Positions 1 through 64,000 of a stretch of 64,000 bases of DNA are shown one piece after another (the first letter of the stretch is position 1; the number at the start of each line of letters is the position of its first letter). The notes under the pieces were generated by a model that had not been told where the DNA came from, ran no database searches, and saw only the letters and a program-made list of their open reading frames with translations. The translations under genes were made by a program, and so were the position numbers. The stretch covers positions 239,198-303,197 of the forward strand of contig NZ_QREM01000008.1 in the NCBI RefSeq assembly GCF_003353015.1, written 5' to 3'. The DNA is from Xanthomonas arboricola. Lineage in GTDB: Bacteria; Pseudomonadota; Gammaproteobacteria; Xanthomonadales; Xanthomonadaceae.

Positions 1-24
1 GCCCGCAGCTCGCAACCCGCTTTT

Positions 25-101
25 CCCGATTCCCGATTCCCGATTCCCGATTCCCGATTCCCGATTCCCGATTCCCGATTCCCGATTCCCGATTCCCGAT
101 T
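25..101. repeat. Tandem heptamer CCCGATT, 11 perfect copies
   Basis: Eleven uninterrupted copies of CCCGATT (GGGAATC... register on the minus strand) lie just upstream of the first gene. The minus strand has runs of three G every seven bases, which fits a G-quadruplex pattern repeated many times. The same heptamer family recurs at 23624, 33734, 41517, 49600, 49714 and 61633, always between genes. G-rich GGGNATC heptamers are known to be enriched in Xanthomonas genomes. Copy number is likely to vary between strains. Confidence 0.97.
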
Positions 102-132
102 CCCCGCCCCACCAATATGCGAAACTGACACG

Positions 133-924
133 ATGACAATCGTTCTCATCGCGTTCGCCCTGTATCTGCTGGCCACGGCGCTGCTCACCCGGTCGGTGCT
201 GCGCGATGGCAACCAGGCGCCCGCCCGCTGGCTGATCCCGGCGCTGGCGGCCGTGGCGCTGCATGCCGGGTACCACGTGCTGGTGGCACTGCGCACCGCC
301 GGCGGACCGGACATGCACTTCTTCGCGGCGCTCTCGCTGTGCGGCCTGGGCATGGCCGCGCTGACGGCGGTGTTCGGCGCGCGCGGGCGCATGGCGGCGG
401 TGGGCGTGGTGGTGTTCCCGCTGTCGGCGATCCTGCTGGCCTGCTACCACGCCTACGGCCACGAACCGAGCCCGGACCTGGGCTGGCGGCTGGAACTGCA
501 CGCGTGGATGGCACTGCTGGCCTATGCCACGCTGGGCATCGCCGCGTTGCTGGCGATCATGCTGTGGCTGCAGGAGCGGGCCCTGCGCCGGCGCGACTTC
601 CATACCTGGCTGCGCGCGCTGCCGCCGTTGACCGAGCTGGAGACGCTGCTGTTCCGCACCATCACGGTGGGCTTCGTGCTGTTGAGCCTGACCCTGCTGA
701 CCGGCCTGCTGTTCGTGCAGGACTTCCTGGCGCAGCGGCTGCTGCACAAGACCGTGCTCAGCATCCTGTCGTGGATCGTGTTCGGTGCGCTGTTGATCGG
801 CCGCTGGCGCAACGGCTGGCGCGGCACCAAGGCGGTGCACTGGACGCTGACCGCGATGGCGCTGCTGGTGTTGTCGTTCTTCGGCAGCAAGTTCGTGATC
901 GAACTGGTGCTGGGGCCGCGCTGA
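133..924 (+). CDS. CcsA/YpjD-like cytochrome c assembly family membrane protein
   Basis: A 263-residue integral membrane protein with about eight hydrophobic segments spread over the whole length. Its composition and length match the CcsA/HemX-like inner-membrane family (E. coli YpjD type) annotated as cytochrome c assembly protein. In gamma-proteobacteria this gene usually sits next to ffh, which would lie left of the window. Family members handle or bind heme near the membrane, but the YpjD branch has no proven reaction, so a role in heme transfer is inference. The start at 133 follows the heptamer array by about 30 bases. I see no strong ribosome binding site. Confidence 0.8.
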   Translation: MTIVLIAFALYLLATALLTRSVLRDGNQAPARWLIPALAAVALHAGYHVLVALRTAGGPDMHFFAALSLCGLGMAALTAVFGARGRMAAVGVVVFPLSAILLACYHAYGHEPSPDLGWRLELHAWMALLAYATLGIAALLAIMLWLQERALRRRDFHTWLRALPPLTELETLLFRTITVGFVLLSLTLLTGLLFVQDFLAQRLLHKTVLSILSWIVFGALLIGRWRNGWRGTKAVHWTLTAMALLVLSFFGSKFVIELVLGPR

Positions 925-1076
925 TCGACCTGGCTTCAGGGGCGTCCTGGCCGCACCGTCGCGGCGATCCCCGTTTGCTTAGGATCAGGTCGCTACCAGC
1001 GTCCGCGCCGCCCAAGCCGGTTTCCTCCAAGGCATAGCATTGGCGGCGGGAATGCCCCCCCACTAGCAAGCCGCGC

Positions 1077-2126
1077 TCAGGCGTCCAGCGCAGCGCTCAC
1101 CACCGCCCAGGGCTGATCCGGACCGGGGTCGGCGAAGTGATAGGCGATGCGGCGGCGGTAGACCTGCCCGGGCCGCAAGATCGTCGACGGGAAGTTGGGG
1201 TGGTTGGGCGCATCCGGGTAGTCCTGCGGCTCCAGGCAGACGCCGCGGCCCAGGCCGGGATGGTGGTCGTCCAGGTGCTGGCCTTCGTAGAGTTGCACCG
1301 CCGGTGCGTCGCTGCGGATCCGCAGCGCCACGCCACTGTGCGGCGAGTACAGCTCGGCCACGCAATCGGCCCCGGCGGCCAGCACCAGGCATTGGTCGTA
1401 GCCCTTGCCGAGCACCACCTGCGGGTGCGCCGGATCGAGAGTGTCGGCCAGTGCCGCGGCCTCGCGGAAATCGAACGGCGTACCGGCGACCGAGGCAATC
1501 TCGCCGGTCGGGATCGACTCGGCATCCACCGGCAGATAGCGATCGGCCGGCACGCGCAGCACCTGCAGCGCGGCGCGCTGATGCGGGTCGCCGGAGAGGT
1601 TGAAGTAGGGGTGATGGGTGAGGTTCAACGGGGTGGCGGCATCGCATTGCGCCTCGAAGTCCAGCTGCAGGCGGCGCCCTCGCAGCTGCAGCAGCGCGCG
1701 CACCTGCAGATTGCCGGGATAGCCTTCTTCGCCATCGGGCGAGTGGTAACCGAGCAGCACCTGGTCCGGTGCCTGCTCCAGCACATTCCACACGCGCCGC
1801 CCGAAGCCGCGCAGGCCGCCGTGCAGCTGGTTGCGCCCTTCGTTGGCGGCCAGCGTGTGGGTGACGCCGTCCAGCGTGTAGCGCGCACCGGCAATGCGGT
1901 TGCCGAAGCGGCCGACCAGGATGTTGAGGCTGTCGCCATCGGCGGCGTACGCCGGCAGATCCGGCAATGCCAGCAGCAGCGGCACCACCCCGCGCGCGGT
2001 GGTCAGCCGCAGCGCATGCAGGATGCCGCCGTAGGTGAGCACTTCCGCCTCCAGTCCGGCATCGCTGCGCAACGTGAGCGCATGGACCTCGACACCGTCT
2101 GGCAATTGTCCGAATACGCGCTGCAT
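1077..2126 (-). CDS. galM: Aldose 1-epimerase (mutarotase)
   Basis: A 349-residue cytoplasmic GalM-family enzyme that interconverts alpha and beta anomers of aldoses such as galactose, glucose or arabinose. Family landmarks are visible: LHGG at His102, THHPYFN at about 170-176 with the second catalytic His, Asp244 in the GYDQ segment, and the catalytic Glu299 in CLEPQDYPDAPNHP. The start was set at MQRVFG; the open frame runs about 49 codons further upstream but that part has no family similarity. It is divergent from a GH51 arabinofuranosidase, so it probably prepares sugars released from plant cell-wall polysaccharide. Confidence 0.93.
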   Translation of the reverse strand: MQRVFGQLPDGVEVHALTLRSDAGLEAEVLTYGGILHALRLTTARGVVPLLLALPDLPAYAADGDSLNILVGRFGNRIAGARYTLDGVTHTLAANEGRNQLHGGLRGFGRRVWNVLEQAPDQVLLGYHSPDGEEGYPGNLQVRALLQLRGRRLQLDFEAQCDAATPLNLTHHPYFNLSGDPHQRAALQVLRVPADRYLPVDAESIPTGEIASVAGTPFDFREAAALADTLDPAHPQVVLGKGYDQCLVLAAGADCVAELYSPHSGVALRIRSDAPAVQLYEGQHLDDHHPGLGRGVCLEPQDYPDAPNHPNFPSTILRPGQVYRRRIAYHFADPGPDQPWAVVSAALDA

Positions 2127-2368
2127 GGATCGTCCCACCGATACTGGAAGCTGGCGAGCATAACGGGGTGGCGCGGTTGCCGACCATGCCACGGCGCACA
2201 TCCCGGCGTGCGACCCGATCGCGCTGGCGGCCTGGCAGGCGCCAGCGCGCGTCGATTGATCGCGATGCAGCAATACAAGCCGCCCCTGCAGGCACTAGGC
2301 TAGCGACGCGCCCACCGACGCTGCGGCGTGTGACCACCCCGACCGACCAGCACAGGAGCCCCAGGCCG

Positions 2369-3958
2369 ATGCAGTGGATTTTTCCCACGTTGCGGATATC
2401 GCCCGGACGGCTGGTGCAGGCTGTCGTCGGCGCGGCCTTGCTCGCCAGCGCGCTCGCCGCTGCCGCTGCCGCTGCCGAGGTCAAGGTGACCGGTACGCTG
2501 CGCGTGGACCAGCCTGGCGCGCAGGTGTCGCGGCAGCTGTTCGGCCAGTTCGCCGAGCACCTGGGCACCGGCATCTACGGCGGGGTGTGGGTCGGCGAGG
2601 ACTCGACGATTGCCAATACGCGCGGCTATCGCAACGATGTGCTGGCCGCGCTGAAGGCGATTGCCGTGCCCAACATCCGCTGGCCGGGCGGCTGCTTCGC
2701 CGACGAATACCATTGGCGCGATGGCGTCGGCGCGCCGGCCAGGCGCCCGGTCAGCGTCAACACGCACTGGGGCGGCGTGGAAGAATCCAACCGCTTCGGC
2801 ACGCACGAGTTCATGGACTTCACCGAGCTGCTCGGCACCCAGGCCTACATCGCCGGCAACGTGGGCAATGCGGCGCCGGACGAGATCGCGCAGTGGGCCG
2901 AGTACATGACCGCGCCCACCCGCTCCAGCCTGGCCAACGAGCGCCGCGCCAATGGCCGCGACGCACCGTGGCAGGTGCCCTACTTCGGCGTGGGCAACGA
3001 GTTGTGGGGCTGCGGCGGCAACATGCGCGTGGAATACGCAGCAGACGTGTATCGGCGCTACCAGACCTTCGTCAAGGCACCGGCCAACCAGAAGATCCTC
3101 AAGATCGCGCCCGGCCCCAACAACGACGACTACCACTGGACCGAAGTGATGATGCGCGAGGCCGGCACGCTGATGGACGGCCTGAGCCTGCACTACTACA
3201 CCGTGCCCGGTGGCTGGCCGCCGCGCGCCTCCTCCACCGACTTCGACGAAGCCGCCTGGATCGACACGCTGGCGCGCACGCTGGTGATGGACGAGCTGGT
3301 CAGCAAACACAGCGCGATCATGGACCGCTACGACCCGGGCAAGAAGGTCGCGCTGGTGGTGGACGAATGGGGCACCTGGTACGCCGGGCTGCCGGATGCG
3401 AACCCGGGCTTTCTGCATCAACAAAACAGCCTGCGCGATGCGTTGGTGGCCGCGTTGAACATCGACATCTTCAGCGCACATGCCGAACGCGTGCGCATGG
3501 CCAACATCGCGCAGATGGTCAACGTGCTGCAGGCGATGATCCTCACCGACGGCGACAAGATGGTGCTGACGCCCACCTATCACGTGTTCGCGCTGTACAA
3601 GCCCTACCAGGACGCCACCCAGTTGCCGCTGCAACTACGCACGCCGGAGTATCGCCACGGCGATGTGCACGTGCCCGCGGTGCATGGCTCGGCGGTCAAG
3701 GCCAGGGACGGGCACGTCTATCTTGCGCTGACCAATCTGGATGCCGACGCAGCGGCAAGCGTGAGCCTGGAAGTGGAAGGCCTGTCACCGACCAGCGTGG
3801 ACGGGCAGATCCTCACTGCGCCGGCGATCACCACGCACAACACGTTCGCCCAGCCGCATGCGGTGGAGCCGAAAGCATTCAAGGGCGCGCGGGTGCGAGG
3901 CCAGGCCTTGACGGTGGCCCTGCCGGCGCATTCGATCGTGATGCTCAAGCTGGAGTGA
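2369..3958 (+). CDS. Secreted alpha-L-arabinofuranosidase, glycoside hydrolase family 51
   Basis: A 529-residue GH51 enzyme that removes terminal arabinofuranose from arabinan and arabinoxylan. Residues 1-36 form a signal peptide with an Ala-rich end, so it is exported, unlike many cytoplasmic GH51 enzymes. The acid/base Glu211 is in GVGNELWGCGG and the nucleophile Glu333 in VDEWGTWYAG; IRWPGGCFADEYHW is the family substrate-cleft motif. The ATG at 2369 is preceded by CAGGAG at a suitable distance and starts the signal peptide; the open frame begins about 67 codons earlier without coding character. It fits plant cell-wall degradation together with galM. Confidence 0.93.
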   Translation: MQWIFPTLRISPGRLVQAVVGAALLASALAAAAAAAEVKVTGTLRVDQPGAQVSRQLFGQFAEHLGTGIYGGVWVGEDSTIANTRGYRNDVLAALKAIAVPNIRWPGGCFADEYHWRDGVGAPARRPVSVNTHWGGVEESNRFGTHEFMDFTELLGTQAYIAGNVGNAAPDEIAQWAEYMTAPTRSSLANERRANGRDAPWQVPYFGVGNELWGCGGNMRVEYAADVYRRYQTFVKAPANQKILKIAPGPNNDDYHWTEVMMREAGTLMDGLSLHYYTVPGGWPPRASSTDFDEAAWIDTLARTLVMDELVSKHSAIMDRYDPGKKVALVVDEWGTWYAGLPDANPGFLHQQNSLRDALVAALNIDIFSAHAERVRMANIAQMVNVLQAMILTDGDKMVLTPTYHVFALYKPYQDATQLPLQLRTPEYRHGDVHVPAVHGSAVKARDGHVYLALTNLDADAAASVSLEVEGLSPTSVDGQILTAPAITTHNTFAQPHAVEPKAFKGARVRGQALTVALPAHSIVMLKLE

Positions 3959-4062
3959 GCGATGGCGGCGGCGGCATCCGTTGCCGCCGCCGTTGCTCGG
4001 GAACGGCGGCGGCGCAAACCGCGTGCTTCACGGCGTATCGCACTCAGGCAAACCGGGACCTG

Positions 4063-4100
4063 GCACCTGTCACCTGTCACCTGGCACCTGTTGTCACCTG
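4063..4100. repeat. Short tandem heptamer array CACCTG(T/G), five copies
   Basis: Five near-identical CACCTGT or CACCTGG units follow the arabinofuranosidase gene; the last is offset by TGT. It is a simple sequence repeat with the same seven-base period as the GGGNATC family but a different unit. No coding function is apparent in this gap between convergent genes. Confidence 0.85.
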
Positions 4101-4187
4101 GCACGCGTCACGCCCACGCGTCAGCACATCGCACCTGCGTGCGCCTGGTCGAGCAGAACAGGCCGCCAGGCGGTCTTCGGCTGTCGG

Positions 4188-5159
4188 CTACACCACGGTT
4201 GCCGCCTGGGCCGGTACCGGCGCCAGCGCGGGCGCAGCAGCACGCCATGGCACGGGCAGGCGTTCGAGTACGTGCTCCATGAAGGCGCGCACCTTGGGGG
4301 TGAAGTCGCGGCGGTCGGCGACGCAGAGGTAGATCCGCAACGGCTCCGGCAATGCCTGGGCGGTGCTTCCAAGATCGGAGACAAACAGCGGCTGCAGCTC
4401 GCCGCGCTGCAGGTACGGCTGCACCACATAGGCGGCCAGGCGCGCGATACCGCCGCCGGCAGCGGCCATGGTGGCGAGCGCGTCGATATCGTCGCTGACC
4501 ATCGCCTTGCCCAGCTCCGGCTGGAAGCGCACGCCATTGCGCACGAAATTCCACGGCAGGCAGCGTCCGTCGACCGGATACCGCAGCAGCAGGCAATCGT
4601 GATACTTCAAGTCGTCGGCGGTCTGCGGCGTCCCGCAGCGCGCCAGATACTCGGGCGCTGCGCAGACCACCAGCGGCACCTGGGCGATGCAGCGCGCCAC
4701 CAGGCCGTCTTCCAGCTGCGCTTCGATGCGCAGGCTGACATCCACGCTTTCCTGGGCGTGCTGCACGGCCCGGTCGGTACACAGCAGCTCGATCTCCAGC
4801 TGCGGATACTGGTGACGCAGGGCCGGCAGCATCGGGGCGAGCACGTGCCGCGCAAAGGCCGCGGTGCTGGCCACCCGCAAGCGCCCCGCCGGGGCCTGCT
4901 GCGGCCCGGCCACCGATTGCCGCGCGCGCTCCAGGTCGCGCTCCAGCTGCCGCACCTGCTCGAAGTACAGCGTGCCGCGCTCGGTCAGCGCCAGGCTGCG
5001 CGTGGTCCGGTGCAGCAGACGCACGCCCAGGTGCTGTTCCAGACGCGCGATGTTCTGGCTGACCGCGGCGGCACTGATCCCCAGCAACTTGGCGCCGCCG
5101 GCAATGCTGCCGGCATCGACGGTGCTGACAAAGCTGCGGATGGACTGAAGAATGTTCAT
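4188..5159 (-). CDS. LysR-family transcriptional regulator
   Basis: A 323-residue LysR-type regulator. The first 60 residues form the winged helix-turn-helix (ISAAAVSQNIARLEQHLG, followed by the RLLHRTTRSLALTERG wing). Residues about 90-300 form the periplasmic-binding-protein-like effector domain. The start at MNILQS is preferred over an upstream ATG seven codons earlier because family members begin here. It is divergent from the small DUF2798 gene across 135 bases that contain a dyad of LysR-box type (5187-5203), so it probably controls that gene and itself. The effector is unknown. Confidence 0.92.
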   Translation of the reverse strand: MNILQSIRSFVSTVDAGSIAGGAKLLGISAAAVSQNIARLEQHLGVRLLHRTTRSLALTERGTLYFEQVRQLERDLERARQSVAGPQQAPAGRLRVASTAAFARHVLAPMLPALRHQYPQLEIELLCTDRAVQHAQESVDVSLRIEAQLEDGLVARCIAQVPLVVCAAPEYLARCGTPQTADDLKYHDCLLLRYPVDGRCLPWNFVRNGVRFQPELGKAMVSDDIDALATMAAAGGGIARLAAYVVQPYLQRGELQPLFVSDLGSTAQALPEPLRIYLCVADRRDFTPKVRAFMEHVLERLPVPWRAAAPALAPVPAQAATVV

Positions 5160-5186
5160 TGGCAGGGCAAGTATTACCAAACGATT

Positions 5187-5203
5187 CGTAAGTTTTTCTT
5201 ACG
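5187..5203. promoter_or_regulatory. Candidate LysR operator dyad
   Basis: CGTAAG and CTTACG form a perfect inverted repeat around TTTTT, in the gap between a divergent LysR gene and its likely target. The right arm is also part of a 10-base palindrome CTTACGTAAG (5198-5207). Position and symmetry fit a LysR-type box; binding is inferred. Confidence 0.6.
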
Positions 5204-5294
5204 TAAGCCGCAAGGCTACGCGATCTACCCCGCCCTTGGTGGCGTCTCTACAGTGCTGCCCATCGCACCGATCCGCGCCAGTCGAGGCCATTGC

Positions 5295-5570
5295 ATGTCG
5301 TCAGCTCCCCCCTCCGCCCCGTTGCTGCGCCCACGCTGGAAACTGGGCGTGCGTACCACCCCGTTCGTGTTCGCGTTCTACATGGCCGCGATCATGGCCC
5401 TGCTGATGTGCCTGGTGATCACCGGTGCCAACACCGGCCTTGCGCCCGGCTACCTGTGGCGCGTGCTGGATGCCTATCGCATTGCGATGCCCACCGCGTT
5501 CTGCTGCGTGCTGGTGGTGCGCCCGCTGGTCATACGGCTGGTGGCGTGGACGGTACACGCGGGACATTGA
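5295..5570 (+). CDS. Small two-helix membrane protein, DUF2798 family
   Basis: A 91-residue protein with two hydrophobic segments (about 23-45 and 62-82) and a basic N-terminus, resembling DUF2798 proteins of unknown function. Genes of this family are often found beside a LysR regulator, as here. The ATG at 5295 gives the expected family length; the same frame is open far upstream, but that is the antisense of the LysR gene. No catalytic motif is visible. Confidence 0.8.
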   Translation: MSSAPPSAPLLRPRWKLGVRTTPFVFAFYMAAIMALLMCLVITGANTGLAPGYLWRVLDAYRIAMPTAFCCVLVVRPLVIRLVAWTVHAGH

Positions 5571-5616
5571 CCCGGACACCGCAACTGCCTGTGCGGTCCC
5601 GGCCAAGCATCTGCAG

Positions 5617-5640
5617 CCGGCAGTGCCACGCAACTGCCGG
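5617..5640. terminator. Stem-loop between convergent genes
   Basis: CCGGCAGT and ACTGCCGG form a perfect 8-base stem with an 8-base loop, located between the DUF2798 stop and the response-regulator stop. There is no run of T on either side, so it may stabilise 3' ends rather than act as a classical Rho-independent terminator. Confidence 0.4.
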
Positions 5641-5656
5641 TGCATGCAGCCAGCGC

Positions 5657-6025
5657 TCAGGCGCTGGTCGCAGCGCCTTTCAACACATCGATCAGCTGAC
5701 GCAGGCGATACGGCTTGGGCAGGAAATCCACCTGCGCCGGCAGCGGCGGCAACTGCGCCTTTGCGAATCCCGAAGCCAGGATCACCCGCGCCTGCGGCAG
5801 CAGCTGCGCCACGTGTTCGCTCAATTCGATGCCCGACATGCCGTTGGGCATGCGGATGTCGCTGAACACCACATCGTAGGGGCCATGCTCGCGCAGCATG
5901 CGCAACGCGCTATGCCCGTCGTCGGCGGTTTCGACGGTGATGCCGGCATCGCGCAGCGCCTCACCGATCAGTTCGCGCAATTCCTGTTGATCTTCCACCA
6001 TCAACAGACGCAGGGGTTCAGTCAT
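5657..6025 (-). CDS. Single-domain response regulator (receiver only)
   Basis: A 122-residue stand-alone receiver domain. The acidic pocket Glu11-Asp12, phospho-acceptor Asp56 (VVFSDIRMP) and conserved Lys104 (FLPKPY) are all present. It has no output domain, so it must act by protein contact or phosphotransfer. The ATG lies inside the last codons of the upstream histidine kinase (8-base overlap), showing co-translation with its likely partner. Confidence 0.93.
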   Translation of the reverse strand: MTEPLRLLMVEDQQELRELIGEALRDAGITVETADDGHSALRMLREHGPYDVVFSDIRMPNGMSGIELSEHVAQLLPQARVILASGFAKAQLPPLPAQVDFLPKPYRLRQLIDVLKGAATSA

Positions 6026-7181
6026 GCTCAGCCTCCTCGATGGCCGGGAGAAACAGGGTAACGGTGGTGCCGCGACCGGGAGCGGTGTCCAGTTCGACGA
6101 AGCCACCGGATTGGGATGCAAAGCCATGCACCTGGCTCAATCCCAGGCCCGAGCCCTTGCCCACGTCCTTGGTGGTGAAAAACGGCTCGCTGGCGCATTG
6201 CGCCACATGCGCGGGCATGCCGGGGCCGTCATCGCGCACGGCAATGCCGACGTAATGGCACGGCCGGCCATGCGGATCGGACGGCGCAACACGCAACGCC
6301 GCGGCGGTTTGCAGCACGATGGTGCCGCCGCCGGGCATGGCATCGCAGCTATTGAACACCAGATTGAGCAAGGCCGCTTCCAGTTGGCCGGGGTCCACGC
6401 GGATATCGGGCAATTGCTCGGCAAACTCGAGCGACAAGGCAAGGCCGGCCGGGCAGGCACGCCGCAGCAGTTCGAGCGAGCGCGTCACCACCGCGTTGGC
6501 GCCATGGCGCTCGGGAATCAACCGCTGCCCACGTGCGAAGGACAGCAGTTGGCGCGTCAGCAAGGTGCCCCGATCGACTGCGGTCTGCGCGGCCTCCACC
6601 AGCATGCGCGTACGCGCGTCGTCGCCGGCACGCAGCGCGATCAGGTCCAGGCTGGTCACCATGACCGTCAGCAGGTTGTTGAAATCGTGCGCCATGCCGA
6701 GCGTCAGGCGGCCCAGCGCATCCACCTTCTGCGACTGCAGCAGTGCCTGCTGCGCCTGCTGCAACAGCTGTTGCGCCTGGTGCCGCTGGTCGATGTCGCA
6801 GGTGACCTTGGCGAACCCGACCAAGACGCCGAACTCCAGCACCGGCTCGATTGCCACGCTCGCCCAGAAGCGGCTGCCATCCTTGCGCAGTCGCCAGCCT
6901 TCGGTGGCAAAGCGCCCGTCGCGCCTGGCGGTGTCCAGATTGCGGGCCGGTTCGCCGCGCTGCACGTCCTCGGGCAGATAGAAGCGCGAGAAATGCGAGC
7001 CGATCACCTCGGCGGCGGTGTACCCCTTGATGCGCTCGCCGCCGGGGTTCCAGCTGCAGACATGGCCACCGGTGTCGAGCATGTAGATCGCATAGTTGGA
7101 CACGCTCTGCACCAACAGCTGGCATTGCCGGCTGTCGTGAGAAAGCGGCCCCGCACTGTCGACGGCCGTTTCCGCATCCAT
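6018..7181 (-). CDS. PAS-domain sensor histidine kinase (soluble)
   Basis: A 387-residue kinase without membrane segments. A PAS domain covers about 25-135 (WNPGGERIKGY, WRLRKDGSRFWASV). A Gln-rich coiled linker leads to the phospho-acceptor His165 in GMAHDFNNLL, followed by the ATPase domain with NSCDAMPGGG, RDDGPGMP and KGSGLGLSQVHG boxes. Its partner receiver overlaps the 3' end. It is divergent from the large hybrid kinase at 7338, so the two systems share a 156-base control region. The PAS lacks the LOV-type cysteine motif, so light sensing by flavin adduct is unlikely. The signal is unknown. Confidence 0.92.
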   Translation of the reverse strand: MDAETAVDSAGPLSHDSRQCQLLVQSVSNYAIYMLDTGGHVCSWNPGGERIKGYTAAEVIGSHFSRFYLPEDVQRGEPARNLDTARRDGRFATEGWRLRKDGSRFWASVAIEPVLEFGVLVGFAKVTCDIDQRHQAQQLLQQAQQALLQSQKVDALGRLTLGMAHDFNNLLTVMVTSLDLIALRAGDDARTRMLVEAAQTAVDRGTLLTRQLLSFARGQRLIPERHGANAVVTRSLELLRRACPAGLALSLEFAEQLPDIRVDPGQLEAALLNLVFNSCDAMPGGGTIVLQTAAALRVAPSDPHGRPCHYVGIAVRDDGPGMPAHVAQCASEPFFTTKDVGKGSGLGLSQVHGFASQSGGFVELDTAPGRGTTVTLFLPAIEEAEHD

Positions 7182-7337
7182 CAGGCGACTTTCCCCCGCA
7201 AAAGCGCGCGACCATAGTAACGGGTGCGTGAAGGTTGCGTGCAAGCCAACCCGGCTGCAAAGCGTCAAAATACCGGCGATTTGCGCGTGAAACTTATCGG
7301 CTACCATGACCGCCCCCTGGTCCGGCCCGTCGCCTTT

Positions 7338-10498
<3,161 letters not shown>

Positions 10499-10502
<4 letters not shown>

Positions 10503-11326
10503 ATGCGGTGGAGCTGTTCGACCTGGAGCTGCGGGTGCTGCTGGAGGCGGTCTACCAGCGCTATCACTACGACTTCCGCGATTACGCGGTGTCCTCGCTG
10601 CGCCGGCGCATGCGCCACGCGATGGCGCGCCTGGAATGCACGCGCGTGGCCGACCTGCAGCACCGCCTGCTGCACGAACCGGACACCTTTGCGCAGGCGA
10701 TGCAGTTCTTCACCGTGCAGGTGTCGGAGATGTTCCGCGACCCGGCCTATTTCCGCGTCCTGCGCGACCACGCGGTGCCGGTCTTGCGGACCTATCCGTC
10801 GATCAAGCTGTGGGTGGCCGGCTGCAGCACCGGCGAGGAAGTCTGGTCGCTGGCGATCCTGCTGCACGAAGAAGGCCTGCTGGAAAAGGCGGTGATCTAC
10901 GCCACCGACATCAATCCCGAAGCCTTGGGCATGGCCGAAGCCGGCGCCTTCGGCATCGACCGCATCGCGCAGTTCAGCCGCAACTACCTGGACGCCGGCG
11001 GCCGCGGCTCGCTGTCCGACTACTACACCACCGCCTACGATGGCGCGGTCTTCGATCGCCGGCTGAAGCGCAATATCGTCTTCGCCGATCACAGCCTGGC
11101 CACCGATACGGTGTTCTCCGAAGTGCATCTGGTGTCGTGCCGCAACGTGCTGATCTATTTCAACCGCAGCCTGCAGGACCGTGCAGTGGGCCTGTTCCAC
11201 GACGCGCTGGTGCACCGCGGGTTCCTGGGCCTGGGCAGCAAGGAATCGCTGCAGTTCGGCGCGCATGCGCAGGCGTTCGAAACCGTGGCGCGCGAGCAGC
11301 GCCTGTTCCGCAAGGCGGCGGCATGA
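10499..11326 (+). CDS. cheR: CheR-type chemoreceptor methyltransferase
   Basis: A 275-residue S-adenosylmethionine-dependent methyltransferase of the CheR family, which methylates glutamates of chemoreceptors. The N-terminal all-helical domain ends at about residue 75. The SAM site is WVAGCSTGEEVWSLAIL, followed by YATDINPEAL and SCRNVLIYF. The start codon overlaps the stop of the hybrid kinase (ATGA), and the 3' end overlaps cheB the same way. No chemoreceptor gene lies nearby, so the methylated partner may be a kinase or a distant receptor. Confidence 0.92.
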
Positions 11327-11910
11327 ACGTGATGCACACGGCGGCAGCGCAGTTCGACGCGATGGTGATCGGTGCCTCGGCCGGCGGTGTCGTGGCCTTG
11401 CAGGCGCTGTTGTCCAGCCTGCCTGCGGATCTGCCGATGCCGGTGCTGGCGGTACTGCATCTGCCGCGCGACCGCACCAGCCACCTTGCCGAGCTGATGG
11501 ATGCACGCTGCGCCCTGCCGGTGCGCGAGGCCGAAGACAAGCAGCCGCTGCTCGCCGGCAGCGTGACCATCGCCCCGCCCGACTACCATCTGCTGGTGGA
11601 AACGCGCGACAGCCTGGCGCTGTCGATGGATGCGCCGGTGCTGTTCTCGCGCCCGGCGATCGACCCCCTGTTCGAATCGGCGGCCGACGTGTTCGGGCAG
11701 CGCCTGCTGGCGATCCTGCTCACCGGTGCCAGCAGCGACGGCAGCGCCGGAGTGGCGGCGGTGCGCGCGGTCGGCGGCAGCGCCTGGATCCAGCGCCCCG
11801 ACGATGCCGCCGCACCGCTGATGCCCGCCTCCGCGCTCGCCCATGCTGGCGCCGATGCGGTGCTCACCCTGCAGGCGATCTGCAGCCGACTGGAAACCTT
11901 TCACCCATGA
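11323..11910 (+). CDS. CheB-type methylesterase, catalytic domain only
   Basis: A 195-residue protein corresponding to the CheB methylesterase domain without the usual N-terminal receiver. The catalytic triad is recognisable: Ser19 in IGASAGG, His46 in VLHLPRD and Asp139 in TGASSDGSAG. Canonical CheB is about 350 residues and is activated through its receiver; here control may come from the receivers encoded on either side. It overlaps cheR and the following receiver-kinase by four bases each. Confidence 0.9.
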   Translation: MNVMHTAAAQFDAMVIGASAGGVVALQALLSSLPADLPMPVLAVLHLPRDRTSHLAELMDARCALPVREAEDKQPLLAGSVTIAPPDYHLLVETRDSLALSMDAPVLFSRPAIDPLFESAADVFGQRLLAILLTGASSDGSAGVAAVRAVGGSAWIQRPDDAAAPLMPASALAHAGADAVLTLQAICSRLETFHP

Positions 11911-13037
11911 ACCTCACCGCGACCGGCCTGGCGACAACCAGCAACGACGACGCGCCGGCCAAGCTGCTGATCGTCGACGACGTGCCGCAGAACCTGGTGG
12001 CGATGGAAGCGCTGCTGCAGCGCAACGGCATCCAGGTGCTGTGCGCCGCGTCCGGCGCGCAGGCGCTGGAGCTGTTACTCGAACACGATGTGGCACTGGC
12101 ATTGCTGGATGTGCACATGCCGGAAATGGACGGCTTTTCGCTGGCCGAGCTGATGCGCGGCTCGCAGCGCAGCCGGCATGTGCCGATCATCTTCCTGACC
12201 GCATCGCCGAACGATCCGATGCGTGCCTTCCAGGGCTACGAAACCGGCGCGGTGGATTTCCTGCACAAGCCGATCGAGCCGCACGTGATCCTGAGCAAGG
12301 TCAACGTGTTCATCGAGTTGTACCAGCAGCGGCGCCTGCTCAAGGCACGCAACGCCTCGCTGGAACGCGCGCTCACGCTCAACGAAACCATGATGGCCGT
12401 GCTCACCCACGACCTGCGCACGCCGCTGTCGGTGATCCTGCTGTGCGCCGACAAGCTCAGCCTGGATGTGGATGCCGATGGCACGGCCGCGCGCACGCTC
12501 GATCACCTGGAAAACAGCGCGCGGCGCATGGCGCGGATGGTCGAGCAGCTGCTGGATTTCTCGCGCCTGCGCAGCGACGGGCTGTCGATGCAGTTCGGCC
12601 CCTGCAACCTGGGCGAGGTCACCCATGGCGTGGTGCGCGAAGTGGCGCAGGCCAATCCGCACACGCCGATCGACCTGCGTACCGAAGGCGATCTGGACGG
12701 TGATGGCGATGGCGATCGCCTGGCCCAGGTGGTGTCCAATCTGGTCGGCAACGCAGTGCTGCATGGTGGCAGCCAGCCGGTGCGGGTGCACCTGGACGGA
12801 CGCCAACGCGACACGCTGCGGCTGTCGGTGCGCAACGTCGGGCGCATCCCCGACAGCCTGATGCCGCGCCTGTTCGAGCCGTTCAAGGCCAGCTTCCATG
12901 CCAGCCAGGGCCTGGGACTTGGCCTGTTCATCGCCGACCAGTTCGTCAAGGCGCACGGCGGCACGCTGCAGGCACGCAACGACGGCGATGAGGTGGTGTT
13001 CGAAGCCGTGCTGCGGCGACACAACCTGGCCGCGTAA
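11907..13037 (+). CDS. Receiver-histidine kinase (REC-HisKA-HATPase)
   Basis: A 376-residue protein with an N-terminal receiver (acidic pair at 24-25, acceptor Asp68 in ALLDVHMPEMDG, Lys121) and a C-terminal kinase (His168 in VLTHDLRTPLSV, N-box NLVGNAVLHGG, G2 box QGLGLGLFIADQ). The G1 box is degenerate (VRNVGRIPDS in place of DxGxG), so ATP handling may be altered. There is no sensor domain, so it probably relays phosphate from the upstream hybrid kinase. It is the last gene of the four-gene overlapping set. Confidence 0.9.
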   Translation: MNLTATGLATTSNDDAPAKLLIVDDVPQNLVAMEALLQRNGIQVLCAASGAQALELLLEHDVALALLDVHMPEMDGFSLAELMRGSQRSRHVPIIFLTASPNDPMRAFQGYETGAVDFLHKPIEPHVILSKVNVFIELYQQRRLLKARNASLERALTLNETMMAVLTHDLRTPLSVILLCADKLSLDVDADGTAARTLDHLENSARRMARMVEQLLDFSRLRSDGLSMQFGPCNLGEVTHGVVREVAQANPHTPIDLRTEGDLDGDGDGDRLAQVVSNLVGNAVLHGGSQPVRVHLDGRQRDTLRLSVRNVGRIPDSLMPRLFEPFKASFHASQGLGLGLFIADQFVKAHGGTLQARNDGDEVVFEAVLRRHNLAA

Positions 13038-13427
13038 TCCAGGCCAGGGCGGTCGTCGGGCAGCACGCCGGACAGTCGCCGCGACGGGCCCGGCAAGCGC
13101 CAGCCGTCCGGCCGGGGCCATGCGCTGCCAGCACGGCAGCCTGTCGCCATACCCGCATCTGCAGACACCGCAACCGGCCTGACGAGCTCATCGGCCCGGT
13201 GTCGGCTCCGTTGCGCGCCTGCGATCCGGCAACCTCGACCGGGCACGCCGCCGATGCGCATCGGCATGCGAGCGCGGCCAGTGCTTGCCGTCGCGATGCG
13301 CCGTATGCTCGTGAAACCTGCATGGGGCGACACGCGCCCAGCGCAGCGTTCCAACGTGTTCCGATCGCACCGATATCTGTTCGTCATCATCAGGTGCACG
13401 CCGTGCGCCATGTCTGCGGAGGTGGTT
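13038..13427. other. Intergenic region, 390 bases
   Basis: Between the receiver-kinase and the DUF1428 gene. No recognisable protein, RNA gene or repeat is seen. It presumably holds the promoter of the downstream gene, whose ribosome binding site GGAGG lies at 13417-13421. Confidence 0.5.
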
Positions 13428-13793
13428 ATGTCGTATGTGGATGGGTTTGCACTCGCGGTGCCCACGGCCAACAAGGCCGCGTTTCTGGAACATGCCCGCA
13501 CGGGCGATGCCATCATCATCGAGTACGGTGCGCTGCGCGTGGTGGAGTGCTGGGGCGATGACGTCCAGCATGGACAGCTGACCGACTTCCATCGCGCGGT
13601 CGATGCCTGCGACGATGAAATCGTGGTGTTTTCGTGGATCGAATGGCCGGACAAGGCCACCCGCGATGCGGGCATGCGCAAGATGTTGGACGACCCGCGC
13701 ATGGATCCGTCGGTGAACCCGATGCCATTCGATGGCAAGCGGCTGATCTACGGCGGCTTCGTTCCGATCCTGACCCTGGGGCAACCGGGCTGA
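13428..13793 (+). CDS. DUF1428 family protein
   Basis: A 121-residue protein matching the DUF1428 (YbaA-like) family: MSYVDGFALAVP start, VVECWGDDV, VVFSWIEWPDKATRD, and a C-terminal PFDGKRLIYGGF motif. Members are small dimeric alpha/beta-barrel proteins, and the biological role is unknown. GGAGG sits seven bases before the ATG at 13428, which decides against an in-frame ATG six codons upstream. Single gene. Confidence 0.9.
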   Translation: MSYVDGFALAVPTANKAAFLEHARTGDAIIIEYGALRVVECWGDDVQHGQLTDFHRAVDACDDEIVVFSWIEWPDKATRDAGMRKMLDDPRMDPSVNPMPFDGKRLIYGGFVPILTLGQPG

Positions 13794-13970
13794 GTAGCGC
13801 AGTCCGCGGCGGCGCGCATGGCCGTCGCGACGCTGCCGCACCCGGTGCGGCAGCGGTCGCCTCCGGCACCGGGTGCTGGGCGATGGCCGTTACACTGGCG
13901 GCATGCAGCCGCGTTCGCCGCCAGGATGGCGAGCGCGACGACTGCAGTGCCTGCCACCGGAGACCACCGC

Positions 13971-14417
13971 ATGACCGATGCACCGCTCCTGATCGCCTGC
14001 CCGAGCTGTGCCGCGATGAATCGTGTCGCAGCGGCACGTCTGCGCGATGCGCCCAACTGTGGCAGTTGCCACAGGCCCTTGTTCCCGAGCACGCCGGTGG
14101 CACTGTCGGCGGCCGACTTCGACACGCATGCGGTGCGCAGCGCATTGCCGTTGGTGGTGGATTTCTGGGCGCCGTGGTGTGGGCCGTGCCTGAGCATGGC
14201 GCCGCACTTTGCCGCAGCCGCGGCGATGCTCGAACCGCAGGTCCGGCTGGCGAAGGTCGATACCGATCTGCATCCGGCGCTGGGCACGCGCTTTGGCATC
14301 CGCAGCATCCCGACCTTGCTGGTCATCCGCGGCGGCAGTGAGCTGGGCCGTCACTCGGGCGCGGTAAGCAGCGCGCAGATCGTCAGTTGGGTGCAATCGG
14401 TGCTAGCCAACCGCTGA
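13971..14417 (+). CDS. trxC: Thioredoxin 2 with N-terminal zinc-binding segment
   Basis: A 148-residue TrxC-type thioredoxin that reduces protein disulfides in the cytosol. Two N-terminal pairs, CPSC and CGSC, form the zinc site that distinguishes TrxC from TrxA and makes it oxidation-responsive. The thioredoxin fold carries the active site FWAPWCGPC, and the cis-proline is in IRSIPTLLV. The start at MTDAPLL gives the family length; the open frame extends upstream through non-coding DNA. A strong inverted repeat follows the stop. Confidence 0.93.
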   Translation: MTDAPLLIACPSCAAMNRVAAARLRDAPNCGSCHRPLFPSTPVALSAADFDTHAVRSALPLVVDFWAPWCGPCLSMAPHFAAAAAMLEPQVRLAKVDTDLHPALGTRFGIRSIPTLLVIRGGSELGRHSGAVSSAQIVSWVQSVLANR

Positions 14418-14424
14418 TACAAAC

Positions 14425-14454
14425 GGCCCGCTGCGTTGATGCACGCAGCGGGCC
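14425..14454. terminator. Strong inverted repeat after trxC
   Basis: GGCCCGCTGCG and CGCAGCGGGCC form a perfect 11-base stem with an 8-base loop, starting 8 bases after the trxC stop. No T-run follows, so it is terminator-like by position and stability rather than classical. Confidence 0.55.
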
Positions 14455-14590
14455 TGGTGCCACGACACGCATCGCCGCGACGCAGGCGTGGCGATGCGGT
14501 CGATCGATCGCAACCGGTAGCGGCCGCTCAGGCCACTGTGCAGTCGCTCGCTGTTGTTCCAAAGGCGCTCAGAGCGACCAACACACCTGC

Positions 14591-14706
14591 TGCGCGGCCG
14601 TCAGGCGGGCGCGCCCGGCGCTCGGAACCGGCATGGACCACGCGTCCACGGCGATTCCTCCACGCCGTCCGCATCCACCTGACGACCGTCCGCTACGTGG
14701 TGTCAG
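14591..14706 (-). repeat. Element A, RNA-like repeat next to the TonB receptor 3' end
   Basis: About 115 bases that align with element B (17150-17249) in the same orientation. Conserved blocks on the plus strand are GCTCGGAAC (14620), TCCTCC with GCCGTCCGC (14656-14672) and TACGTGGTGTC (14694). Between the first two blocks is a hairpin TGGAC/GTCCA whose sequence differs from the GTGTA/TACAC hairpin at the same place in B, i.e. the pairs change but pairing is kept. The minus-strand orientation is chosen because B would then lie in the receptor 5' leader; the true strand is unknown. Confidence 0.6.
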
Positions 14707-14712
14707 CCGCGG

Positions 14713-17082
14713 TTATTGCCAGTTGACGTTGACCGACACACCCACGATACGCGGTTCGTTGTACACCGCCGCCATGTAGTTTTCGATCACGCCCTTGACG
14801 TTCTTCTCGTTGGTGATGTTGCGCGCAAACGCCGCCACTTCCCATGCCCCATAGCCGCCGGTGTAACCGAGCTTGAGGCCGCCTTCAACGTTGCCGTTGG
14901 CACGGAACTCGGTGGAGTCGTACAGCACGAAGCTGGTTTCGCCCTGCTTGTTCCAGTCGGTGGAGACGAAGAAGGCGCCATCGGTGCCCACCGGAATGTC
15001 GTAGCGCGCCGCCAGGTTGAGGTTGTACTTGGGCGCGTTGGGCAACGGGTTGCCGTCGATCTGCGCAAAGGTGTTGGCACCGACGCGGATGGTCGGGTCG
15101 TTGACCGTGCACACCACCACGCCATTGAGCGCGCAGGCCTGCGCGTAGACGCGATCGTCGTGGATTTCGCTATGCAGCAGGCTCAGGCCGGCGGTCAGCG
15201 ACAGGTTGGAGATCGGGCGCCAGTCCAGATCCGCTTCCAGACCGTAGGCCTTGGCCTTGTCGGCATTGAACAGCACGCCGTTGCCGTCCGAATCGTTGCC
15301 GTTGAGCTGGATGTCGTCCACCGTGTAGGTGAAGCCGCTGACATTCAGACGCAGGCGATTGTCGAACAGGCTGCTCTTGATGCCGGCTTCCCAGGACAGG
15401 ATGGTTTCCGAATCGGCAGTGGTGAAATCCGAATTGAACACCGCGCTGCGGCCCTGGATGGTCGGGCCGCGGAAGCCGCGTGCCACGCGCGCGTAGACGC
15501 TCAGCTCCGGATTGATTTCATACATCGCGCTGAGGTCCCAGCTGGGCTGGGTGTCGGACATGCGCACATCGCGACGGCCGCGATAGGTCACCGCGCCCGC
15601 GGCGGTATCGGCGGTCTTGAGCAGGCGGGTTTCCTTGGTGTCCCTGGTCTGGCGGATACCGGCGGTCAAGGTGAGCGTATCGGTGGCCTTGTAGCTGAGC
15701 TGCCCGAAGCCGGCCCAGGAGGTGTTGGTGTTGCGCAGGCGCACCCAGTTGTTCGGGTTGCGCGCGGCGGTGCGCAGGAAATATGCACGCTGGTAGAAAT
15801 CGGTGGTGTCGCGCCCGTCGAAGTAGAACGCACCGACCTGCCACTGCAATGCGTCGTCGCCTTCGCTGGCCAGACGCAGTTCCTGGGTGTACTGGTCCAG
15901 GTCGCGGATCTGCCCCATCGACTGGCCGAAGCCGTTCGGCACGCCGTTGACCGGGTAGTTGGCCGCCGCACCGCCATCGGTGTCGCCACGGCTGTAGCCG
16001 GAGGTGGTTTCGTAGGCGGTGATGGAGGTCAGCGCCACGCCGCCGAAGTCGTAGATCGCCTTGATCGAGCCGCCGTCGGTCTTGTAGGCCTGCGGGTTGT
16101 CATTGGCTTCGTCGTAGGCCACGCGATCGCGCGGCACGTCGACCTTGTCGCTGCCGCGCGTCACTGCGTTGCGCAGGAACAACGTGGAGGTGCCGTCGTA
16201 GTCGCGCGTATGCAGCGAGCCCAGCAGCGAGAATGCGTCGTTGGGCTTGAGCAGCAGCTGCAGGCGCGCATTGCGATCGCTGTAGCCGCCCATCGCGTCC
16301 TCGCGCGGCGTGCGCGTGCCGTCGGCACTGCTGCCGGCAAAGGTGTTGTCCACCCAATCGTCGCGGTGTTGGTACAAGGCAGAGACGCGGAAGGACAGCA
16401 CGTCGTTGATCGGGCCACCGAAGCCGCCATCCAGCGACAACGTGTTGTAGCTGCCGTAGCTGGCATCGACGCGGCCGGTATAGGTCTCGCTGGGCTTGAC
16501 CGTGTCGAACTTGACGATGCCGGCGGTGGTGTTGCGGCCGAACAAGGTGCCCTGCGGGCCGCGCAGCACCTCGACCTGGTCCACGTCGTAGACCGGGTTG
16601 GACTTGAGCACCACGTGTTCCAGTACCACGTCGTCCTGGATGATGGACACCGGCTGCGAGGCGCCGAGATAGAAATCGATGTTGCCCAGGCCACGGATAT
16701 AGAAGCGCGGGAAGATGCGCCCGGTGGTGGTCTCGGCGTAGAAGCCCGGCACGCGGCCGGACAGCGCCAGCAGCGTGTCGTCGCCACCGGCGGTGAACTC
16801 GCGCATTGCTGCGCCCTGCACCACGCCCACCGACACCGGCACCTCCTGCAGGTTCTGCTCGCGGTGCTCGGCAGTGACGGTGACCGCATCCAGCGCGGTC
16901 GGGCTGCCCTCGCCCTGGCGCGTCGGCACCTGCTGCGCAGCGGCCGCTGCCGCCAGCGAGGCAAGCAGCAGGCCGGCGCAGGCACGCGCCAGCGGCGTGC
17001 GCTGCAATGCCACGCGACGGCCTGCAGGGGCGTGTGTGGCGGCGGGCGTCAGCGACGCGGAGACAGACGAAGACAACGACAT
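14713..17082 (-). CDS. TonB-dependent outer-membrane receptor
   Basis: A 789-residue outer-membrane active transporter. A signal peptide ends near residue 38 (ASLAAAAAAQ), followed by a TonB-box-like segment ALDAVTVTA, the plug domain (about 50-165, with FYIRGLGNIDF and VEVLRGPQGTLFGRNTTAG) and a 22-strand beta-barrel ending in the aromatic-rich VNVNWQ. The start at MSLSSS was chosen as the head of the signal peptide. The plug and barrel resemble xenobiotic/plant-compound receptors numerous in Xanthomonas; the substrate cannot be read from sequence. It stands alone, flanked by elements A and B. Confidence 0.93.
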   Translation of the reverse strand: MSLSSSVSASLTPAATHAPAGRRVALQRTPLARACAGLLLASLAAAAAAQQVPTRQGEGSPTALDAVTVTAEHREQNLQEVPVSVGVVQGAAMREFTAGGDDTLLALSGRVPGFYAETTTGRIFPRFYIRGLGNIDFYLGASQPVSIIQDDVVLEHVVLKSNPVYDVDQVEVLRGPQGTLFGRNTTAGIVKFDTVKPSETYTGRVDASYGSYNTLSLDGGFGGPINDVLSFRVSALYQHRDDWVDNTFAGSSADGTRTPREDAMGGYSDRNARLQLLLKPNDAFSLLGSLHTRDYDGTSTLFLRNAVTRGSDKVDVPRDRVAYDEANDNPQAYKTDGGSIKAIYDFGGVALTSITAYETTSGYSRGDTDGGAAANYPVNGVPNGFGQSMGQIRDLDQYTQELRLASEGDDALQWQVGAFYFDGRDTTDFYQRAYFLRTAARNPNNWVRLRNTNTSWAGFGQLSYKATDTLTLTAGIRQTRDTKETRLLKTADTAAGAVTYRGRRDVRMSDTQPSWDLSAMYEINPELSVYARVARGFRGPTIQGRSAVFNSDFTTADSETILSWEAGIKSSLFDNRLRLNVSGFTYTVDDIQLNGNDSDGNGVLFNADKAKAYGLEADLDWRPISNLSLTAGLSLLHSEIHDDRVYAQACALNGVVVCTVNDPTIRVGANTFAQIDGNPLPNAPKYNLNLAARYDIPVGTDGAFFVSTDWNKQGETSFVLYDSTEFRANGNVEGGLKLGYTGGYGAWEVAAFARNITNEKNVKGVIENYMAAVYNEPRIVGVSVNVNWQ

Positions 17083-17473
17083 GCGGGATGATCCTTGGGT
17101 AGGTGACGCGAGGGGTGAGACAGGGGCGAGCGTGGCGATCGACCTGACTGCGCGGCGATCAGGCGCGCGCGGCCGGTGCTCGGAACGGGTGTAGCGCGCG
17201 TACACGCCGGCTCCTCCCCGCCGTCCGCGCCGCTCGCCACGTGGTGTCGGCCACTCCAGCGTCCGTCGGCACCGGGCATGCCGGCCGACGGCGCGGGGTG
17301 GCGCCGCGCGCACGATATGTCAGCAATGTTGCAGCTCTATGGCAAGCGTGCCGCCACGCACATGGCGGCCGCATCCGCGGTGGCGCTTTCGACGCATGCG
17401 GCGTCGCCAAGCCATCGCCATCGGCGCGCGGCAGGCCGCCACCGCTGGCCGACCCTGCGCGCGCAACCACGCG
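17083..17473. other. Leader and promoter region of the TonB receptor, 391 bases
   Basis: Contains element B (17150-17249), 68-167 bases upstream of the receptor start on the minus strand. The rest is very GC-rich with no recognisable gene. The stressosome operon ends at 17474 facing this gap. Confidence 0.5.
17150..17249 (-). repeat. Element B, RNA-like repeat in the TonB receptor leader
   Basis: Homologous to element A. Conserved blocks (plus strand) are GCTCGGAAC at 17178, CTCCTCCCCGCCGTCCGC at 17211-17228 and CACGTGGTGTC at 17239. The hairpin GTGTA (17189-17193)/TACAC (17201-17205) replaces the TGGAC/GTCCA pair of A. On the minus strand an outer helix GGAGC...GTTCC can form around it, matching GGAATC...GGTTCC in A. 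It may be a cis-regulatory RNA of the receptor or a mobile palindromic element. Confidence 0.6.
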
Positions 17474-19438
17474 TCAGGCGCGGGCGACCAGCACGCTGCT
17501 GTCAAGCATCTGCCCGACCATGTTCAACAGATCGTTGAGGCTGAAGGGCTTGGGCAGCAGCGCCATGCCGTCGGCCAGGAATTCCTGGCGGGTGGCGGCG
17601 TTTTCGGCGTAGCCGGTGATGAACAGGATCGGCAGGCCGGGGCGCAGCGCGCGCGCCACGTCGGCCATGTCGCGCCCGTTCATGCCGGGCAGGCCGACGT
17701 CGGACACCACCAGGTCGATCTCCACGCCGGCCCGCAACTGGGCCAGCGCGCCGTTGGCGTCTTCGGCTTCGACCACGTGGTAGCCGGCATCGCTGAGCAC
17801 CTCGCTCACCATGATGCGTACCACGTCGGTATCGTCCACCAGCAGGATGCGCTCGCTGCGTACACGCGGCGAATTCGGTGCCGGTGCCGGCGGCACGGCG
17901 CTGGCAGTGAGCCCGCGCGGCAGCAGCAAGGCCACCGTGGTCCCGCGCCCCACTGCGCTGGCGATGCGCGCGGTGCCGCCGGACTGGCGCGCAAAGCCGT
18001 AGGTCATCGACAAGCCCAGGCCGGTGCCCTCGCCGATCGGCTTGGTGGTGAAGAACGGCTCGAAGACCTGATTGAGGATGGCCGGCTCGATGCCGCTGCC
18101 GTTGTCGATGACGTTCACCGCCACGTAGTCGCCATCGTCCAGTTCCGGGTCGCCGTGCGCGGTATGGGCCACGCTCTGGATGCGGATGGTGCCCCTGCCC
18201 TTCAACGCGTCGCGCGCATTGATCACCAGGTTGAGCACCACGTTTTCGAGCTGGTTGGCATCAGCCACCGCCACCAGCGGCGTGTCCGCCAGGTCCAGCT
18301 CCAGCACGATGTTCTCGCCGATCGAGCGGCGCAGCATGTCTTCCAGCGAGCGTACGCGCGCGTTGATGTCGAAGGCCTGCGCATCCAGCGACTGCTTGCG
18401 TGCGAAGGCAAGCATGCGCTGGGTCAGCGCGGCGGCGCGATGCGCCGAGCCGGTGGCGATCTCGGCCAGCCGCGGCACGCGCTCGATGCGATTGGACTCG
18501 ACCGCCAGCTGGATCATGTCCAGGCCGGAAATGATGCTGGTCAGCAGGTTGTTGAAGTCGTGCGCGATGCCGCCGGTGAGCTTGCCCAGCGCTTCCATCT
18601 TCTGCGCCTGCAGCAGCTGGATCTCGGTGCGCTGGCGCTCGGCGATCTGGTGGGCCAGTTCGGTGGTGGCGGTATCCAGTTCCTGGCGCTGCTCGCGCTC
18701 GCGCAGGCGCTGCTCGGTGACATCCTCGACCAGCAGCAGGCCCAGGTCCGGCTCGCGATACGGCGACACGCGCCACTCGGTTTCGCATACCTTGCCCTCG
18801 CGCAGGATCGACAAGGCGCCGCTCCAGCGCTCGCGCCGCGCCAGCGCGTCGGTCAGCGCCTGCACGGTGGCGGCCTGGTCCACGCCGGGCACGGCAAGCG
18901 CCTGGCCAGGCGTGGCGGCGCCGATCAGGCGCTGGAACGCGGCATTGGCGTCATGCGCGCGCAGCCCGGCATCGACCACCGCGATCGGCGCACTGATGTG
19001 CTCGAAGATCTCGCGGAAGCGGGCCTCGCTGATGCGCAGGGCCTCCTCGGCCTGGCGCGCGCGCAGCAGGGTGCGCAAGGTGGCGACCAGCACGCTGGGG
19101 TCGACCGGGTGAATCAGGTAGGCGTCGGCGCCGGCTTCCAGGCCGGTGATCATGTCGCCGGTGGCGATCGAGGCCGCCGACACGTGCACCACCGGCAGCA
19201 ACGCAGTGCGCGGCTCGGCGCGTAGCGTGCGCACGATGTCGAAGCCGCTCATGTCCGGCAGATTGACGTCCAGCACCACCGCGGAAAACGCCTGCTCGGC
19301 CAGCCTGGCCAGGCCGTCGGTGCCGGTGCCCGCTTCCTCGACCACGAACTGATGATGTTCGAGCACGCGCCGCACCGAATAACGCGTCACCGCGTTGTCG
19401 TCCACGACCAGAATGTGAGGCTTACTGCCCAAGTGCAT
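17474..19438 (-). CDS. Hybrid sensor kinase REC-PAS-HisKA-HATPase-REC
   Basis: A 654-residue soluble hybrid kinase ending the stressosome-type operon. The first receiver carries Asp57 (VVLDVNLPDMSG), then a PAS domain (about 140-250), His293 in GGIAHDFNNLLTSI, ATPase boxes (VINARDAL, DNGSGI, GEGTGLGLSMTYG) and a terminal receiver with Asp580 (VVSDVGLPGMNG). The ATG at 19438 overlaps the preceding kinase by 17 bases. The paired receivers suggest it receives phosphate from the upstream kinase and passes it to an unseen output. No DNA-binding or cyclic-di-GMP domain is present. Confidence 0.92.
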   Translation of the reverse strand: MHLGSKPHILVVDDNAVTRYSVRRVLEHHQFVVEEAGTGTDGLARLAEQAFSAVVLDVNLPDMSGFDIVRTLRAEPRTALLPVVHVSAASIATGDMITGLEAGADAYLIHPVDPSVLVATLRTLLRARQAEEALRISEARFREIFEHISAPIAVVDAGLRAHDANAAFQRLIGAATPGQALAVPGVDQAATVQALTDALARRERWSGALSILREGKVCETEWRVSPYREPDLGLLLVEDVTEQRLREREQRQELDTATTELAHQIAERQRTEIQLLQAQKMEALGKLTGGIAHDFNNLLTSIISGLDMIQLAVESNRIERVPRLAEIATGSAHRAAALTQRMLAFARKQSLDAQAFDINARVRSLEDMLRRSIGENIVLELDLADTPLVAVADANQLENVVLNLVINARDALKGRGTIRIQSVAHTAHGDPELDDGDYVAVNVIDNGSGIEPAILNQVFEPFFTTKPIGEGTGLGLSMTYGFARQSGGTARIASAVGRGTTVALLLPRGLTASAVPPAPAPNSPRVRSERILLVDDTDVVRIMVSEVLSDAGYHVVEAEDANGALAQLRAGVEIDLVVSDVGLPGMNGRDMADVARALRPGLPILFITGYAENAATRQEFLADGMALLPKPFSLNDLLNMVGQMLDSSVLVARA

Positions 19439-20297
19439 CCTCCGCCGCCAGCGTGACCGGCAGCACCACGAAAAATTCCGAGCCCTGCCCGACCACGCTG
19501 TTGATGCCCACCCTGCCGCCCAGCAACTCGGCGAAACGCTTGCAGATCGACAGCCCCAGGCCGGTGCCGGTGAGGCGTTTCTGCAACGGCGAATCCACCT
19601 GTACAAAATCCTCGAACAAGGCGTCGTGAAGCTCTGCCGGAATACCGATGCCGGTGTCCTGCACGCCGAAGCGCACATGGCTCTCGCCTTCCAGCTGCGC
19701 GAACACGCGCACATGGCCTTGCGGGGTGAACTTGAGCGCGTTGGAAATGAAGTTGCGCAGGATCTGCGCCAGCTTCTTGTCGTCGGTATAGAGCATCGGC
19801 AGCACCGGCGGATCCTCGAAGATCAAGGTGGTGCCGCTGACATCGGTGAGCGGGCGGAACATGCCGCGCAAAGCCGCAAACAGGTCCATCAGGTCGAACC
19901 AGCCCGGCGAGATGGTGATGCGCCCGGCTTCGATCTTGGCCAGGTCCAGCAGGTCGTCGACCATCTCGGTGAGCTCGCGCGCCGAGGCGCTGACAAAGCG
20001 CACCTGCTTGGACTGCTCGGCCGTGAGCGGCCCGTCCATGCCGTCCTCGAGCAGCCGCGTGATGCTCAGGATCGAACTGAGCGGGGTGCGGAACTCATGG
20101 CTCATGTACGACAGGAACCGGCTCTTGAGCTCGGATACATCGCGCAGCTGCTCGGCCTGTTGATCGAGCTCGGCATACAGCGCCAGCACGCCCTGGTTGG
20201 TTTCTTCCAGCTCTTCGCGCAGGGCCTGGTTCTGCTGCCGCAGCGCGTCGAGTTCGGCCAGCGGATCGATGGGCGATGTCGCCCCGGAAGCATTCAT
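19422..20297 (-). CDS. Histidine kinase with N-terminal coiled coil
   Basis: A 291-residue soluble kinase. Residues 14-55 form a coiled coil; His67 lies in YMSHEFRTPLSSI; ATPase boxes are NFISNALKF, DTGIGI and LTGTGLGLSICKR. There is no sensor domain, so its input is likely protein contact with the stressosome switch proteins, replacing the sigma-B output of Bacillus. It overlaps the upstream ATPase-phosphatase gene by ATGA and the downstream hybrid kinase by 17 bases. Confidence 0.9.
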   Translation of the reverse strand: MNASGATSPIDPLAELDALRQQNQALREELEETNQGVLALYAELDQQAEQLRDVSELKSRFLSYMSHEFRTPLSSILSITRLLEDGMDGPLTAEQSKQVRFVSASARELTEMVDDLLDLAKIEAGRITISPGWFDLMDLFAALRGMFRPLTDVSGTTLIFEDPPVLPMLYTDDKKLAQILRNFISNALKFTPQGHVRVFAQLEGESHVRFGVQDTGIGIPAELHDALFEDFVQVDSPLQKRLTGTGLGLSICKRFAELLGGRVGINSVVGQGSEFFVVLPVTLAAEDALGQ

Positions 20298-21310
20298 TGC
20301 AGGCCTCCCAGCCGCATGACAAACACGCCGCAGTCGTCGCGGCCCCGCGTGTAATCGCGCAGCAGCACCGCCGCAATCAGACGCGGATGGCGCGACAGTA
20401 GACCCGGATGATCGCGCAGGTTCCAGCGTGATTGCAGGCCATCGCTGTGCATGACCAGCAGCTTGCCGGCCGCGTCCGGAAAATCGAACGGTTGCGCCTT
20501 GCGGAACTGCACCCCGACGATGCCCGGATGCGAGGGCATGCCACGCACGCCGTCGCCATCGCACAGCGATGCGACGATATTGCCCACGCCGGCAAAGCGT
20601 ACCCGGCCGGTGCTGCTGTCGAATTGCATCACCGCCGCCGCGCCGCCGCGGGTGCCGGACATGCCGGCATGCAGCTGCGCGATGCGCTCGCCCGGCTCGC
20701 CGCTGGCCGTGGCTGCAGCGCGCGCGCCGGCGTCGGCAGCGTCGGCGGCGCCCGGACCATGACCCAGGCCATCGATCACGGTGACGGTCGCCCGCTGCTC
20801 GCCGATGGCCAGATGCCAGGCATCGCCGCATACCGTTTCGTTGTGCAGCGGCAGGCGGATGGCGCCGTACGCCAGGTCCAGGTCCAGGTCGGCGCGTTGC
20901 TGCGCAAACAGGCGTGCCATCACGACCGCGCCCTTGGCATCGGAATAGGCGTCCAGTACCTGCGCCTGGCGCTGGATCGCGCCCAGTCCGGTGCCCGGCG
21001 TCCCGGCGGTGGAATAGCCGTCGCGCAGGCCGTCCACGAGTGCGAAGCCGGGGCCGCCGTCGATGGCGCAGATCTCCACGCCCATGCCCTGGCGGCCGGC
21101 CACCGTGGCCAGCTGCAGGTAACCGCCATGTCCATGCTTGACCACGTTGGTGGCAAGCTCGGTGGCCACCAGCGCCACCCGCCCGCAGGCCGCCTCGTCG
21201 AAACCCAGTGCCTGTGCCAACCCGGCCGCCTCGCGACGCGCCTGCCCGACCTGGCTGGTTTCGTCGACGCGAAACGCGCGCGTGACCTCGCCGGCAAGCG
21301 TTACTTCCAT
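20294..21310 (-). CDS. ATPase-PP2C fusion, RsbW/RsbT-like plus RsbX-like phosphatase
   Basis: A 338-residue two-domain protein. Residues 1-140 form a GHKL ATPase of the anti-sigma kinase type (N-box VATELATNVVKHG, G1 IDGGPGFA, GTGLGAIQR). Residues about 145-338 form a SpoIIE/PP2C phosphatase with metal-ligand motifs CGDAW, VIDGLGHG, MHSDGLQ and RDDCGVFV. In Bacillus, RsbX resets the stressosome by dephosphorylating RsbS and RsbR; that role is inferred here from position. It overlaps rsbT by 10 bases and the next kinase by 4. The fusion of kinase-type and phosphatase domains is notable. Confidence 0.88.
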   Translation of the reverse strand: MEVTLAGEVTRAFRVDETSQVGQARREAAGLAQALGFDEAACGRVALVATELATNVVKHGHGGYLQLATVAGRQGMGVEICAIDGGPGFALVDGLRDGYSTAGTPGTGLGAIQRQAQVLDAYSDAKGAVVMARLFAQQRADLDLDLAYGAIRLPLHNETVCGDAWHLAIGEQRATVTVIDGLGHGPGAADAADAGARAAATASGEPGERIAQLHAGMSGTRGGAAAVMQFDSSTGRVRFAGVGNIVASLCDGDGVRGMPSHPGIVGVQFRKAQPFDFPDAAGKLLVMHSDGLQSRWNLRDHPGLLSRHPRLIAAVLLRDYTRGRDDCGVFVMRLGGLQ

Positions 21311-21696
21311 TTGGTGATGGTGATGCGCGTGCCCTTGCCGGCAGCGGTGTCCAGCACGAAATCGTCCACCAGCCGCCGGCTGCCGGACAGGCCCAGTCCC
21401 AGCCCGCTGCCGGAGGTCCAGCCATCGGTGAGCGCCAGGTCCAGGTCGGGTATGCCGGGGCCTTCGTCGCGGAAGGTCAGCTGCACGCCCTTGCGGATGC
21501 CGCTTTCCACCAGCGCCCAATCCATCTCGCCGCCGCCGCCATAGATCACGGTGTTGCGCGCCAGTTCGCTGGCTGCAGTGACCAGCTTGGTCTGGTCGAC
21601 CAGGCGCAGGCCGCACTGCACCACCAGCTTGCGCACCGTCTGCCGGGCCAGCACCACATCCTGTTCGGTGCGCACCGATTGCGAACCGGTGGTCAT
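21301..21696 (-). CDS. rsbT: RsbT-type switch serine kinase of the stressosome
   Basis: A 131-residue GHKL kinase of the RsbT family. The ATP site is complete: N-box AASELARNTVIYGGGG, G1 RDEGPGIPD and G2 GSGLGLGLSGSRRLVDDF. In the known system RsbT phosphorylates RsbS and RsbR under stress, leaves the complex and activates a partner. The ATG overlaps the rsbS stop (ATGA). With no RsbU or sigma-B nearby, the partner is probably the downstream phosphatase or kinases. Confidence 0.93.
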   Translation of the reverse strand: MTTGSQSVRTEQDVVLARQTVRKLVVQCGLRLVDQTKLVTAASELARNTVIYGGGGEMDWALVESGIRKGVQLTFRDEGPGIPDLDLALTDGWTSGSGLGLGLSGSRRLVDDFVLDTAAGKGTRITITKWK

Positions 21697-22055
21697 GACG
21701 TGCGATCAGGCTGCTGCAACAGGCGCATGCCGCGTTCGACATCGAGCGCGGTGCGCACCGATGGCAGGGTCAGCCCGAGCTCGACCAGCGTGATCGCCAC
21801 GGCCGGCTGCATGCCCACCACCACGGTCCTGGCATCCATGATCGCCGCCAGCCCGGAAATGGTGCTGATCATGCGGCCGATGAACGAGTCGACGATGTCC
21901 AGTGCGGAAATGTCGATCAGCACGCCGCGCGCGGAGGTGGCGCTGATCCTTTCCGACAGGTCTTCCTGCAGCGTCATCGCCAACTGGTCGTGCATGTCCA
22001 CCTGGATGGTGACCAGCAGCAGGTCGCCCATCCGCAGGATCGGGATGCGCTCCAT
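21693..22055 (-). CDS. rsbS: RsbS-type STAS core protein of the stressosome
   Basis: A 120-residue single STAS domain. The phosphorylatable serine of Bacillus RsbS (Ser59, VDSF/IDSF motif) is conserved as Ser57 in ALDIVDSFIGR. PILRMGDLLLVTIQVDM and GMQPAVAITLVELG are also close to RsbS. It builds the stressosome core with RsbR and holds RsbT. It starts one base after rsbR ends. Confidence 0.94.
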   Translation of the reverse strand: MERIPILRMGDLLLVTIQVDMHDQLAMTLQEDLSERISATSARGVLIDISALDIVDSFIGRMISTISGLAAIMDARTVVVGMQPAVAITLVELGLTLPSVRTALDVERGMRLLQQPDRTS

Positions 22056-22056
22056 G

Positions 22057-22899
22057 TCAGCCCGCCTTGGTCACGGTCATGCCGATGCGCTTGAGCGCCA
22101 GCGCCAGCGCATCGGACAGGTTGGCCTTGGTGACGATGCCCTGCAGGTCCAGCCCCAGGTGCACGATGGTCTGCGCGATCTGCGGGCGCACGCCGCTGAT
22201 GATGGCATCGGCGCCCATCAGGCGGATCGCGGTGACGGTCTTGAGCAGGTGCTGCGCGACCAGGGTGTCCACCGTGGGCACGCCGGTGATGTCGATGATG
22301 GCGATTTCCGAGCCGGTATCGACGATGCGCTGCAGCAGCGACTCCATCACCACCTGGGTGCGCTGTGAATCCAGCGTGCCGATCATCGGCAGTGCCAATA
22401 CACCGTCCCACAGTTTGACCACCGGGGTGGACAGCTCCAGCATTTCTTCCTGCTGGCGCACGATGATGTCTTCGCGGGTCTTCTGGAACGCCTTGACGGT
22501 GTACAGGCCCAGGCGATCCAGCAGCTCGGACAGCGCCCACAGCTGCTGGCCCAGATCCTCCGGCGCATCGGCATACTCGCGCTGCACCAGCGCAAACAGC
22601 ACGCGCTTGAGCGAGAAGATGAAGTTGGCGGTTTCCTGCGAATCGAAGCCACGGGTGGCGCGGTCGCGCGACAGGGTTTCCAGGAAGCGACGCACCTCGC
22701 TCCAGTCGGCGCTGTCCAGGCTGCTGCCGCCGTCCTTCAGCGAGGCGACCAGCAGATGCAGGAAGTCCGCACTCTGGGTTTCGATGTCCTGCCGGGAAAT
22801 CCGTCCATCGCTGCCCAGGCTGGAGCCCAGCCATGCCGCCAACAACGCAGCTTCCTGGCCACGAATTGCGTCGATCGAGCGCTGCTGCAATGCCACCAT
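22057..22899 (-). CDS. rsbR: RsbR-type stressosome sensor/scaffold with C-terminal STAS
   Basis: A 280-residue co-antagonist. The N-terminal helical domain (about 1-140, RsbRD_N-like) is the presumed sensor and protrudes from the stressosome. The linker and STAS domain occupy about 150-275. The two phosphorylation sites of Bacillus RsbRA map to Ser178 (GTLDSQR, Thr in Bacillus) and Thr212 (PTVDTLVAQH). The ATG at 22899 follows a GGCGGG-like site; an in-frame TTG five codons earlier has no site. It is the first gene of the operon, after an 801-base gap. Confidence 0.92.
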   Translation of the reverse strand: MVALQQRSIDAIRGQEAALLAAWLGSSLGSDGRISRQDIETQSADFLHLLVASLKDGGSSLDSADWSEVRRFLETLSRDRATRGFDSQETANFIFSLKRVLFALVQREYADAPEDLGQQLWALSELLDRLGLYTVKAFQKTREDIIVRQQEEMLELSTPVVKLWDGVLALPMIGTLDSQRTQVVMESLLQRIVDTGSEIAIIDITGVPTVDTLVAQHLLKTVTAIRLMGADAIISGVRPQIAQTIVHLGLDLQGIVTKANLSDALALALKRIGMTVTKAG

Positions 22900-23700
22900 G
22901 AGATCACCCGCCAAGAGTTAGAAGAGAGAAGGCTGGGCATGCGGGGCGATTGCGCCCCCCTTGTCTGGCGCGGCGCCCCCACGCCGAAGCGCTGCAGAGT
23001 AAAGCAATTCAGTTTCGGCAACCAGCGACGAACCTGTAGCGGTCAGAGGAACGTCCGTACGGAGTTTGACATTGCGGCGCACGCGGCGAACGTGAGCGCG
23101 ACCACGCCTGGGCAGATGCGCTTGCCGCCGGCCCGCCATCCTGCTCTCGGGCTTGACGGCGCCGGTTACAGACTGCCGCCGCACCGGCCGTGATGCGGTC
23201 ACCGACCGCTGCGCAACGGTGGCCCGACTTGCGGGAAAACCGCCTGACACCGGCCCGGACCGATCGCGACGCCCATCCCATGGCGGCGGACGCGCTCGAT
23301 GTGCCGGCAGGCCGGTTTGCCCACGCCCGGCGCCGCATGCACGCGCCGGGTCACGCCGCTGCGGCGTCGGTCTGCGGTGCGTACCGAGGGCATCGCCTGC
23401 CGATCGGCAATAGCAATACCGGGAGCGTGGTGAAGCATCCGGGCGGGACCGTGTGGCGGCATGGATGCCGCTCAAGGTCCCACGCCGGCACCCGCGCAAG
23501 CACCACCGATTGCTATCGGTTGCGGAAAAAAAATGAGAAAACCCAGGTGGGCTGCACGTTCTTCCGAGCGTCACCATTCCTGGCGACATACCAGCAGTTG
23601 GCACGCAAACCACGCATGCCAATCCCGAATGCCCGATCCCCGATCGCGGCGGCAGCGGCGACCGCATCAGCAGCCGCTGCGCGCGAGCTTGCTCGCCGCC
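22900..23700. other. Long intergenic region upstream of rsbR, 801 bases
   Basis: No recognisable gene. It holds a 10-base palindrome TCCGTACGGA (23054-23063), an inverted repeat ACCGAT-TGCT-ATCGGT (23505-23520) next to an A-tract, and a degenerate C-rich heptamer cluster (23624-23645). The rsbR promoter should lie in the left part on the minus strand, but I cannot place it. Open frames here lack coding character. Confidence 0.5.
23624..23645. repeat. Degenerate heptamer cluster (three C-run units)
   Basis: Three units close to CCCGAAT/GCCCGAT/CCCCGAT, a diverged member of the CCCGATT family, lying 56 bases downstream of the TPR-protein stop on the minus strand. Confidence 0.6.
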
Positions 23701-26025
23701 CTACAGCCCGTAGCGCTCCACCGCCTCCAGGTGCGGGCGCGGATCCTGGTCGCAGGCCTCGGCCAGGCGCAGCCAGCACATCGGGTGCGCCCACTGCGCG
23801 GTGGCGGCCAGCAGGACGCGATGCAGTTCCAGCGGCGCCGCCGCTTCCGGCAGCGCCACGGTGAACAGCACGCCCGGCAGACCCGTGCCTGCATCTTCCG
23901 GGTCGAATGCGTCCGCGTGTGCCGGATCGACCACGCGGTAATCGTCGCGGCTGTGCAACCACAGCTTCCAGCCGCGCGCTTCGATGTCCTGCCGCAAGGC
24001 CTCGATCGCCTGCTCGCCAGGATGCACGCCATCCACCAGCCAGCTGCTGCCGTAACCACCCGCCTCCAGCACATGCACCTGCGCATAGGTCGGCACGAAC
24101 CGCTCGCGCTCGGCCTCGTCGTCCGGTGGCGGATACAGCAACTCCGCATCGAAGACCACCCAGTCGCCGACATGCTGGCGCCGATGCGCCGGTGCATTTT
24201 CGACGATACGCGCGGTGACCGGGCCGGTGCGCCGTGCGTAGTACTCGGCTGCCTCACCGTCGTCCACGCAACGCACGATCACCCAGCCCCAGGTTTCTTC
24301 GACCACGCCACGGGTGCCGCTCAGCTCCATGCCGAGCGCCAGCGCCGAGGCGCGCACCGCGTCCCACTGCTGCGCCGCACTGGCCGCGGTCATCCGATCC
24401 CAATGCGCCGAGCGCGGCTCTTCCATCAACTCGGTCAGCTGGCGATACACCTCGGCAGCCTCGGCGAAGCGGCCGGTGTCGAGATACATGCGCGCCAGCA
24501 AGCCGCGCGCGCCATGCGAACCGGGCGACAATTCCAGCAGCGCGGTGCAGGCCTGCTCCAGCGCCGGCCAATCGGCCAGCCGCTGGGCCAGCTGCGCCTC
24601 GCACCACAGCGCCGCCACCGGCACCAGCGGGCGATACAGCTGCGCCAGCCGGCGCAGGCCGGCTTCGTCGCCACCGCCCAGCAACAGGTTCATCAGCCGG
24701 AAGGTCGGGCTGGTTTCGCGGTCGGCATGCCGCTGCACGAATGCCCACAGCAGCGCGATCGCCTCGTCGTCGGCCGCACACGCGCTCAATGCCGACGCCG
24801 TGGTGTCCACCAACTCGGCGTCGTCCGGTCGCTCGGCCACTGCCTGCAGCAACCACTGCGCCTCGCGCTCGGGATTCCGTGCCACGTCTTCGGCCTGCGC
24901 ATCCAGCCACTGCAGCAACTGCCCGGCCGGCACCGGTGCCGGCTCGCCCGCCGGTGCGGTCTCGATGCGCTCGGCCAGGCCGTCCAGCAGTTGGGTGGCG
25001 CCACGGTCCTGGCGCAGCTTGGGCACATGCGCGCGCGCAAGCGCCAGGTGCCGGCGTGCCGTCCACACCGCACCACGCTGCAACGCCAGCTCTATCGCCA
25101 TCTCGGCCGCGTCGATCAGGATGCGGTGCGCGCCGACCTGCGCGTAATGATCGAGCATCACCTGCAGGCGGCTGCCCAGATCCCAGGTGTTGCGCTCGGG
25201 CTGGCGCGATACCAGCACCACCACCGCACGCAACCAGTGCAGGCGGTAGCGCGGCGCCACCTCGCGCCACGGCAGGAAGGCCTCCAGTGCTTCGTCGTCG
25301 CGATTCAACAGCGCCAGGGCACGGGCTTTCTGCAGGCGCCGCGGCTGACTGCAGTTGGCCCATTCGGCCCCCTCGCGCGCGGCCTCGCGTTCGCGCTGCT
25401 CGATCAGCGCCAGCGCCTCCTGCGCGCGGCCCAGCGAGAGCAGGATCGAGATGCGCATGTCCGGCACGCCGTCGTAGATCTGGCCGCCGTGCGCAACGAT
25501 GGTCTGCGACTGCTGGTCCAGGTAACTCAATGCCGCCTCGCCGCGTCCATCGTCGAGCAGGGCATCGGCTTTTTCGCAGCTCAGGCACTGGTAGCACGAC
25601 CAGCTCGGATCGATGCGGCCCAGCGTCTCCTCGCACACCTCGATGCGTTCTTCCACCCAGCCCGGACCGTCGATGTTGGCGTAGCAGGCGGCCAGATCCT
25701 GGGTCACGCACACCGACTGCGGGCACTCCACCGCATCGGCGCGGTGCGCGCGTTCGAAGAGCGTCACTGCATCGCTGAGCGCACGCTCGCCTTCGCACAG
25801 GTTGCCGACCCGGTTGCGCATTTCCCAATGCCCGACGAACACCTCCAGCCACGGATTGGCCAGCGTCTTGCCCAGCGCACGCGCCTCGGGCAGCAGTGCT
25901 TCGGCGCGTTCGATCTGCAGGTCGCAGATATGGTCGGTCAGGCGGGTCAGCAGCTGCGCATTCTGCGGCTGCCCGGCTTCGCCCAGATCCTCCTGCAGCT
26001 TCTCCACCCAGTTCCAGATTTCCAT
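23701..26025 (-). CDS. Large TPR-like protein paired with an HSP90-family protein
   Basis: A 774-residue soluble protein, mostly helical repeats resembling TPR from about 30 to 560 (for example FAEAAEVYRQLTELMEE, HGARGLLARMYLDTGRF), then a mixed alpha/beta C-terminal region from about 575. The N-terminal part has a cysteine cluster: C101, C106, C114, C131 and a CYQCLSC triplet at 144-150, suggesting metal or redox chemistry. It starts 24 bases after the HSP90-family gene, so the two are co-transcribed. TPR proteins are the classic partners of eukaryotic Hsp90; a co-chaperone or client-selection role is inference. I do not recognise a named family. Confidence 0.8.
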   Translation of the reverse strand: MEIWNWVEKLQEDLGEAGQPQNAQLLTRLTDHICDLQIERAEALLPEARALGKTLANPWLEVFVGHWEMRNRVGNLCEGERALSDAVTLFERAHRADAVECPQSVCVTQDLAACYANIDGPGWVEERIEVCEETLGRIDPSWSCYQCLSCEKADALLDDGRGEAALSYLDQQSQTIVAHGGQIYDGVPDMRISILLSLGRAQEALALIEQREREAAREGAEWANCSQPRRLQKARALALLNRDDEALEAFLPWREVAPRYRLHWLRAVVVLVSRQPERNTWDLGSRLQVMLDHYAQVGAHRILIDAAEMAIELALQRGAVWTARRHLALARAHVPKLRQDRGATQLLDGLAERIETAPAGEPAPVPAGQLLQWLDAQAEDVARNPEREAQWLLQAVAERPDDAELVDTTASALSACAADDEAIALLWAFVQRHADRETSPTFRLMNLLLGGGDEAGLRRLAQLYRPLVPVAALWCEAQLAQRLADWPALEQACTALLELSPGSHGARGLLARMYLDTGRFAEAAEVYRQLTELMEEPRSAHWDRMTAASAAQQWDAVRASALALGMELSGTRGVVEETWGWVIVRCVDDGEAAEYYARRTGPVTARIVENAPAHRRQHVGDWVVFDAELLYPPPDDEAERERFVPTYAQVHVLEAGGYGSSWLVDGVHPGEQAIEALRQDIEARGWKLWLHSRDDYRVVDPAHADAFDPEDAGTGLPGVLFTVALPEAAAPLELHRVLLAATAQWAHPMCWLRLAEACDQDPRPHLEAVERYGL

Positions 26026-26049
26026 CGTCTCGCTCCTTCGATGCGGCGC

Positions 26050-27918
26050 TCAGCGCGCCAGCAATTGGGTCACGGCCTGGGCGAGATCGCCGAAGGCCCG
26101 ATTCAGATCCGATCCACCCGCTGCGTCGGCACCGGGCTGCGGCTGGCTGCGCCCCTGCGCCGACACGATCACCTTGAGCGAGCGCAGCAGCCGCGCCGCC
26201 ACCGCTGCCTGCGGATTACCGGCGCGCTGCGCCGCCAGCAACGCCTGCAAGGCCGCGTTGTCGAGATTCAGATACAACCGTTGGGTCTGCCGCGCCTGGA
26301 TCCCCGCCGTGAACTGCCGGGCCAGCCGCAACGCAGCGGTGGACACGCGCTTGTCGTTCTCGTCCTGCTCCAGCCGGCGCTTGAGTTCGGCCTCGCGGTC
26401 GGGCACCACCACCAACGGCAGTGCCTCCGGGCTGAAACGCGCCGGCACCAATGCTTCGCCATCGCCCAGGTGCTGTTCCAGCCAGGCCAGTTCGTCGGCC
26501 GGCAGCGTGTCCAGCTGGAACAACTGCCGGTTGCCCTGCTCGGTACCCAGCTCGACCAGACGCACGCCCTTGGCCTGCGCCCAGCGGCGCAGGAACGGCA
26601 CCACCGCATAGCGGTTTCCGTAGGCCACCGGCACGCCCATCGCGCGGAACAGCATTTCCTCGAAGCCGCTGTCGCTGTCCAGGATCACATGTACCGCGCC
26701 GCGTGCCGGCAATTGCTGTGCGGGCAGGTCGCCCTGCGAGGTCGGCACCCGCACGTGTTCCATCAGCAGCGCGAACAAACGCTCGTCGCACAGCGCCGCG
26801 CCCAGCAATGCCTCGTTGTGGCGCAGCAGGATGCGTCGCCAGGCTTCCGGCTGCTGACGCGCCACATCGGCCAGGCCCTGCACCAGCGCTTCGGACAGCG
26901 CGTGCTGCACCGCCGTGTAGGTGGCATCGCGTTGCAGATCCTCGCGGCTGGCGGTGGGCGTCAGGCGATTGGACTCGATCACGCCGCCGATAAAGCCCGC
27001 CCACGGCGGCAATAGTTCGCGTGCGTTGTCGTCCAGCAGCATGCCGCGCAGGAACACCGACAGGTTGCGGTTGTCGCTGGTGCCGTAAGTGGCCCCGTCC
27101 TGCACCCACAGCAGGCCGACCGCGTCGCTGCCCTCTTCCGCGCGCACCGGCATGCAGCACAAGGGCTCGAAGTTGCGCTCGAAACGCGCGGCAAACTCGC
27201 GTTGGCGCCGCCAGGCCTGCACCGGATGCAACGGCAGCGCATCGTGCATGCGCCACGGCGGCGGTTCGGGATTGATCGCCTGGGTATCGCCGCCGATCCA
27301 GATCGGCTCGCGCAACAGCGCGCAATAACGCGACAGGATCTCGCGCAGCCGTGCGTCCTGGGCCAACGGCAGATAGTCCTCGTGCAGTTCCAGCACCACT
27401 TCGGTGCCGACCTGCGCGCGTGCCGGGACCGGGCTCACCGTGTACTGCTCGGCATTGCTGGAGATGTAGCAATGCCCCAGCGTCGGGCTCTGGTAGGAGG
27501 TGGTGCGCACGGTGACGCGGCGCGCCAGCACGAAGGCCGACAAAAAGCCCAGCCCGAACATGCCGATCAGGCCGCTGTCCTCATGCCCGCCCTGACGCAG
27601 GCCGCGCGTATACCCCACGCCGACCGTGGCCAGGTAATCGTGGATTTCCTGCTGGGTCAGCCCGGCGCCGGTATCGATGATGCGCACGATGCCCTGGGCC
27701 GCGTCGGCATGCACCTCGATGCGCGATTGGCCTTGCCAGTCGGGTTGTTCCAGACGGCGACGCAGGATCGAGTCGTGCGCGTTCTGCACCAGCTCGCGCA
27801 GCGCGACCACCGGCGTGGAATACAGATGCTTGCTGAGCACGGACATCAGTCCGTTGAGATCGACGCCTGCACGGCGGATCTGGGAGGCGTCCGTCGCCTC
27901 GGAAGTGTGATCTTGCAT
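26050..27918 (-). CDS. HSP90-family ATPase (HtpG paralogue)
   Basis: A 622-residue HSP90-family chaperone. The GHKL ATP site is intact: LRELVQNAHDSI (N-box), IDTGAGLTQQEI and GLIGMFGLGFLSAF. The middle domain carries the ATPase arginine in TASREDLQRD (SRExLQ in HtpG). A C-terminal domain resembling the HtpG dimerisation region covers about 520-622. It diverges clearly from canonical HtpG. The start at MQDHTS is preceded by non-coding frame. The first gene of a two-gene operon with the TPR-like protein; specialised client folding is likely but the client is unknown. Confidence 0.88.
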   Translation of the reverse strand: MQDHTSEATDASQIRRAGVDLNGLMSVLSKHLYSTPVVALRELVQNAHDSILRRRLEQPDWQGQSRIEVHADAAQGIVRIIDTGAGLTQQEIHDYLATVGVGYTRGLRQGGHEDSGLIGMFGLGFLSAFVLARRVTVRTTSYQSPTLGHCYISSNAEQYTVSPVPARAQVGTEVVLELHEDYLPLAQDARLREILSRYCALLREPIWIGGDTQAINPEPPPWRMHDALPLHPVQAWRRQREFAARFERNFEPLCCMPVRAEEGSDAVGLLWVQDGATYGTSDNRNLSVFLRGMLLDDNARELLPPWAGFIGGVIESNRLTPTASREDLQRDATYTAVQHALSEALVQGLADVARQQPEAWRRILLRHNEALLGAALCDERLFALLMEHVRVPTSQGDLPAQQLPARGAVHVILDSDSGFEEMLFRAMGVPVAYGNRYAVVPFLRRWAQAKGVRLVELGTEQGNRQLFQLDTLPADELAWLEQHLGDGEALVPARFSPEALPLVVVPDREAELKRRLEQDENDKRVSTAALRLARQFTAGIQARQTQRLYLNLDNAALQALLAAQRAGNPQAAVAARLLRSLKVIVSAQGRSQPQPGADAAGGSDLNRAFGDLAQAVTQLLAR

Positions 27919-28129
27919 GATCGTTGGTCGTTTCCTTGGCAGCCACGCCCATCCTCGGACGCGCCTTCCTGGGTGGCAGTGCGAGCCGAACAGGATAGCC
28001 GCAAGCCACGCTGCACGCACGCACGTCACACTCTGGCGGCGTCCCGGCACGTGGCTGACCGCCCACGCACGCCACGTCGGAAACGACACGCCACGGCCTG
28101 CGTCGACGCAGGCCGTGGCGCACACCGGC

Positions 28130-29560
28130 TTACCGCTGCAGGGTTTCCATCGGCGCCTCATTGAAATGCTGGCGATAGCCCTTGGCCAGGGCCGAACGGC
28201 TACCCACGCCCCAGCGGCTGGCCGCCTGCAGCACGCTGCCGCAGCCGCCTTCGGCCAGCAGTTCGGCGCGAATGCTCTGCATCCGGTAGCGACGCAGCAC
28301 CTGGGTCGGCGACAGCCCGGTGGCGGACTTGAACGCCTGCTGCAACGCGCGCCCGGTCACCCCGATCTGCGCGGCCACCTCGTTGATCGACAGATCCGAG
28401 CGGTGCGCATTGGTGATCATGTAGGCGTAGGCGCGCCGATACTTGGCCGGCAGCCGCGCGGAAATATCGTCGCTGACATGTGCCGGCGCGCCGCTTTCCA
28501 GCAGCCGTGGCGCCTGCACCTCGCTGCGCAGGCACTGCACCGCGCCCAACGCATAGCGGTTGTACAGCAGCAGCGCCTGCTCGGTCCTGCCCAGCGCCTG
28601 GCTGATCTTGGCCTGGCAATACTCGAACTCCAGATTCCAGCGCGGTGCGTGGTGCCGGCCGGCACCGGCCAGGGCACGCTCCGCCAGGTCCGCGCGCCCC
28701 ACCGCCAACGCGGCCAGCGCCAGCTCCACCTGCGCGTCCTGCCGGGCGCAGGGCGGGCAACCGGTGGCGGCAGCCGGCAGCGCATCGATCTGCGCGTCGA
28801 AACCGAAGGTGTCGCCACCGGCAATGCGCAGCAGGTTGCGCACATGGCGCATGCGCTGCGCCAGGACCGGCATGCTTTCGGCCAGGTCGGCGATGCAGGC
28901 GCGCAGCTCGTTGGGCTCGAACGCGTGCGCCGCATCCTCCTGCCGCAACGTCGCCTGCCAGAACACGTGGTCGCTCATCCGGTCGGCACGCCGGATGCGC
29001 AACTGCGCAATCATGTCCAGGCGCAGCGCATTGGCGATGCGCTGCCATTCGGCTGCGCCGCTATCCAGTTCCGCCAGCGCTTCGTTGGCGCGCTCCAGGG
29101 TCTGCAGCGCCAAGGTGCTCTGGCCCAGGTGGAAGTGGGTCAGCGCCTTGCCCAGCAGGCTTTCCCCGCACAGGCTGGGCGGCGTCTCGCGGTCCATCGC
29201 CAGCTGCGCGAAGCAGTTCAACGCAGCGCTCAGGCGGCGCTGGCTCAGCATCAACCAGGCGGTATTGCGGCAGGACAGCAGCCGCAGCTGGCGCTGATGC
29301 CCGCGCATCGCCTTCAAGGCATTGCGGTAGGCATCTTCAGCCTCCTCCTGGTACTCCAGGATCAACAAGGCATCGCCGCTGGCGCCGAGCAGGCTGACTT
29401 CGTCGTCGGCGCCATCCGCGGCAGCCTGGCCGTCGCGGCGTTGTTGAAGATGTTGCAGACCTTGCGGCCAGGCACCAACCAGCATCCTGCTCGTATAGGT
29501 AGGAAGACGGTCTGCGTACGACAACGCAGAGATCGCCGCGAAGTAGGTTGAAAGGATCAT
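28130..29560 (-). CDS. hrpX: HrpX, AraC-type activator of the type III secretion regulon
   Basis: A 476-residue AraC-family regulator, the length expected of Xanthomonas HrpX. The N-terminal two thirds is helical and TPR-like; the C-terminal pair of helix-turn-helix motifs spans about 365-470 (LSINEVAAQIGVTGRALQQ, LSPTQVLRRYRMQSIR). HrpX binds plant-inducible-promoter boxes and switches on hrp operons and effector genes. The start MILSTY gives the known length. It is divergent from hrpG, whose product activates it. A candidate -10 TACAAT lies at 29624-29629 on the minus strand. Confidence 0.97.
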   Translation of the reverse strand: MILSTYFAAISALSYADRLPTYTSRMLVGAWPQGLQHLQQRRDGQAAADGADDEVSLLGASGDALLILEYQEEAEDAYRNALKAMRGHQRQLRLLSCRNTAWLMLSQRRLSAALNCFAQLAMDRETPPSLCGESLLGKALTHFHLGQSTLALQTLERANEALAELDSGAAEWQRIANALRLDMIAQLRIRRADRMSDHVFWQATLRQEDAAHAFEPNELRACIADLAESMPVLAQRMRHVRNLLRIAGGDTFGFDAQIDALPAAATGCPPCARQDAQVELALAALAVGRADLAERALAGAGRHHAPRWNLEFEYCQAKISQALGRTEQALLLYNRYALGAVQCLRSEVQAPRLLESGAPAHVSDDISARLPAKYRRAYAYMITNAHRSDLSINEVAAQIGVTGRALQQAFKSATGLSPTQVLRRYRMQSIRAELLAEGGCGSVLQAASRWGVGSRSALAKGYRQHFNEAPMETLQR

Positions 29561-30383
29561 GCCGGGCTCTCTCATAGGGGGATGAGCAAAAACAACAATG
29601 CGCCGGTCTGGCTGGCGCAAACGATTGTATGCAGCGGATCCAAAGGAATTTCTCACTCGCGGGCACCAAGAAAATCAAAAAACCTCACTCTGTGCCCCGC
29701 CAAGCCAGTTAAGCAGCGTGCAGATAAAGGGCACTTTTTGCATACCGCCAACGATGTCACGCATAGGACATTGCACGCCATGCGACGCCGTATTGAAGAC
29801 AAGACCGCAGTCATCGGAGAAATCGCCGGGCCCACTCAGACACCCGGCCTGCGCGCGGCGCGACCTTTGTCCCGACATGACATGGCCATGGCTGCCAGTG
29901 CGGTGCTTCAGTAAATGAAAGATCTGCTTCAAACGATCGCCATTTGTTCCAATCGCACCGCCGCACTGCCCTGATATTCCAAGCGCGCCTGGGACGCAGG
30001 TAAATCGCAATACCCTGGTATAGACCTGTGGATGCAGGTGGATGGCCCCGGCCATCGCACGCGTTTTATGGCCGATCGGCCTGCGATGTCGGAATGATGT
30101 TAGTTACCGACCACGCATACCCTGGGTGTAAGAGCTGCGTTGCGCATAAATGAGCGTACGTTAAAGCCGGCCGACCCGAAGCCGAAGAAAAGTACGCAGC
30201 AGTGAAACTTTCTGCCCCCGCAATGGTACATACCATTCGTCCGGCATCAGGCCGGATCCCCTGGTAGCCAAAGGCGATGGCGATGCACTTATCTCTACAT
30301 GTGGGTTTTGTATTGGCGCCTGCTGTCCGCAACAGGCATCCAACCGACGACTGGCACGTGTGCAGACATGGGAAGGCCGGCTG
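29561..30383. other. hrpX-hrpG divergent control region, 823 bases
   Basis: The region is less GC-rich than the genes around it. On the minus strand a TACAAT hexamer (plus-strand 29624-29629) could be the hrpX -10 box, about 60 bases before the start; a good -35 is not seen. Two overlapping open frames of about 110 codons near 29582-29918 show no family features. The length suggests a long hrpG leader or several binding sites. Confidence 0.5.
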
Positions 30384-31169
30384 ATGCACGGCAACCCTCC
30401 CGGCAAGCAGGGATCCGCTTTCCTGTTGACGCAGGACGCGCGTCTGGCATCGCAGGTCAATGCGAGCCTGGCCCCGCTCGCGCCAAGCTTTGCGGTGTTT
30501 TCCGACGAACTGGAACTCCTGCGCTCGCTGCGGCATTCCCCTTGCGAGCTGCTGCTCTTCGACGCGACCTGCGTCGCATCGGACGACAGCTCGCTGCTGG
30601 CCTGGCAACGCTGCCACAGCGGACATCCCACGCCGCTGATCGTGCTGGGGCGCTTCGACTGTGCCCACGACATTCTGGCCTGGTACCGCGCCGGCGCGCA
30701 TGACGTGCTCGCCCTGCCGTTCAATTCCCACGAACTGCACGTGCGCGCGGCCTTGGCGCTTTCGCCGGTGGCAGAGGCCTGCTCGGAGAGCCAGCAGTTG
30801 AAGGTTGGTCCGTACCACTTGATCCGCGACGAGAACACCGTGTATCTGCACGGCAAGCCGATCGTGCTGACCGCGCGCGAGTTCTCGATCGCCTGGCTGT
30901 TGTTTTCCAGCCCCGGCGTGTGTTTTCGCCGCTGCCAGCTGGCCAAGGCGGTGTGGGGCAGCCACACCGAATTCACCGACCGCACGATGGAGCAGCACAT
31001 CTACAAGCTGCGCAAGAAGCTGCAGCTGTGCAATCACAGCGGCGTGGTGCGCATCAGGACCGTGTATTCACATGGTTACAAGCTGGAACTCGCCCTGCAG
31101 GACAAGGATGCACCGACGCCAGGCAAGGCCGTCAGCCCCAGCACCGCCCATCATGCTGCGGCCTGTTGA
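30384..31169 (+). CDS. hrpG: HrpG, OmpR-type master regulator of virulence
   Basis: A 261-residue response regulator with a receiver (about 10-130) and an OmpR/PhoB winged-helix output (about 145-245; TAREFSIAWLLFS, DRTMEQHIYKLRKKL, IRTVYSHGYKL). With the ATG at 30384 the acceptor falls at Asp60 (LLFDATC), the position reported for HrpG; an in-frame GTG eight codons upstream is the alternative. HrpG perceives the plant environment through partner kinases and induces hrpX and hrpA. It is followed by four consecutive stem-loops. Confidence 0.97.
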   Translation: MHGNPPGKQGSAFLLTQDARLASQVNASLAPLAPSFAVFSDELELLRSLRHSPCELLLFDATCVASDDSSLLAWQRCHSGHPTPLIVLGRFDCAHDILAWYRAGAHDVLALPFNSHELHVRAALALSPVAEACSESQQLKVGPYHLIRDENTVYLHGKPIVLTAREFSIAWLLFSSPGVCFRRCQLAKAVWGSHTEFTDRTMEQHIYKLRKKLQLCNHSGVVRIRTVYSHGYKLELALQDKDAPTPGKAVSPSTAHHAAAC

Positions 31170-31193
31170 GCGCTGCAGCCTCGCACTGGCGGC

Positions 31194-31311
31194 GCCGATA
31201 GCGATTGGCAGCGACCCGCACCTGCCGATCGCCATCGGCGTCGGCGTTGCAGTGGCTTGGCCACTGTCGCGTGCGTGACCTGGTCGGGCATTGACTGGCT
31301 ATCTTTGCCAG
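31194..31311 (+). terminator. Four consecutive stem-loops downstream of hrpG
   Basis: In order: GCCGAT-AGCG-ATTGGC (31194-31209), GCCGAT-CGCC-ATCGGC (31224-31239), CAGTGGC-TTG-GCCACTG (31250-31266) and CTGGC-TATCTTT-GCCAG (31295-31311). They start 24 bases after the hrpG stop. None has a T-run, so they may protect the 3' end or form part of an unannotated RNA. Confidence 0.5.
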
Positions 31312-31528
31312 CTCCCGCATCGAGTGGCAGCGTTCCCACTTCCTCATTCGGTCATGTAGTGGATGCACCAGCGGACCGTTGCCGCATGACCGACCGCCTG
31401 CGTCCTGCGCAATGGCAGAACGTATAGCTTCTTTTCCGGCAATCGGGGCACGCAGCAGGCAGGCCGGAGTCGGCACTCGAACACAGGCGTGTTTTGCCCC
31501 CCCGGCCGGGCGGCGGTCTCCAGAAACG

Positions 31529-31561
31529 ACAATGGCGCGGAGCATTCCCCCGCGCCATTGT
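31529..31561 (-). terminator. Stem-loop after the DUF805 gene
   Basis: ACAATGGCGCGG and CCGCGCCATTGT form a perfect 12-base stem with a 9-base loop, 21 bases beyond the DUF805 stop. The following minus-strand sequence (CGTTTC) is only weakly T-rich. Probably a terminator. Confidence 0.65.
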
Positions 31562-31582
31562 TCGATCAGGCCTTGCGCCCGG

Positions 31583-31969
31583 TTACTGCTTGGGATTCTC
31601 GCCGTACTCGTTCGGGCCGGGCGTGCCTTCCAGGCACATGAAGACCAGCACGATGAACCCACCGACATAGGGCACCAGGCTGATCAGATAGAACCAGCCG
31701 GACTTGCCCTGGTCGTGCAGCCGACGCACGGTCACTGCAATGCTCGGCACGATCAACGCCAGCACGACGATCACCACGACCGCGGCGACCAGCCAGGCCA
31801 ATGCACCGGGACCGTTCTCGCCGCCCATCAGGGCCACTGCGATGCCGAAAAGGCTGCCCAATACCACCAGGACGATCGCCTGCAGCAGCATGAACATCCA
31901 GTATTCCTTGCGGCGCGAGCGGCCCGTGAAGTCGGCATAGCGCTTGAGGGGCAACAACATCCATTCCAT
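31583..31969 (-). CDS. DUF805 family inner-membrane protein
   Basis: A 128-residue membrane protein with the DUF805 signature near the N-terminus (YADFTGRSRRKEYWMFML), three hydrophobic segments (about 28-48, 53-75, 93-115) and VRRLHDQGKSGWF between the last two. The function is unknown. Start MEWMLLP gives the family length. It stands alone with a stem-loop after it. Confidence 0.88.
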   Translation of the reverse strand: MEWMLLPLKRYADFTGRSRRKEYWMFMLLQAIVLVVLGSLFGIAVALMGGENGPGALAWLVAAVVVIVVLALIVPSIAVTVRRLHDQGKSGWFYLISLVPYVGGFIVLVFMCLEGTPGPNEYGENPKQ

Positions 31970-32270
31970 CGTGTTTCTCCTGGTGACGCGCAGTGAGCGC
32001 TGTCCGTGATCCGGTGCACCGTGCAACGGGCCGCGCATGGTGCCATAGCCGCCCTCCGCTGAAAACGGTTTCTGACCGGCTGGCCGCATATCGCGACAGG
32101 CGGCCACCGTCACGAGCGACCCGGTCCGACAGCGTCACTCAGGCAGTTCCGGCATGACACGGCGCCCCGCTGTCCTGCCCTGCACGGCGGTGCGCGATCG
32201 ACTCAGCGCGTGCAGGCCGACGCACTGCGCAGGCACCTGTGCAGGCAGCCGTCGCCACGCCGCGGAGGCA
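31970..32270. other. Intergenic region, 301 bases
   Basis: Between the DUF805 gene start and the radA stop. No gene, repeat or clear terminator is seen; it should hold the DUF805 promoter on the minus strand. Confidence 0.45.
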
Positions 32271-33662
32271 TTACTCGGCCGCCGCTTCCAGCGCCTGGCT
32301 CAGCCGCTCCACTGCGACGATCTCCATGCCCTTGATGCTGGCGACCTTGGGCGCGTTGGCCTTGGGCACGATCGCGCGCTTGAAGCCGTGGGTGGCGGCC
32401 TCTTTCAGACGATCCTCGCCGTTGGGCACCGGCCGGATCTCGCCGGACAGCCCCACCTCGCCAAAGGCAATCGTCTTCTCCGACAGCGGCCGGTCGCGCA
32501 GCGAGGACAGCACCGCCAGCAGCACCGGCAGGTCGGCGGCGGTTTCCTGCACGCGGATGCCGCCGACCACGTTGACGAACACGTCCTGGTCGCCCACCAC
32601 GATGCCGCCATGGCGATGCAGCACCGCCAGCAGCATCGCCAAGCGGTTCTGCTCCAGCCCCACCGCCACCCGGCGCGGATTGGAAAGCGGCGAGGCGTCC
32701 ACCAGCGCCTGCACCTCCACCATCAGCGGCCGGGTGCCTTCGCGGGTGACCATCACGCAACTGCCCGGCTGCTGGGTGCTGCCGCCGGACAGGAAGATCG
32801 CCGACGGGTTGGAGACCTCCTTGAGGCCCTTCTCGCCCATCGCGAACACGCCCAGCTCGTTGACCGCACCGAAGCGGTTCTTGAACGCGCGCAACAGCCG
32901 GAACCGGCTACCGCTCTCGCCTTCGAAGTACAGCACCGCATCGACCATGTGTTCCAGCACGCGCGGGCCGGCGATGCCGCCTTCCTTGGTTACATGGCCG
33001 ACCAGGAACACGGCGGTGCCGGTCTCCTTGGCATAACGCACCAGCCGCGCCGCGCTCTCGCGCACCTGGCTGACCGAGCCCGGCGCCGCGGTCAGCGATT
33101 CGGTCCACAACGTCTGTACCGAGTCGGCCACGATCAGCTTCGGCCGCGCCACGCTGGCATGCTGCAGGATGTTTTCGATGCCGGTTTCGGCCAGCGCATT
33201 CAAGCCTTCCAACGGCAGATCCAGCCGCACCGCGCGCCCGGCCACCTGCGCCAGCGATTCCTCACCGGTCACGTACAGCACCGGCAGCGTGCTGGCCATG
33301 CTCGCCAGCGCCTGCAGCAACAAGGTCGACTTGCCGATGCCGGGGTCGCCACCGATCAGCACCACCGCGCCCTCGACCAGCCCGCCGCCCAGTACCCGAT
33401 CGAACTCGCCGATGCCGGTGGACACACGCGCCTGCTCGGACTGCTGCACATCCTTGAGCGCGGTGATCTTGGGCGCCTCGGCCTTGCCGGCCCAGCCGCT
33501 ACGTCGCGAGGCCGCAGGCGAGGCCTTGCCGCCGGGCGTGGCGCTTTCGAGCACGATCTCGCTGAGCGTGTTCCATACCCCGCACTCGGTGCACTGCCCC
33601 TGCCACTTGGTGTACTCGGCGCCACACTCGCCGCAGACATAGGCCGTTTTCGCCTTCGCCAT
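32271..33662 (-). CDS. radA: DNA repair protein RadA
   Basis: A 463-residue RadA (Sms) ATPase that promotes branch migration in recombinational repair. Order of domains: N-terminal C4 zinc finger (CGECGAEYTKWQGQCTEC), RecA-like core with Walker A GGDPGIGKSTLL and the RadA-specific KNRFG motif, then a Lon-protease-like C-terminal domain. The ATG at 33662 is preferred over an in-frame TTG two codons earlier. Confidence 0.96.
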   Translation of the reverse strand: MAKAKTAYVCGECGAEYTKWQGQCTECGVWNTLSEIVLESATPGGKASPAASRRSGWAGKAEAPKITALKDVQQSEQARVSTGIGEFDRVLGGGLVEGAVVLIGGDPGIGKSTLLLQALASMASTLPVLYVTGEESLAQVAGRAVRLDLPLEGLNALAETGIENILQHASVARPKLIVADSVQTLWTESLTAAPGSVSQVRESAARLVRYAKETGTAVFLVGHVTKEGGIAGPRVLEHMVDAVLYFEGESGSRFRLLRAFKNRFGAVNELGVFAMGEKGLKEVSNPSAIFLSGGSTQQPGSCVMVTREGTRPLMVEVQALVDASPLSNPRRVAVGLEQNRLAMLLAVLHRHGGIVVGDQDVFVNVVGGIRVQETAADLPVLLAVLSSLRDRPLSEKTIAFGEVGLSGEIRPVPNGEDRLKEAATHGFKRAIVPKANAPKVASIKGMEIVAVERLSQALEAAAE

Positions 33663-33733
33663 CGTCAATTAGCCCATCGGTTCTGGAGCGACAGGATAGT
33701 CGGCGTCGGTCTCAGGATGCGCGACGCTGGCTC

Positions 33734-33761
33734 GGGAATCGGGAATCGGGAATCGGGAATC
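33734..33761 (+). repeat. Four tandem GGGAATC heptamers
   Basis: Four perfect copies give exactly G3-N4-G3-N4-G3-N4-G3, a minimal G-quadruplex motif, on the plus strand about 70 bases upstream of the radA start (template strand for radA). Confidence 0.95.
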
Positions 33762-33904
33762 GTCAAGGCTGACGCCAGCAGCGATGGATGCAAGCACCCG
33801 TTGCTGCTGCGGCGTGCTCACCTGGACGCACTGATGAGGCCGGGTATCTGGCTGGTGCGATATGTTCGAGCAGCCGGCAACATCATCGGCATCGACGAAT
33901 CCGT

Positions 33905-33946
33905 CTGGAGCCGCATGAGCGATCGCAATCGGTCATGCGGCTCCAG
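33905..33946. repeat. Long perfect palindrome, 14-base stem
   Basis: CTGGAGCCGCATGA (33905-33918) pairs perfectly with TCATGCGGCTCCAG (33933-33946). Within the loop CGAT-CGCA-ATCG adds a second small stem after one mismatch. It lies 48 bases after the M61 peptidase stop. No T-run follows on either strand; it is REP-like or a 3'-end stabiliser. Confidence 0.8.
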
Positions 33947-33994
33947 AGCATTGTGCACAGCCCGCTCGGAGGGCTGCTGGCGCGCGGCGGCCGC

Positions 33995-35875
33995 TCAGCG
34001 CGGCTTGTACAACTCGCTCAGGCGATCCGGCTTGCCGGGGATACGCTCCAGATGCGGATACAGCAGGCCACCGTGGTAATCAATGCGCACGGTGTCGTAG
34101 CGGTCCAGGCGCTTGACCAGCAGTTCGATCGGCGCGGTGGTGCCCTTGGCCGCCTTGATCGCGTCCTTGATCACCTCGCTGCTGAAGGCGCGGCCGTTGA
34201 CCGCCACGATGGTGTTGCCGGCGATCAGGCCGGCATTGAAGGCCGGGCCGTCCCACAGCACATCACTGATCTCGCCAGAGGCGCTCAGGGACACACCAAG
34301 CGAATAGGCCAGGTTGGCGTTCTTGTCGTCGCTCTCGTCGGCCTTGGTGGCCAGATTGGGCTCGTCGTTGTAGACCAGCTTCCAGCCATTGGCCTCGATG
34401 CCCCCGTTCAACGAGCCATGCCCGTCCATGCGGCTGCGCAACAGGCTGGCCCAGTCGTAGGCGGCAATGCCGTTGAGCGTGGCGACGATGTCGTCGAAGG
34501 TGTACGGGTTGACGTCCCAGTCGCCGTTATTCATGCCGAAGAACGCCTTGCCGAAATCGTCGATGGAGCGCTTGTTGTTGGTCAGCGCGCGCAACTTGCT
34601 GTCCACTTCCAGCCACATCATCTGGCCGCCGGAATAGTAGTCCTCGCTCATCTGATAGCTGCGGTACGCCTTGGGCCGGCGCATCGACATGGTCGGGTCG
34701 TTGGTGGTGTCCTGCACGGTGCGCCAAGCCATGCCGGGGCGCCCGCGCTCATAGCTTGCCGCCACGCCGGCCAGCATCTCGCGCGCCTGGTCCTGCGTCC
34801 ACAGCCCCGACCGCGCAGCCATTACCTCGCCCCAGAACTGGGTCTGGCCCTCGTACAGCCACAGCAGGCTGTCGCCCATCGGCACATTGAAGTTCGGCGT
34901 GGCCAGGTCGGCACCGCGACGGTACTTGCCGTTCCAGGAATGATTGAACTCATGCGCGAGCAGGTCGCGCCCGGTCCAGCTCTTGTCCCACTCGGTGAAG
35001 TAGGTCGGCACGCCGCTGTTTTCGCTGGAGCGGTGATGCTCCAGGCCGATGCCACCCAGCTTCTTGGTCAGCGCCAGCAGGAATTCGTAATGATCGAAAT
35101 GGCGCGCGCCGTAGAGCTTGTCCATCTGCTGCACCAGCGCTGCATGCGCCTTGATCTGCTCGGGCTTGGCCTCCAGCGACTTGGCTTCGTCGGCGAACAC
35201 GTTGAGGTAGACCGGCTGCTTGCCGGCGCTCAGCTCAACGCGCTTGTAGTACTTGCCGGCAAACATCGGCGAGTCGACCAGGTCATCGAAATCGATCGGC
35301 TTGAAGGTCACCGTGTCGCCGACGCGGCGGTCGGTTTCCAGTGCCGTGGCATAGCTCCAGCCGGCTGGCAGGGTGACGCTGGCCTGGGCCTTGATGTTGC
35401 GTGCGAACACGCCGGCCGGATACAGCGCGGTGGTGTTCCACTGCAGGTTGAGCATCTCCGGGGTCATCATCACCCGGCCCTGGTTGGGTGCCTGCGGCGA
35501 GAGGAACTTGAACTCGGCCACCAGCTCGGTGGCCCCCTGGGGCACGTCCACCTTGAAGGCGTAGACGTCGAACTGGTCACGCGTCCATGGCACCACCTTG
35601 CCATCGACCTTGATCACCAGACCGGCCAGCTTGTCGATCGGCCCGGTCGGCGAGTGATTGCCGGGAATCCACTGCGGATACAGCAGCGTCATCGGGCCAG
35701 GCTTGGCCGGCATGGTGGTCTTGACCTTGAAGATGCGGTGGGCCAGATCGGTGGCATCGACGGCGATCTTCAAGCTGCCGTCGAACGGCACGTCCTGCGG
35801 CGCAGCGGTTTGTGCGGCCGCAGGCAACGACAGTGCCGCCAGCAGCGACACGGACAACAAGGTGGGGATCTTCAT
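33995..35875 (-). CDS. Exported M61 family metallopeptidase with PDZ domain
   Basis: A 626-residue protein with a signal peptide (residues 1-21, ending LPAAAQ), so periplasmic or secreted. It belongs to the M61 glycyl-aminopeptidase family: zinc motif HEFNH at 308-312 with following SWNGK, and the downstream glutamate in WLYEGQTQFWGE. A PDZ domain near 510-600 (AGLIAGNTIVAVNGRAF) may bind substrate tails. Start MKIPTLL begins the signal peptide. Single gene; the substrate is unknown. Confidence 0.92.
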   Translation of the reverse strand: MKIPTLLSVSLLAALSLPAAAQTAAPQDVPFDGSLKIAVDATDLAHRIFKVKTTMPAKPGPMTLLYPQWIPGNHSPTGPIDKLAGLVIKVDGKVVPWTRDQFDVYAFKVDVPQGATELVAEFKFLSPQAPNQGRVMMTPEMLNLQWNTTALYPAGVFARNIKAQASVTLPAGWSYATALETDRRVGDTVTFKPIDFDDLVDSPMFAGKYYKRVELSAGKQPVYLNVFADEAKSLEAKPEQIKAHAALVQQMDKLYGARHFDHYEFLLALTKKLGGIGLEHHRSSENSGVPTYFTEWDKSWTGRDLLAHEFNHSWNGKYRRGADLATPNFNVPMGDSLLWLYEGQTQFWGEVMAARSGLWTQDQAREMLAGVAASYERGRPGMAWRTVQDTTNDPTMSMRRPKAYRSYQMSEDYYSGGQMMWLEVDSKLRALTNNKRSIDDFGKAFFGMNNGDWDVNPYTFDDIVATLNGIAAYDWASLLRSRMDGHGSLNGGIEANGWKLVYNDEPNLATKADESDDKNANLAYSLGVSLSASGEISDVLWDGPAFNAGLIAGNTIVAVNGRAFSSEVIKDAIKAAKGTTAPIELLVKRLDRYDTVRIDYHGGLLYPHLERIPGKPDRLSELYKPR

Positions 35876-35977
35876 TGCAACTCCGCAGGGACCTGGAACA
35901 GGCAAGCCCACGATGCTAAGCGCCTGCGCGCGCTTCCCCCGTATGCCATAGGTCATGCTGCGCACCGATTCCCAGTC

Positions 35978-36006
35978 AAAAAAAAAGCCGCCAGTGACCT
36001 GGCGGC
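35978..36006 (-). terminator. Rho-independent terminator of the cyo operon
   Basis: On the minus strand GCCGCCAG-GTCA-CTGGCGGC is followed by nine T. It lies 57 bases after the cyoD stop and ends the cyoABCD transcript; cyoE is therefore not part of the operon. Confidence 0.93.
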
Positions 36007-36062
36007 GTTGTTTGTCTCCGGCATGCAGCGATCCGGGGTGCCGCGCTGGGCCCCCAGCCGCC

Positions 36063-36398
36063 TCAATGCATCATGTTGACGTTCATGTTGTGCAGCACCC
36101 ACAGCGAACCGACGATCACGATGCCGATGATCAGCAGCGAGAACAGGCCCACCTGCACGTTGGAGCGCTGTTCGGGCGAGCGATCCATGTGCAGGAAGTA
36201 CACCATGTGCACCAGCATCTGCACTGCGGCCATCAGCGAGATCACGATGACGGTGACGCCCTTGGAGAACGCCCCGCTCATCACCATCGCGAACGGGATG
36301 ACGGTGAGGATCACGGCCATGACGAAGCCGATCAGGTAGGACTTCAGGCCGCCGGCATGCGCATCGGCAGCGTTTTCGGTGTGGTGGTGATTGGCCAT
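36063..36398 (-). CDS. cyoD: Cytochrome bo ubiquinol oxidase subunit IV
   Basis: A 111-residue membrane protein with three helices and the CyoD pattern (LKSYLIGFVMAVILTVIPF, QMLVHMVYFLHMD, LWVLHNMNVNMMH). It helps assemble the copper site of the quinol oxidase. The N-terminus is His-rich. The start overlaps the cyoC stop by one base (TAATG). Confidence 0.95.
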   Translation of the reverse strand: MANHHHTENAADAHAGGLKSYLIGFVMAVILTVIPFAMVMSGAFSKGVTVIVISLMAAVQMLVHMVYFLHMDRSPEQRSNVQVGLFSLLIIGIVIVGSLWVLHNMNVNMMH

Positions 36399-37030
36399 TA
36401 CAGCGCTCCCAACAGATAGACGACGGTGAACACACCGATCCAGATGATGTCCAGGAAGTGCCAGAACAGGCTCAGGCAGGCCAGACGGGTGCTGTTGCGT
36501 GCGGTCAGGCCGTGCTTGGAGATCTGGATCACCAGCACCGCCATCCACAGCAGACCCGAGGCCACGTGCAGACCGTGGGTACCGACCAGGGTGAAGAAGG
36601 CCGACAGGAACGCGCTGCGTCCCGGGCCCGCGCCTTCGTGGATCAGGTGGTTGAACTCCCAGATTTCCATGCACAGAAAGCCGATACCCAGCAGCGCGGT
36701 GACCGCCAGCCAGCCGTACAGGCCGCCCATCTTGCGCTTGTGCGCGGCAATCATCGCGAAGCCGAAGCTCAGGCTGCTGAACAACAGCAGGAAGGTTTCC
36801 ACCAGCACGAACTTCAGGTCGAACAGCTCCTTGGCGGTCGGCCCGTCCACCGTGGCGCCGGACAGCACCGCATAGGTGGCGAACAGGCCGGCGAACAGCA
36901 GGCAGTCGCTCATCAGGTAGACCCAGAACCCGAAGACGGTGTTGCCACCGGCGTCGTGATGCGCGTGGTCGTGATCGTGGCCGCCCGCGTGGGCGGCGTG
37001 GTCAAGCGTGGTCGAGGAAGCCATGGTCAT
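36398..37030 (-). CDS. cyoC: Cytochrome bo ubiquinol oxidase subunit III
   Basis: A 210-residue protein with five membrane helices, the heme-copper oxidase subunit III fold ([38 protein letters not shown]). A His-rich N-terminus ([15 protein letters not shown]) precedes the first helix. The start overlaps the cyoB stop (ATGA); a second Met two codons in is possible. Confidence 0.95.
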
Positions 37031-39027
37031 ACCACCTTCGCGGCCTGCGCCGCCTGTTGCTGTTCGAGCAGGGCAAAGCGCGCGTTCTCGATGCGCTCCA
37101 CTTCTTCGGCCGGCACCCAGTAGTCGATGTCGTTATCGAAGGTCCGTGCGATGAAGCTGCCGATCATGCCGACCAGGCCGACGATGGCCAGCCACCAGAT
37201 GTGCCAGATCAGGCCAAAGCCCAGCAGCACGCTGAAAGCACCCATGTAGACGCCTGCACCGGTGTTGCGCGGCATGTGGATCGGCTCGTACTTGGACGGA
37301 CGCACCCAGCCCTTGCCGTTCTGCTTGTCGGCCCAGAACTGGTCGCGGTCGTCGATGTGCGGCAGCACGGCGAAGTTGTAGAACGGCGGCGGCGACGAGG
37401 TGGCCCATTCCAGCGTACGGCCATCCCACGGATCGCCGGTGTGGTCCATGTGCTCCTTGCGCTTCCACACGCTGTAGCCGATCTGCACCAGGTTCAGGAA
37501 GATGCCCAGGCCGATGATCGCAGCGCCCACCGCGGCGACGTACAGCCACGGCGCCCACTCAGGATGGTTGTAGGTGTTCATGCGACGGGTCATGCCCATG
37601 AAGCCGAGCACGTACAGCGGCATGAAGGCCACGAAGAAACCGATGATCCAGCACCAGAACGAGGCCTTGCCCAGCTTCTCGTTGAGCTTGAAGCCGAACG
37701 CCTTCGGGAACCAGTAGGTCAGGCCGGCCAGGTAGCCGAACACCACGCCGCCGATGATCACGTTATGGAAGTGGGCGATCAGGAACAGGCTGTTGTGCAG
37801 CACGAAGTCCACGGCCGGGATCGCCAGCATCACGCCGGTCATGCCACCGATGGTAAAGGTGATGATGAAGCCGATCGTCCACAGCACCGGCGAGGTCATG
37901 TGCACGCGACCGCGGAACATGGTGAACAGCCAGTTGAAGATCTTCACGCCGGTCGGGATCGAGATGATCATCGTCGTGATGCCGAAGAAGGCATTGACGT
38001 TGGCACCCGAGCCCATGGTGAAGAAGTGGTGCAACCACACCACGAACGACAGCACGCCGATGCACGAGGTGGCGTAGACCATCGAGGTGTAGCCGAACAG
38101 GCGCTTGCGGCTGTAGGTAGCGATCAATTCGGAGAAGATGCCGAACGCCGGCAGGATCAGGATATAGACTTCCGGGTGACCCCAGATCCAGATCAGGTTG
38201 ACGTACATCATGGCGTTGCCGCCACCGTCGTTGGTGAAGAAGTGCGTGCCCAGGTAACGGTCGGCACCCAGCAGCGCCAGCGCCACGGTCAGGATCGGGA
38301 ACGCCGCGATGATCAGGATGTTGGTGATCAACGCGGTCCAGGTGAAGATCGGCATGCGCATCAGGGTCATGCCCGGCGCGCGCATCCGCATGATCGTCAC
38401 GAAGAAGTTCACGCCGGTCAGCAACGTGCCCAATCCGGAGATCTGCAACGCCCAGATGTAGTAGTCCACGCCGACGCCCGGACTGTATTCCAGCCCCGAC
38501 AACGGCGGATAGGCCAGCCAGCCGGTCTGCGCGAATTCGCCGACGCCCAGCGAGATGTTGATCAGCGCCGCACCGCCCACGAACAGCCAGAAGCTCAGCG
38601 AGTTCAGGAACGGGAACGCCACGTCGCGCGCACCGATCTGCAGCGGCACGATCAGGTTCAACAGGCCGGTCATGAACGGCATGGCCATGAAGAAGATCAT
38701 GATCACGCCGTGCGCGGTGAAGATCTGGTCGTAATGGTGCGGCGGCAGCACACCTTCGCCGCCGTTACCTGCCAACGCCTGCTGGGTGCGCATCATCGCC
38801 GCATCGGCAAAGCCGCGCAGCAACATGACCAGCGCCACGATGATGTACATCACACCGATGCGCTTGTGGTCCACCGAGGTGAACCACTCGTTCCACAGGT
38901 AGCTCCACAGCTTGTACTTGGTGATGGCGCCCGCGATGAGCAGGCCGAGCAGGCCGGCGCCACCGAGTGCGACCATGATGATCGGCTCGTGGTACGGAAC
39001 CGCCTCGATCGTAAGTTTGCCTAGCAT
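37027..39027 (-). CDS. cyoB: Cytochrome bo ubiquinol oxidase subunit I
   Basis: A 666-residue catalytic subunit with about 15 helices that oxidises ubiquinol, reduces oxygen and pumps protons. Heme-copper motifs are visible: [13 protein letters not shown] (heme b ligand), [14 protein letters not shown] (CuB His and cross-linked Tyr), VWLHHFF (CuB ligands) and [12 protein letters not shown] (heme ligands). Start MLGKLTI gives the family length and overlaps the cyoA stop by one base. Confidence 0.97.
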
Positions 39028-39962
39028 CACTTGTCTCCAGAAGTGCACATGGCAACCGGCTCGGCAGCCGTTGCCTGATGGTCGCCGTGGCCTTTGTTAT
39101 GGCCCGGACCATTCATGTATTTGTCGACGAGCGAGCGGAACATGCCGTCCTGCACCGACGAGTAGTAGGTGACCGGATACTGTTCCTTGTCGTTGCGGTT
39201 GGCGGCCAGCACCTGGTACTCGGCGGCGTTCAACGCGGTCGGCGATGCCTTGACCTTGGCCACCCATGCCTCGAAGCCGGCCTGGTCGACGGCATGCGCC
39301 TTGAAGCTCATCTTCGAGAAGCCGTGACCGCTGTAGTTGGTCGACAGGCCGAAGTATTCGCCCGGCTCGTTGGCCACCAGATGCAGCTTGGTTTCCATGC
39401 CGGCCATCGCGTAGATCATCGTGCCCAGGTGCGGGATGAAGAACGAGTTCATCACCGTGTCGGAGGTGATCTTGAAGTTCAGCGGCGTATGTACCGGGAA
39501 GGCGATCTCGTTGACCGTGGCGATGTTCTGGTCCGGGTAGATGAACATCCACTTCCAGTCCAGCGACACCGCCTCGATGGTGATCGGCTTGACCTCAGAA
39601 TCCAGCGGCCGGTACGGGTCCAGCGCGTGCGAGGAGCGCCAGGTCAGCACCGCCAGCACCAGGATGATCACGCACGGAATCGACCACACCACCACTTCGA
39701 TGGCGGTGGAGTGCGACCAGTCCGGCTCGTAGCGCGCCTTCGTGTTGGACGCGCGGTACTTCCACGCGAACGCAATCGTCATCACGATCACCGGGATGAC
39801 CACGATCAGCATCAGCACCACCGAGGTGATCAGCAGCTGCTTCTCGTCGTGGCCGATCTGGCCTTTCGGATTGAGAATGGCCGAGTTGCAGCCTGCCAAC
39901 AGCAGGAACGGCAGCATCAGGCCTGGACGAAGTACACGCCCGAGATGTTTCAACGGAATCAT
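39027..39962 (-). CDS. cyoA: Cytochrome bo ubiquinol oxidase subunit II (lipoprotein)
   Basis: A 311-residue subunit II. The lipobox LLLAGC places the lipidated Cys at residue 25; two helices follow and then a cupredoxin domain that lacks the CuA ligands, as in quinol oxidases ([20 protein letters not shown]). The C-terminus is His-rich ([10 protein letters not shown]). Start MIPLKHL begins the lipoprotein signal. First gene of the cyoABCD operon. Confidence 0.96.
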
Positions 39963-40307
39963 CGGTCGATCCAAGTGCGAAGGAACGCCAGCCTCGTTCG
40001 TCGTATCCAGGTGGGACGCGTCCTGACGGCACGCTTCCTGACGGAAGGCGGCCACGCAGACCGAAGACACGAGTTAGCTCCCTGATTTTAGACTTTGCTG
40101 CACCTGCACGAAACCCATCGGCAATGATCTGCCGCAATTAATGCGCGCAAAACTGTGCGACATGTTGTCGCAGCGCCGCGCAGGGCGAGATGGCGGCAGC
40201 GGCGGCCGGCGTGATCTGCGGCGCGTGGCTGCGCCGGCGCCGCAGCGCGCGGGCATCGGCCCAAAACGCAACTGGGCCGACCAATGGTCGACCCAGTGCT
40301 GAAGCGA
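39963..40307. other. Upstream region of cyoA, 345 bases
   Basis: Holds the cyo promoter (minus strand) and, at its right end, the terminator of the tRNA gene. TAAAAT about 115 bases before cyoA on the minus strand is a possible -10 box but lacks a good -35. No gene is seen. Confidence 0.45.
40263..40297 (-). terminator. Terminator of tRNA-Thr
   Basis: On the minus strand ACTGGGTCGACC-ATT-GGTCGGCCCAGT (one mismatch) is followed by TGCGTTTT. It lies 11 bases after the tRNA 3' end. Confidence 0.85.
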
Positions 40308-40383
40308 TGGTGCCGGAAATAGGAATCGAACCTACGACCTACGCATTACGAATGCGCCGCTCTACCAACTGAGCTATTCCGGC
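40308..40383 (-). tRNA. tRNA-Thr (anticodon CGT)
   Basis: A 76-base cloverleaf ending in encoded CCA. Acceptor stem GCCGGAA/TTCCGGC, D-arm with AGCTCAGTTGGTAGAGC, anticodon loop TTCGTAA (CGT, reads ACG) and T-loop GGTTCGATTCC are all visible. It is a single tRNA gene with its own terminator. No integrase or att duplication is seen beside it. Confidence 0.96.
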
Positions 40384-40551
40384 GAGCCGTGAATTGTAGG
40401 AGTGGAGCCGGTGCCCGGTCAATCGCCAGCGGGTGGCGGACTGCGCGTCGGGCCGGGGCGGCGGCCGGCGGACGTCCAACTGCAGGTGTGCGAAACGTCC
40501 AGCCATGCCGCAGGCACCCGACGCCGGCTCAACCAGGCCGGAGCGCCCGCT

Positions 40552-41502
40552 TCAGCTGACCAGGCGCAACCGCAGTTCCTTGGGCAGCGCGAACACCATC
40601 GATTCCGGCTCGCCTTCCAGCTCGGACACACCGTCGGCGCCCAGCTCGTGCAACCGCGCCAGCACGCCATCGACCAGCACCTGCGGCGCGGAGGCGCCGG
40701 CGGTCAGGCCGATGTGCTGCTTGCCGACGATCCAGGCCGGGTCGATCTCGCTGGCGTTGTCGATCAGGTAGGACTCCACCCCGTCACGCCGGGCCAGCTC
40801 GCTCAGGCGATTGGAATTGGAGCTGTTGGGCGAACCGACCACCAGCACCAGATCGCATTGGCGCGCCAGGTCGCGCACCGCGTCCTGGCGGTTCTGGGTG
40901 GCGTAGCAGATGTCGTCGTGGCGCGGCCCCTGCATGGCCGGATAGCGTGCGCGCAGCGCCTCGATGATGCCCATGGTGTCGTCCACCGACAGCGTGGTCT
41001 GGGTGGTGTAGGCAAGATTGTCCGGCTGGCGGATCTGCAGCGTGGCGACCTGCTCGATGTCCTCGACCAGATAGATCGTGCCCGACCCGCGCTCGCGGCT
41101 CCACTGCCCCATCGTGCCTTCCACTTCCGGATGCCCGGCATGGCCGATCAGCACCACGTCGCGGCCGGCCCGGCAGTGCCGCGCCACCTCGAAATGCACC
41201 TTGGTCACCAGCGGGCAGGTCGCGTCGAACACCTTCAGCCCGCGACGCTCGGCCTCCTGGCGCACTGCCTGCGAGACGCCGTGTGCGCTGAAGATCACCG
41301 TGGCGTTGTCGGGCACCTCGTCCAGTTCTTCGACGAAGACCGCGCCGCGCTGCTTGAGGTCGTCGACCACGAAACGGTTGTGCACCACTTCATGGCGCAC
41401 GTAGATCGGCGCGCCCAGCGTTTCGATCGCGCGCTTGACGATCTCGATCGCACGGTCGACACCGGCACAGAAACCACGGGGATTGGCGAGCAGGACATCC
41501 AT
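40552..41502 (-). CDS. ispH: 4-hydroxy-3-methylbut-2-enyl diphosphate reductase
   Basis: A 316-residue iron-sulfur enzyme for the last step of the MEP isoprenoid pathway, making IPP and DMAPP. The three cluster cysteines are in RGFCAGV (Cys12), [11 protein letters not shown] and [20 protein letters not shown] binds the diphosphate. Start MDVLLAN matches the family; an ATG three codons upstream is possible. It ends the murJ-ribF-ileS-lspA-ispH series, 77 bases after lspA. Confidence 0.97.
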
Positions 41503-41516
41503 GGCGGGCATTCTAC

Positions 41517-41530
41517 GGGAATGGGGAATG
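41517..41530 (+). repeat. Two GGGAATG heptamers between lspA and ispH
   Basis: Two copies of the G-run heptamer (third position T-to-G variant) followed by two further G-runs lie directly before the ispH start. A short member of the dispersed family. Confidence 0.7.
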
Positions 41531-41579
41531 GAGGACGGGACCGGGCGATGCCGGTACGCCGCGACTTCAGCGTCGATTC

Positions 41580-42092
41580 CTACTTGCGGATCCCTGCCTC
41601 CCGCTTGCCGGACCTGTCGAACAGGCCGAACACCGCGATGCCAATGGCGCCGCCGACGATCGCCGAGTCGGCAATGTTGAACGCCGGCCAGGTGTGGCTG
41701 CCGATGTACCACTGGATGAAATCGACCACGTGGCCGTGCATCAGGCGGTCGATCACGTTGCCGATCGCCCCGCCGATCACCAGTGCATACGGCAGCGCGC
41801 TGCGCCACTCGCCGCGCGCGGTGCGCGACAGCCAGAACGCCAGCAGCCCACTGATACCTATCGCCAGCGCAGTGAAGAACCACAGCTGCCAGCCGCCGGC
41901 ATCGCTCAGGAAGCTGAAGGCGGCGCCGGTGTTGTAGGTGCGGTACCAGTTCCAGAAACCGTCGACCACCGGCACCGGGGTGTACTCGGGCAGGCTGGAC
42001 AGCACCCAGGCCTTGCTCCACTGGTCCAGCCCGACCACCAGTGCCGACAGCAGCAACCAGATCAGGGCGGAGGGTTTGGGACGTTGACTCAT
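41580..42092 (-). CDS. lspA: Lipoprotein signal peptidase (signal peptidase II)
   Basis: A 170-residue inner-membrane aspartyl protease with four helices. The catalytic aspartates are in [10 protein letters not shown] and [19 protein letters not shown] is the conserved loop. It cleaves prolipoproteins such as CyoA here. Start MSQRPKP gives the family length. Confidence 0.96.
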
Positions 42093-42400
42093 GTCGAAAG
42101 ATCGCAGTTGGTGGTGACTTCTCCGACGCCGGAGAAGATGCCTGGATGGCGTTGGGATGGCGGTTGGCAGAACAAAAGCTGGAAGACAGGCGGGCAAGGA
42201 TGGCATGGACGTCCGAGCCGGCCGCCCTGCCCCGCATTGCCGCGTGCGCCACGCTTCAGCAAGCCAGGGAGTGCGGCGCCAGGGCCATCTACGGCAGCGG
42301 TGCCTGCCGATGAGGTCGCGCGCAGGCGCACGCCCGGCCCATCCGGGTCTCGATCACGCGTGGCAGGACCGGCCCGCCACGCGCGATCATGCGTACCCCA
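42093..42400. other. Gap between ileS and lspA, 308 bases
   Basis: Longer than usual for this operon, in which ileS and lspA are normally adjacent. No gene, clear promoter or terminator is recognised; lspA-ispH may have their own promoter here. Confidence 0.45.
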
Positions 42401-45232
42401 TCAGAACCAGCGACGCTCCTCGCCGGGGCCTTCGATATTGCTGACGCAGCGGCTGCACAGTTCCGGATGACGCGGATCGCTGCCCACGCTGGCCTGGTGG
42501 TGCCAGCAGCGCACGCACTTGGCCTTGCTGGTCGGCTGCGCGCTGACGAAGATGTCGTCGGTGCTAGCCGCAGTGACGGTGACATCGCCACTGATGAACA
42601 GGAAACGCAGCTCCTCGGCCAGCGGCTGCCAACGCGCGGCAGTCTGTGCATCGGCAGCCACGGTGATCTCCGCTTCCAGCGCCGCACCGATCGCGCCATT
42701 GGCACGCATCGGCTCCAGCACCTTGGCCACCTGCTCGCGCAAGGCCAGCAGCTTGTCCACATCCGCACCGGTCAGCGCGGCATCGGCCGGCAGCGGCGCC
42801 AGGCCGTCGTACCAGGTGGCGAACAGCACGTTGTCGGCATGCTTGCCTGGCAGATAGCCCCACAGCTCTTCGGCGGTGAAGCTCAGCACCGGTGCGATCC
42901 AGCGCACGAACGCCTCGGCCACGTGGTACATCGCGCTCTGCGCCGAACGGCGGCCGCGTGCATCCTCGGCCATCGTGTACAGACGGTCCTTGGTCACGTC
43001 CAGATACAGCGAACCCAGGTCCACGCTGCAGAAATTCAGCAGCGTCTGCACGATCTCGGCAAAGTCGTAGCGCGCGTACGCGGCGACGATCTTCTCCTGC
43101 AGTTCGTGCGCGCGATGCACGATCCAGCGGTCCAGTAGCACCATCTCGTCCAGCGCCACCAGATGCTGCAGCGGATCGAAGCCATGCAGGTTGCCGAGCA
43201 AAAAGCGCGCGGTATTGCGCAGGCGACGGTACGCGTCGGCATTGCGCTTGAGGATCTCCTGCGACAGCGACATCTCGTTGCTGTAATCGGCCGAGGCGAT
43301 CCACAGGCGCAGGATGTCCGCGCCCAGGGTCTTCATGATGTCCTGCGGCTCGATGCCGTTGCCCAACGACTTGGACATCTTGCGGCCGTGCTCGTCCACG
43401 GTGAAGCCGTGGGTCAGGCACTGCCTGTACGGTGCCGCCTTGTCCATCGCCACGCCGGTCAGCAGCGAGGACTGGAACCAGCCACGGTGCTGATCCGAGC
43501 CTTCCAGGTACAGGTCGGCCGGCTTGGGCAGGCCGCGATCCACCAGCACTGCCTCATGGGTCACGCCGGAGTCGAACCACACATCCAGGATGTCGGTGAT
43601 CTTGTCGTAGTCGGCGGCCTCGTCACCCAGCAATTCGGCCGCGTCCAGCGTGTACCACACGTCCACGCCGCCCAGTTCCACCCGGTCGGCGACCTGGCGC
43701 AGCAACTCGGTGCTGCGCGGATGCGGCTCGCCGGTTTCGCGATGCACGAACAAGGCGATCGGCACGCCCCAGGTGCGCTGGCGCGAAATCGTCCAGTCCG
43801 GACGCCCGTCGACCATGCCGGCGATGCGTGCCTGGCCCCAGGACGGATACCAGTGCACGTTGTCGATCGCCTTGAGCGCATCGGCGCGCAGGTTGGCCTG
43901 CTCCATCGAGATGAACCACTGCGGCGTGGCGCGGAATGCGATCGGCGTCTTGTGGCGCCAGCAATGCGGATAGCTGTGCTCCATCTTGCTGGCCGCCAGC
44001 AGCACGCCGGTGTCGCGCAGCGCCTCGATGAGGATGTCGTTGGCCTTCCAGATGTGCAGCCCGGCCAGCACGGTCTCGCCCAGCGGCGGCGTCGACGGCA
44101 GGTACACACCGCGCCCGTCCACCGGGTTGATCTGCGCAGCGCCGTAACGCTCGAGCAGGCCGTACTGCCTGGAGACCTGGTAGTCCTCCTGGCCGTGGCC
44201 CGGTGCGGTGTGCACCGCGCCGGTACCGTCCTCGGCCGACACGTGGTCGCCCAGCAACAGCGGGATTTCGCGCTCGGCATAGAACGGGTGGTTCAGCAGC
44301 ATCTGCTCCAGCGCCGCACCCTTGGCATGCCCGTGCACCACCACCGTGTCCACGCCGTAGCGCGCCAGCGCCTTGCCGGCCAGGGCCTCGGCCACCACCA
44401 GCCAGCGCGGCTGGCCGCGATCGGCCGGGCCTTCGACCAGCACGTAGTCCAGGTCCGCGCCCAGGCTCACCGCCAGCGACGCCGGCAGCGTCCACGGGGT
44501 GGTGGTCCAGATCGGCACCGCCACGCCCACGCCCGCCGGCAGGCTCGCGCCGAATGCAGCAGCCACGGCCGCCGGATCGCGCGCCGAATAGGCGATATCC
44601 ACCGTCGGCGACACCTTGTCGGCGTATTCGATCTCGGCCTCGGCCAGCGCCGAGCCACAGTCGAAGCACCAGTGCACCGGCTTGACGCCACGGGTCAGAT
44701 GGCCGTTGTCGACCACCTTGGCCAGCGCGCGGATCTCGTTGGCTTCGAAGCGGAAATCCAGCGTCCTGTACGGGTTGTCCCAGTCGCCGATCACGCCCAG
44801 GCGCTTGAAGTCGCGCCGCTGCAGGTCGATCTGCTCGGTGGCGTATTCGCGGCACTTCTGGCGAAACTCGGCAGCGTCCAGCTTGACGCCGACCTTGCCG
44901 TACTTCTTCTCGATCGCGATCTCGATCGGCAGGCCGTGGCAGTCCCAACCCGGGATGTAGGGCGCATCGAAGCCAGCCAGGTACTTGGACTTGACGATGA
45001 TGTCCTTGAGGATCTTGTTGACCGCATGGCCCAGATGGATCTGGCCATTGGCATACGGCGGGCCGTCGTGCAGCACGAACAGCGGGCGCCCGGCCGCATT
45101 GGCGCGCAGCTGCGCATACAGCCCCTCGCGCTCCCAGCGCTCCAGCATCGCCGGCTCGCGCTTGGGCAGGTCGCCGCGCATCGGGAAGTCCGTCGCGGGC
45201 AGATGGAGCGTGGCTTTGTAGTCTTGGGTCAC
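42401..45232 (-). CDS. ileS: Isoleucyl-tRNA synthetase
   Basis: A 943-residue class I synthetase. HIGH-type motif [16 protein letters not shown] motif [11 protein letters not shown], the editing domain between them, an anticodon-binding region and a C-terminal zinc finger (CVRCWHH...CSRC). The length matches the bacterial type. It starts six bases after ribF ends, so the two are co-transcribed. Confidence 0.98.
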
Positions 45233-45238
45233 AGGTCT

Positions 45239-46249
45239 CTACCGTTGCGCTGCGTTGTCTGAGGTGCCTGCATGGACGTATGCAGACAGGTGCGAGGGAC
45301 TCGCAGGTTGTGCCGAGCCCGCGTGATTGTTCAATACGTCGCGTGCCTGTTCGGCATCGCGATGCATCTGAACGGTCAACGCGTCCAGGCCGTCGAACTT
45401 TTCTTCGTCGCGCAGCTTGGCGACGAATTCGACCGCGATATGCCGGCCATACAGATCGCCCTGGAAGTCGAACAGGTGCGCTTCCAGCAGCGGCTCCACG
45501 CCGGCCACCGTCGGCCGCGTGCCGAAGCTGGAGACCGACGGCCACGGCCGCTCGGCCACACCATGCACCCAGGTCGCGTAAATGCCCGACAGCGCCGGCG
45601 TGCGCGGAAACCGCAGATTGGCGGTCGGATAGCCCAGCGTGCGTCCAAGCTGCTTGCCGCGCACCACTCGCCCGCCGATGGCATATGGCCGGCCAAGCAA
45701 TTGCCCGGCGTGGGCGAACTCGCCGGCACCCAGCAGCTCGCGGATGCGCGTGGCCGAGATGCGCTCGCCATGCAGATGCACCGGCGCGATTTCGCCTGCT
45801 TCAAACCCGTAGTGCGCACCGAGCGTGCGCAGCAGACCGATATCGCCACCACGCCGATGGCCGAAACGGAACTCCGGGCCGATCCAGACCTCCCTGGCGC
45901 ACAACCGGCCGACCAGGCCCAGCCGCACGAAGTCCTCGGCGCTCATCGCCGACAGGCGGCCGTCGAACCGGATCATGCCCACGCTGTCGGCACCGAAGCC
46001 GTGCAGCCCTTCGATCTTGGCGCGGGCCAGGGTCAACCGCGGCGGCGGCGCGGCCGGGGCGAAAAATTCGCGCGGCAGCGGCTCGAAGCTCACCGCCACC
46101 GCCGGCACGCCCAGCGCGCGCGCGCGCGCGACCGCGTGCTGCACCAATGCCCGATGCCCCAGGTGCAGGCCATCGAAGGCGCCGATGCAGACCACGCTTC
46201 CGTGCGGGAACAGCGCCCCGCCCTCGACGTCTCTAAACAGCCTGCTCAT
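45239..46249 (-). CDS. ribF: Bifunctional riboflavin kinase/FAD synthetase
   Basis: A 336-residue enzyme making FMN and FAD from riboflavin. The N-terminal adenylyltransferase has IGAFDGLHLGHRALV and the ISATRIRELL motif; the C-terminal kinase has GYPTANLRF and FGTRPTV. Start MSRLFRDV gives the family length. It is linked to ileS. Confidence 0.96.
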   Translation of the reverse strand: MSRLFRDVEGGALFPHGSVVCIGAFDGLHLGHRALVQHAVARARALGVPAVAVSFEPLPREFFAPAAPPPRLTLARAKIEGLHGFGADSVGMIRFDGRLSAMSAEDFVRLGLVGRLCAREVWIGPEFRFGHRRGGDIGLLRTLGAHYGFEAGEIAPVHLHGERISATRIRELLGAGEFAHAGQLLGRPYAIGGRVVRGKQLGRTLGYPTANLRFPRTPALSGIYATWVHGVAERPWPSVSSFGTRPTVAGVEPLLEAHLFDFQGDLYGRHIAVEFVAKLRDEEKFDGLDALTVQMHRDAEQARDVLNNHAGSAQPASPSHLSAYVHAGTSDNAAQR

Positions 46250-46467
46250 TCCTCGATCCAAACAGATGCCGGCCTGCCGGCCGGCCCTCGTTGATGCATA
46301 ACGCGCAAGTATAGCCGTGCCTGTCAACCCGCATGGGCGCCGCCCGGCCGGTGCCGCGCCAGCTGCGTCCCGGAAGCGGGCAGGCGATTGCGCGCCCGCC
46401 CGGCCTGGCGTCAACTCCCACCGTCTGACCAATGGCTCTGCACCCGCCCGGCCGGCCTGGCGGGCGA

Positions 46468-48075
46468 CTAGCCTTCGCGCAGATGCCGCGGCCGCAACCC
46501 CAGCGCCACCTGCGCCATCAGATAGGTCGCCCCGCCGCTACCGACCAGCACCGCCAGCCAGCCGATGCGATCCCACTTGTCCATCACGGTGAACGATGGC
46601 AGCCACCACAGCAGGCTCAACAGCACCGCCACCATCGCCGCGCACGCCAGCAGCAGGCGCAGCGCATAGCCGGTCCACCCCGGCCGGCGCTGGTAGACGC
46701 CGGACTTGCCCAGCCAGTACCACAGCAAGCCCAGGTTGAGGTAACTCGACAGCGCGCTGGCAATGCCCAGCGCCAGATGCAGGCCCGGCTGCTTGCCCAG
46801 CGCCTGCATCACGCCCTGCGCCTTGAGCTCGGGCGGCACCATGACCTGGTAGACCACCGCCAGCAACGCGAAGTTGAACACCATGTTGGCGATCAACGCC
46901 GCCACGCCGGCCCGCACCGGGGTACGGGTGTCCTGGCGGGCGTAGAACGCCGGCAGCAGCACCTTGAGCATGGCGTAGGCCGGCAGGCCGAAGCTCAGGC
47001 CATAGACCGACATCGCGGTCATCCGCGTGTCGAAGGCAGTGAACTGGCGGTACTGGAACAAGGTCGCCACCAGCGGCTCGGCCAGCAGCAGCAAGCCGAG
47101 CATCGCCGGCACTGCGATCAACAGCGTGGTGCGGAACCCCCAGTCCAGCGCGCCGGAAAACGCGCTGCGGTCGGTCTTGACGTGATGGCGCGCCAGCGCC
47201 GGCAGGATCACCGTGCCCAATGCCACCCCGAACACGCCCAGCGGCAGCTCCAGAAAGCGGTCGGCCAGTGACAGCCACGACTGCGAGCCGTCGGCCAGGC
47301 GCGCGGCGATGACCGTGTCCAGCATCAGGTTGATCTGCGCGATCGACGAGCCGAACAGGGTCGGGATCATCAGGGTCAGCACCTTGCGCACGTCCGGATG
47401 CGTCCAGCCCCAGCGCGGCAGTGTCAGCAGGTCGATGCCCTTCAGGGCCGGCAGCTGAAACAGCAACTGCAGCGCACCGGCCACCAGCACCGCCCAGCCC
47501 AACGCCAGGATCGGTACTTCCAGCCGCGGCGCCAGCCACAGGGCACCGGCGATCATGCACAGGTTGAGGATCACCGGCGTCAGTGCCGGAATCGCAAATC
47601 GCTGGAAGCTGTTGAGCGCCCCGCCCGCCAGCGCGGTCAACGACACGAACAGCAGAAACGGAAACGTCAGCCGCAGCAGATCCACCAACAGGCCGTACTT
47701 GTCCGGATCGGTGGCCGCGCCATCGGAAAACACCGATGCCAGCTGCGGGGTGAAGATCAGCCCCAGCGCGGTGATCACCAGCAGCATGCCCCCAAGCGTG
47801 CCGGACACCCGCGCCATCAGCTCGCGCAGGTCCGCATGCGGGCGGGTTTCCTTGACTTCGGTGAACACCGGCACGAAGGCGGTGGCGAACGAGCCCTCGG
47901 CAAACAGCCGACGCAGGAAATTGGGGATCCGGAACGCCACCCAGAACGCGTCGGTGACTGCATTGGCGCCGAAGGTGGTGGAGATCGCCTGGTCGCGGAT
48001 CAGCCCCAATACCCGCGACACCATGGTCATACTGCTGAATGAGAGCAGGCCTCTCAACATGCCGGGCTTGCTCAC
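46468..48075 (-). CDS. murJ: Lipid II flippase MurJ
   Basis: A 535-residue polytopic protein of the MVF family with 14 predicted helices that moves lipid II across the inner membrane for peptidoglycan synthesis. The N-terminal SMTMVSRVLGLIRDQAIS and FRIPNFLRRLFAEGSF segments are diagnostic. It is divergent from rpsT across 101 bases, the usual arrangement in proteobacteria. Confidence 0.97.
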   Translation of the reverse strand: MSKPGMLRGLLSFSSMTMVSRVLGLIRDQAISTTFGANAVTDAFWVAFRIPNFLRRLFAEGSFATAFVPVFTEVKETRPHADLRELMARVSGTLGGMLLVITALGLIFTPQLASVFSDGAATDPDKYGLLVDLLRLTFPFLLFVSLTALAGGALNSFQRFAIPALTPVILNLCMIAGALWLAPRLEVPILALGWAVLVAGALQLLFQLPALKGIDLLTLPRWGWTHPDVRKVLTLMIPTLFGSSIAQINLMLDTVIAARLADGSQSWLSLADRFLELPLGVFGVALGTVILPALARHHVKTDRSAFSGALDWGFRTTLLIAVPAMLGLLLLAEPLVATLFQYRQFTAFDTRMTAMSVYGLSFGLPAYAMLKVLLPAFYARQDTRTPVRAGVAALIANMVFNFALLAVVYQVMVPPELKAQGVMQALGKQPGLHLALGIASALSSYLNLGLLWYWLGKSGVYQRRPGWTGYALRLLLACAAMVAVLLSLLWWLPSFTVMDKWDRIGWLAVLVGSGGATYLMAQVALGLRPRHLREG

Positions 48076-48099
48076 GCAGCCTCCCTCTTGACAACTGAC

Positions 48100-48128
48100 T
48101 TGACGTACATAACTAAGCCCATCATACT
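48100..48128 (+). promoter_or_regulatory. Candidate sigma-70 promoter of rpsT
   Basis: TTGACG (48100-48105), 17 bases, then CATACT (48123-48128), about 50 bases before the rpsT start. A second TTGACA at 48088 precedes TAACTA with 16-base spacing. Confidence 0.6.
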
Positions 48129-48176
48129 TTCCCGCTTGCTTTTTCCACTACACCGATTTTTCAGGAACCCACCACC

Positions 48177-48446
48177 GTGGCCAATATCAAGTCCGCCAAG
48201 AAGCGCGCCAAGCAGACCGTTGTGCGCAATGAGCGCAACACGGGCCAGCGTTCGATGCTGCGCACCGCCGTCAAGAAGGTGATCAAGGCCCTTGACGCCA
48301 ACGATGCTGCAGGCGCCGAAGCTGCTTTCGCCGTTGCCCAGCCCATCCTCGACCGTTTCAGCGCCCGTGGCCTGATTCACAAGAACAAGGCTGCGCGTCA
48401 CAAGAGCCGTCTGACCGCTCGCATCAAGGCCATCAAGGCCGCGTAA
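48177..48446 (+). CDS. rpsT: 30S ribosomal protein S20
   Basis: An 89-residue basic protein, [13 protein letters not shown] start and Lys/Arg-rich helices, binding 16S rRNA early in 30S assembly. It starts with GTG after AGGAA, as rpsT often uses a non-AUG start linked to weak, autoregulated translation. Followed by a strong terminator. Confidence 0.97.
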
Positions 48447-48492
48447 GCGCGCCGTGTCGGCATCACCGCAGGCCTGGCCTGCGGTGGCATAG

Positions 48493-48518
48493 AAAAACCC
48501 GGCCTTGGCCGGGTTTTT
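48493..48518. terminator. Bidirectional terminator between rpsT and obgE
   Basis: AAAAACCCGGCC-TT-GGCCGGGTTTTT with T-runs on both strands, between convergent genes. It should stop transcription from both sides. Confidence 0.95.
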
Positions 48519-48537
48519 TGTGTGCCTGCGCAGGCGC

Positions 48538-50090
<1,553 letters not shown>

Positions 50091-50102
50091 GACTGGTTCT
50101 CC

Positions 50103-50423
50103 TTACTTCTTGTCGCCACCGGCGATGCCGGTGATCTCGATTTCGGTGTAGTGCTGACGGTGTCCCTGACGCTTCATGTGGTGCTTGCGGCGACGGAACT
50201 TGATGATGCGCACCTTGTCGGCGCGGCCATGGGCCACGACCTTGGCGGTGACCGAGGCGCCCTTCAGCGCATCGCCCAGCTTGATGCCATCGCTATCGCC
50301 CAGCATCAGGACGGTGTCGAAGGTGATCTCGTTGCCTGCTTCGACTTCGAGCTTTTCCACGCGGAGCGTTTCGCCCTGCGCGACGCGGTATTGCTTACCG
50401 CCGGTTACCAGAACTGCGTACAT
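50103..50423 (-). CDS. rplU: 50S ribosomal protein L21
   Basis: A 106-residue L21 ([17 protein letters not shown] start, [15 protein letters not shown] 23S rRNA-binding segment). First gene of the rplU-rpmA operon, with a clear promoter at 50488-50517. Confidence 0.98.
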
Positions 50424-50760
50424 GACCAGGTTTTCCTCTGTAGTTATTATGGTCGCACTGACGTGCCCTAGGGCAGACAGGAGCGGGATTGTACGGGCTG
50501 GCCGGGTCCGGGGTCAACCTGTGGCTGCCGGCCGGTGACGGCCCTCAGCCCCCGCGCCTCTCCGCGGGCGGCAGGGGCGCGCAGCACATCGCCGATCCAT
50601 CCGTGCAACGCATCATCCGGCCGCCACAGGCGCCCGGTCAGACTGGCATTTGGGGCAATTGCCCTCACCTAGGTCGGCGGGTAGGCTGATCGACTGCCAC
50701 TCATTCCTGCTGAGCACGCTCGCACCACTGCCGGTTCGCCGGCCCGACATCGGATCCCCC
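50424..50760. other. Divergent rplU/uvrA control region, 337 bases
   Basis: Contains the rplU promoter near its left end. I see no convincing LexA-type operator for uvrA and no gene. Confidence 0.5.
50488..50517 (-). promoter_or_regulatory. Sigma-70 promoter of rplU-rpmA
   Basis: On the minus strand TTGACC, 18 bases, TACAAT: near-consensus boxes with acceptable spacing. The transcript would start about 57 bases before the rplU ATG. Confidence 0.8.
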
Positions 50761-53726
<2,966 letters not shown>

Positions 53727-53727
<1 letters not shown>

Positions 53728-54134
53728 TGAGCGAAGAGCACAAGGTATTGGCACGCATCCCGATCAGCGTGCGCTGGCGCGACATGGACAGCATGGGCCA
53801 TGTCAACAACGCCAAGTACATTTCGTACCTGGAGGAAGCGCGCGTGCGCTGGATGCTGGGCGTTGAAGGCGTGGCGATGACCGACCGCATCGCGCCGGTG
53901 GTTGCGGCCACCAATGTCAGCTACAAGCGCCCGCTGGTGTGGCCGAACGACATCCTGGTGGAACTGTTCGTCGAACGCCTGGGCAGCAGCAGCATCACCA
54001 TCGGTCATCGCATCCTCGACCAGAAGGACGCGAGCGTGCTGTATTCGGACGGCAACGTGGTGGTGGTGTGGATCGACACGCAGACCGGCAAGAGCGCGTC
54101 GCTGCCGGATGCGGTACGCGCTGCCAGCAGCTGA
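53727..54134 (+). CDS. Acyl-CoA thioesterase, 4HBT hot-dog family
   Basis: A 135-residue YbgC/FadM-like hot-dog protein with the active-site signature RWRDMDSMGHVNNAKYISYLEEAR. It hydrolyses acyl-CoA thioesters; chain preference is unknown. The start overlaps the uvrA stop by one base (TGATG), so it is translated with uvrA although the functions are unrelated. A terminator follows. Confidence 0.92.
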
Positions 54135-54178
54135 GGATTGGCAGTGACGCGCTGGATCTCCCAGCGCCGGACGATGGC

Positions 54179-54206
54179 GGCGGCTCTTACGGGAGCCGCC
54201 GTTTTT
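54179..54206 (+). terminator. Terminator after uvrA-thioesterase
   Basis: GGCGGCTC / GAGCCGCC stem with a six-base loop, followed by GTTTTTG, 45 bases after the thioesterase stop. Confidence 0.9.
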
Positions 54207-54385
54207 GTTTGCGGCGATCCTGTCATGCCGCTGCGCGATACCACCGACAGGCAGCGCGATCGGGACCGGACCGACACAGTGAAGTGGCAGCCCTGCTTGC
54301 CACGACGCATCGCGCTTGATCGGCAACATCGCGCGGTGGGCGCGCAAGGACCTGCAGCCCCGACTCAGCCACGCACCGCGCGCGG

Positions 54386-54856
54386 TTACGCCCCCGGCGC
54401 GCGCTTGCGCGCCTGCAGCGTCGTCTTGATCTGGCGGCCATCCTGCAGGATGAAGGTTACCGGCACCTGCGCGCCTTCCTGCAGCGGCGCACGCGCTTCC
54501 ATCAGCATCAGATGCAGGCCGCCCGGTGCAAGCGGCACCGACCTGCCGGCCGGCAATGCCAGCTCCGGCACCGCGCGCATGCGGCTGACACCATTGGTCT
54601 GCGTGGTCTCGTGGATGGACACATCGGCAAACGCACTGCTGCTGGCCGCGGTCACCTTCAATGGCTGCGCACAGCCGTTGTGGAACTGCCCGAATCCCGC
54701 TGCCATGCCCATGCCACCCGGCGGCGGAATGCGGATCCAGCCGTCCTTGAACTCGGGCAGGCACTGCGCGCCGGCGCCCGCACCTGCCAGCATCAGCAAC
54801 GCACCCAGCAGCAGGCGCCCCTGCATGCGCCGCCTGCCTCGACTGCCGTCTATCAT
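54386..54856 (-). CDS. Periplasmic copper chaperone PCu(A)C
   Basis: A 156-residue exported protein: signal peptide to about residue 30 (ALLMLAGAGAGAQC), then the PCu(A)C fold. The Cu(I)-binding motif H-X10-M-X21-H-X-M is matched exactly by His82, Met93, His115 and Met117. Family members deliver copper to cytochrome oxidase CuA or CuB sites. An internal Met at residue 11 is an alternative start. Single gene. Confidence 0.93.
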   Translation of the reverse strand: MIDGSRGRRRMQGRLLLGALLMLAGAGAGAQCLPEFKDGWIRIPPPGGMGMAAGFGQFHNGCAQPLKVTAASSSAFADVSIHETTQTNGVSRMRAVPELALPAGRSVPLAPGGLHLMLMEARAPLQEGAQVPVTFILQDGRQIKTTLQARKRAPGA

Positions 54857-54879
54857 GACCCAACCTCCAGGAGCCCCGA

Positions 54880-55650
54880 ATGAGCATCCAGATCTTAGAC
54901 CATGGCCGTCTCCGCGAAATCCGTCTGGCGCGCCCGCCGGTCAACGCGCTGGACAGCGCGCTGTGCCAGGCGCTGAGCGTTGCGGTGCAGCAGGCCGGCG
55001 AGGAGACCGACGGTATCGTGCTGTCGGGCAGCGAGCGGATCTTTTCCGGTGGCATGGACGTGCCGCACCTGCTGGCGCACGGCACCGACCGCGCCGCGTT
55101 GCTGGCCAGCTGGACGGCGTTCTTCGAGGCCGCGCAGGCGCTGGCCAACAGCCGCGTGCCGGTGGTGGCGGCCATCGGCGGGCATGCGCCGGCCGGCGGC
55201 TGCGTGCTGGCGCTGTGCTGCGACTACCGGGTGATGGCGCGCAGCGCCGATACCGCCAGGCCCTATGCGATCGGCTTGAACGAGGTGCAGGTGGGCCTGG
55301 CCGCACCGGAAGGCATCCAGCGCCTGTTGCGCCGCGTGGTCGGTGCGCACCGCGCCGAGCGCCTGCTGATCTCCGGCCAGTTGCTGCCTGCCGAACAGGC
55401 GGTCACGCTCGGCCTGGTCGACGAACTGGTCGATGGCGACCTGGTCACCGCCCGCGCGGTGGCTTGGCTGCAGGAGCTGCAGCAGCTGCCGCGCCAGCCG
55501 ATGCTGACCACGCGCGCGATTGCACGCGCCGATCTGCGCGCGGCGCTGGCGCCGGAGCTGATCCAGCTGGAGCGCTTTGTCGACGGCTGGTACGCACCCG
55601 ATGCGCAGGCTGCCCTGCAGGGCCTGGTCGCGCGGCTGCAGAAGGCCTGA
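54880..55650 (+). CDS. Enoyl-CoA hydratase/isomerase family protein
   Basis: A 256-residue crotonase-fold protein. The oxyanion-hole segments are IFSGGMDVPHLL and GGHAPAGGCVLALCCDYRVMA. The first catalytic Glu position is not clearly conserved, so the reaction (hydratase, isomerase or other) cannot be stated. Followed by tesB, suggesting a shared acyl-CoA context. Confidence 0.9.
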   Translation: MSIQILDHGRLREIRLARPPVNALDSALCQALSVAVQQAGEETDGIVLSGSERIFSGGMDVPHLLAHGTDRAALLASWTAFFEAAQALANSRVPVVAAIGGHAPAGGCVLALCCDYRVMARSADTARPYAIGLNEVQVGLAAPEGIQRLLRRVVGAHRAERLLISGQLLPAEQAVTLGLVDELVDGDLVTARAVAWLQELQQLPRQPMLTTRAIARADLRAALAPELIQLERFVDGWYAPDAQAALQGLVARLQKA

Positions 55651-55685
55651 GCCGGCTCCCGGCACGGCGCGCACGGGGCGGCCGC

Positions 55686-55691
55686 TATAAT
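55686..55691 (+). promoter_or_regulatory. Consensus -10 box of tesB
   Basis: A perfect TATAAT 30 bases before the TTG start of tesB, in otherwise very GC-rich DNA. The -35 is not recognisable. The leader would be about 25 bases. Confidence 0.65.
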
Positions 55692-55721
55692 CGCGTTCCG
55701 TCGCACGCCCAGGCCAGCCCC

Positions 55722-56636
55722 TTGTCCGCCACTGCCGAACCCGTCGTCTCCGAACTGATCAGCCTGCTGTCGCTGGAGCGCCTGGAAGACAACCTGTTTC
55801 GCGGCCAGAGCCGCGATATCGGCACCAAGTACGTGTTCGGCGGGCAGGTGCTGGGCCAGGCGCTGGCGGCCGCGCAGGCCACCGTGGACAACGGCCGCCA
55901 GGCGCACTCGCTGCACGCCTACTTCCTGCGCGCCGGCAATATCGACCACCCGATCGTCTACGATGTCGACCGCACCCGCGATGGCGGCAGCTTCTCGGTG
56001 CGCCGGGTCACTGCGATCCAGCACGGCAAGGTGATCTTTTTCTGCGCGGCCTCGTTCCAGCAGTGCGAGGACGGCGCCGAGCATCAGTCGGTGATGCCGG
56101 TGGTGCCGCCGCCCGAGGACATCGAGCCGACCCGGCCGCTGGCCGCGGAGGTGCTGGAGAAACTGCCTGCCAAGGTGCAGCGCTGGCTGTCGCGTGGCGG
56201 CCCGTTCGAGTTCCGCCACGTCTTCCCGCGCGACGAACTCAGGCCGCCCAAGCGGCCGCCGTTCCAGCAGATGTGGCTGCGCCTGAGCGACCCGGTCGGC
56301 GATGACGTCGGCCTGCACCAGGCCTTGCTGGCGTACGCCTCGGATTTTCAGCTGCTGGGCACCTCCACGTTTCCGCACGGCATCAGCTACTACACGCCGA
56401 ACGTGCAGATGGCCTCGCTCGATCACGCGCTGTGGTTCCACCGCCCGTTCCGCACCGACGACTGGCTGCTGTATTCGCTCGACAGCCCCACCGCACAGGG
56501 CTCGCGTGGCCTGGCGCGCGGGCAGTTCTTCACCCGCGATGGCGTGCTGGTCGCCAGCACCACGCAGGAAGGCCTGATCCGCGTGGTGCCCGAGGGCAGC
56601 GCGATCGCCGTGCCGGCAAACGACACGCCATGTTGA
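55722..56636 (+). CDS. tesB: Acyl-CoA thioesterase II
   Basis: A 304-residue double hot-dog thioesterase. Catalytic segments match TesB: YASDFQLLGT (Asp) and TTQEGLIR (Gln), with FGGQVLGQALAAA near the N-terminus. It hydrolyses medium and long acyl-CoA. The start is TTG at 55722 (LSATAEP as MSATAEP), because no ATG or GTG lies between it and the -10 box. Confidence 0.94.
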   Translation: MSATAEPVVSELISLLSLERLEDNLFRGQSRDIGTKYVFGGQVLGQALAAAQATVDNGRQAHSLHAYFLRAGNIDHPIVYDVDRTRDGGSFSVRRVTAIQHGKVIFFCAASFQQCEDGAEHQSVMPVVPPPEDIEPTRPLAAEVLEKLPAKVQRWLSRGGPFEFRHVFPRDELRPPKRPPFQQMWLRLSDPVGDDVGLHQALLAYASDFQLLGTSTFPHGISYYTPNVQMASLDHALWFHRPFRTDDWLLYSLDSPTAQGSRGLARGQFFTRDGVLVASTTQEGLIRVVPEGSAIAVPANDTPC

Positions 56637-56781
56637 TGTCTTCACCGGGTTCGCCGCGCGCCGGCATGCCGATTGCCGTTTCCACCTTGCGGGGTGGATC
56701 GATGCCCCCACCTTTCTTCTTCCGCTCGGACACGCGCCTTCGCAGTGCGCCCTGTTCGGCGATCGCCGGCACCCCTTAAGC

Positions 56782-57294
56782 ATGCGCAAGATCTTCAGCA
56801 GTCAACGTATCGAAACCGCCGAAGGCGTGGCCGATCTCCTGCGCAACGCCGGCATCGACGTGCGCATGAGCAACGGCCGCTCCTACGAGAGCAAACGCAG
56901 CGGCCAGTTCAGCTACCTCGAACAGGGCAACGCGCAGGCCTACCCCACGGTGTGGATCGTGCATGCCGACGATCAGCCGCGCGCCCGCGATCTGCTGCGC
57001 GACGCACGCCTGCTCGACACCACCCGCCGCGATCTGCCGAATGTGGAATACACCTTCCGCGACGGCGAAAACGGCTCCAGCACCAACGCGCGCAGCTGGG
57101 CCTGGCGCATCCGGCTGGTACTGCTGCTGGTGATCGGCGCGGTCGCCATGTTCGTGGTGCTGCGCCATCGCAATGCGCCCGATGCAGCCAGGCCGGTGGC
57201 ACAGCCGGCAGCGCAGCAGGCGCCTGCCGGCAACACGGCGCCGCCAGCCGCAGAGGACGAAGAAGTGCGCGTGCGGATCCAGCCGGCGCGCTGA
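56782..57294 (+). CDS. DUF2007-type putative signal-transducing protein with one membrane helix
   Basis: A 170-residue protein. Residues 1-75 resemble the DUF2007 domain (MRKIFSSQRIETAEGVADLLRN start), once annotated as pathogenicity-like protein in Xanthomonas. One membrane helix (about 108-128) is followed by a Pro/Ala-rich tail. It lies 120 bases before the sigma-factor gene on the same strand. Function unknown. Confidence 0.8.
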   Translation: MRKIFSSQRIETAEGVADLLRNAGIDVRMSNGRSYESKRSGQFSYLEQGNAQAYPTVWIVHADDQPRARDLLRDARLLDTTRRDLPNVEYTFRDGENGSSTNARSWAWRIRLVLLLVIGAVAMFVVLRHRNAPDAARPVAQPAAQQAPAGNTAPPAAEDEEVRVRIQPAR

Positions 57295-57414
57295 GCGCAG
57301 CCAGCCGGGGTACAACGCGGGCAGCCGACGCTGCAGTCGGCGCGCCCCCCCATCCCTCCGGTCACATCCGGCGCCGGCATGCGTCATGCCGGGACCAGGA
57401 CATGGATTACGCCG

Positions 57415-58608
57415 ATGCACACCGACACGCTGGAGTTGATGCTGCAACGCGAATTGCCGGTCGCCGCCGCCGGCTGCCAGCAGGCGTACGGCCGCATCGT
57501 GCGCGCCTGCCAGAACACGGTGACCGCAATCGCGCTGGCGATCACCCGCGATATCGCCGCCAGCGAAGACATCGCCCAGGAAGCCTTCCTGCGCGCCTGG
57601 CAGCGACTGGCGCAATTGCATCAGCCAGCCAGTTTCCTGCCCTGGCTGCGGCAGATCACCCGCAACCTGGCGCGCGACTGGCTGCGCGCCAACCGGCATC
57701 GCGCGCTCAGCGGTGAAGCGGCCGAGCTTGCGATCGCCATGGCCGCCGACCCGGCCCCCTCGCCCGCCGACCAGTTGCTGCAGGTGGAAGAAGAAGTCGC
57801 CGCGCTCGACATCATTTCGGCATTGCCCGAGGAAAGCCGCGAGACGCTGCTGCTGTTCTACCGCGAAGGCCAGAGTTCGCAGCAGGTTGCCTCGCTGCTT
57901 GGCCTGAGCGATGCGGCCGTGCGCAAGCGCCTGTCGCGGGCACGTGCCAGCGTGCGCGGCGAGCTGCTGCGCCGGTTCGGCGAATTCGCGCGTGGCAGCG
58001 CGCCCAGTGTGGCCTTTGCCACTGCGGTGACCTCGGCGACCCTGCTGGCCGCGCCGGGGACGGCGAGCGCGGCCATGGTGATGACCGGCATGGGTGGCGC
58101 GGGCAAGTTAGGCGTGAGCGGGCTGACCGGCTCGGCATTGGGTGGAGGCAGCGCTGCCGGTGCGCTGAGCCTCTGGCTGGGCATGCCGGCGCTGTTCGCC
58201 GCTGGCGCCGTGCTGGTTGCCGGCGTCGGCACGTACTGGTCGTGCTGGTATCTGCTGCGCTTTGCGCAGACCGCCGCCGAGGCCGCCGCGATTCGGCGTT
58301 ACCTGCACGTCACCACGCTGACCTCGGTGCTGGTGGTGGGTAGCACGCTGCTGTTGAAACATCTGGACGCGGGCATCTGGGCATCGCTGCTGATGCTCTG
58401 CGCAGGCATGGCGGTACTCAACTATCAATCCATCCGGGTGCTGCCACGCGTCATGCGCCCGATGCTGGAACGCGATGCGCAACGACGCGGCGCCACGCGG
58501 GCACCGCTGCTGTATCGCTGCATGTTCAGCCCGGGTGCGATGCTGGTGAGCACGGCGGCCGTCATGCTGCCCATCGTGCGGCACTACATGCAGCTGGGGA
58601 TGCTTTGA
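57415..58608 (+). CDS. ECF-type sigma factor with C-terminal membrane domain
   Basis: A 397-residue protein. Residues 10-180 are an ECF sigma-70 with region 2 (ITRDIAASEDIAQEAFLRAWQ) and region 4 (YREGQSSQQVASLLGLSDAAVRKRLSRARA). The remaining 200 residues contain about five to six hydrophobic helices. Fusion to a membrane domain may replace a separate anti-sigma factor. The ATG at 57415 is preferred over one twelve codons upstream. No anti-sigma gene is adjacent. Confidence 0.87.
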   Translation: MHTDTLELMLQRELPVAAAGCQQAYGRIVRACQNTVTAIALAITRDIAASEDIAQEAFLRAWQRLAQLHQPASFLPWLRQITRNLARDWLRANRHRALSGEAAELAIAMAADPAPSPADQLLQVEEEVAALDIISALPEESRETLLLFYREGQSSQQVASLLGLSDAAVRKRLSRARASVRGELLRRFGEFARGSAPSVAFATAVTSATLLAAPGTASAAMVMTGMGGAGKLGVSGLTGSALGGGSAAGALSLWLGMPALFAAGAVLVAGVGTYWSCWYLLRFAQTAAEAAAIRRYLHVTTLTSVLVVGSTLLLKHLDAGIWASLLMLCAGMAVLNYQSIRVLPRVMRPMLERDAQRRGATRAPLLYRCMFSPGAMLVSTAAVMLPIVRHYMQLGML

Positions 58609-58660
58609 TCCCGGCATGAGGTCACCACCGCAGGCACCAATGGCGAACATCTCCAATCAA

Positions 58661-58694
58661 CAAAAAACGGCCCCCTGCTTGCGCAGGAGGCCGT
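58661..58694 (-). terminator. Terminator of the EF-hand gene
   Basis: On the minus strand ACGGCC...GGCCGT with an inner CCTGC-GCAA-GCAGG stem is followed by TTTTTTG, 111 bases after the EF-hand stop and facing the sigma gene. Confidence 0.9.
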
Positions 58695-58804
58695 CGGTCG
58701 ATCGGCGCCTTGTTGCGTGATGCTGTCTACATGCTGCAGATGACGCGGGTACTGCCCCCGGTCGCAGCACTGCGACCGGATAACGCTGCCGCGACGGGAT
58801 GAAC

Positions 58805-59392
58805 TCAGTTGCCCGCAGCAGGCTTGGCCGGCATCGGACGCTTGCCGTGCTCGCCATGCTCGCCCGGACCACGCGGGCCATGCTCGCCACGCTGCCTGGA
58901 TGCGGCATCGAACTCGGCCTTGCTCAGCTTGCCGTCCTTGTCGGTGTCGACCTTGGCAAACCACGCGTCGCGATGCTGCTGCATGCGCAGTTCACGGTCG
59001 GCCTTATCGATAAAGCCGTCCTTGTTGACGTCCATCTCATCGAAGCGGGCAGCGAACTTGGGGTCGGCCTTGGCTTCTTCGCGGCTGATACGGCCATCCT
59101 TGTTGGTGTCGAACTTGCTCAGCCATTCGCCGCGCCCAGCACGGCCCGGACCACGATGATGCGGGCGCTCATCGCGCGACAGCTTGCCGTCCTTGTTGGT
59201 ATCCAGCGTGTCGAACTGGGCGGCCAGCTTGGGGTCGGCGGCGGCTTCGCTGCGATCGATCACGCCATCGCCGTTCTTGTCCAGCCTGGCAGGACGCGGC
59301 GCATCGCCGGCGGCAGGCGGGGCGGCGAACACCGCGCCGGTGGACAGGGCAGCCAGCACGGCCAGTGCGAGAAACGGTTTGCGAGACGTCAT
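58805..59392 (-). CDS. Exported EF-hand calcium-binding protein
   Basis: A 195-residue protein with a signal peptide (to about residue 24) and five canonical EF-hand loops: [48 protein letters not shown] and [12 protein letters not shown]. It should bind calcium in the periplasm or outside. The C-terminus is Gly/His/Pro-rich. Start MTSRKPF begins the signal peptide. Confidence 0.9.
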
Positions 59393-59591
59393 GAGAAACT
59401 CCTGGGATGTGGGAACCACACGCGGCACCTGCATGGGCCGCATCGCGTGGGTGGCGCATCCGGATCCACCGTGCGCTGCCACCAACACCCACATCAACGA
59501 GCCATCGGCGCATGCGTTGACGTGGCGACCGGGCGTATTCATCCGGCGGACAGTCGCCGCTGTTGCGACGCGCAGGCGCTATCCTGACGCC

Positions 59592-60347
59592 ATGGCCATC
59601 CACGCCGACACCCATGACGACCTGCGCCTGTTCCAGACCGGCGAGCATGCCTGTGGCTACTGGTCCGACCGCCGCGCGCGCGACCTGGTGCTGGATCCGC
59701 ACGATCCGCGCCTGGGCGCGATCTATCCGCAGGCACTGGCATGGGGATTCCGCCGCTCCGGCGATCTGGTCTACCGCCCGCATTGCGAACATTGCCGCGC
59801 CTGCGTGCCGGTGCGCATCGCGGTGGATGCGTTCCGCCCCGATCGCAGCCAGCGCCGTTGCCTGGCGCGCAACCAGGACCTGGTGGTGCGCGTGGTTGCC
59901 GCCGAACGCACCGACGAACAACTCGCGCTATATCGGCAATACCTCAGGCACCGCCACCCCGGCGGCGGCATGGACGAACATGGCGCCACCGAATTCGACC
60001 AGTTCCTGATCGGCGGCTGGTCGCATGGACGCTTCCTGGAAATTCGCGAACCCGCCGTGGCGCACGCGCCGGGGCGACTGCTCGCCGTGGCGGTCACCGA
60101 CGTCACCGAGCATGCGTTGTCGGCGGTGTATACGTTCTACGCAGCGGATGCCACTGCGCGCAGCCTGGGCACCTTCGCGATCCTGCAGCAGATCCAGTGG
60201 GCGCAACGCGAGCGCCGCGCGCATGTGTATCTGGGCTACTGGATCGACGGCCATGCCAAGATGAACTACAAGCGGCGCTTCAGCGCGCTGGAAGCCTACG
60301 ACGGCCGCCAATGGCGCGGGCTCCCCGCCCCCGCGGCGGAGCGTTGA
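59592..60347 (+). CDS. bpt: Aspartate/glutamate leucyltransferase (N-end rule)
   Basis: A 251-residue Bpt-type aminoacyl-tRNA-protein transferase that adds Leu to N-terminal Asp or Glu, marking proteins for ClpSA. Family features: [14 protein letters not shown], the Cys-rich [12 protein letters not shown] and [18 protein letters not shown]. The ATG at 59592 gives the usual length. Confidence 0.94.
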
Positions 60348-60399
60348 AACACGCCAGGGCGACATCGGCCTGTCGTCTTGCACATGCGAGAATGCCGCG

Positions 60400-61629
60400 A
60401 TGATCAAACCTCTTTTCCTGCTTGCGCTAGCCGCGCTGTGCGCCGCATGCGCACAGCACGCGACCTCCACCGAGACCAGCGCCGGAGCAACTGCCACCTC
60501 CGCGCCGGCCCGGCTGCGCATCGCCACCTACAACACCTCGCTGTATTCGGACCAGGCCGGCGGCCTGGTCCGCGAGCTGCAGGGCGACAGCGCACATGCG
60601 CGCAAGATCGCCGCGGTGCTGCAGCGGGTACGCCCGGATCTGGTGCTGCTCAACGAGTTCGACTTCGACCCCGAGCACCGCGCCGCCGACCTGTTCCAGC
60701 AGCGCTATCTGCAGGTTGCCCAGCCGGGCGGCGGCGAGGCGCTGCGCTATCCGTACCGCTATCTGGCCCCGGTCAACACCGGCGTGCCGAGCGGCCTGGA
60801 TCTGGACAACAACGGCAGCGTCGGCGGCGCCGGCCGCCGCCAGGGCAATGATGCCTGGGGCTACGGATTGCATCCCGGCCAGTACGGCATGCTGGTGCTG
60901 TCGCGCTACCCGATCGATGCGCAGGCGGTGCGCAGTTTCCAGTTGCTGAAATGGAGCGCGCTGCCGGGTGCGCTGCGGCCGATCGACCCATCCAGCAAAC
61001 AGGCGTTCCATCGCGATGCGGTCTGGGCGCAGCTGCGGCTGTCGTCCAAATCGCATTGGGACGTGCCGGTGCGCACGCCGCTGGGAGTGGTGCATGCGCT
61101 GGTGTCGCATCCCACCCCGCCGGTCTTCGATGGCGCCGAAAAGCGCAACGTCGCACGCAACCATGACGAGCTGCGGCTATGGCGCGAGTACCTGGACAAT
61201 CCCAAGGACGCCAGCTGGCTGTGCGACGACCAGGGCCGCTGCGGCGGACTTCCCGCCGATGCGCGCTTCGTCATTCTCGGCGATCTCAATAACGATCCGG
61301 TCGATGGTGCCGGCCGGCACGATGCGATCCGTGCATTGGTCACGCACCCGCGGGTGCTGCAGTACCCGGCGCCGCACAGTGCGGGCGGCCCGGAGAAAAC
61401 CGCCGAGTACGCCGCGCACGGCATCGCGCACAAGGGCGATGCGCACCAGGTCACCGGCGACTTCGGGCCGCAGGCGGGCACGATGCGGCTGGACTACGTG
61501 CTGCCCTCGCGCCAGTTCGGCTTGATCGGCAGCGGCATCTTCTGGCCCGCCAGCACCACGCCGGAAGCGGCGATCGCCGACGGCAGCGACCATCATGCGG
61601 TGTGGGTGGATGTGGCTGGGGAGCCGTGA
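60400..61629 (+). CDS. Endonuclease/exonuclease/phosphatase-fold lipoprotein
   Basis: A 409-residue protein with lipoprotein signal (lipobox LCAAC, Cys17). The fold is that of DNase I-like hydrolases: RIATYNTSLY, VLLNEFDFD (metal Glu), FVILGDLNNDP and GSDHHAVWVDV (catalytic His). It is exposed outside the cytoplasm, so extracellular nuclease or phosphodiesterase activity is possible; the substrate is unknown. It is 52 bases after bpt. Confidence 0.9.
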   Translation: MIKPLFLLALAALCAACAQHATSTETSAGATATSAPARLRIATYNTSLYSDQAGGLVRELQGDSAHARKIAAVLQRVRPDLVLLNEFDFDPEHRAADLFQQRYLQVAQPGGGEALRYPYRYLAPVNTGVPSGLDLDNNGSVGGAGRRQGNDAWGYGLHPGQYGMLVLSRYPIDAQAVRSFQLLKWSALPGALRPIDPSSKQAFHRDAVWAQLRLSSKSHWDVPVRTPLGVVHALVSHPTPPVFDGAEKRNVARNHDELRLWREYLDNPKDASWLCDDQGRCGGLPADARFVILGDLNNDPVDGAGRHDAIRALVTHPRVLQYPAPHSAGGPEKTAEYAAHGIAHKGDAHQVTGDFGPQAGTMRLDYVLPSRQFGLIGSGIFWPASTTPEAAIADGSDHHAVWVDVAGEP

Positions 61630-61632
61630 TTC

Positions 61633-61645
61633 GGGATTGGGGATT
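61633..61645 (+). repeat. Two GGGATT units after the nuclease-like gene
   Basis: GGGATTGGGGATTC, a short degenerate member of the heptamer family, between convergent genes. Confidence 0.6.
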
Positions 61646-61722
61646 CGGAGCGTCGAGCTGTTGCTTGTGGCGTGGCGCGAGTGCAGCTGGTCGCCGCAAT
61701 CGCGCCATGCCGATCACTGCAT

Positions 61723-62925
61723 TCAGGCGTCCAGTTGAACCTGTAATGCCTCGGCGGCGGTACGCGCCTTCGCGCGCGCGGCGTCGATGCTGTCCGCGCG
61801 TGCCAGGGTGACGCCGACGCGGCGGTGGCCGTCCACGCGCGGCTTGCCGAACAGACGCAAGGCGGTGTCCGGGTCGCGCAAGGCCTGCGCGACATTGTCG
61901 AACACCGGGACGCCATGGCCATGCGCAAGCAGCGCGCACGAGGCCGACGGGCCGCTCTGACGGATCACCCCACCGTTCTGCGCGCCGACCGGCAGGCCCA
62001 GAATCGCACGGGCGTGCAATGCGAATTCGCTCAGGTCCTGCGACACCAGCGTGACCAGGCCGGTGTCGTGCGGGCGCGGCGAGACTTCGCTGAACCAGAC
62101 CTCGTCGCCCTTGACGAACAACTCCACGCCGAACAGGCCCAGGCCGCCCAGGTCGTCGGTGATGGCCTGCGCGATCTGCTGCGCGCGTTGCAGGGCGGCT
62201 GCCGACATCGGCTGCGGCTGCCAGCTTTCGCGGTAGTCGCCATCCTTCTGCCAATGCCCGATCGGGTCGCAGAACGACGTGCCGCCGGCATGCCGCACGG
62301 TCAGCAGGGTGATCTCGTAATCGAAGTCGATGAAGCCCTCGACGATGCAGCGGCCGGCACCGGCGCGTCCGCCGGTCTGCGCGTACTTCCAGGCCGCATC
62401 GATGTCCGCGTCGCTGCGCACGGTGCTCTGGCCCTTGCCCGAGGACGACATCACCGGCTTGACCACGCACGGCAGGCCGACCGCGGCGATCGCCTCGCGG
62501 TATTCGGCAGCCGTGTCGACAAAGCGATACGGCGAGGTCGGCAGGCCCAGCGTCTCGGCTGCCAGGCGGCGGATGCCTTCGCGGTCCATGGTCAGGCGTG
62601 CGGCGCGCGCGGTCGGGATGACCCGCTGGCCCTGCTCGCGTTCCAGCGCGACCAGCGTTTCGGTATGGATCGCCTCGATCTCCGGCACGATCAGGTGCGG
62701 TTGCTCCTGGGCGATCAGCGCGCGCAGCGCCTGCGGATCGAGCATGTCCAGCACGTGCGAACGGTGTGCGACCTGCATCGCCGGGGCGTTGGCGTAGCGA
62801 TCGGCGGCGATCACTTCCACCCCGAAGCGCTGCAATTCGATCGCCACTTCCTTGCCCAGCTCGCCCGAGCCCAGCAGCAACACACGGGTGGCGGAAGGCG
62901 ACAACGGCGTGCCGAGAGTAGTCAT
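61723..62925 (-). CDS. purT: Formate-dependent phosphoribosylglycinamide formyltransferase
   Basis: A 400-residue ATP-grasp enzyme that uses formate and ATP for the third purine step. Family segments: [57 protein letters not shown]. Length matches E. coli PurT. It is convergent with the lipoprotein gene. Confidence 0.97.
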
Positions 62926-63004
62926 GAGCGCGGTCCAGATCGGGAGGGGGCCGCCATTCTAACGGGCGGTCACCTCCACCGCCGGGCGCTGCCCTTGCTC
63001 AACC

Positions 63005-63022
63005 TGATATCACTTTGATATC
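63005..63022 (+). promoter_or_regulatory. Direct repeat TGATATC upstream of the SPFH gene
   Basis: TGATATC (63005) and TGATATC (63016) start 11 bases apart, one helical turn, 31 bases before the SPFH start. It may be an operator, or overlap a promoter (AT-rich against the GC background). Confidence 0.45.
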
Positions 63023-63052
63023 TTTTTCCAACTTCCCAAGGAGACCTCCCTC

Positions 63053-63910
63053 ATGAAAGAGAAGCCGATCAGCTCCCTGCCGGGCATCCCTGTCGTTCTC
63101 GTCGCGGCTGCGGCATTCGCCGCCGCTTTGTGGATGCTGCTCACCGGCGACGCCAAGCCCGCAGCACTGATCACCACCGTTGTGGTCGGGGCGATTGGTC
63201 TCTTCTTCCTGGCCGGCCTGTACACCCTGGAACCGAACCAGGCAGCGGTGTTGAGCCTGTTCGGCAAGTACGTCGGCACGGTCAAGGACCCGGGCCTGCG
63301 CTGGAACAGCCCCTTCTACGCCAAGCGCCGGGTCAGCCAGCGCGTACGCAACTTCGAAAGCGGCCGGCTCAAGGTCAACGAACTGGACGGCAGCCCGATC
63401 GAGATCGCCGCGGTGATCGTGTGGCAGGTGCTGGATGCTTCCGAAGCCGTCTACAACGTCGACGACTACGAGAGCTTCGTGCATATCCAGTCCGAAGCGG
63501 CGCTGCGCGCGATGGCCACCAGCTACCCCTACGACCAGCACGAAGACGATCAGATCTCGTTGCGCAGCCATCCGGCCGAGATCAGCGAACAGCTCAAGCG
63601 CCATCTGGACGAACGCCTGACCCAGGCCGGCGTGGACGTGATCGAAGCGCGCATCAGCCACCTGGCCTACGCGCCGGAAATCGCCCAGGCCATGCTGCAG
63701 CGGCAGCAGGCCAATGCGGTGATCGCCGCGCGCACGCGCATCGTCGCCGGTGCGGTGGGCATGGTGGAGATGGCCTTGTCCGAGCTGCAGAAAAACGGCG
63801 TGGTGCAGCTGGACGAAGAGCGCAAGGCGCACATGGTCAGCAACCTGCTGACCGTGTTGTGTTCTGATCGCGGGACCCAGCCGGTGGTCAACGCCGGCTC
63901 GCTGTATTGA
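63053..63910 (+). CDS. SPFH/band-7 domain membrane protein (stomatin-like)
   Basis: A 285-residue protein: two N-terminal hydrophobic segments (about 9-31 and 38-58), then an SPFH domain (about 60-250; [27 protein letters not shown]... start, [20 protein letters not shown] near the end). Such proteins form membrane scaffolds. AAGGAG lies nine bases before the ATG. It is followed nine bases later by a second gene, probably co-transcribed. Confidence 0.92.
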
Positions 63911-63919
63911 GGTGATGCA

Positions 63920-64000
63920 ATGAATGTCATGGTGCCATTGGTCGTCGCGCTGTCCGGCTTGCCTGCGTTGGCAATCGCCGCCTCCATCGGCGCGGACGAC
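63920..64000 (+). CDS. Start of an unidentified gene, cut by the window edge
   Basis: An open frame of 27 codons to the window end starting [15 protein letters not shown], hydrophobic at the N-terminus (signal peptide or helix). GGTG lies before the ATG. Nine bases after the SPFH gene, so probably the same operon. Too short to identify. Confidence 0.55.

What the first reader, a model, noticed from the sequence alone, without database searches (positions are those of the whole stretch)
17474..22899. Six-gene stressosome operon wired to histidine kinases instead of sigma-B
The sequence shows RsbR, RsbS, RsbT, an ATPase-PP2C protein, a sensorless histidine kinase and a REC-PAS-kinase-REC hybrid in one chain with overlaps of 4-17 bases (one base gap after rsbR). 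Ser57 of RsbS and Ser178/Thr212 of RsbR match the Bacillus phosphorylation sites, and RsbT has a complete ATP site, so the core should work. There is no sigma-B, RsbU, RsbV or RsbW. The output must run through the two kinases, making a Ser/Thr-to-His-Asp relay in a plant pathogen.
Basis: partly seen in the sequence, partly recalled or inferred. Interest (0 to 1): 0.8.

Follow-up and report, generated by a model that had tools for sequence, protein, structure and literature searches.

The report
Stressosome operon with two histidine kinases
A stress-sensing protein complex known from Bacillus sits here beside two phosphorelay kinases, as it does in many other bacteria, and the first kinase carries a short, almost unchanging helix that is probably where the stress signal enters.

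Summary
Six genes (rsbR, rsbS, rsbT, ATPase-PP2C, histidine kinase, REC-PAS-kinase-REC) lie in one minus-strand chain with the stated overlaps and phosphosites. A stressosome wired to a two-component system is a published kind (PMC9237108), so the headline is not new. The same six-gene order recurs in 50 of 80 related loci, in Pseudomonas and relatives of Xanthomonas.

What appears new is how the signal may leave. The 'sensorless' kinase begins with a helix, consensus ELxETNxGVxALYAEL, its most conserved 16-residue stretch. A search led by this helix found it in 34 of 1088 genomes from four phyla, each time just downstream of gene 4 of such an operon. It precedes histidine kinases (27) or PP2C phosphatases (7). 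In 14 loci a full-length RsbT-type domain is fused in front of it. Best reading: the helix is the entry port through which RsbT, or gene 4's ATPase, controls the output, in place of the RsbU N-domain. Binding is untested. A literal phosphate relay from RsbT to the kinases has no support here.

The parts
22057..22899 (-). rsbR: RsbRD_N sensor-side domain + STAS; Ser178 and Thr212 at the phosphosite positions
   Evidence: the in-frame TTG start at 22914 is the alternative
21693..22055 (-). rsbS: single STAS domain, Ser57 at the phosphosite
21301..21696 (-). rsbT: GHKL Ser/Thr kinase with intact ATP boxes
20294..21310 (-). gene 4: second GHKL ATPase domain (HATPase_c_2) fused to a PP2C phosphatase domain, a two-domain RsbX-like protein
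   Evidence: PP2C half aligns with solved 3zt9 and RsbX 3w40
19422..20297 (-). histidine kinase without a recognised sensor domain (His67; HisKA + HATPase_c)
20166..20213 (-). residues 29-44 of that kinase: conserved coupling helix ELEETNQGVLALYAEL
17474..19438 (-). hybrid kinase REC-PAS-HisKA-HATPase_c-REC (Asp57, His293, Asp580); its first REC is the likely target of the upstream kinase

Best explanation
This is an RsbRST stressosome whose output is a two-component relay. RsbR and RsbS hold the kinase RsbT. On a signal RsbT phosphorylates RsbR/RsbS and is freed (inferred from the Bacillus/Listeria/Vibrio family; the residues are shown here). The PP2C half of gene 4 resets them (inferred). 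Freed RsbT, or less likely the ATPase half of gene 4, then engages the N-terminal helix ELxETNxGVxALYAEL of the histidine kinase and changes its coiled coil, switching kinase activity (inferred; this is the new part). The kinase phosphorylates the first REC of the next gene, a REC-PAS-kinase-REC protein (inferred from the constant REC neighbour). The final effector lies outside the operon and is unknown. The helix is an exchangeable input port that serves histidine kinases in most loci seen and PP2C phosphatases in some actinobacterial ones, doing the work that RsbU_N does in Bacillus.
For: Core identity and sites. Helix-led search: 34 of 1088 genomes (13/299, 10/296, 8/247, 3/246). In all 33 survey loci beyond the window gene 4 is on the same strand and the helix starts 44-669 bases after its stop. 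R, S and T are also there in all but L160, cut by its contig end. In the window's phylum sample the 13 genomes with a close RsbT (E <= 1.1e-36) are exactly the 13 with the helix; the other 22 of 35 RsbT-like genomes have none. Genus: the same 32 of 35. The helix is the most conserved 16-residue window of the aligned helix-plus-kinase segment over 17 representatives under 65% identity (0.86 against a mean of 0.52 after the helix). It stands before two unrelated catalytic families, histidine kinases (27 of 34) and PP2C (7 of 34, all seven Pfam-confirmed). In 14 loci a full-length RsbT-type domain is fused just before it: RsbT profile 78-124 bits against 42-66 for the gene-4 ATPase profile in every one; 10 of 14 match simple patterns of all three ATP boxes, four miss one. 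The 14 form one clade, support 0.97. All 99 helix-kinase loci have a REC: starting within 700 bases behind it in another frame in 97, in the same protein in 2. RsbT activating RsbU through its linker helix is published.
Against: The helix tracks the two-domain gene 4 as tightly as RsbT: of the 8 control loci without the helix, 5 have a PP2C-only gene 4 (two of these with a second RsbT-type gene before it), 2 have the two-domain form and 1 shows none, so gene 4's ATPase may be the partner. The helix profile was built from RsbT neighbours, and a control linker from the hybrid kinase also hit only ORFs that carry the hybrid's REC (58 of 58), so lack of off-target hits is not remarkable by itself; the reach over four phyla and two enzyme families is. 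That control saw only the loci held, not whole genomes. A conserved coiled coil could serve dimerisation only. Four of the 80 RsbT loci have no helix protein beside them, though each of those genomes has one elsewhere.
Confidence: 0.6

Rival explanations
1. The ATPase half of gene 4, not RsbT, is the helix partner: gene 4 is a kinase-phosphatase that senses the state of the RsbS/RsbR STAS proteins and clamps or frees the histidine kinase.
For: Of 110 helix loci, 105 have both gene-4 domains in one frame; the five others are L160 (contig starts inside gene 4), L074 (gene 4 split between frames) and the lone helix proteins L132-L134. PP2C-only operons L145, L146, L149, L151, L152 have no helix. 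Its ATP boxes are kept.
Against: Where a full-length ATPase domain is fused in front of the helix it is RsbT-type, not gene-4-type, in 14 of 14 (78-124 against 42-66 bits); two-domain gene 4 also occurs without the helix (L147, L148).
Confidence: 0.25
2. Literal phosphorylation: RsbT phosphorylates the histidine kinase or the REC proteins on Ser/Thr, as an option, PMC9237108 suggest.
For: [quoted passage not shown] The helix has an invariant Thr.
Against: The Thr lies in a predicted coiled coil beside an invariant Asn (by reading), and the best studied RsbT output, RsbU, is activated by binding.
Confidence: 0.15
3. The kinases are an independent two-component system that merely shares the operon.
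For: Both have complete kinase domains and need no stressosome to work in principle.
Against: 50 of 80 loci keep the full order; joint presence and absence in the genus; RsbT-type domain fused to the kinase in 14 loci.
Confidence: 0.1
4. The helix is an ordinary dimerisation coil (S-helix) with no partner.
For: It lies where S-helices lie, between an input and a catalytic domain (PMC1592074); Pfam sees only generic coiled-coil similarity below cut-off.
Against: It lacks the ERT signature described for S-helices (by reading), is more conserved than the His box, and in the four surveys was found only beside gene 4 of such operons.
Confidence: 0.2

Closest known systems
Vibrio vulnificus stressosome RSTX-D1-D2 (PMC9237108, PMC10436020, PMC10014275; passages seen)
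   Same: RsbR-S-T, a PP2C, then two-component proteins, no SigB; co-transcription shown there
   Different: Globin RsbR and single-domain RsbX there; here RsbRD_N, two-domain gene 4 and the helix. The unnamed control locus L145, whose layout resembles it, has no helix; the Vibrio proteins themselves were not searched
Bacillus subtilis rsbRSTUVW-sigB-rsbX (from PMC9237108 passages and recall)
   Same: RsbR, RsbS, RsbT core with matching phosphosites
   Different: Output there is RsbU (RsbU_N-PP2C), RsbV, RsbW, SigB; none of these is in the operon here
RsbU linker activation by RsbT (PMC12143880; abstract, outline and passages seen)
   Same: A linker helix before a dimeric catalytic domain takes the RsbT signal; the authors suggest the same for kinases and diguanylate cyclases that carry RsbU_N
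   Different: No RsbU_N found here; a different, highly conserved helix, with or without a fused RsbT-type domain
Signaling helix (S-helix, PMC1592074; passages seen)
   Same: Single helix between input and catalytic domains of kinases, PP2C and others
   Different: The ERT signature is absent; TN-G-V--LY-E- instead
Xanthomonas campestris RsbR phosphorylation (Musa 2013; not seen, cited in PMC9237108)
   Same: Said to report that RsbR of a relative is made and phosphorylated in the cell
   Different: What it says on the kinases is not known to me

Membership tests
RsbRST stressosome module | RsbR with C-terminal STAS and N-terminal sensor-side domain | tested here: met
   RsbRD_N 78 bits, STAS 48.6 bits
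RsbRST stressosome module | RsbS single STAS with the conserved phosphoserine | tested here: met
   E 6e-31 to solved RsbS; Ser57 aligned
RsbRST stressosome module | RsbT GHKL kinase with intact ATP boxes | tested here: met
RsbRST stressosome module | Assembly into a megadalton RsbR-RsbS-RsbT particle | not testable with these tools
   needs purified protein
SigB general stress operon | RsbU (RsbU_N + PP2C), RsbV, RsbW and SigB in the operon | tested here: not met
RSTX module with two-component output | PP2C directly after rsbT and two-component genes after it | tested here: met
RSTX module with two-component output | Single-domain RsbX (as PMC9237108 describes for globin-type modules) | tested here: not met
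   Gene 4 has an added HATPase_c_2 domain
RsbU_N-type RsbT target | RsbU_N domain at the N-terminus of the output protein | tested here: not met
   No RsbU_N match listed for either kinase with E up to 10 allowed (HMMER's filters drop most very weak matches)
S-helix | ERT signature in the central heptad (as stated in PMC1592074) | tested here: not met
   By reading the helix against the paper's description; no S-helix profile was run

The most novel reading that the evidence does not exclude
The ETNxGVxALYAEL helix is an undescribed, exchangeable docking and transmission element through which stressosome GHKL kinases (RsbT or the gene-4 ATPase) control unrelated outputs, histidine kinases and PP2C phosphatases, in at least four phyla. 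It arose in, or passed through, a protein in which an RsbT-type domain was fused to the output, and lineages such as this one lost the fused domain so that free RsbT acts in trans.
Probability: 0.5. Interest if true: 0.75.

Novelty: new variant of a known kind. Interest (0 to 1): 0.6.

Why it matters
How a stressosome without RsbU and sigma-B passes its signal on is an open question in the Vibrio work, which found no RsbU_N domain in the majority of the downstream proteins it considered (PMC9237108). A 16-residue helix tied to these operons over four phyla, and naturally fused to an RsbT-type domain in 14 loci, names the contact to test. It also gives a sequence tag for finding stressosome outputs encoded away from the operon, as in three Streptomyces genomes (L064, L067, L095).

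Tried and rejected
The claim that the wiring to kinases is new was rejected on the literature. The claim that the genome lacks RsbU/V/W-type proteins was rejected: a PP2C, an RsbW-like ATPase and a STAS gene lie together on contig C20. A TonB-dependent receptor downstream was considered as a member of the operon; a homologue lies downstream in the 4 Xanthomonas loci L017-L020 (close by in three, about 1.9 kb away in L019) and in none of the other 88 loci scanned, so it was left out. A control profile from the hybrid kinase's own linker hit 58 ORFs, all carrying REC1, and none elsewhere in the loci held, so it did not show the helix to be unusually specific; this is counted against the specificity argument. 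A promoter/terminator scan gave no promoter-like site and 6 terminator-like sites (2.5 expected), five of the six inside genes, and was not used. Structure prediction of a natural RsbT-helix-kinase fusion (alignment A2) could not be run. Searches in print for the helix letters (ALYAEL, TNRGV, ETNQGV) gave 3 papers, unrelated by title. No study of this operon in Xanthomonas appeared in the listings (10 of 11 shown; 20 of 24 shown). The Pane-Farre 2005 and 2017 papers were seen only as citations, so they may already list this operon.

Bias to note: the 80 loci are the best 80 of 417 confirmed relatives of RsbT, from a capped list of candidates, and the helix profile A1 came from them. Conservation values and the 110-locus counts come from sequences picked by the helix profile. 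L044 (gene 4 and kinase in one frame, other genes split) and L074 (gene 4 split) are broken or misassembled loci. L153 has RsbR on the opposite strand and a broken RsbS. The histidine-kinase profile used wrongly included the PP2C locus L086 and part of the helix; kinase or PP2C was therefore read from Pfam where scanned and from high profile scores otherwise.
Full report
What is there. Six genes run on the minus strand from 22899 to 17474. Pfam gives RsbRD_N + STAS, STAS, HATPase_c, HATPase_c_2 + SpoIIE, HisKA + HATPase_c, and REC-PAS-HisKA-HATPase_c-REC. The closest named relatives are Xanthomonas, with RsbT 95% identical in L017-L020. Against solved structures, RsbS matches a solved RsbS at E 6e-31 and RsbR matches solved RsbR chains at E about 2e-32 to 3e-31 (Listeria and Vibrio as their sources are recalled). 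Ser57 of RsbS and Ser178/Thr212 of RsbR are at those numbers and in the aligned phosphosite columns. RsbT and the ATPase half of gene 4 both keep the N, G1 and G2 boxes. The PP2C half of gene 4 aligns with a solved SpoIIE domain (3zt9) and with RsbX (3w40), and five Asp positions that I recall as metal-binding in PP2C are among the columns invariant over 15 orthologues.

RSTX modules followed by histidine kinases and REC proteins are published, with eleven downstream architectures listed for globin-type RsbR (PMC9237108, passages). In Vibrio vulnificus the downstream two-component genes are co-transcribed and mutants exist (PMC10436020 and PMC10014275, passages). PMC9237108 also says that RsbR of Xanthomonas campestris is expressed and phosphorylated (the source paper was not seen). 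The genome has no SigB-type factor over the cut-off, but it does have a PDC/Cache-HAMP-PP2C gene, an ATPase and a STAS gene in a row on contig C20.

How common it is. Of the best 80 of 417 RsbT relatives in named genomes, 50 have the full six-gene order with the same domains, in Xanthomonas, Pseudoxanthomonas, Stenotrophomonas, Dyella, Stutzerimonas and, mostly, Pseudomonas. The other loci (beta-proteobacterial, planctomycete, acidobacterial, actinobacterial and a few broken ones) keep R-S-T-gene 4, with L044 and L074 disrupted, and vary after it. In the five actinobacterial loci scanned, the gene after the kinase is REC-PP2C (L070, L080, L084, L088, L089). In the genus, 32 of 35 genomes have RsbT and the same 32 have the kinase helix; two genomes of 100% completeness and one of 81% lack both.

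The helix. The kinase has no recognised sensor domain and no RsbU_N, but residues 29-44 read ELEETNQGVLALYAEL. Helix-bearing proteins lie behind gene 4 in 76 of the 80 loci (in L044 in one frame with it). In 17 representatives below 65% identity this is the best conserved 16-residue window of the aligned helix-plus-kinase segment, majority-residue fraction 0.86 against a mean of 0.52 after the helix; the twelve best windows all overlap the helix and none is the His box. TN-G is present in 110 of 110 helix proteins found in all loci held, TN-GV in 108; these were selected by the helix profile.

Helix-first surveys. Profile A1 (18 rows) was run over whole genomes in six frames: 13 of 299 genomes of the window's phylum, 10 of 296 of the phylum of L089 (Kitasatospora), 8 of 247 of the phylum of L091 (Granulicella), 3 of 246 of the phylum of L036 (a planctomycete MAG). 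That is 34 of 1088. Four of these (the window, L089, L091, L036) supplied or equal a profile row; without them it is 30 of 1084. All 34 neighbourhoods were read. In the 33 besides the window, gene 4 lies on the same strand and the helix starts 44-669 bases after its stop. RsbR, RsbS and RsbT are there too in all but L160, where the contig begins inside gene 4; in L153 RsbR is on the other strand and RsbS is broken. The output behind the helix is a histidine kinase in 27 and a SpoIIE-type PP2C in 7 (L138-L144). The four RsbT loci without a neighbouring helix (L035, L064, L067, L095) lie in genomes that each hold exactly one helix match elsewhere: in three a lone helix-PP2C (L132-L134), in one a second complete operon (L135).

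Controls and results against. In the same 299 genomes, 35 have an RsbT-like match at E <= 1e-6; the 13 best (E <= 1.1e-36) are the 13 helix genomes, the other 22 have no helix. Eight of those 22 were read. Five have a PP2C-only gene 4 (L149 and L151 with a second RsbT-type gene before it), two (L147, L148) have the two-domain gene 4 but no helix, and one (L150) shows only RsbT and a kinase. L145, laid out like the published Vibrio locus, has an HK-REC-REC protein without the helix. So the helix marks one branch of stressosomes, with the two-domain gene 4, and gene 4 is as good a candidate partner as RsbT on co-occurrence alone. A control profile from the hybrid kinase's linker also hit only REC-bearing ORFs of its own kind (58 of 58).

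Fusions. In 14 loci (L091, L125, L127, L129-L131, L153, L154, L156-L161) a full-length RsbT-type domain is fused before the helix. In all 14 it scores higher with the RsbT profile (78-124 bits) than with the gene-4 ATPase profile (42-66 bits); 10 match simple patterns of the N, G1 and G2 boxes, while L153 misses G2 and L156, L160 and L161 miss the N pattern (six aligned by eye). The 14 domains form one clade, support 0.97. They fall with the 31 free RsbT and apart from the 27 gene-4 domains, but the node that joins them with RsbT has support of only 0.385. Actinobacterial helix kinases often carry a weak remnant of it (13-30 bits in ten of the RsbT-seeded loci and in L136, L137), and 16 loci have two helix copies in tandem. 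Loss of the fused domain would leave what is seen here: a kinase that starts with the helix. The direction of change is inference.

Mechanism. Shown: gene content, order, residues, the helix, its distribution, the fusions, and that a REC follows the helix kinase in 99 of 99 loci (starting within 700 bases in another frame in 97, in the same protein in 2). Inferred: RsbT release, RsbT or gene 4 acting on the helix, kinase to REC1 transfer, and an effector outside the operon. The nearest experimental precedent is RsbT binding the RsbU linker and making it a coiled coil (PMC12143880, abstract, outline and passages). That paper extends the idea to kinases with RsbU_N, which was not found here.

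Novelty. Stressosome to two-component wiring: known. This six-gene arrangement: likely visible to earlier surveys that I could not read. The helix as a shared stressosome-output element: not found in print (open-licence papers only; text, not figures). I rate it a new variant of a known kind.

Noticed in passing
window 14713-17313 (-): TonB-dependent receptor directly downstream of the hybrid kinase; a homologue lies downstream in Xanthomonas loci L017-L020 (about 1.9 kb away in L019) but in none of the other 88 loci scanned.
   Followed up: partly
L103 (own genome, contig C20 352500-358000): A second partner-switching set: PDC/Cache-HAMP-PP2C, RsbW-like ATPase and STAS protein in a row.
   Followed up: partly
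L132, L133, L134: Lone helix-PP2C phosphatases away from the RSTX operon of the same Streptomyces genome: likely stressosome outputs in trans.
   Followed up: partly
G325 (genus survey), contig C1 4006759-4007152: RsbT match falls in two pieces; sequencing error or a decayed gene.
   Followed up: no
L153 3517-5076: RsbR on the strand opposite to RsbT and RsbS broken between strands: inversion or misassembly.
   Followed up: no
window 23701-27996 (-): Upstream of the operon on the same strand, a TPR-like protein (weak, below cut-off) and an HSP90-like ATPase.
   Followed up: no
L149 6674-7605 and L151 5699-6628: Two RsbT-type genes in tandem in stressosome operons that lack the helix.
   Followed up: no
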